Made by a program: the position numbers and the translations under genes. Under the pieces are notes generated by a model. It was not told the origin of the DNA. It saw only the letters and a list, made by a program, of their open reading frames with translations, and ran no database searches. From positions 1 to 24,854 of IMG/VR virus record IMGVR_UViG_3300020215_000133: a stretch of DNA of 24,854 bases. One strand, 5' to 3'. This DNA comes from a virus. Of the stretch, positions 1-24,854 are shown piece after piece. Within the stretch, counting starts at the first letter, position 1, and every line of letters starts with the position of its first letter.

Positions 1-1284
1 GAAGACCAGACGTGGCACTCGCTTAAAGAACTCAACGCCGAACGGGAACTGGCCGTCTGTAAGAACTGCGGCGCTGTCGCCTACCAGGTCGAACCCGAAA
101 GCGAGGAGAAGGTCAAAGAGTTCTATCGCAAAGCCTACCGGCCGGAACCGACCTATGAGAACCTCCTGACCACCACGCGCAAACAAAACTATATCGCCAT
201 CTTCCTGCGCGACTTCCTCAAAGGCAAGAAAGACCTCATATGCGGGGACGTGGGCTGCGCCACCGGCTACATTCCCCATTGGCTACGTACCCTGGGCCAT
301 AAGTCCACCGGCAGCGAATTGACCCTGGCATACCGCCGCTTCGCTGAGCATTTCTACGGTATCCCCATCCCTGAGGACTTAGAGCCTAAGCACCGCTATG
401 ACCTCATCAGCCTGTACCATGTCTTAGAGCACCTCACCGAACCTGACAAGAAACTGGCGCATTACGTGTCGCTTCTTAAAGACGACGGACACATGTTCAT
501 TGCCACCCCGGAATGGCTGGACGTGCTGGAAGAAGCCTCGGGCACGCCAACGTCCACGTTCCAACACCTCTTCCACAAGGAACACATTAATGTCTTCACT
601 TCTCAGTCCATTAAGAATCTCTTCGCTAAGGCTGGCCTCATTATCGAGAAGGAGGACCACATCCAGTATGGGCAGACCTATCTCCTCCGCAAAGACCCGC
701 ACCGGGAAACGTGCATTGTCAAAGAGGACTGGCAGGAAATCGTCGACAAAATTCACCGCCAGAACACGGCCATTAAGCTCTACAACGAGAAGAAGTACCA
801 GGAAGCCATTGACGTCTGGCCCAAGTTCCCCGAAGCGTGGCTCCAGCTCATCTTCCAGCGCCACGGCAAGGAGCCGGAATACCAGAACGAACTCTTCGAG
901 AAAGCCCACGAGGTCATTGGCGACAATTGCCGGCTCGCCCAACCACGCGGCATTTGGCTATGGCAACAGGAACGCTACCAAACAGCTTACGAGCAGCTCT
1001 CCTGGTGCGCGAGCGTCCGGCCCAACGACGACGTATTCTGGTTCATGGGCCAGTGCCTCATTCAACTTGGCCAGCCCAAAACAGCGATGGCGGCGTTCCA
1101 ACGCTGTCACGAAATGAACCCGGAACGGTGGAAAGAGTGTATTGCCGCCATTTGCCAGCTTGCCGCACGTATGCCGGCATGGGACGAACGCGCCCTGGCC
1201 GCCATGAAAGAGGAACTGGCTAAAGGGTTTAAGCCAGAGTTCAAGGACGTTGCGCTTGAAGAAAAAACAGCGACAGCCACATAA
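1..1284 (+). CDS. Class I SAM methyltransferase with N-terminal CxxC and C-terminal TPR-like region (5' partial)
   Basis: The frame is open from the first base, so the true start lies upstream; 427 residues are visible. A CKNCG pair near visible residue 20 looks like half of a zinc site. SAM motif I, DVGCATGY, sits at about residues 82-89, and the acidic end of strand 2 follows at GSEL. A DLISLYHVLEHL segment matches the strand 4 region of the Methyltransf_23/13 type, which often acts on sugars or small molecules. From about residue 255 to the end the chain is helical with TPR-like spacing (AIKLYNEKKYQEAI, then GQCLIQLGQPKTAMAAFQRC). The substrate cannot be read from sequence; a role in glycan or nucleotide modification is inference. 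The methyltransferase call is firm and the TPR call is likely. Confidence 0.8.
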   Translation, partial: EDQTWHSLKELNAERELAVCKNCGAVAYQVEPESEEKVKEFYRKAYRPEPTYENLLTTTRKQNYIAIFLRDFLKGKKDLICGDVGCATGYIPHWLRTLGHKSTGSELTLAYRRFAEHFYGIPIPEDLEPKHRYDLISLYHVLEHLTEPDKKLAHYVSLLKDDGHMFIATPEWLDVLEEASGTPTSTFQHLFHKEHINVFTSQSIKNLFAKAGLIIEKEDHIQYGQTYLLRKDPHRETCIVKEDWQEIVDKIHRQNTAIKLYNEKKYQEAIDVWPKFPEAWLQLIFQRHGKEPEYQNELFEKAHEVIGDNCRLAQPRGIWLWQQERYQTAYEQLSWCASVRPNDDVFWFMGQCLIQLGQPKTAMAAFQRCHEMNPERWKECIAAICQLAARMPAWDERALAAMKEELAKGFKPEFKDVALEEKTATAT

Positions 1285-1381
1285 ACACGCGCCGGCCAAG
1301 ATTCCGCGCATTTACCGCGTCGGGGCGCTACCCATTATGCTATGCCGAAAGTGCGGGAAACTGTATGAAGTTACAGGTTGA
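1250..1381 (+). CDS. Possible 43-residue basic CxxC mini-protein
   Basis: This short frame starts at TTG and overlaps the 3' end of the methyltransferase and the first 17 bases of the next gene. It encodes a very basic N-terminus (KKKQRQPHKH) followed by LCRKCGKLYEVTG. It would fill the 80-base gap between the two large genes. Only TTG starts are available (1250 or 1256), with a weak AGGA upstream, so it may not be translated. The CRKCG pair echoes the other small zinc-type proteins in this window. Confidence is low. Confidence 0.25.
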   Translation: MRLKKKQRQPHKHAPAKIPRIYRVGALPIMLCRKCGKLYEVTG

Positions 1382-2576
1382 ACAGGTCGACATTGCCACG
1401 CTGAGGCCCTGGGACCGTAACCCGAGGGCCCACAAGGAGGACGTTGACGCCTTGGTGCGCTCTATTCAGGAATACGGGTGGACCAACCCTATTCTGGTGC
1501 AGAAGGGAACCAACCGTGTCATTGCCGGCCACGGACGCCTCGAGGCCGCCAAGAAAGCGGGCCTGAAACAGGTCCCCGTCATCGCCCTGGACCTGGACGA
1601 CCGCAAGGCCAACGCCTATACCATTGCCGACAACAAACTGGCTGAGAACAGCGAGTGGGACAAGTTCAAGCTGAAAGAACTCCTCGTCGACTTGGACACT
1701 GGGGATTTCGACCTGGAACTGACAGGCTATAACGAGGACGAGCTAAAAGAACTCATTGACTGGGAGAAACCTGGAGGGCTCACTGACCCGGACGCTGTGC
1801 CGGAAGCGCCAGCCGAAGCATTTACAAAGCCTGGCGACCTGTGGCTTATGGGAGAGCATAGGTTGCTGTGTGGGGATTCTACTGCTAACAGCGATGTATC
1901 AGCAGTTATGGGTTCTAAAGCGGCCCATATGATGTGGACAGACCCGCCCTATGGCGTGTCTTATGTTGGCAAGACAAAAGACGCTTTAGAAATCAAAAAT
2001 GATGACGCTGCTGGCCTTGAGGCTTTGCTAACAGGAGCATTTCAGGTGGCAGACGATATGCTCATGAAAGGCGCACCAATTTACATAGCGCGCCCGGCGG
2101 GCGCGCTGTCTGTAACTTTTGGCGTTACCATTTTGGCCACCGGTTGGCATATTCACGAAGAACTCCAATGGGTCAAGGATTCCATGGTCTTGGGACATTC
2201 GGATTATCATCTGCAGCACGAGACCGTTGTCTATGGCTGGAAACAAGGGAAACAACGTCCCTGGTACGGGGACAGAAACAAGGTCAGCATTTTCACCATT
2301 CCGAGGCCAAAAGCCTCTCCAGACCATCCCACTGGGAAGCCAGTCGAGCTAGTGGAAACACATTTGCAGAATAGCAGCCAACCTGGCGACATTGTCTACG
2401 AGCCATTCATGGGCTCAGGGACGACCCTCATTGCCGCCGAGAAACTCTCCCGCAAGTGCTACGGCCTGGAAATTGAACCTCGCTACTGTGACGTTATCGT
2501 GAAACGCTGGCAGCAATTCACCGGCAAGAAAGCCGAACTGGTCAGAGATGGGAAAACCCAGCAGCACCCGCTATGA
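1365..2576 (+). CDS. ParB/sulfiredoxin-like domain fused to beta-class DNA methyltransferase
   Basis: A 403-residue protein predicted to methylate adenine N6 or cytosine N4 in DNA. Residues 1 to about 90 form a ParB-like domain, with NPRAHKEDVDALVRSI and the signature AGHGRLEAAKKAG. The methyltransferase domain follows from about 155: DPPY (motif IV) at 193-196, HPTGKP at 321-326 and EPFMGSGTT (motif I) at 346-354. The IV-then-I order is that of the beta class. Such ParB-methyltransferase fusions are common in phages and are usually thought to protect phage DNA from host nucleases. No partner nuclease gene is seen. Base composition drops in the middle of the gene (27 of 60 G/C at 1981-2040, against 38 of 60 at 1561-1620), suggesting a recombined segment. 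The exact target base and site cannot be told. Confidence 0.93.
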   Translation: MKLQVEQVDIATLRPWDRNPRAHKEDVDALVRSIQEYGWTNPILVQKGTNRVIAGHGRLEAAKKAGLKQVPVIALDLDDRKANAYTIADNKLAENSEWDKFKLKELLVDLDTGDFDLELTGYNEDELKELIDWEKPGGLTDPDAVPEAPAEAFTKPGDLWLMGEHRLLCGDSTANSDVSAVMGSKAAHMMWTDPPYGVSYVGKTKDALEIKNDDAAGLEALLTGAFQVADDMLMKGAPIYIARPAGALSVTFGVTILATGWHIHEELQWVKDSMVLGHSDYHLQHETVVYGWKQGKQRPWYGDRNKVSIFTIPRPKASPDHPTGKPVELVETHLQNSSQPGDIVYEPFMGSGTTLIAAEKLSRKCYGLEIEPRYCDVIVKRWQQFTGKKAELVRDGKTQQHPL

Positions 2577-3012
2577 CTGGCCGGCCCTCAAGGCCGAATG
2601 GCTACAGGGCAATGAGAGCCTAAACCAGTTCCGCATCCGCAAGGGTATAGGGAACCAGAACATTTTCTATGCCCGCGTGTCCGAGGACGGATGGGTTGAG
2701 GCCAAAGAGAGGATAATCAGGACTGCGTTAGAAAAAACCGAGGCGGCGGTTGCGGAAAAGTATGGGCAGGAGTGGGACCGCCAAATGAAGCTATGGTCCG
2801 CTGTGGAAGGCTTGGCCGGGCGCATTATGACCCGCAAGGCCGAGAGTATGGACTCTAACGAACTGGCCCAGCTTACGGCAGCCATAGAGCGTGCCCTAAA
2901 GGCCCAGCGACTCATCCTGGGCCAGTCGACTGACAATATGGCGGTGAAGAACTACCACATGTCCATTGTCCAAATGCTGAAGGAGATTAAGGGTGAGGAA
3001 ATTCAAGGTTAG
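2548..3012 (+). CDS. Terminase small subunit-like DNA-binding protein
   Basis: A 154-residue protein overlapping the methyltransferase by 29 bases. The N-terminus (YDWPALKAEWLQGNESLNQF, then a short helix and EDGW at about residue 47) has the spacing of the helix-turn-helix in phage small terminases of the phBC6A51 type, where a DW..K..Y/W..G..S start and a final GW flank the recognition helix. The rest is predicted helical (KTEAAVAEKYGQEWDRQMKL, then AIERALKAQRLILGQ), as expected for the oligomerisation region. Small terminases recognise the packaging site and regulate the large subunit. The large terminase lies 1.1 kb downstream. The assignment rests on pattern and position, and a different HTH regulator is possible. 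Confidence 0.6.
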   Translation: MGKPSSTRYDWPALKAEWLQGNESLNQFRIRKGIGNQNIFYARVSEDGWVEAKERIIRTALEKTEAAVAEKYGQEWDRQMKLWSAVEGLAGRIMTRKAESMDSNELAQLTAAIERALKAQRLILGQSTDNMAVKNYHMSIVQMLKEIKGEEIQG

Positions 3013-3199
3013 TCTGAAATCGCAGGGGGATTGGGAAGACCCTCTGGAGGTGGAAGCCCATTTTATGCGTGTAGAATCCGGCGCGTTGGTGCTCTACAAG
3101 GCCACCAGCGAAAGCACAGCGCACCCTATTCTGGCTTTTTCATGCAACGAATGGCTCTCCGTGGAGGATGTGACCGACAAGCCGGAGGAGGAAGAGTGA
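2993..3199 (+). CDS. Small acidic protein of unknown function
   Basis: A 68-residue protein starting at GTG, with AAGGAGAT about eight bases upstream; that ribosome binding site lies inside the small terminase gene. The sequence begins basic (MRKFKVSLKS), continues with alternating polar and hydrophobic residues typical of a small beta fold (LEVEAHFMRVESGALVLY) and ends in an acidic tail (DKPEEEE). The fold looks like a small beta barrel, which is inference only. It overlaps the next gene by GTGA and so is likely translationally coupled to it. No family is recognised. Confidence 0.6.
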   Translation: MRKFKVSLKSQGDWEDPLEVEAHFMRVESGALVLYKATSESTAHPILAFSCNEWLSVEDVTDKPEEEE

Positions 3200-3480
3200 C
3201 ATGGGAAAAGAAACATGATGTTTTAATAATCATCTCCGTAATCGCGATTCTTACATGCGCTATCATGTTCCCAATCTATTGGGCCTATGAGGCACAAATG
3301 AAAATTGAATCTGAAATGGCGATTGTTCATCAGAAGTACGGCTATTCTAAACAAGATGTAAAGATTTATCTTAAATACCACAGAATCAGAGGCCAAGATT
3401 TTCTAAACAGCCCGTCGGTACGAAAGCATTACGAGCTATGGCGTGAAGGGAAAGCTGGACAGCTTGGGAGATATAGATAA
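3196..3480 (+). CDS. Single-pass membrane protein, unknown function, AT-rich gene
   Basis: A 94-residue protein beginning at GTG in a GTGA overlap, with GGAGGAGG directly upstream. A longer reading from 3031 in this frame lacks a start signal and overlaps the preceding gene, so it is not used. Residues 8-28 (VLIIISVIAILTCAIMFPIYW) form one transmembrane helix after a short charged N-terminus; the remainder is charged and helical. The first 90 coding bases after the start are far poorer in G/C than the neighbours (35 of 90 at 3211-3300), which suggests later acquisition. The position between terminase genes argues against a standard holin. The function is unknown; superinfection exclusion or host-membrane interference is conceivable but not shown. 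Confidence 0.65.
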   Translation: MTWEKKHDVLIIISVIAILTCAIMFPIYWAYEAQMKIESEMAIVHQKYGYSKQDVKIYLKYHRIRGQDFLNSPSVRKHYELWREGKAGQLGRYR

Positions 3481-3484
3481 GGCC

Positions 3485-3583
3485 ATGTCGGATTCCGCTC
3501 TCTGCCCTCGTTGTGGTTCCCAGTTGATTTACCAAGAGGGCTGTAAGCAATGCCCCAAGTGTGATTGGAGCGCGTGTGGATAA
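3485..3583 (+). CDS. 32-residue zinc ribbon mini-protein
   Basis: A very short gene with four metal-ligand cysteine positions: CPRCGSQL, then EGCKQCPKCDWSACG. The pattern CPxCG...EGCxxCPxC..SxC closely resembles the zinc ribbon at the C-terminus of adenosylcobalamin-dependent (class II) ribonucleotide reductase, here standing alone without the catalytic body. The start is ATG with AAGG close upstream, and it overlaps the next start by eight bases. The tight packing and the conserved cysteine pattern support a real gene despite its size. Role unknown; it might bind nucleic acid or a partner enzyme. Confidence 0.6.
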   Translation: MSDSALCPRCGSQLIYQEGCKQCPKCDWSACG

Positions 3584-3824
3584 GGACCGGGAAGAGTTGG
3601 AGAGGATTCTGAAGGCAGACGGTTGCGCTGTTGAGAACGTTTCAATGGGACTTTTTGAAGCCCTCCTCCGCTGGAAGCGCGGCGAGAAGTATTGGTGCGC
3701 GCATTGGGAGTTTTACCGCGGCCAGTCAAGGTGGGAATATAATCGACCCGGTGCTACTCGGTCGGAGATTTGGGAATGCCCGCCGAAATTCTGCCCCGAA
3801 TGCGGCACACCGAGGCCGGAATGA
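3576..3824 (+). CDS. Small zinc-binding protein of unknown function
   Basis: An 82-residue protein. GTG at 3576 is chosen because GGAG lies five bases upstream; GTG at 3561 is possible but lacks a site. The N-terminus is helical and acidic (DKDREELERILKADG). The centre has KYWCAHWEF and RWEYNRPG, and the end has WECPPKFCPECGTPRPE. The cysteines (YWC, EC, FC and ECG) form a plausible four-ligand zinc site split by a loop. Many phages carry such rubredoxin-like small proteins next to nucleotide metabolism genes, but the family is not named here. It joins the next gene by an ATGA overlap. Confidence 0.65.
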   Translation: MDKDREELERILKADGCAVENVSMGLFEALLRWKRGEKYWCAHWEFYRGQSRWEYNRPGATRSEIWECPPKFCPECGTPRPE

Positions 3825-4174
3825 CAGAGCAAGACCCTTCCGGTAAATCACCCCATGAACCAGGGGCCAAACTGGACGCTGGCAAACCTCTTGCCGGTGT
3901 CTTAGCCGATTTCAGCCTGGCTCTCCTAGAGGTCGCTAATGTCGGCACGTTTGGGGCCATGAAGTACACGCGCGGCGGTTGGCAAACCGTGCCCAATGGA
4001 GAACAACGCTACTACGACGCCATGTGGCGGCATATTCTCTATGAACGGCATGAATCACTGGACCCGGACTCGGGTCTCTTGCACGCCGCGCATACCGCCT
4101 GGAACGCCCTGGCACGGTTGGAACTCTTGCTGAGGGCGGATAGACACGATGACACTCAACCCGCAGGAACATAA
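3821..4174 (+). CDS. MazZ-like dATP/dGTP diphosphohydrolase (DUF5664-type)
   Basis: A 117-residue protein; the ATG in the ATGA overlap is preferred over an upstream start at 3770, because GAGG lies five bases before it. The core (GAKLDAGKP, then FSLALLEVANVGTFGAMKYTRGGW, then YYDAMWRHILYERHE..DPDSGLLHAAHTAWNALA) matches the family I know as the dATP/dGTP diphosphohydrolase N-terminal domain, DUF5664. Its studied member, MazZ of cyanophage S-2L, cleaves dGTP and dATP to monophosphates for 2-aminoadenine synthesis. Acidic and histidine residues at E52-like, ERHES and DPDSG positions are candidate metal ligands. Most phages with this family do not make Z-DNA, and no PurZ is visible here, so a general dNTP-pool role is safer. 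It overlaps the large terminase by 26 bases. Confidence 0.75.
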   Translation: MTEQDPSGKSPHEPGAKLDAGKPLAGVLADFSLALLEVANVGTFGAMKYTRGGWQTVPNGEQRYYDAMWRHILYERHESLDPDSGLLHAAHTAWNALARLELLLRADRHDDTQPAGT

Positions 4175-5786
4175 CCGCTTCAAAGAAACCCTCGGCAATA
4201 AGCTGTGGCGCATCCAGAACCTCTATAAAATCCGGGACAAAAAAAAGAACCTCACCAACCTAAAACTCAACAATATCCAGAAGCGGATGTTGGCTGACAT
4301 CCAGGGGATGAACCCTATTCGCGGGTTCTGGATTAAGTACCGGCAAGGAGGGGTCTCGACCCTCTGGCTTATCTACTGGCTGGACGAAACCATCTTCAAC
4401 GAGAACACCATCACCGGTATTCTGGCCGACAAGAAAGAGAACCTGGGGTACCTCTTCGAGATAGTCCGCCTCGCCCATGCCTATATGCCGGAGGAGTACA
4501 AGCCCAGACTGGGCGAAGACTCCAAGTCCGTGCTGTCCTTCCCAGACGTGAACAGCAAGATTATGGTGTCCCTCTCAATCAAATCCACCGCCCTGCACAG
4601 TCTCCATATCTCCGAGTGGTGCTATTGCGACGATGCGGAAATAGCCCGCACCCTGGGCGCGTGCGCTCCTACAGCCAACATCACAGGGGAGTCCACCGGG
4701 AATGGTATTGGGAACCATGGCTATGAGCTGTACCAAGAGGGCAAGCGGGGGGAATCGCCGTTCAAGACCGCGTTCTACCCATGGTACATCCAGGAAGAGT
4801 ACAGAGTGCCCTTGAACGGCATAGACCCCGCCACAATCGTCTTAACCAAGGACGAGAGACGCCTGTCCGACTACGTGCGGAAAAACTATGACCTGGAACT
4901 GGACCTTGAACAAATCCTGTTCCGCCGGTCCAAGCAAAAGCAACTCAAAGGTCTATACCGGCAGGAGTTCCCGGAAACAGACGACGATGCTTTCCTCACC
5001 TCTGGCCACAAGTACTTCGAGCCACGCAAGATTCACCGCCTGTTGCTTGAAGCCAAGGACTGGGCCAGCGAACACGCCGCGGACATTACCGAAGACCCCA
5101 ATGAGGACTGGATTCAATGGGAGAAACCGCAGAAGGGTCACATCTACGCGGCCGGTGCGGACACCTCCGAAGGGGCCATCGACTATTCCTACCTGAAGAT
5201 TATCTGCGTGACATGCCGGCAGGAAGCGTTTCGCTACCGCGCCCGCGTGGGCGTGGACGTGTTCTACCGCCAATGCGACAAGTGGGGGAGAGAGTACCGG
5301 AACGCGCTCTTAGCGCCCGAACGCAATAACCACGGCCATGCCGTTATCCTGGGCCTCACCGAAATCTGCCATTACCCGAACATCTACAAAGAAGAAAAAA
5401 TCCGGCCGGCTATCGAGGTGGTAAAAGGCGTGTCCGCAACGAGCCATGATAGAACGGAGCAAAGAATTGGATGGCAAACGGATAGAGTCTCCAAATTCAC
5501 CATGTTGGACGACCTGAAGTACGCCATAGAGGGAGATTCGGCTGAAGACGAGGACCATTTCTTCCCCGAATTCCGGGTTTTTGACCAAATCCTGCTTTCG
5601 GAGTGCTTAACGTTTGAGGAGATTGACGGTAAACTGCAGGCAATTGAGGGAAAGCACGACGACGGAGTCATGGCCACCGCGATTGCTTTCCAGATGTACA
5701 AACGGCTTCGGCGCTACGTCCGCACCTACGCGCATGAGGGTAAAAAAGCTGGCATCCTCCTCGGCAGTCCAAGAGAAACAACCTGA
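4149..5786 (+). CDS. terL: Terminase large subunit (packaging ATPase and nuclease)
   Basis: A 545-residue motor protein that pumps DNA into the prohead and cuts concatemers. A Q-like motif (LNNIQKRML) is at 40-48, the Walker A variant KYRQGGVST at 63-71, Walker B LHISEW at 152-157 and the coupling motif ESTGNG at 181-186. The RNase H-like nuclease carries D338 in AGADTSEG, E391 in PERNNHG and the HDD pair at 503-505. FPETDDDAF at about 274 is another family hallmark. The ATG lies inside the MazZ-like gene with a weak, distant GAGGGCGGA upstream, suggesting coupled translation. The length is normal and the motifs are complete. The packaging strategy (cos or headful) cannot be told from this alone. 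Confidence 0.96.
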   Translation: MTLNPQEHNRFKETLGNKLWRIQNLYKIRDKKKNLTNLKLNNIQKRMLADIQGMNPIRGFWIKYRQGGVSTLWLIYWLDETIFNENTITGILADKKENLGYLFEIVRLAHAYMPEEYKPRLGEDSKSVLSFPDVNSKIMVSLSIKSTALHSLHISEWCYCDDAEIARTLGACAPTANITGESTGNGIGNHGYELYQEGKRGESPFKTAFYPWYIQEEYRVPLNGIDPATIVLTKDERRLSDYVRKNYDLELDLEQILFRRSKQKQLKGLYRQEFPETDDDAFLTSGHKYFEPRKIHRLLLEAKDWASEHAADITEDPNEDWIQWEKPQKGHIYAAGADTSEGAIDYSYLKIICVTCRQEAFRYRARVGVDVFYRQCDKWGREYRNALLAPERNNHGHAVILGLTEICHYPNIYKEEKIRPAIEVVKGVSATSHDRTEQRIGWQTDRVSKFTMLDDLKYAIEGDSAEDEDHFFPEFRVFDQILLSECLTFEEIDGKLQAIEGKHDDGVMATAIAFQMYKRLRRYVRTYAHEGKKAGILLGSPRETT

Positions 5787-7998
5787 CGAACCTTCCAAAA
5801 AAGTAACGCCAACCATTCTTACTGGGTCAGCGTTAGAAGCCCAGACCATTTACAAGAGTCCCGTCTTCGCGGACTCCTACATCTTCCCATTCAACCCCGA
5901 CCCGCTCGTTTCCGGCAACGATTACTCGATTTACAAAGAGATGATGAACGACGACCAGGTCAAGGCCGCCATCAGCCTGAAGAAGGACATGGTCATCAAC
6001 ACCGGCTGGAAGATTGAATGCGAGAACGACGAAATCAAAGAGTTCGTCGAGGCCGCCTTCAAGCGCATTAACGAGGGCCTGACCGTCGATATGTCTTTTG
6101 AGGATTCTTTGAGGGACATCCTCTCAAGCTACGAGTTCGGCTTCAGCCTAACCGAGCCGGTCTACGGGCTAGAAGAAGAAGGGGAGTATCAGGGGAAATA
6201 CATCTACAAATGCTTGAAGACCCGCCCGCCTGACACGTTCCGGTTCAACATTGACGACAAGGGCAATGTAACCTCGATTTCCCAGGTGCAGAACATGGGA
6301 GAGAAACAGTTCAAGCCCTCCATGTTCATTCACCACGTCTACCAGCAAGAGTTCGGCAATCCCTATGGGCGCAGCGACCTAAGCGCGGCGCATGACCACT
6401 GGAAGGCCAAGAAGTTCGTCATGCGCTTTATGGCCATGTACCTGGAACGGTTCGCCCAGCCCACCGTGGCCGGCGAGTACCCGACCACCATGGACTCGAA
6501 CGAAATCAACGCCTTCCACACCATGCTGAAGTCGATTCAAAGCCACACCACGCTGGCGTTCCCGCAAGGCACAAAGATTGACTTGCTCTACCCCCAGCGC
6601 GACGGGTCGGATTCCTACATCAAGGCCGTGGACCTCTACAACATGATGATTGCCCGGTCCATCCTGGTGCCGGACCTCCTGGGCATTGGCGGGGCCCAAA
6701 CCAAGGGCGGTTCCCTGGCCCTTGGCAAAGAACACTTTAAGACCTTCCTCGGCACCATCTACAAAGACCGCCAGGCCCTTGAACGCAAAATCACCCTCAA
6801 GCTGGTTAAGCCCCTTATCGAGGTCAACTTCGGGAAATCGGACGTTCCTGTCGAATTTAAGTTCGTCGAGTACACAGAAGACGACGTGTCCGCCTATGCG
6901 GACCTGTGGGTGAAAGCGGTCAGCGCCAAGATATTCAAGCCAAACCCGGAGGAAATCAACCATTTCCGGTCCATCACCGGATTCCCAGAAGGCGATGTGA
7001 TGGAGTTCCCGGAACCGACCGAGTTCGGGCCGGACGGCAAGCCCATCAAACCCAACGAACCGCCAAAGACACCGTTCGACAAGAACGGCAAGCGCGTGGA
7101 AGAACCCGAGGGGGAGAAGAAACCCAAGAAAGACGAGGGCAAGTACGCGCTCAAGACGTTTCGGGAGAAAACCGCTTTTGAGAAGAAAGTCGACTTCGTG
7201 GAAATGAAGCGCACGCTGGACGAGTCCGAAGACACGGTGTTCCAAGCTCTCAGGCGCACGGCGAAGATGGTGTTTGGCGATTTCATCGACCAAATCCGCG
7301 ACAAGGGCCTCATCCGCAACTTCCGCCCCGAGAAGATGAACGAGATTCAGCCCAGGCACATGAAAGAAATGAACCTGGTGTTTCGCAACCATTTCCGGCA
7401 ATTGTTCCGGGATTCCATAGACGAGGCACGGCGGGAGATATTCCCCAACGGGGTCAAAACCAGCAAGTTCAGCGATGCGCTTCTCCCCGAAGAATTCGAG
7501 GAAATCATCGCCGCCGAATCCTTCAAAGTGGTGGGGGACTATGCGACGCACATCACGAAGAAAGGCAAGAACGTGTTGGTGGAAGGCATTAAGTCCGGCC
7601 AGTCTGAGGCCGACATTGTGCGTGCTATACGAGACCTGGCGGTGGACGAAACGGAAAGCTGGCTGGCCACGGTGGTGCGTACCAAGACCACCGAGATTTA
7701 TAACGAGGCCCGGCGCAGCTATTGGGAGAATGACGAGTTTGCCAGCCAGCTAGTCGAAGCCTACCAGTTCAGCGCCATCATGGACAACCGCACCTCGGAT
7801 GTCTGCGCGGAACTGGACGGGAAGATTTTTAGCTTGGAAGACGAAGTCGCCCGTATCACGCCGCCCCTGCATTTCAATTGCCGAAGCGTGCTTGTCCCCA
7901 TCACCAAATTTGAAGAGTACAAGGCCGAGAAGGTGCCGGCGGTTGACCGGATACAAGAGCTTGGCGGCGGGCTCAAGAACTTCGCCAAGGAAGGGTAG
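5734..7998 (+). CDS. Portal protein fused to MuF-type head morphogenesis domain
   Basis: A 754-residue fusion. ATG at 5734 overlaps terL by 53 bases; no good ribosome binding site is seen, but no other credible start exists. Residues about 55-420 resemble the DUF935 (Mu gp29-like) portal: VKAAISLKKDMVINTGWKIE, a GGAQTKGGSLALGKEH segment and FRSITGFPEGD. A proline/lysine-rich linker spans 425-469. Residues about 590-725 form the MuF (Mu gp30/SPP1 gp7) domain with RTKTTEIYNEARR, DNRTSDVCAELDGKIF and PPLHFNCRSVLVPI. The portal is the dodecameric DNA gate of the capsid; MuF proteins are minor head proteins, some ejected with the DNA. In Mu the two are separate genes, so the fusion fixes their ratio. 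Confidence 0.9.
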   Translation: MRVKKLASSSAVQEKQPDEPSKKVTPTILTGSALEAQTIYKSPVFADSYIFPFNPDPLVSGNDYSIYKEMMNDDQVKAAISLKKDMVINTGWKIECENDEIKEFVEAAFKRINEGLTVDMSFEDSLRDILSSYEFGFSLTEPVYGLEEEGEYQGKYIYKCLKTRPPDTFRFNIDDKGNVTSISQVQNMGEKQFKPSMFIHHVYQQEFGNPYGRSDLSAAHDHWKAKKFVMRFMAMYLERFAQPTVAGEYPTTMDSNEINAFHTMLKSIQSHTTLAFPQGTKIDLLYPQRDGSDSYIKAVDLYNMMIARSILVPDLLGIGGAQTKGGSLALGKEHFKTFLGTIYKDRQALERKITLKLVKPLIEVNFGKSDVPVEFKFVEYTEDDVSAYADLWVKAVSAKIFKPNPEEINHFRSITGFPEGDVMEFPEPTEFGPDGKPIKPNEPPKTPFDKNGKRVEEPEGEKKPKKDEGKYALKTFREKTAFEKKVDFVEMKRTLDESEDTVFQALRRTAKMVFGDFIDQIRDKGLIRNFRPEKMNEIQPRHMKEMNLVFRNHFRQLFRDSIDEARREIFPNGVKTSKFSDALLPEEFEEIIAAESFKVVGDYATHITKKGKNVLVEGIKSGQSEADIVRAIRDLAVDETESWLATVVRTKTTEIYNEARRSYWENDEFASQLVEAYQFSAIMDNRTSDVCAELDGKIFSLEDEVARITPPLHFNCRSVLVPITKFEEYKAEKVPAVDRIQELGGGLKNFAKEG

Positions 7999-8000
7999 TC

Positions 8001-8402
8001 ATGGACTACGGACGACTGAAAACGGAAATTACGACCGACCCCGCCGGTCTGGGCTATGCGGGCAAGACCGACCAGCAAATCGCCGACATCATGAACACGC
8101 GCAACCGCAGCGTCAACAGAATCACCGTTCCCGCTTACGAGGTCTGGGAAGCCATAGTGCCCGCCGAATGGGCGGCTGTCTCGGCGCAGGAAAAGCAACG
8201 GGTGCAGACAATTCTCAGTATGGGCACGGTGAGCGTACTGGGAGCGAACACCCGGGCATCCTTTGCAGCGGCTTTTGCGGCCGGAACAACAACCAGGGCG
8301 AATTTGGTGGCACTCCAGACAGAACTTAAAACCCGTGGCGAAGAATTGGGTCTGGGACGAATTTCGGCGGGCCATGTAGCCAAAGCCCGCTTGGCCGCGT
8401 AA
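8001..8402 (+). CDS. Small conserved phage head-region protein
   Basis: A 133-residue, alanine-rich, mostly helical protein starting two bases after the portal-MuF gene, with AAGGAAGGG upstream. The opening DYGRLKTEITTDPAGLGYAGKTDQQIADIMNT matches a widespread small phage family in which a TDP..GYAG..D..IA..(L/M)N motif starts the chain; I know no proven function for it. The middle (VPAYEVWEAIVPAEWAAVSAQEKQRVQTIL) and end (RASFAAAFAAGTTTRANLVAL) follow the same family. Position after the portal suggests a minor head or assembly role. Confidence 0.7.
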   Translation: MDYGRLKTEITTDPAGLGYAGKTDQQIADIMNTRNRSVNRITVPAYEVWEAIVPAEWAAVSAQEKQRVQTILSMGTVSVLGANTRASFAAAFAAGTTTRANLVALQTELKTRGEELGLGRISAGHVAKARLAA

Positions 8403-8412
8403 GGGGTAAGAC

Positions 8413-8853
8413 ATGACAACCGTCAACTGGGAAAACTATCCGTCCGCAACTACATACCTGTCGACCGAGCTGAACAGCTTGGCCTCAAGCGCCAACAAAC
8501 TTGGGGCAGCCATTGATAATTCCACCAATGGTAAGCGATTCATCGACATCGAAATAAGCCTGGCTGCCCAATCCTCCGCGCGGTCCTCCAACGCGCGCGT
8601 GGACATTTACGTTTTGCCAAGCATTGACGGCACGAACTTTACCTACGGGGACGATTCCACAGACCCCCCGCTGAACACCTGGCTGGCTTCTGTGTCGTTC
8701 GACGCCACAACCACGGCGCGGCGCAACGTCACGCGCCATCACGATGCGCCCGCAGGCCAGTTCAAGATGTTGGTCATGAACGAAACCGGACAAGCCTTCG
8801 GAGCCACTGGCAACACCGTGAAGTACGTCTTGTACAGCGAGGTCAACGAATGA
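8413..8853 (+). CDS. Beta-rich putative virion protein
   Basis: A 146-residue protein with AAGGGG upstream of its ATG. Strands alternate through the chain (RFIDIEISLAAQ, ARVDIYVLPSID, TWLASVSFDATTTARRNVTRHH, GQFKMLVMNETGQAF, NTVKYVLYSEV), which fits a beta sandwich. The TTARR..TRHHDAP..F..LV.NETGQA string recurs in phage structural proteins of unknown function that I have seen next to head or tail genes. It opens the beta-rich cassette between portal and protease, so a capsid-surface or decoration role is plausible. No enzyme motif is present. Confidence 0.7.
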   Translation: MTTVNWENYPSATTYLSTELNSLASSANKLGAAIDNSTNGKRFIDIEISLAAQSSARSSNARVDIYVLPSIDGTNFTYGDDSTDPPLNTWLASVSFDATTTARRNVTRHHDAPAGQFKMLVMNETGQAFGATGNTVKYVLYSEVNE

Positions 8854-9695
8854 GTCGAGCCATAAGACACCGCGGGCTTGTGCCGCCCAATGTCCCGGTG
8901 ACTCTCGACACCAAGCACCCGCTCGCGCACGGTTTACGGGCGGCCTGGACAGGAATCGGGTCAGCGGGAACGACGCGGTACTACGATTACACCCGCCGCC
9001 GGCTGGACGGTTCTTTTAAGTCCTCAACGGAACCAGCTTGGGTCAGTGACCAGGAACGCGGGCTGGTGGTGTCCTTTGACGGGACGGACGATTTCATCGT
9101 CTGTGACGACGTCATTCCCGGCACGTACTCGGCCCTGTCGTTTTCTCTATGGGTCAAACTCGCCCAACAGGACGGCAGCGCACGGATGATTTTTAGCACC
9201 AAGAACGGGTCCGTGGACGGGATTGAAGTCTTCAAGTGGACAACCAACAAAATCCTGATTTTGTTCGACACATCGGCGGGAAGCGTGGCCCCGCTCTCGA
9301 ACGCAGCCCTTTCGGCGAATGTCTGGTACCACGTGGGCGGCACATGGGACGGCAGCAATGTGCGCCTGTATATCAATGGGGAAATACAAACGGATATCCA
9401 GGCGCTCGGCGGAACCTTAACGCACGTCAATGTGCCAAGAATCGGCGCGGAAGCGGCGGGCAACTTTTTCTTTGGTCGTGTCGACGACGTGCGTATCTAT
9501 GGCCGCGCCTTGAGCAACGTGGAAATGTGGCAGCTATGGGCACCGCAAACCCGCTACGCGATTTATCGGCCGAAGGGACGCGGTTCCGCCTACGACACGG
9601 TAGCGGCACCCGCCGCCGGCCGGCCGACGGTCACGCACTTAGACCGGCACGCCCTGCGTGGTGTTATGCGCGGCGTGTCACGGAGGGCCATCTAA
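8850..9695 (+). CDS. LamG/concanavalin A-like domain protein, probable virion adhesin
   Basis: A 281-residue protein in an ATGA overlap with the preceding gene. Residues about 60-225 have the LamG jelly-roll pattern: GLVVSFDGTDDFIVCDD, YSALSFSLWVKL, WYHVGGTWDGSNVRLYINGE, then FFFGRVDDVRIYGRALSNVEMWQLW. That last stretch is a strong signature of LamG-type domains in secreted and virion proteins, which often bind carbohydrate. The N-terminal 40 residues and the basic C-terminus (HLDRHALRGVMRGVSRRAI) may anchor it to the particle. No signal peptide is present. A lectin domain among head genes, rather than with tail fibres, is unusual. Confidence 0.85.
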   Translation: MSRAIRHRGLVPPNVPVTLDTKHPLAHGLRAAWTGIGSAGTTRYYDYTRRRLDGSFKSSTEPAWVSDQERGLVVSFDGTDDFIVCDDVIPGTYSALSFSLWVKLAQQDGSARMIFSTKNGSVDGIEVFKWTTNKILILFDTSAGSVAPLSNAALSANVWYHVGGTWDGSNVRLYINGEIQTDIQALGGTLTHVNVPRIGAEAAGNFFFGRVDDVRIYGRALSNVEMWQLWAPQTRYAIYRPKGRGSAYDTVAAPAAGRPTVTHLDRHALRGVMRGVSRRAI

Positions 9696-11393
9696 ATGTC
9701 CGCCATCTTGAAGAAGTACAACCGGGCCACCACGATTTACTTCCCTTTGGTGGCCTACAGCACAACCAGCTTTCTCGACACATCCACGGCAGTCAGTTTT
9801 GCCTCCGGCGACGTGAAGATTTTTAACGGAACGGGCATGACCAACGCCGCCACGTTGCCGTCCTGGGTGGGTAGCGGGATGTATGCCTTGAGTTTGACCG
9901 CGGCGGAAATGTCCACGGCCTATCCCAGCGTGTTCTTGGTGGACTCGGCCACCAAGGCGTTCGAAGACCAAGCCATTTTGATTGAGACCTATGGCACCAC
10001 AACCGCGGCCCATGCCTTTGACCTGAACACGGCCACGCAGCCGGTGAACGTCACCCAATGGAACGGGTCGGCTGTGGCCACGCCCGACACCGCAGGATAT
10101 CCCGTCGTGACCATCAAAGACGGGACCGGCCAAGGGGAAATTGCGCTGACAGGCGGCGCGGTTGACAACGTGACCACGGTCGGCACCGTCAACAATTTCG
10201 GGGCCTCAGCCACAGGTCAGGTTATCACCGCCAACGTCGCGCAAATCAGCGGGGATGCCACGGCCGCCGACAACGCGGAAGCGTTCTTTGACGGGACAGG
10301 GTATGCGGGCACGGGGAACACCATTCCAACAGTAACCACCGTCACAAACGGCGTTACGGTGAGCACAAACAACGATAAAACCGGGTACAGACTCAGCGCC
10401 ACAGGCGTGGACGACATTTGGGACGAAGCCCGGAGCGGGCATACGACGGACGGTACGTTCGGCCAGGTCATGCAGGTGGTGCGAAGCGGCACGGCGCAAA
10501 CCGGCACCTCCTCGGACATCACGCTGGATGCCAGCGCATCGGCGACGGACAATCTCTACCGCAACACCGTGATTTCCATCGTGTCCGGCACAGGCGCGGG
10601 GCAGACACGGTACATTCACGGCTATGTCGGGTCATCCAAAGCCGCTTCTGTCACGCCGAACTGGATAACAACGCCCGACAACACCAGCGTGTTCGTTATC
10701 CGGCCAACAGGCCCGGCGGCTTGGGACCACGACCTTAACGACCACGAGAACGCCAATTCCTTCGGTATGGCCAGCCAGGTCTTGGCGGCCGGCACCTCAA
10801 GCACCTTTAGCGGGTCAAGCATTACCCTCGACAGCAACGCGGGGAGCACAGACGACCAATACAACGGCTGTGTCTTGGTTGTCACCACCAACGGCACGAC
10901 GCCGACGCAGGCGCACCTTATTACCGACTACGTCGGCGCGACCAAGGTTGCCACGATTACCCCGGCTTTTGTCGGTACCACGGTCGGGTCTGTCAATTAC
11001 GTGGTCAAGGCGCATGGCATGTCGGACGTTCGGTCCTGGGTATCGTCTGTGGTCAACAGCCTCATTTCCGGCCGCGTGGATTCCAACACCCAGGCCATGG
11101 CCAACGGCGTCATCACCGCCGCCGCGATTGCCACTGACGCCATCGACGCCGACGCCCTGGCCGCGGACGCCGTCACCGAGATTTGGAACAAGGCCATGAC
11201 GGAACTGTCTTCGGTTCCAGGTGTAACGGGGTCCGTCCTGGAAGCCCTTGAATGGGTGTTCCTCCTGGCGCGGAACAAGGTCACGCAGACCAGCAGCACG
11301 CAGACGTTGCGGAACAACGCCGACAACGCCAACATCGCAACGTCGTCTCATTCCGACGATGGGACAACCCATACTCGTGCCAAATGGAGCTAA
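9696..11393 (+). CDS. 565-residue modular beta-repeat structural protein
   Basis: A Thr/Ser/Ala/Gly-rich protein with GGAGGG upstream and no signal peptide. Residues 1-100 form an Ig-like module (DVKIFNGTGMTNAATLPSWVG..YALSLTAAEM). Two related modules of about 80 residues follow at 257-337 and 361-438. After a helical stretch (AIDADALAADAVTEIW) the end carries ALEWVFLLARNKVTQT and SHSDDGTTHTRAKWS, a tail I have seen on several phage structural proteins. Composition and architecture fit a fibre or surface appendage. Neighbours are head genes, so a head fibre is as likely as a tail component. No catalytic motif is seen. Confidence 0.75.
   Translation: MSAILKKYNRATTIYFPLVAYSTTSFLDTSTAVSFASGDVKIFNGTGMTNAATLPSWVGSGMYALSLTAAEMSTAYPSVFLVDSATKAFEDQAILIETYGTTTAAHAFDLNTATQPVNVTQWNGSAVATPDTAGYPVVTIKDGTGQGEIALTGGAVDNVTTVGTVNNFGASATGQVITANVAQISGDATAADNAEAFFDGTGYAGTGNTIPTVTTVTNGVTVSTNNDKTGYRLSATGVDDIWDEARSGHTTDGTFGQVMQVVRSGTAQTGTSSDITLDASASATDNLYRNTVISIVSGTGAGQTRYIHGYVGSSKAASVTPNWITTPDNTSVFVIRPTGPAAWDHDLNDHENANSFGMASQVLAAGTSSTFSGSSITLDSNAGSTDDQYNGCVLVVTTNGTTPTQAHLITDYVGATKVATITPAFVGTTVGSVNYVVKAHGMSDVRSWVSSVVNSLISGRVDSNTQAMANGVITAAAIATDAIDADALAADAVTEIWNKAMTELSSVPGVTGSVLEALEWVFLLARNKVTQTSSTQTLRNNADNANIATSSHSDDGTTHTRAKWS
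10464..11009 (+). repeat. Two diverged beta modules within the 565-residue protein
   Basis: Module 1 covers 10464-10706 and module 2 covers 10776-11009. They share the order GT(A/S)..(S)SDITLD or SSITLD, (S)ATDNLY or STDDQY, a hydrophobic strand (TVISIVSG or CVLVVTTN), GYVGSSKAASVTP or DYVGATKVATITP, and a final SVFVIRP or VNYVVKA strand. The similarity is at protein level and the DNA is diverged, so this is an old duplication. Confidence 0.7.
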
Positions 11394-11396
11394 CCC

Positions 11397-11645
11397 GTGG
11401 CGATAGACACACGACAGAAGAGAGCCTCCGCCTGCGGCGTCGGGCTGGACTTTCTGCGCATACGGCCTGTGGCCGACGGGGCCATCAGCGCCACCGACCG
11501 GCAGCATTTGAACTTTCTCTATTCGGGAATCACCAGCTCGGTGGCTGTGTCCGGAGAAGCCATCGGCATCACGCTGTACGTGGACCGCGCGCGCGGGCTG
11601 GTTCTCTATGTCGACCGCGCCCGCAGCATAACCTTGGAGCGATAA
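11397..11645 (+). CDS. Small conserved virion-cassette protein with repeated LYVDRAR motif
   Basis: An 82-residue protein starting at GTG three bases after the previous stop, with GGAG upstream. The opening (AIDTRQKRASACGVGLDFLRIRPVADGAISATDRQHLNFLYSGI) matches a family of small phage proteins that I have seen beside beta-rich structural genes; no function is known to me. The C-terminal third repeats a seven-residue motif ten residues apart (LYVDRARGLVLYVDRARSIT). It sits in the middle of the beta-rich cassette and probably assembles with those proteins. Confidence 0.65.
   Translation: MAIDTRQKRASACGVGLDFLRIRPVADGAISATDRQHLNFLYSGITSSVAVSGEAIGITLYVDRARGLVLYVDRARSITLER
11574..11624 (+). repeat. 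Duplicated LYVDRAR peptide motif
   Basis: The same seven residues are encoded at 11574-11594 and 11604-11624. The two copies differ at several third codon positions (ctg tac gtg against ctc tat gtc) yet give identical amino acids. Confidence 0.8.
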
Positions 11646-11966
11646 ATGGCCGCTGACGAAATTCATGTAGGCGACGTCGGGGTTGAGTTCACCGTCACCA
11701 TCATGGACGGCTCAAGCACCGTGGACATTTCGACCATCAACACCACAACGGGGCGCCAGTTCCTCTTCCGGGACTCCAACGGGAACGTCAGCACGGTGAC
11801 CGCGGCCCTGGTGGGGACAGGGTCGACGGGCAGCCTGATTTATACGTCGACGTCCAGCACGTTTGCCACCGACGGGGCCTATAGCCTCCAGGCGGTGATA
11901 ACCCTGGGAAACAACACGTTCCACACGGACATTTACAAGTTCACCGTGCATCCGAACCTGTCATGA
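11646..11966 (+). CDS. Ig-like/BppU-N-like small structural protein
   Basis: A 106-residue protein beginning directly after the preceding stop, with GGAG upstream. The chain reads as one beta sandwich: DVGVEFTVTIMDGSSTVDIST, GRQFLFRDSNGNVSTVTAAL, GSLIYTSTSSTFATDGAYSLQAVITLGNN, DIYKFTVHP. This layout (a polarisable field, 'F.F....G....V.A', then 'G.Y..Q..V') resembles the N-terminal domain of BppU-type baseplate proteins and related phage Ig-like domains that dock other modules onto the virion. It probably acts with the adjacent repeat protein. The fold is likely; the partner is inferred. Confidence 0.65.
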   Translation: MAADEIHVGDVGVEFTVTIMDGSSTVDISTINTTTGRQFLFRDSNGNVSTVTAALVGTGSTGSLIYTSTSSTFATDGAYSLQAVITLGNNTFHTDIYKFTVHPNLS

Positions 11967-12352
11967 CGACGATACTGAGCACCGAGATTTATCCCATCTT
12001 CAACGAGGACGAAACGCTCAAGTCCATCAAGGTCGTCATCTACACGCTGGAATTGGGCCGGCTGATGTTTTTCATCACGCCCCAGGACGTCAGCTTAACC
12101 CTCAAAGCGAACGGGGATTTGAACGACGAAGCGGCTGTGAAGCTAAAAATCAAAGAGAAGTTCGAGACAATTGTCACCCAGCTTGAACCTGTGGTGGAGG
12201 CGAAGAAGGCCAAGGAAGAAAAGATTAAGGGCCTGAAAGAGAAAATCAAGTTGAAGGTTAACGTGACGGATTTGGGGCCGAAAGCCAAGGAACCAGCCCC
12301 GCCCGCACCGGAAGAGATAGTGAACCCGGTCGGCAACGTCGTACCGCGATAG
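11963..12352 (+). CDS. Protein of unknown function with charged coiled-coil-like centre
   Basis: A 129-residue protein in an ATGA overlap, without its own ribosome binding site and therefore likely coupled to the upstream gene. The N-terminal half looks beta-rich (IKVVIYTLELGRLMFFITPQDVSLTL). The centre is a lysine/glutamate helix (EAKKAKEEKIKGLKEKIKLK), and the C-terminus is proline-rich (EPAPPAPEEIVNPVGNV). It lies between the beta-rich cassette and the protease. No family is recognised. A head-fibre anchor or assembly factor would fit the position, but nothing in the sequence proves it. Confidence 0.6.
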   Translation: MTTILSTEIYPIFNEDETLKSIKVVIYTLELGRLMFFITPQDVSLTLKANGDLNDEAAVKLKIKEKFETIVTQLEPVVEAKKAKEEKIKGLKEKIKLKVNVTDLGPKAKEPAPPAPEEIVNPVGNVVPR

Positions 12353-12359
12353 AGGGCCT

Positions 12360-13502
12360 ATGGATATCGACATGAACATCATTGAGAGCGCCAAGAAAGC
12401 CGGGAAAGAGATTCAAGAGGGCAAGCGCCAGTTCGACCTGCCCCAGACCTACGACATCGACAACGTGCCAATTTTCGCGGCCGGGAAATGGAACGGGGAC
12501 ACTTATACCGTCGAAGACCTGGACGAGATGGTGCGGGCCTTCAACGAGACCAAGCAACAGATGAAGCCGTACCTGAAATTGGGCCACGACGACAAGCAAG
12601 GCTTGATTCAAAAGGACGGTTTGCCGGCGGCGGGTTGGATTGAGTCCCTAACGCGCCAGGGGAAGTTCCTGTACGCCAAGTTCAGCCGGGTGCCGAAGAA
12701 GATTTACGAGCTCATCAAGGCCGCCGCCTACCGGCGCGTCTCGAGTGAGATTTACCTGGGCATGGACGTGAACGGCCGGAAGTACGGGAAGCTTTTGAAG
12801 GCGGTGTCGCTTTTGGGAGGCGACACGCCGGCGGTGCATGAGTTGGACGACATTATTGCGCTTTATGCCTTGGGCGGCGAGGTAAAAGCATACACGGGGG
12901 ACCATGAGGCCAAAGCTTATGAGTTCACCCTATCTGAAAAGGAGAACACAATGAGTGACGAACTCCAGAAACAACTGGCCGACGCCCTCAAAGCCAAGGC
13001 CGAAATGGAAGTCCAGGTGAAGGAACTGTCCGAGAAGACGTCTGCGTTTGAGGCGCTGTCCGCTGAGAACAAGACGCTTAAAGACAGCCTCGCGGAAGCC
13101 ACCAAGAAAATTGGCGACCTGGAAATCCAAGTGGGCCGCTACGCGGACGAGAAGAAAGCCGTGGAAATCAACGCCATGCTGGACGAAGCGGTGAAGAACA
13201 AGAAAATCACCCCGGCCCAGAAGCCCATGCTGTACACGCTCCTGGCCAATGCGTCCACCGAGAAGAAATACAAGCTGGGCGATGCCGAAAAGACCCCCGC
13301 TGAAATTCTCAAGGCGTTCATTGATTCCAACAGCGTGGAAATCAACACGGATGAACAAACCGGCGCGGGCGAACCGCAGAAGAACGACAGGGAAGCTTTG
13401 CACCAGAAGGCTCTGCAGTACATGGAGAAGCACAAAGTCTCCTACCGTGAGGCTGTTGTGGCTCTCTCCCCCAGCAATCCGAAGGTCGAAGACGAAGAGT
13501 AG
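12360..13502 (+). CDS. Capsid maturation protease with C-terminal scaffold (Mu I-like)
   Basis: A 380-residue protein with GAGGG upstream. Residues 1 to about 195 are the prohead protease: FDLPQTYDIDNVPIFAAGKW, then YLKLGHDDKQG with H76, GLPAAGWIESL, and the AYRRVSSEI box with S128. H76 and S128 are the likely catalytic pair of the Mu gp32/HK97-like serine protease fold. From about 198 onward the chain is a long charged coiled coil, typical of scaffold, ending in acidic EDEE. The protease trims scaffold and head proteins after shell assembly. A strong internal start before residue 198 would also make the scaffold alone. It sits directly upstream of the decoration and capsid genes, as expected. 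Confidence 0.88.
   Translation: MDIDMNIIESAKKAGKEIQEGKRQFDLPQTYDIDNVPIFAAGKWNGDTYTVEDLDEMVRAFNETKQQMKPYLKLGHDDKQGLIQKDGLPAAGWIESLTRQGKFLYAKFSRVPKKIYELIKAAAYRRVSSEIYLGMDVNGRKYGKLLKAVSLLGGDTPAVHELDDIIALYALGGEVKAYTGDHEAKAYEFTLSEKENTMSDELQKQLADALKAKAEMEVQVKELSEKTSAFEALSAENKTLKDSLAEATKKIGDLEIQVGRYADEKKAVEINAMLDEAVKNKKITPAQKPMLYTLLANASTEKKYKLGDAEKTPAEILKAFIDSNSVEINTDEQTGAGEPQKNDREALHQKALQYMEKHKVSYREAVVALSPSNPKVEDEE
12937..12944 (+). promoter_or_regulatory. Internal ribosome binding site for the nested scaffold
   Basis: AAAAGGAG lies inside the protease reading frame, encoding part of SEKENT, and is followed after six bases by an in-frame ATG. It is the feature that decides the scaffold start. Confidence 0.7.
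12951..13502 (+). CDS. Nested in-frame scaffold protein
   Basis: An internal ATG in the same frame as the protease gene has AAAAGGAG six bases upstream. The product is 183 residues starting MSDELQKQLADALKAKAEME, a nearly continuous coiled coil up to about residue 80, then a compact helical part and an acidic C-terminus. Nested scaffolds made from the 3' part of the protease gene are established in lambda (C/Nu3) and Mu (I/Z). The ribosome binding site is stronger than that of many genes here, which would give the needed excess of scaffold over protease. The start itself is inference. Confidence 0.75.
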   Translation: MSDELQKQLADALKAKAEMEVQVKELSEKTSAFEALSAENKTLKDSLAEATKKIGDLEIQVGRYADEKKAVEINAMLDEAVKNKKITPAQKPMLYTLLANASTEKKYKLGDAEKTPAEILKAFIDSNSVEINTDEQTGAGEPQKNDREALHQKALQYMEKHKVSYREAVVALSPSNPKVEDEE

Positions 13503-13599
13503 GCCGGGAGTAGGTTGCTCGAAAGTAGGCCCTATAAGCGTGCGTGCGTGACCCGCCGCGCGTGAACGGGGACCGAATAAAAAATAGAGGGTAAACGAC
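13503..13599. other. 97-base intergenic leader before the decoration gene
   Basis: This is the longest gap in the window. It holds two GTAGG copies (about 13509 and 13525), a GCGT tandem (three copies near 13538) and, at its end, GAGGG before the next ATG. TATAAG is present at about 13534, but no -35 hexamer lies at the normal distance, so a sigma-70 promoter cannot be claimed. It may be a leader or a phage-specific promoter. Confidence 0.4.
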
Positions 13600-14025
13600 A
13601 TGGGAGTCATACAAGGGAGAAACTGCATTAACTTCAACGTTAATGCGGCAGCAACAATCCCTGCCTATCGCGTTCTTAAACTTGCTGCGACGTCGGGTGT
13701 GCCTCGGGGCGTGGCCCTGTGGGACACGGCGACCGCGGCGATTGCCGGCATTTCCCAGGAGCAATCCGTGGGCAACACCGGCACGTCCATTTGGACGGCG
13801 ATTAGCGGGACAGCGAAGGCGCAAGCCGGAGCTTCGGTGTCAGCGAGTGCATTGCTGACGGCTTTGACGGCAACGGGCGAGGTGGTTGAAGCAACGGTTC
13901 CGACCTTCAACACCACGACCGGCAACCTGCCGTTTCTTATTGGACATGCTTTGGAATCCGGCGCAACCGGCGCGGCTGTTGAGATTCTTATCAACATCAC
14001 GCCCATGCGGCTGGTCCAAGCCTAA
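13600..14025 (+). CDS. Head decoration / capsid cement protein (DUF2190-like)
   Basis: A 141-residue protein with GAGGG upstream. The chain is a small beta structure rich in Ala, Thr and Gly: NAAATIPAYRVLKLAATSGV, VALWDTATAAIAGISQEQSV, then SIWTAISGTAKAQAGASVSASALLTA and GHALESGATGAAVEILI. The pattern of an early 'IPAYR.LK', a central 'GIS' and a late 'G.ALES' is that of DUF2190-type decoration proteins, which bind the outside of the mature shell and stabilise it. The position, just before the major capsid gene, agrees. The C-terminus (ITPMRLVQA) is short and intact. Confidence 0.75.
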   Translation: MGVIQGRNCINFNVNAAATIPAYRVLKLAATSGVPRGVALWDTATAAIAGISQEQSVGNTGTSIWTAISGTAKAQAGASVSASALLTALTATGEVVEATVPTFNTTTGNLPFLIGHALESGATGAAVEILINITPMRLVQA

Positions 14026-14039
14026 GGGGGTGACTGAAC

Positions 14040-14969
14040 ATGCCATTCCGACATAAGGTACACCGAGACGCAATACTGGAGAACCATTCAGTCGCCTATA
14101 AGCCCGAGGGGCTTATCTCGGGTGAGTTCCCAGTGGTGCCCGTCGTGCGTGAATCCGACATTTATTACGTCTATTCAAAGGACTTAATGAATATCCCGGA
14201 AACCGCCCGCACTAAAGGAAAAGCCAACGAGCCCGATTGGGACATGTCGACCGCCTCTTACCTCCTGACGAACCATGCCCTGCAAAAGCATGTGTACGAC
14301 CGGGACAAGCGGAACACCGACAAACCCATCAACCTGGAATTCGACGCTACCGAGATTCTCACGCAGAAGCTCATGCTTCGGTTTGAGAAATCCTGCGCGA
14401 CGCTCTTCCAGGGCGATGCCAACTGGTCCAACAGCATGTCCTTGAGCGCGGATGCGTCGTTTGTGACCAACACCACAAACCCAATCCGGGTTTATGACAG
14501 CGCCACGTCCGTGATTGCCGTTCAGTCCGGCAAACTGCCGAACACGGCGATTGTGAACTACGACACATGGCTGGCCATCAAAGAGAACTCCGCGACCGTG
14601 GACCGCATCAAGTTCACATCGGCGGATTCCCTGGGCCCGGACATGTTCGCGCGTCTCATCAACGTGCAGAAGTTCCTGGTCGCCCGGACGCCGGAAAACA
14701 CCGCGCAAGAGCCGTTCGCGGACGCCACCACCACCTCGCAACAGTCCATCTGGACCAACGCGTCGTGGATTGGCTACCTCGAATCCTCGGCGGGTCTACA
14801 GAAAGCGTCGGCCGTGTACGTGTTCCAGTTGAACATGGGCACCAACGGCGTGAAAGTGGACCGCTGGAGAGACGACGAGGAAGAAGCCGATGTGATTCGT
14901 GTCCAGAAGGAATACCAAGTCAGGGCGGTGGCTACGTCCTGCGGGTTCCTCATCGAGGACACCATCTAA
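14040..14969 (+). CDS. Major capsid protein
   Basis: A 309-residue protein with GGGGGTGA upstream. The N-terminus (DAILENHSVAYKPEGLISGEFPVVPVVRESDIYYVY) shows the usual capsid start: a short N-arm, a hydrophobic strand, then a V..ES..YY.Y segment. An E-loop-like region follows, and a central YDTWLAIKENSATVDRIKF segment corresponds to the A-domain helix often written as 'D.W..L....' in HK97-fold proteins. The end (ADVIRVQKEYQVRAVATSCGFLIEDTI) closes the P domain. The gene follows protease, scaffold and decoration, and precedes the connectors, which is the canonical place. Length and context make this the shell protein with good confidence. Confidence 0.88.
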   Translation: MPFRHKVHRDAILENHSVAYKPEGLISGEFPVVPVVRESDIYYVYSKDLMNIPETARTKGKANEPDWDMSTASYLLTNHALQKHVYDRDKRNTDKPINLEFDATEILTQKLMLRFEKSCATLFQGDANWSNSMSLSADASFVTNTTNPIRVYDSATSVIAVQSGKLPNTAIVNYDTWLAIKENSATVDRIKFTSADSLGPDMFARLINVQKFLVARTPENTAQEPFADATTTSQQSIWTNASWIGYLESSAGLQKASAVYVFQLNMGTNGVKVDRWRDDEEEADVIRVQKEYQVRAVATSCGFLIEDTI

Positions 14970-14993
14970 GCAACACATTCCGTACTCCGCATC

Positions 14994-15022
14994 GCCCCGG
15001 GGAGACCCTTTCTCCCCGGGGC
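14994..15022 (+). terminator. Perfect 12-bp hairpin after the major capsid gene (no U-tract)
   Basis: GCCCCGGGGAGA, loop CCCTT, TCTCCCCGGGGC. The stem is perfect and mostly G/C, starts 24 bases after the capsid stop and lies before the next ribosome binding site. No run of T follows, so it is not a standard intrinsic terminator. It could slow polymerase, attenuate the downstream genes or protect the capsid mRNA end. Confidence 0.6.
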
Positions 15023-15056
15023 CGTCAGCGGGGTTCGCGTAAAGGGAGGACGTACC

Positions 15057-15464
15057 ATGGCATATCCACGAGGGACACGCCGGCAATTGCGGGCGGAAGG
15101 ACAAGCGGTTCTGGAACGGGAAGGCGAGCCAGAGGGCCTGGATTTCACGGAACAGAGGGGCGCGGAAAAGGTTTTCCTGCCCTATGAGGGACCGGAAAGC
15201 CTGCCGCCTTTTGACCCGGACACTTCGAACACTTACAAGAAATCGCGGTTCTTTGTGACGGGTTACAAGTCGGGCACGATGAAGCTCATTCGCGTGTACC
15301 GGGGCGCACCGAGCGGGAAGCGGAAAGAGGGCGACACCAGCCCGTTTACGGGAACGACGATTAAGCACCAGCTTGTGACCACGTTTCAACCGCTCAACAA
15401 AAAGAAGCCGCGCAACACCATGATTTACGAACGGCTGAAGAAAGCGGGTCTCATCCGAGAGTAA
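15057..15464 (+). CDS. Protein of unknown function in the connector region
   Basis: A 135-residue basic protein with GGGAGGA upstream. It begins with a charged stretch (RGTRRQLRAEGQAVLEREGE) and continues with possible strands (SRFFVTGYKSGTMKLIRVYRG and TTIKHQLVTTF), ending in KKPRNTMIYERLKKAGLIRE. Its place between the major capsid and gp36-like genes is where small head-completion proteins often lie. The basic charge would suit DNA or capsid contact. No family is recognised. It is joined to the next gene by TAATG. Confidence 0.6.
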   Translation: MAYPRGTRRQLRAEGQAVLEREGEPEGLDFTEQRGAEKVFLPYEGPESLPPFDPDTSNTYKKSRFFVTGYKSGTMKLIRVYRGAPSGKRKEGDTSPFTGTTIKHQLVTTFQPLNKKKPRNTMIYERLKKAGLIRE

Positions 15465-15949
15465 TGGGAAACTACGCGACGACCACCTCCATCAGCGAAA
15501 TTCTGCCGGGGTTCCTCAAGGGGAACACCACAACCACGGACGCTTTCGGAACCAGCGTCATGGCCCGGCGGTTCAACGACGCCGAAGCGGAAATCAACGG
15601 CGTTATTGCCGCCCGGTACTCGCTTCCGTTTACGACGGTGCCGCCCCTGGTGCGCAGCCTGACGGCCAAGCTGGCGGCGGGCTATGCCATCCGGGACGGG
15701 TTCGCGGTGGAAGGGTTGCGGCGCAACCAATACCTCGACGACTTCAAAGAGGCCAAGGACACGCTGAAAATGCTGGTCACAGGCGACATGAAGCTGACCT
15801 ATACGGACGGGTCGCTGGTCCCCGTGAACACCTCGTCGCGGTTTAAATCCAGCGCGGAGAATTACACCCCCATCTTCGGGCGGGACGAACCGAAGAAATG
15901 GACGCGGGACCAGGACGAAATTGACGACACGTCCAACGCGAGGGAATAG
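15464..15949 (+). CDS. Head-tail connector, DUF1320 / Mu gp36-like
   Basis: A 161-residue protein. The helical core (DAEAEINGVIAARYSLPFTTVPPLVRSLTAKLAAGYAIRDGF) is the signature of DUF1320/gp36-type neck proteins, where a pair of helices, a short 'RY.LP' turn and a 'VP.LV...A..LA..Y..RD' helix recur. These proteins sit below the portal and form part of the connector that receives the tail. The C-terminus is polar and ends acidic. The start overlaps the preceding stop (TAATG). The family match is by motif memory and fits the position. Confidence 0.8.
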   Translation: MGNYATTTSISEILPGFLKGNTTTTDAFGTSVMARRFNDAEAEINGVIAARYSLPFTTVPPLVRSLTAKLAAGYAIRDGFAVEGLRRNQYLDDFKEAKDTLKMLVTGDMKLTYTDGSLVPVNTSSRFKSSAENYTPIFGRDEPKKWTRDQDEIDDTSNARE

Positions 15950-16470
15950 TGGCCGGCGAAGTCGAAATCACCTTCGACGACAGCGCATGGCGGGGGTTCA
16001 TAAACGAAGTGTCGGCCAAGGCCAAGAAAGCCGACAGGCTCTTGGAAGCGGCGTTCATGACCCATGGCTTCAAAGACATCATCGACCACTTCGAGAAAGA
16101 AGAAGGGCCGCAGGGGAAATGGCCGAAGCGGTCGCCAGTGACCCAGGACATTTACGCAGCCATTCAGGCTGGCCTGCGCAAACCGCCGGCCGGCAGCCCG
16201 CGGGCGGCTTATGACCCCGGCAACAAGGTCTTGCAATTGACTGGCCTTCTGCGGAAATCGCTCCTTGGCAATCGCTCCAACATCAAATCCATGGGGACAA
16301 ACGCCATCAAGATATTCTCGCCGGTGAAGTATTCCGGCCAGCATGACGAAGGCGACGCTACCAAGAACCTGCCCCAGCGCCAGTTTATGTGGCTGTCGGA
16401 ACGGGCCAAGGACCGTATGGCGGTCACGATTCTTGACCTCCTCATCGGCCAAGAGAAAGGGCAGATTTAA
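15949..16470 (+). CDS. Virion morphogenesis / tail completion protein (Mu gpG-like)
   Basis: A 173-residue protein starting at GTG, with GAGGG upstream and a one-base overlap with the previous stop. Characteristic pieces are HFEKEEGPQGKWPKRSPVT, LQLTGLLRKSL, VKYSGQHDEGD and LPQRQFMWLSERAKD; together they match the phage virion morphogenesis family (Mu gpG, P2 gpS), where 'F..E..PDG..W', 'L..TG.LR.S', 'YA..HQ.G' and 'PAR.F.GLS' are the four landmarks. Members complete the head-proximal end of the tail. The order after the gp36-like gene is the same as in Mu. Confidence 0.85.
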   Translation: MAGEVEITFDDSAWRGFINEVSAKAKKADRLLEAAFMTHGFKDIIDHFEKEEGPQGKWPKRSPVTQDIYAAIQAGLRKPPAGSPRAAYDPGNKVLQLTGLLRKSLLGNRSNIKSMGTNAIKIFSPVKYSGQHDEGDATKNLPQRQFMWLSERAKDRMAVTILDLLIGQEKGQI

Positions 16471-16976
16471 TGGCCTTCAACTACGAGACAAACGTCAATG
16501 CCCTGGTCCAAACGCTGAAGGACTACAACACCACAACGGCCGCGGTGGACCTCTCAAATGGCCTGACCACGCGCATTGAAAGCGACAACATCAAACAGCA
16601 CGACATCGAGGTTGCGGGGGTTCTGGGGTGGAACTTGCCGGCGGTGTACGTGCGCATTGTGAACGCGGACGAAGAGTTTGTGGGCCTCGGTATCACAGGG
16701 CCGTCTGGGAACAAGAAAGAAAAGACCGTAAAGTACCAAATCATTGGGATTTATAAGCGGGAAGGTCTTGAGAGCGACCACGCAGACCTCATGACGGAAA
16801 CATACCGGTTAGCGAAGAACATTGAAGGCGTGCTGCAGGCGGAACTGGATTTGTCCGGGACGGCGCTTTGGTGCAACCCGGGGCGGACGGAGTTCAGCGC
16901 GGCATTGGAAATTGACACCGGGGCCTGGGTAAAGGCCGTGGTGGTCGACGTTGAAGCGAAGTATTTCTTCCGATAG
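16470..16976 (+). CDS. Probable tail terminator / minor tail protein
   Basis: A 168-residue protein in a TAATG overlap, with AAAGGG upstream. An N-terminal helix (NVNALVQTLKDYN) is followed by a mixed alpha/beta pattern: AVYVRIVNADEEFVGLG, KTVKYQIIGIYKREG, a helix (DLMTETYRLAKNIEGVL), and a final strand pair (WVKAVVVDVEAKYFFR). The closing 'V.V.V...Y' and the central 'Y.I.G.Y' fit gpU/gp17-type tail terminator folds. The order connector, completion protein, terminator, then tail tube supports it. The sequence alone would not identify it, so the name is mainly positional. Confidence 0.55.
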   Translation: MAFNYETNVNALVQTLKDYNTTTAAVDLSNGLTTRIESDNIKQHDIEVAGVLGWNLPAVYVRIVNADEEFVGLGITGPSGNKKEKTVKYQIIGIYKREGLESDHADLMTETYRLAKNIEGVLQAELDLSGTALWCNPGRTEFSAALEIDTGAWVKAVVVDVEAKYFFR

Positions 16977-16987
16977 GAGAAAACACA

Positions 16988-17974
16988 ATGGCGGTTGTGG
17001 TGACTCAGAAAGATGTGGTGAACCAAAGCACGCAAGTGTGGAACCAGTTTGGGGAATCCAAGTGGATTCCATTTGCCAAAGAGAACGCGAAGCTGGGGCG
17101 GCGTTCGACCGAGGAACTGCGCAATTCCGGCATTGGCAAGTTTCTTGTGTCCGCGGCCATGGGCGAGAGCCTTGAAGAGTCTGTGCCAATCCTCAAGCAG
17201 TACCGCGACCGGTTCGACCTTCTGACCTGTGACAAAGGCTTCGGCAAGCTTTTGGAACAGGGCCTTAAAGCCGACTACGTGATGATTTGCGACTGTAACA
17301 TTCTGCCGAAATGGATTGACCCCTACATCGAAGAAACCAAGGGCGTCAGCCTGATTTGCACCCCTTACGCCAACCCGGCGTGGACCACGCGCTGGCTGGG
17401 GCCGCGATACTTCTACGTCAACAAAGACGCCATCAACACCCAGAAGTATTTCATGCCCATCTTCGGCGAAGACATCCGCGTTGTGCCGGCGTCCACGAAT
17501 GTGTCAAACGCCATGGTCGTTTTCTGGACCGGAGCCGACGAGACCAACCATTATAACTGGGGCGGCTACGAACAGATTCTTTTGACCGGCTACGACTATT
17601 CCTGGCGGCCGGACGGCAAATACTACGCCTATGAGGACATGAAGCCGAAACGGCATTACATGAGCCACCGGGTCATGCTGGACATCAACAATGACTGGGT
17701 CCGCACCAGCGAGAACCTCTATTTTTCAGCCAAGTGGATGTACTCCTACCTCACCACTTTCCGGTTGCCGGTGGTGAACTGCACGGGGCGCGGGATTCTC
17801 TACACGCCGCTGCGGGGAAAGATGGAGACATGCTTGGCCGCCATCAAACCCGGGCTGGATGCGCGCACGCACGTGTTGCAACAGTTCGAGCTGGCAAAAC
17901 TGGCGAACAAGAATTTCGAGGCGGCGAAGGAACTATTCGAGAAATCCAGGGAGGAACTCTATGTCTATCGGTGA
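16988..17974 (+). CDS. MptE/Maf-like (DUF115) domain protein, possible glycosyltransferase-type enzyme
   Basis: A 328-residue protein with AGGAG upstream. Residues about 50-105 (KFLVSAAMGESLEESVPILK, DLLTCDKGFGKLLEQGLKADYVMICDCN) match the Rossmann-like core of DUF115, known from archaeal MptE and the central domain of flagellin Maf proteins, in which 'G.SL....L', 'A...L...GI.PDY....D' recur. Residues 172-215 (NAMVVFWTGADETNHYN, EQILLTGYDYSW) and 264-272 (NCTGRGILY) complete the domain, so it looks intact. Maf enzymes attach sialic-like sugars to flagellin; MptE transfers pyrophosphate to a pterin. The place, between tail terminator and tail tube with tight coupling to the tube gene, suggests action on virion proteins, which is inference. 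Confidence 0.75.
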   Translation: MAVVVTQKDVVNQSTQVWNQFGESKWIPFAKENAKLGRRSTEELRNSGIGKFLVSAAMGESLEESVPILKQYRDRFDLLTCDKGFGKLLEQGLKADYVMICDCNILPKWIDPYIEETKGVSLICTPYANPAWTTRWLGPRYFYVNKDAINTQKYFMPIFGEDIRVVPASTNVSNAMVVFWTGADETNHYNWGGYEQILLTGYDYSWRPDGKYYAYEDMKPKRHYMSHRVMLDINNDWVRTSENLYFSAKWMYSYLTTFRLPVVNCTGRGILYTPLRGKMETCLAAIKPGLDARTHVLQQFELAKLANKNFEAAKELFEKSREELYVYR

Positions 17975-18968
17975 TGAAGCAAAAGTCGGCCTACAGTCCT
18001 ACGTCGCGCTCGGTAAGGAATCCACGTTCGGCACCTACGCCTCCGCGACCTCGGCCATCGAAGCGATTTCCTGTTCGTTCAGGACGGACATCAGCAGCGT
18101 TAAGCTGGACACCTTCGGCCCTAACCGGGGATTCATGAAACGTGTTCAGACCGACAAAGTCGTGGGCGGGACACTGGAAAAGTACGCTCACGCCAACGAG
18201 GACGTGTTGTTGTGGGCCGTCGCCCTGGGCGGTAGCTTTACGTTCACCTCCGTCACGTCCGCCGGCCTCTTCAGCTTGACCGCGGGGAACTTTGACACCG
18301 CGCCGGCCAGCCTGTCTTTCAACGTGCGCAAGGGCGACACGCATACCTGGCGCTATTCCGGCGGACGCATTAACAACTTGACCGTGGCCGCGACCGTGGG
18401 GGAACCCGTGCGGTTGACGGCCGAGTTCATGTTCAAGGACTCGACCCAGCAATCGGACAACATTGCCTCGAGCCTGTCCATCAGTTCGGCGGCGCCGTTC
18501 ATCTACACAGACGGCGTGTTCCGCTATGCCAACACCGAAGCCAACGCGGCCACAACGACCTCCGAGGAACGGATTCAGTCCTTTGAACTGTCCATTAACA
18601 ATAACCTGGAAGCCGGCCGGGAACTTGGGTCGGATGTCCTGCGGGTTCTGCCCGCCAAGCGCCGGGAGATTAGCTTCACCATCACGCAACGGTTCGACAC
18701 GACCACGTCGTACACCCGGTTCATTCAGGCTACCCAAGGCGCTGTGGAATTGAAGTTTACAGGCGACGCCATCACCGCCGAGCACAACTACGAGATGACC
18801 ATTCGGCTACCGAAAGTGTTCTTGAACAGCCCGGACCCGGAACTGGGCGGGGCCAACGAGCTTCTCTCAAGCCAAATCACGTATGACGTGCTTGTGGACT
18901 CTGTCAGCACCACAACGGGCCGGGACATCGGCGTCACGATTCGCAACGCCTATACCGCCACCCTGTAA
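17961..18968 (+). CDS. Major tail tube protein
   Basis: A 335-residue protein starting at ATG, with AGGGAGGA five bases upstream and a 14-base overlap with the preceding gene; an upstream reading from 17859 has no such site. The N-terminal LGKESTFGTYASAT and the repeating strands (VVGGTLEKYAHANEDVLLWAV, LSFNVRKGDTHTWRYSGGRINNLTVAATVGEPVRLTAEF, RIQSFELSINNNLEAGRELG, REISFTITQRFD) form the pattern of phage tail tube proteins, in which 'GRINNLT', 'G..V..TAEF' and 'S..L.INN..E' are recurrent. It would be the hexameric ring unit of the tail. The chain is Ser/Thr-rich. Its position before the chaperone and tape measure is standard. Confidence 0.82.
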   Translation: MSIGDEAKVGLQSYVALGKESTFGTYASATSAIEAISCSFRTDISSVKLDTFGPNRGFMKRVQTDKVVGGTLEKYAHANEDVLLWAVALGGSFTFTSVTSAGLFSLTAGNFDTAPASLSFNVRKGDTHTWRYSGGRINNLTVAATVGEPVRLTAEFMFKDSTQQSDNIASSLSISSAAPFIYTDGVFRYANTEANAATTTSEERIQSFELSINNNLEAGRELGSDVLRVLPAKRREISFTITQRFDTTTSYTRFIQATQGAVELKFTGDAITAEHNYEMTIRLPKVFLNSPDPELGGANELLSSQITYDVLVDSVSTTTGRDIGVTIRNAYTATL

Positions 18969-19468
18969 TGTGGCCCTTCAGCCGGACGCCCGCTAAGGGC
19001 GACCTCCTCGGGTACAAGACCGTCACGATAAAGGGGAACCGCTTTGTCATTAAGAAGCTGAACCCCTTTACGGACTTCACCGAGGAGAACATGCCGCAAA
19101 TCTTCACCACGTTCATCCCACGCCGGAACATGGACATGGAGAAGATGCCGGAAGCGGTGAAGAAGAAATACGACGACGGCATTAAGGCGGTTCTACAGGC
19201 GGGGGTGATAGAACCGGCCTTGGTGCCCATTGGCAAAGGCGATGCGCGGGGGAAAGAAGACGGCGTCACCGCCGATGACCTCATGCGTGACCCCGACATC
19301 GCCCTTCGGCTGTACATCGAAATTGTCGCCCATTCCCTGAACCGGTTTAAGGGGGTTCGTGGGCTTTTTTTTTCTCTCCGCGTAAAGTCCATCTTATACA
19401 CCAATTGGCGAAAAGTTATGCGCGAACACCAATTGAGATTCTTTTCCCCGAAGGCGGCTACAGCGTGA
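18968..19468 (+). CDS. Tail assembly chaperone, zero-frame product (G-like)
   Basis: A 166-residue protein in a TAATG overlap with the tube gene. It begins MWPFSRTPAKGDLLGYKTVTIKGNRFVIKKLNPF, a beta start typical of these chaperones, then turns helical. The frame continues across a T9 run and ends in 32 residues (from about SLRVKSILY) that do not look like family sequence. G-type chaperones coat the tape measure and recruit tail tube subunits and are not kept in the virion. Its place between the tube and tape measure genes is diagnostic even though the sequence is poorly conserved. Confidence 0.75.
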   Translation: MWPFSRTPAKGDLLGYKTVTIKGNRFVIKKLNPFTDFTEENMPQIFTTFIPRRNMDMEKMPEAVKKKYDDGIKAVLQAGVIEPALVPIGKGDARGKEDGVTADDLMRDPDIALRLYIEIVAHSLNRFKGVRGLFFSLRVKSILYTNWRKVMREHQLRFFSPKAATA

Positions 19469-19551
19469 TGGAAGCGCATTGCTTTAATCTGTTCGTCCTG
19501 GGCGAAGGTCTAGCGGAAGAAGCACGCCAGGCGAAACGGAAGGAACGGTAA
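18968..19551 (+). CDS. Tail assembly chaperone frameshift product (GT-like), -1 shift at T9
   Basis: Slipping back one base at T TTT TTT (19366-19372) joins the first 135 residues to 59 residues in the -1 frame. The extension reads FSPRKVHLIHQLAKSYARTP, IEILFPEGGYSVMEAHCFNL, FVLGEGLAEEARQAKRKER and stops at TAA, directly before the GTG of the tape measure. That helical, charged tail looks like a T domain (a 'P.EIL....S..E....' helix and a basic end), and it fills the 83 bases that would otherwise be empty. A -1 shift between the two tail chaperone frames is well established in lambda and many siphophages. A homopolymer error at T9 is the rival explanation. The total is 194 residues. Confidence 0.75.
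19366..19372 (+). other. Slippery heptamer for programmed -1 frameshift
   Basis: T TTT TTT in phase with the zero-frame codons (ctt ttt ttt tct), within a run of nine T preceded by GGGC. It fits the X XXY YYZ rule. A 10-base direct repeat (ACACCAATTG) follows at 19398 and 19426; a clear pseudoknot or stem is not evident by eye. Confidence 0.7.
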
Positions 19552-21447
19552 GTGGCCGAAAAAGAAGCAACACTCATACTGAAACTCAAAGACGCGTTCA
19601 GCCAGCCCATCAGTGGGGTGATGGGGAAACTGGGGCAATTGAAGGCCGGGTACCTTGCCGTCGCCGCGGCTGTGGCCGGCCTGGCGTCCTTTCTCAAGGG
19701 TGCCCTGGAAGAGTACGGCAAACAACAACAGGCCGTCGCCAAACTTGAGAACGCTCTGAAGAATCAAGGCACAGCCAGTGAAGGGGCCAGCCAACGCCTC
19801 CAAGACCTAGCTTCGTCACTCCAGAAAACGACTACCGTCGCGGACGAAACCATTATTGAATTGCAGGCGCTTTTGGCGACCTTCGGCTTCAATGAAGCGG
19901 CCATCACAAAACTGATTCCACGAATTCTCGACCTATCGGCGGCAACCGACATCGAACTTAGAACTGCAACCGTTGCGCTGGCTAAATCCATTCAAACCGG
20001 TTCTGTCGGTGCATTGCAACGCTACGGTATTCAAATGGACGAGGCAGCGTTCAAGGCCAAGGATTTCGCGGCCATCACCGCGGCGCTAGACGCTAAAAAC
20101 AAGGGCGCGGCGCAAACTCTCGCGGGAACATACCTTGGACGTTTACTACAGCTCCACAACTCCTATTCCGAGTTGAAAGAGAATCTGGCGAAACTTCTAG
20201 TCGGGCCAGCAACGACATTTCTCAAATGGTTGAACTCAGCCGTCATATGGATGGCCGAAGCCATACCTAAAGTAGAAAAGATGGCCCGTGAGGTCCTTAT
20301 TCTCCAATTGCGGGTAACACAAGCGGCTCTGGCCTTCGGCAAGTTTATTCCTGGCGTTGGTGATTTATCGCTCAAGATGGCGGATGCGCTGAAAAAGCAG
20401 GTTGAACTGGCTCATGGCGTGGAAAAAACAACGAATAAGGTGAAAGACCAGATTCCGGCTTTTCATGGAGCCGGAGATGCAGCGAAAGAATACACGGCCT
20501 TGGCCATCTATACAGCGAAAACGCGGGAACAAATTTACGCCGAAGAACTGAACCGGCGCATGACCAAGGACCGGGAATGGTTCGACCAGAACGTACGTGT
20601 GTGGGACGCCATTCGGCTGAAGATGCACGAGAACGCCACCACCATGACCGACATCTGGGTCGGCACCGTGGACACCATGGTCAATTCCTTTTCGTCTGGC
20701 ATGGCCGATGTTTTGGTGAACGGTGATTCGTTTAACGCAAAGATGAAAGACATCGGCAACCAAGTCCTGCATCACTTTGTCGCCGAGGTCATCAAGAAAA
20801 TGGTGACGGAATGGGTCGCGGGGCTGGCGGCGCAGTCGGCGGCCGGCGATGCCTTTCGTGCCAACGAAGCGGCCAAGAATGCCGCTTTTGCCGGGTCCGG
20901 CGGCTTTGGTGCTGGCGGCAGCGGACTGGGCGCTCTGGGTGGATTCTTGGGCGGTGCCGGTATTGGCATTGGCCTTTCAAGCAACATCGGCGGTAAAGAT
21001 ACAAACAAGGGCGGTGCCGCGGCAGGTTCCGTCGCTGGAGCGGCACTTGGCACGCTCATGTTCGGCCCACTGGGCGGCCTAGCCGGCGGGGCTATTGGCG
21101 GAGCCATCGGTGGTGGGATTCAACGGCTTGGGAAGAGCCTCAAGAAAAGGTTTTCAGGCGGCGTCATTAACGAGCCAACCATGATGTTTGGCATGAAGAG
21201 CGGGCAAATCGGAATTGCCGGGGAGCGGGGCGTTCCCGAAGCCATTATGTCGTTCCCGGAACTTGGGCATACGCCGGAGTCCGGGCGGAAGGCCCTTATG
21301 GGCGGTGGGGGTGGCGGCGGCACAGTCGTCATCAACATCAACGCGGGTGCGTTCATGGGCGACGAACGTCAGGCCCGGGAAATGGCCAAAATCATCGACA
21401 AGCACCTGTTCAGCCTGTCCCGGAATAGAAGTTCCGTTGCGTTATAA
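19552..21447 (+). CDS. Tail tape measure protein
   Basis: A 631-residue protein starting at GTG directly after the stop of the chaperone extension. The N-terminus (ATLILKLKDAFSQPISGVMGKLGQLKAG) is the usual TMP opening, followed by a hydrophobic helix at about 32-48. A helical body, including DIGNQVLHHFVAEVIKKMVTEW, leads to a Gly/Ala-rich zone at about 447-524 that probably inserts in the membrane during DNA entry. The C-terminus carries FGMKSGQIGIAGERGVPEAIMSF, a hallmark of lambda-type tape measures, and a GGGGGGG run. Length sets tail length; 631 residues at the usual 0.15 nm each would give a short siphovirus tail of roughly 95 nm. No lytic domain is visible. Confidence 0.93.
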   Translation: MAEKEATLILKLKDAFSQPISGVMGKLGQLKAGYLAVAAAVAGLASFLKGALEEYGKQQQAVAKLENALKNQGTASEGASQRLQDLASSLQKTTTVADETIIELQALLATFGFNEAAITKLIPRILDLSAATDIELRTATVALAKSIQTGSVGALQRYGIQMDEAAFKAKDFAAITAALDAKNKGAAQTLAGTYLGRLLQLHNSYSELKENLAKLLVGPATTFLKWLNSAVIWMAEAIPKVEKMAREVLILQLRVTQAALAFGKFIPGVGDLSLKMADALKKQVELAHGVEKTTNKVKDQIPAFHGAGDAAKEYTALAIYTAKTREQIYAEELNRRMTKDREWFDQNVRVWDAIRLKMHENATTMTDIWVGTVDTMVNSFSSGMADVLVNGDSFNAKMKDIGNQVLHHFVAEVIKKMVTEWVAGLAAQSAAGDAFRANEAAKNAAFAGSGGFGAGGSGLGALGGFLGGAGIGIGLSSNIGGKDTNKGGAAAGSVAGAALGTLMFGPLGGLAGGAIGGAIGGGIQRLGKSLKKRFSGGVINEPTMMFGMKSGQIGIAGERGVPEAIMSFPELGHTPESGRKALMGGGGGGGTVVININAGAFMGDERQAREMAKIIDKHLFSLSRNRSSVAL

Positions 21448-21456
21448 GGAGTCGCT

Positions 21457-22212
21457 ATGGCTGTAATGGAGTTCCATCGAGCCAACCTTCTGAACACGAC
21501 CACCATGTTGCGGGTGGACGCTAACCAGACATCGACGGCGCAATACCTGTTCGACAAAAACCGCCGCCTGGGCTTCTCCTCCTCTGGCTATAACAGCACG
21601 ACCGCCACAACCATTTCCGTGCAGTTTGCAACCCCGACGGTGGTCAGCCATGTGTTCATGATAGGCCACAATATCCGGGACTACATTCTCTATTACAACT
21701 CGGCCACGGGGAACAGTCTTGCCTCATCGACAACGAACTCGGGGACATCCACGTATTTCTCATTCGCTTCCACCACCGTCAATTCCATCCAGATTCAGCT
21801 TAACAACACCATTGCGGGGAGCGTCGAGAAGTCCATCAACGAGCTGGTGGTGACGGAACGCCAGTATGTTTTCGAGCGGAACCCGCCCATAGACGACTTC
21901 CGCTACGCCATTCGGCGCAAGCAAATCAAGCACGAGATGCCGGACGGAGGCGTGGTCCTCTTCAACGTGCGCGACAAGTACACGGCCGAAATTACAGCCA
22001 GCTTCTTTTCCCAGTCGTCCTATGACACCCTCTTCGGCATTTTCGACGCTGCCTTGCCGCTCTACTTTGTGCCGTTCCCAACGACCACGGGCTGGAACGG
22101 GCAAGCCTATGAGTGCGTGTGGTCCGGGGACTTTGATTTCCGTTATGCCACCAACGTGAAAAGCCCGGGCTTTACCGGCACCATCACCATTGAGGAGACC
22201 TCCGCGACATGA
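21457..22212 (+). CDS. Distal tail (Dit-like) protein with galactose-binding-like N-terminus
   Basis: A 251-residue protein with GGAG upstream. Residues about 50-130 read as a beta sandwich of the discoidin/galactose-binding type: ATTISVQFATPTVVSHVFMIGHNIR, DYILYYNS, TYFSFASTTVNSIQIQLNN, SINELVVTE. The second half (YAIRRKQIKHEMPDGGVVLFNV, KYTAEITASFFSQSSYDTLF, LPLYFVPFP) is typical of distal tail proteins that form the hexameric ring at the tip. Position right after the tape measure matches. The sandwich may be structural or may bind sugars; metal-site residues cannot be judged. It ends in an ATGA overlap. Confidence 0.65.
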   Translation: MAVMEFHRANLLNTTTMLRVDANQTSTAQYLFDKNRRLGFSSSGYNSTTATTISVQFATPTVVSHVFMIGHNIRDYILYYNSATGNSLASSTTNSGTSTYFSFASTTVNSIQIQLNNTIAGSVEKSINELVVTERQYVFERNPPIDDFRYAIRRKQIKHEMPDGGVVLFNVRDKYTAEITASFFSQSSYDTLFGIFDAALPLYFVPFPTTTGWNGQAYECVWSGDFDFRYATNVKSPGFTGTITIEETSAT

Positions 22213-23483
22213 CAACGCTTGAGTCTCTTCTCAAATCACCCGCGCACAACACGTTCCGCCGTGCGGCGATTAAGCGCCGGAACACCTCCAACGGCAAGTA
22301 TGAGTCAAGCTGGACGGACATTACAACGTTTGTGAAGGCATGGGGCAGTTTCGAGAGTTCCATCGACGCCGTGCGGTTGAACCGGTTCACCCATTCCGGC
22401 CTCGACCTATTGGTCCGAAACGACACCGGCGCTTTTAACCCGGAATCGGATGCCAATAGCCTGTGGTTTGGCACCCTGTCGCGCTATCGAACGCTTGTGC
22501 GCATCCAGGCGGGTTATAAGGACGCCAGCGAGAACGAATACCCCACCGAAACCACCCAGGGCATTTACATCATGTCCGAAGAGGTACCGCGCAGTTCCCG
22601 GACAAACGACGCCTACATTAAATGCAAGTCCCTGGTCAGCGTGTTCGACGAGGTGATGGCGGACGAGGTCGCAGGGCTGGGGTCGACTCAGACGGCCAGC
22701 GAACTGGTCGCCCGGATTCGGGACCACACCGACGGTTCAAGCAATTTCGTGTTCAGGGAGTTCATCACCTCAACGGCCTGGTCAATTCAGACGACGACGA
22801 CTTTCTACAACCTGGCCACGACCACATCCGAGCTTGAAAACATGACGTGCTGGGAGCTCATGACAAAGCTGGCCGAGTGCGAGGGCTATATTGTGCTCGT
22901 TAACCGTACAGGTGGCATTGAGTTCCGGGACCGCAGCGCCCGCACGACCACCGTGGCCTTCGCTTTCCGTGGGCAGGGGTACAACCACCCGAGCATTGTA
23001 AGCCTGGACGAGTCGAAAGATGCCCTGGACAAGTATTACAACCGGTTCCGTTTACGGTGGACGGATGCCGACACGTCCACCAGCTACGTGGAAGCCGGCG
23101 TGGCCACCACGGTGGACCCGTCCAGTTCCGCGTGGAAGTTCGGGTCAAGGCTCTACAGTTTTTCCAACGAGTTCTTCCAAACATCGACGGTGGCGCAAAC
23201 GGTTGTTAACCACCTTTTGACAACGTTCAGTGACGTGAAAGAGGAAATCCGCATCACCACTAAGTTCATGCCCCAGATTGAGGTGTCCGACCGGGTTTCC
23301 GTGTCCTACCGGTCCTATGACATTACCAGCCAAACCTTGTGGGATTCGTTTGACTGGGACAACGCGAACTGGTCGGTGGAAGACGGCGAGAATTTCGATT
23401 ACGACGCGGTGGAATTCAAGGTGCTGTCCAAGCGGACAGACCTGGAACGGTTCACCACGGAATTTAGTTTACGGAGGGTCTAA
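22209..23483 (+). CDS. Tail hub / tail-associated protein
   Basis: A 424-residue protein. An N-terminal beta domain (FRRAAIKRRNTSNGKYESSW, RFTHSGLDLLVRNDTGAFNP, TLVRIQAGYKDA) reads like the gp27/Tal hub domain, where a 'G.L...V.N..G.F.P' element and an 'R.LV.I..GY' strand set up the ring. Residues from about 200 (CWELMTKLAECEGYIVLVNRTGGIEFRDR) show the helix-strand pair that recurs in hub proteins. The C-terminal third (KFMPQIEVSDRVSVSYRSYD, FKVLSKRTDLERFTTEFSLR) also fits. No peptidase or lysozyme domain is seen. It follows the distal tail gene in the usual order and would plug the tail tip. Confidence 0.65.
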   Translation: MTTLESLLKSPAHNTFRRAAIKRRNTSNGKYESSWTDITTFVKAWGSFESSIDAVRLNRFTHSGLDLLVRNDTGAFNPESDANSLWFGTLSRYRTLVRIQAGYKDASENEYPTETTQGIYIMSEEVPRSSRTNDAYIKCKSLVSVFDEVMADEVAGLGSTQTASELVARIRDHTDGSSNFVFREFITSTAWSIQTTTTFYNLATTTSELENMTCWELMTKLAECEGYIVLVNRTGGIEFRDRSARTTTVAFAFRGQGYNHPSIVSLDESKDALDKYYNRFRLRWTDADTSTSYVEAGVATTVDPSSSAWKFGSRLYSFSNEFFQTSTVAQTVVNHLLTTFSDVKEEIRITTKFMPQIEVSDRVSVSYRSYDITSQTLWDSFDWDNANWSVEDGENFDYDAVEFKVLSKRTDLERFTTEFSLRRV

Positions 23484-24101
23484 ATGGCAGGGTCATCGTG
23501 GCCAACACTGACAGCCGGTAACAAAGCACGCGCCAGCGACGTCGAAGCCAAGTTCGACTGGATTGAAGGAAACATCGTGCCAATGACCGGCGGCAACACA
23601 ACCGATGGCGCGTTTGATTTGGGCACCTCATTGGCGCGGTGGCGGTCCCTTTATACGTCAAGCCACGTGTACCTTGGCGGAAATCTGGCGGTGGGTACCA
23701 CGAGCCCATCCACGCGGGTGGACATAAGAAGCGCCGGCAACAACACTCCGACGGTCCTGAGCATAGCCAACGCCAACGCCTCGGACTTTATGTCTTTCCA
23801 TAGCGGTCAGTCCGGCGACCAGCGGGCCATCATCTTCTGGGACAGCAGCTTGACCTCATTTGAATTGGGGTATGCCACGGCCCAAGACGGGACGGGGTAT
23901 ACGCGGCGAATGGCCATTTTCGCGGGCGGCACCACCACCGTCAACGTTTCGTTTGGCATGGCGTCGGGGACATCCATTAACCAGATTTCCGCCGACGGGA
24001 CATTTTCCGATAACTCGGACAATATCCTGCCGACGCAAAAGGCCGTGAAAACGTATGCGGATTTCATAGCAGCAGGCTATAGCCTACTGAACGCAGACTA
24101 G
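23484..24101 (+). CDS. Tail fibre / receptor-binding candidate
   Basis: A 205-residue protein with GGAGGG upstream. The opening (WPTLTAGNKARASDVEAKFDWIEGNIVP) is a standard fibre attachment start, followed by DGAFDLGTSLARWRSLYTSSHVYLGGNLAVGTTSP, a repeat type found in many fibres where 'DLG....RW..LY....' tracks beta-spiral turns. The rest is beta-rich, and the end (NILPTQKAVKTYADFIAAG) resembles the 'PTQKAVKTYVD' C-terminal segment of fibres. No peptidase S74 chaperone or enzyme domain is present, so it is short for a complete receptor binder and may need the next protein. Confidence 0.75.
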   Translation: MAGSSWPTLTAGNKARASDVEAKFDWIEGNIVPMTGGNTTDGAFDLGTSLARWRSLYTSSHVYLGGNLAVGTTSPSTRVDIRSAGNNTPTVLSIANANASDFMSFHSGQSGDQRAIIFWDSSLTSFELGYATAQDGTGYTRRMAIFAGGTTTVNVSFGMASGTSINQISADGTFSDNSDNILPTQKAVKTYADFIAAGYSLLNAD

Positions 24102-24109
24102 GAGGATGT

Positions 24110-24517
24110 ATGGCAACAAGGCTCTACAAAGCGGGTTGGGCGACGACGGACACGCCGGGGGATATTGTTCATTTGTACGCCAGTGTTAATACAAGTGGAA
24201 ACTACAATGTTTTTTCGATTGGCACGTCGGGAAGCTACCAAGTGCCCGCTTCAAAAACTCTGTATATCACCGACATCAATATGTACTCCTCAAACGCCAA
24301 CATCCACGCGACGTTATATTACGGTGACACGGCGGTGACCAACAGCGCTGCGGCACCGACCAACGCGATTCAAATCTCAACAAGCTATGCTTCCCCGACG
24401 GCGAACACCTTAACGCATATTTCCTGTTTCATTGCTGTACCGGCCCAGAAGTACCCGCACATTCGGTCTGGCAACTCCGATGGGCTAAACATAAACGTGA
24501 CCGGTATTGTCGTCTAA
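24110..24517 (+). CDS. Small beta-rich tail-tip/virion protein
   Basis: A 135-residue protein with AGGAGG seven bases upstream of ATG, overlapping nothing. Strand-like segments alternate (IVHLYASVNTSGNYNVFSIG, SYQVPASKTLYITDINMYSS, ANIHATLYYGDTAV, LTHISCFIAVPAQKYPHIRS, DGLNINVTGIVV), the order expected of a jelly-roll or head-domain fold. Thr, Ser and Asn are abundant. The 'VPA.KTLYITD' element is common in small phage structural proteins of unknown role. Immediately after the fibre candidate it could be its receptor-binding cap, which is a guess from position. No enzyme motif. Confidence 0.6.
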   Translation: MATRLYKAGWATTDTPGDIVHLYASVNTSGNYNVFSIGTSGSYQVPASKTLYITDINMYSSNANIHATLYYGDTAVTNSAAAPTNAIQISTSYASPTANTLTHISCFIAVPAQKYPHIRSGNSDGLNINVTGIVV

Positions 24518-24529
24518 TTCGCGCGGCCT

Positions 24530-24854
24530 ATGAGCCCATCGGCATTTCCTGACTGGCTGAAAGACGGGAGTCTGTTAATTTGCCTTTTCGTGGCCGGGCA
24601 AGTTCTAACCGAACTCATTAAGAAAGCCATCAATGGGAAGAATGGGAATGGGAACGGAAACGGCAAGCATAACCTGGTCCCGGGGTCATACGTGCTTTTT
24701 GAGCGGGACACCGTGGACAGAATCATCCGTGCCTTTGAGGACCACATCAAGGCGCAGCAAGACATGGTCAACGAATTGCGCGGGCATAAACAAATTGAAT
24801 TGGAGCAGAAAGCATTGCTTCAGGCGCACGTGGAAGACAGCCGAGAACCCATGC
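24530..24854 (+). CDS. Membrane-anchored coiled-coil protein (3' partial)
   Basis: The reading frame runs off the right edge; 108 residues are visible. After MSPSAFPDWLKDGS a single hydrophobic helix (LLICLFVAGQVLTELI) is followed by KKAINGKNGNGNGNGK, an Asn/Gly linker, then a charged helix (TVDRIIRAFEDHIKAQQDMV and IELEQKALLQAHVEDS) with coiled-coil spacing. No clear ribosome binding site precedes the ATG. One membrane helix plus a cytoplasmic or periplasmic coiled coil after the tail genes could be a holin- or spanin-like lysis component, but neither is recognisable. Confidence 0.6.
   Translation, partial: MSPSAFPDWLKDGSLLICLFVAGQVLTELIKKAINGKNGNGNGNGKHNLVPGSYVLFERDTVDRIIRAFEDHIKAQQDMVNELRGHKQIELEQKALLQAHVEDSREPM
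24632..24664 (+). repeat. Asn-Gly low-complexity linker
   Basis: Eleven codons reading NGKNGNGNGNG (aat ggg / aac ggc variants) between the membrane helix and the coiled coil. It is an in-frame simple repeat that could change length by slippage. Confidence 0.75.

Follow-up and report, generated by a model that had tools for sequence, protein, structure and literature searches.

Why should a tailed phage carry, within its tail operon, a gene for a DUF115 protein, a member of the family of the flagellin-modifying Maf enzymes and the archaeal pterin enzyme MptE? The question is raised by a viral stretch of 24,854 nucleotides (IMG/VR record IMGVR_UViG_3300020215_000133, hereafter the window), in which genes for neck, terminator, DUF115, tube, chaperone and tape measure proteins follow one another. 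The initial annotation placed a DUF115 gene at 16988-17974, between a tail terminator candidate and the tail tube gene, with a 14-base overlap with the latter, and raised the possibility that the phage glycosylates its own tube or another Ser/Thr-rich virion protein, which would be a new self-decoration system. The gene, its position and the overlap were all upheld.

On the plus strand, the major head protein (14040..14969; phrog_1005, E 1e-52) precedes a Mu Gp36-like head-tail adaptor (15464..15949; PF07030, phrog_195) and a neck or tail completion protein (15949..16470; phrog_26). The next gene (16470..16976, +) had no Pfam or PHROG match and is called the tail terminator candidate because it is placed between the neck gene and the DUF115 and tube genes, that is, by position and synteny. 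The DUF115 gene (16988..17974, +; 328 aa) overlaps the gene for a tail tube protein of the T5 pb6/P74-26 type (17961..18968, +) by 14 nt, the tube ATG being at 17961 and the DUF115 stop at 17974. The tube was identified by PF18906 (Phage_tube_2, E 2e-27) and by a model started from ATG 17961 (mean pLDDT 73.5), which matches solved siphophage tail tubes with Z 20-26 (25.8 to the SH-Ab15497 major tail protein, 8xan; 24.5 to P74-26, 8ed0; about 20-22 to T5 pb6); the tube protein had no match among cultured phages. A tail assembly chaperone candidate (18968..19468, +), named by position and conserved in most loci, and the tape measure protein (19552..21447, +; phrog_12798, phrog_167) follow. The window also encodes a fusion of a Mu-type portal protein and a Mu F-like head morphogenesis domain (5614-7998) and, between the portal and capsid genes, a Laminin_G_3 (concanavalin A-like) protein (8850-9695) with no homolog in the related records scanned.

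The DUF115 protein matches PF01973 over residues 39-178 (52.8 bits vs a gathering cut-off of 34.6, E 5e-14), as do all relatives in the DUF115 alignment (36/36). An AlphaFold 2 model built on the alignment of 36 relatives (pLDDT 92.5, pTM 0.90) contains the Rossmann-like core of the solved DUF115 members, and its top match in the PDB is Maf (5mu5; Foldseek E 1.6e-10). VIA-align placed 241 residues of the model onto Maf residues 238-516 (Z 22.1, rmsd 3.1), with MptE of M. jannaschii (8sd5) as the second best fold (Z 16.4), followed by SteA (Z about 11) and the CMP-sialic acid transferases of GT29 and GT42 (Z 8-10; about 10 for GT29 ST8SiaIII and about 9 for GT42 CstII). A profile of the phage DUF115 family reaches Maf at the sequence level over the GPSL region (E 2e-5), and the best NCBIfam match, below cut-off, is the flagellin modification protein PseD. 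No PHROG family covers the protein. The nearest BFVD models belong to an uncultured Caudovirales phage and a marine virus (30% and 26% identity), both named 'MptE-like'. Furthermore, BFVD holds uncultured Caudovirales 'MptE-like' proteins of 685-700 aa (A0A6J5PVH5, A0A6J7XC21; 11-12% identity to the model), possibly a second, full-length Maf-like phage group. Profile, predicted model and fold together support a Maf-like assignment for the window protein. The relation to Maf and MptE proposed at the outset is supported by structure search, with Maf ahead. A pterin pyrophosphokinase like MptE, acting in nucleotide or folate metabolism, would share the Pfam family and the second best fold; given the clearly better Maf match, the tail-operon position and conserved partners that are sugar genes, this reading is very unlikely.

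The 36 phage DUF115 proteins, which share 29-55% identity with the window protein, have 25 invariant residues, including G59, S61, D82, K83, D102, D147, N171, G201, D203, Y212, Y213 and K221, most of which lie where core strands end, going by the secondary structure predicted for the model. Three motifs can be located on the plus strand: G59-E-S61 (codons 17162..17170), a GxS motif in place of the cellular GPSL, with G59 and S61 invariant; N171-V-S-N-A (17498..17512), with N171 and V172 invariant; and G201-Y-D203 at the end of a core strand (17588..17596), with G201 and D203 invariant. Judged by conservation and position, these residues look like a kept ligand site, and invariant Gly, Ser, Asp, Lys, Asn and Tyr are what an enzyme would keep, which counts toward an enzymatic role; past the first motif, cellular DUF115 proteins from Elusimicrobiota could be compared only weakly at the residue level. 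Absolute conservation, a position typical of morphogenesis genes and an extra long C-terminal helix added to the fold would also suit a non-catalytic structural or assembly factor, such as a tube chaperone or a virion part, with the sugar genes described below serving another transferase. Invariant polar residues at core-strand ends across 36 divergent proteins are not required by a purely structural role, and this alternative is considered decidedly unlikely.

The position of the gene is as constant as its sequence motifs. All of the records used are metagenomic fragments, and relatives were found only through scans with capsid, DUF115 and tube alignments; scans with the single DUF115, capsid or portal protein found none. 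The capsid alignment scan gave 80 loci, and among 50 of their records checked, DUF115 was present in exactly five, those with the five most similar capsids, each time roughly 3 kb downstream of the capsid gene and between terminator and tube, and in none of the other 45. With the DUF115 alignment as bait, 43 viral loci and two genome-assembly contigs were found, and DUF115 lies between terminator and tube wherever the contig shows both flanks. The tube alignment, an independent bait, gave 43 further loci, and DUF115 stands directly before the tube in 42 of these; in the one exception the contig starts at the tube. The DUF115-scan and tube-scan sets share some viruses and together comprise about 85 loci. 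The DUF115 stop lies at most 20 nt from the tube ORF start in 76/85 loci, and on contigs that include the flanks DUF115 was in no other place than the terminator-tube gap. The initial annotation had suggested looking for the same gene order in related phages, and it was found in every locus showing both flanks. Since 36/36 relatives match PF01973 and the order recurs in every independent two-flank locus, the observation is more than chance. Synteny across loci also rules out a chance insertion (moron). The DUF115-carrying phages are a large, uncultured group of tailed phages.

Several features of individual loci were recorded. In one capsid relative (L103), the tube is distant (E 2e-14) and DUF115 is absent; its order of terminator-like gene, one small ORF and tube is close to ordinary tail gene order. 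In four loci (L125:464-2068, L126:2734-4281, L146:8336-9994 and L149:1115-2719) the terminator ORF reaches 515-552 aa through a long N-terminal extension, which by eye consists of a concanavalin-type lectin-like part and then short repeats. At L123:8624-12561 the tape measure gene consists of two consecutive ORFs. Two DUF115 tail loci (L153 and L154) lie on contigs of metagenome-assembled genomes called Pricia antarctica and Endomicrobiia; the names may hint at hosts, or the contigs may be free phage that was binned along.

The same phages carry a sugar cassette with a fixed order: a radical-SAM/SPASM enzyme with CxxxCxxC intact, a cytidylyltransferase-GT2 fusion, a 3-deoxy-ulosonate synthase (NeuB- or DAHPS-like) and a TPR-methyltransferase. 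A local profile scan found all four genes in this order in 20 of 26 records. In three others (the window, G128 and G146) the cassette is cut by the contig end, and it is missing only in three fragments of 17-34 kb; all related records of at least 36 kb (n=20) have all four genes. PF02348 (CTP_transf_3, the KdsB/NeuA-type cytidylyltransferase family) and PF00535 (GT2) each scored above cut-off in 25 of 33 DUF115 records, in most of them within one protein of about 445 aa, whose N-terminal half matches PDB 6oew and several KdsB cytidylyltransferases and whose C-terminal half matches GT2 enzymes. As a control, capsid relatives without DUF115 were scanned, giving no PF02348 match (0/45) and no NeuB (0/24). 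In the window, the last cassette gene, encoding the TPR-methyltransferase (1..1284, +; Methyltransf_23 and TPR), is cut by the left edge. Over 417 aa, its product (residues 3-415) has 47% identity to that of the G127 cassette gene, which in that record sits just before the terminase, and it has 45% to that of G017. Since the window begins inside the methyltransferase gene, the other three cassette genes are presumed, rather than seen, for its virus.

The synthase varies between records. Two records hold both the NeuB-like and the DAHPS-like enzyme (G141, L258, 14253-15741; G147, L267, 31286-33278); in the others, either of them takes the same place in the cassette. KPR(T/S)S is the erythrose 4-phosphate-binding motif of DAHP synthase. 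In the DAHPS-like enzymes it is replaced by (R/S)AGT(Y/F)P in 15/15 copies showing the region (one further copy and one edge fragment gave no match there); these enzymes are therefore probably not of the aromatic pathway and likely use another acceptor aldose. The synthase type tracks neither the DUF115 tree nor the tree of the fusion protein, and no link between the specificities of donor and transferase could therefore be drawn.

A different target for these sugars would be the phage DNA, with the cassette modifying it and DUF115 participating. Phage glycosyltransferases that hypermodify DNA are known, as cited in PMC12619734, and the window does carry a gene that joins a ParB-N domain to an N6/N4 DNA methylase (1365-2576). 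Homologs with 34-63% identity occur in otherwise different phages (19 phage loci in the scan), and DUF115 was absent from the 15 records searched and from four cultured phages; the methylase gene is common to unrelated phages. Modification of DNA is very unlikely: none of the annotated proteins is the product of a modified-base synthesis gene, the tail position does not fit, and CMP-ulosonates are not known to act as donors for DNA.

A phage whose gene products include a Maf-type fold, a KdsB-type cytidylyltransferase and an ulosonate synthase would, on the simplest reading, make and transfer a CMP-ulosonate. We propose, with a probability of roughly 0.55, that the DUF115 protein is a stand-alone Maf-type glycosyltransferase, produced alongside the tail proteins, that puts a phage-made sugar of the CMP-ulosonic acid type on a virion protein, most likely the tube. 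The NeuB-like or DAHPS-like synthase would form a 3-deoxy-ulosonic acid by condensing an aldose with phosphoenolpyruvate, and the fusion protein would activate this acid as a CMP-sugar through its cytidylyltransferase half. Tailoring or extension may fall to the GT2 half, together with the radical-SAM enzyme and the methyltransferase. While particles are being assembled in the cytoplasm, the DUF115 protein would then attach the sugar to Ser/Thr residues on a virion protein. The tube, encoded immediately downstream, is put forward as the probable acceptor, as flagellin is for Maf, because the DUF115 gene is fixed beside the tube gene and translated with it. Ser/Thr content fails as a pointer to the tube, which at 21% (vs 22% in the distal tail protein) is not unusually rich. 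Domain identity, fold, invariant residues, synteny, and the cassette with its co-occurrence are observations, and the fold and the donor logic of this proposal are well supported; we infer the CMP-ulosonate donor itself, catalysis, the Ser/Thr linkage and, from gene position, the tube as acceptor. The co-occurrence of cassette and DUF115 could stem at least partly from shared ancestry and not shared function, and the main transferase could instead be the GT2 half, leaving another job to DUF115.

The main rival to virion glycosylation is modification of the host surface. The cassette and DUF115 might alter flagellin, LPS or capsule while the phage infects or lysogenises its host, perhaps as a means of keeping other phages out, and the tail-operon location would then be historical. 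A GT2 and a cytidylyltransferase would suit a surface glycan, and phage-borne genes converting pseudaminic acid in the Acinetobacter capsule are reported in PMC12053666. Across the approximately 85 loci DUF115 lies only between terminator and tube, which implies that it is expressed late, with the virion proteins. Phage genes that modify the surface usually lie outside the structural operon, and this explanation is considered unlikely. The phage group probably sugar-coats part of its own particle, most likely the tail. A broader proposal, offered tentatively and at somewhat less than even odds, is that this siphophage clade makes a sugar of the CMP-ulosonic acid type and that tail assembly requires its attachment to the tube by the tail-operon enzyme, in parallel with flagellin glycosylation before filament formation, while exchange of NeuB-like and DAHPS-like synthases diversifies the coat. 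If virion glycosylation is correct, tailed phages would follow the sugar logic of glycosylated flagella, with the complete donor pathway in their own genomes and a transferase that is as invariant in the tail operon as the tube is. It would also give a function to the widespread viral 'MptE-like' annotation, define a compact module for ulosonic acid O-glycosylation lacking the outer domains of Maf, and make the question of why phages sugar-coat their particles directly testable.

Among known systems, the best fold match is Maf (Magnetospirillum 5mu5; C. botulinum), which has the same central domain, named Maf_flag10 or DUF115 (PMC11339370). Maf enzymes transfer CMP-activated nonulosonic acids to Ser/Thr of flagellin, and the C. 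botulinum enzyme, which modifies Ser/Thr, also accepts CMP-Neu5Ac and CMP-Kdo (PMC11339370). In both settings a transferase is paired with a protein that polymerises into a tube, and the sugar comes from genes of the NeuB and cytidylyltransferase types. However, the phage protein of 328 aa consists of the central domain with short helical extensions; it lacks the two outer domains of Maf, Rossmann-like at the N-terminus and helical at the C-terminus, which may serve in flagellin recognition. Furthermore, its gene neighbours a tail tube and not a flagellin gene, and sequence similarity is distant (12% in the structural alignment). As the three-domain architecture is not present, the protein is filed as Maf-like DUF115 and not as Maf. 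MptE, the archaeal 6-hydroxymethylpterin pyrophosphokinase, shares the Pfam family and core fold, but its fold match is weaker, the phage gene has no pterin context, and the GPSL motif has become G-x-S.

The Caulobacter FlmG system, with its pseudaminic acid genes, resembles the proposed phage system in that a filament protein is O-glycosylated in the cytoplasm, a CMP-activated nonulosonic acid being the donor. FlmG binds flagellin through a TPR domain, and TPRs also occur in the phage system, although there they are on the methyltransferase, and FlmG has a GT-B domain and not DUF115. Glycosylated mycobacteriophages (Che8 and relatives) encode their own glycosyltransferases, and glycans on their capsid and tail tube have been reported (Freeman et al., 2023, as cited in PMC12619734 and PMC11256854). 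In Maravista the reported transferase genes lie near the 3' end of the genome, whereas here the DUF115 enzyme is locked in the tail operon and the phages supply ulosonate and CMP-sugar genes of their own. Glycosylation of virions is therefore not new in itself, and the 'new self-decoration system' of the initial annotation must be narrowed in this respect, while gaining from the conserved ulosonate and CMP-sugar cassette in the same phages. In the open-access literature, no paper was found linking a DUF115 enzyme or an ulosonate cassette to a phage virion. What is new here is the type of transferase and the phage-encoded donor pathway.
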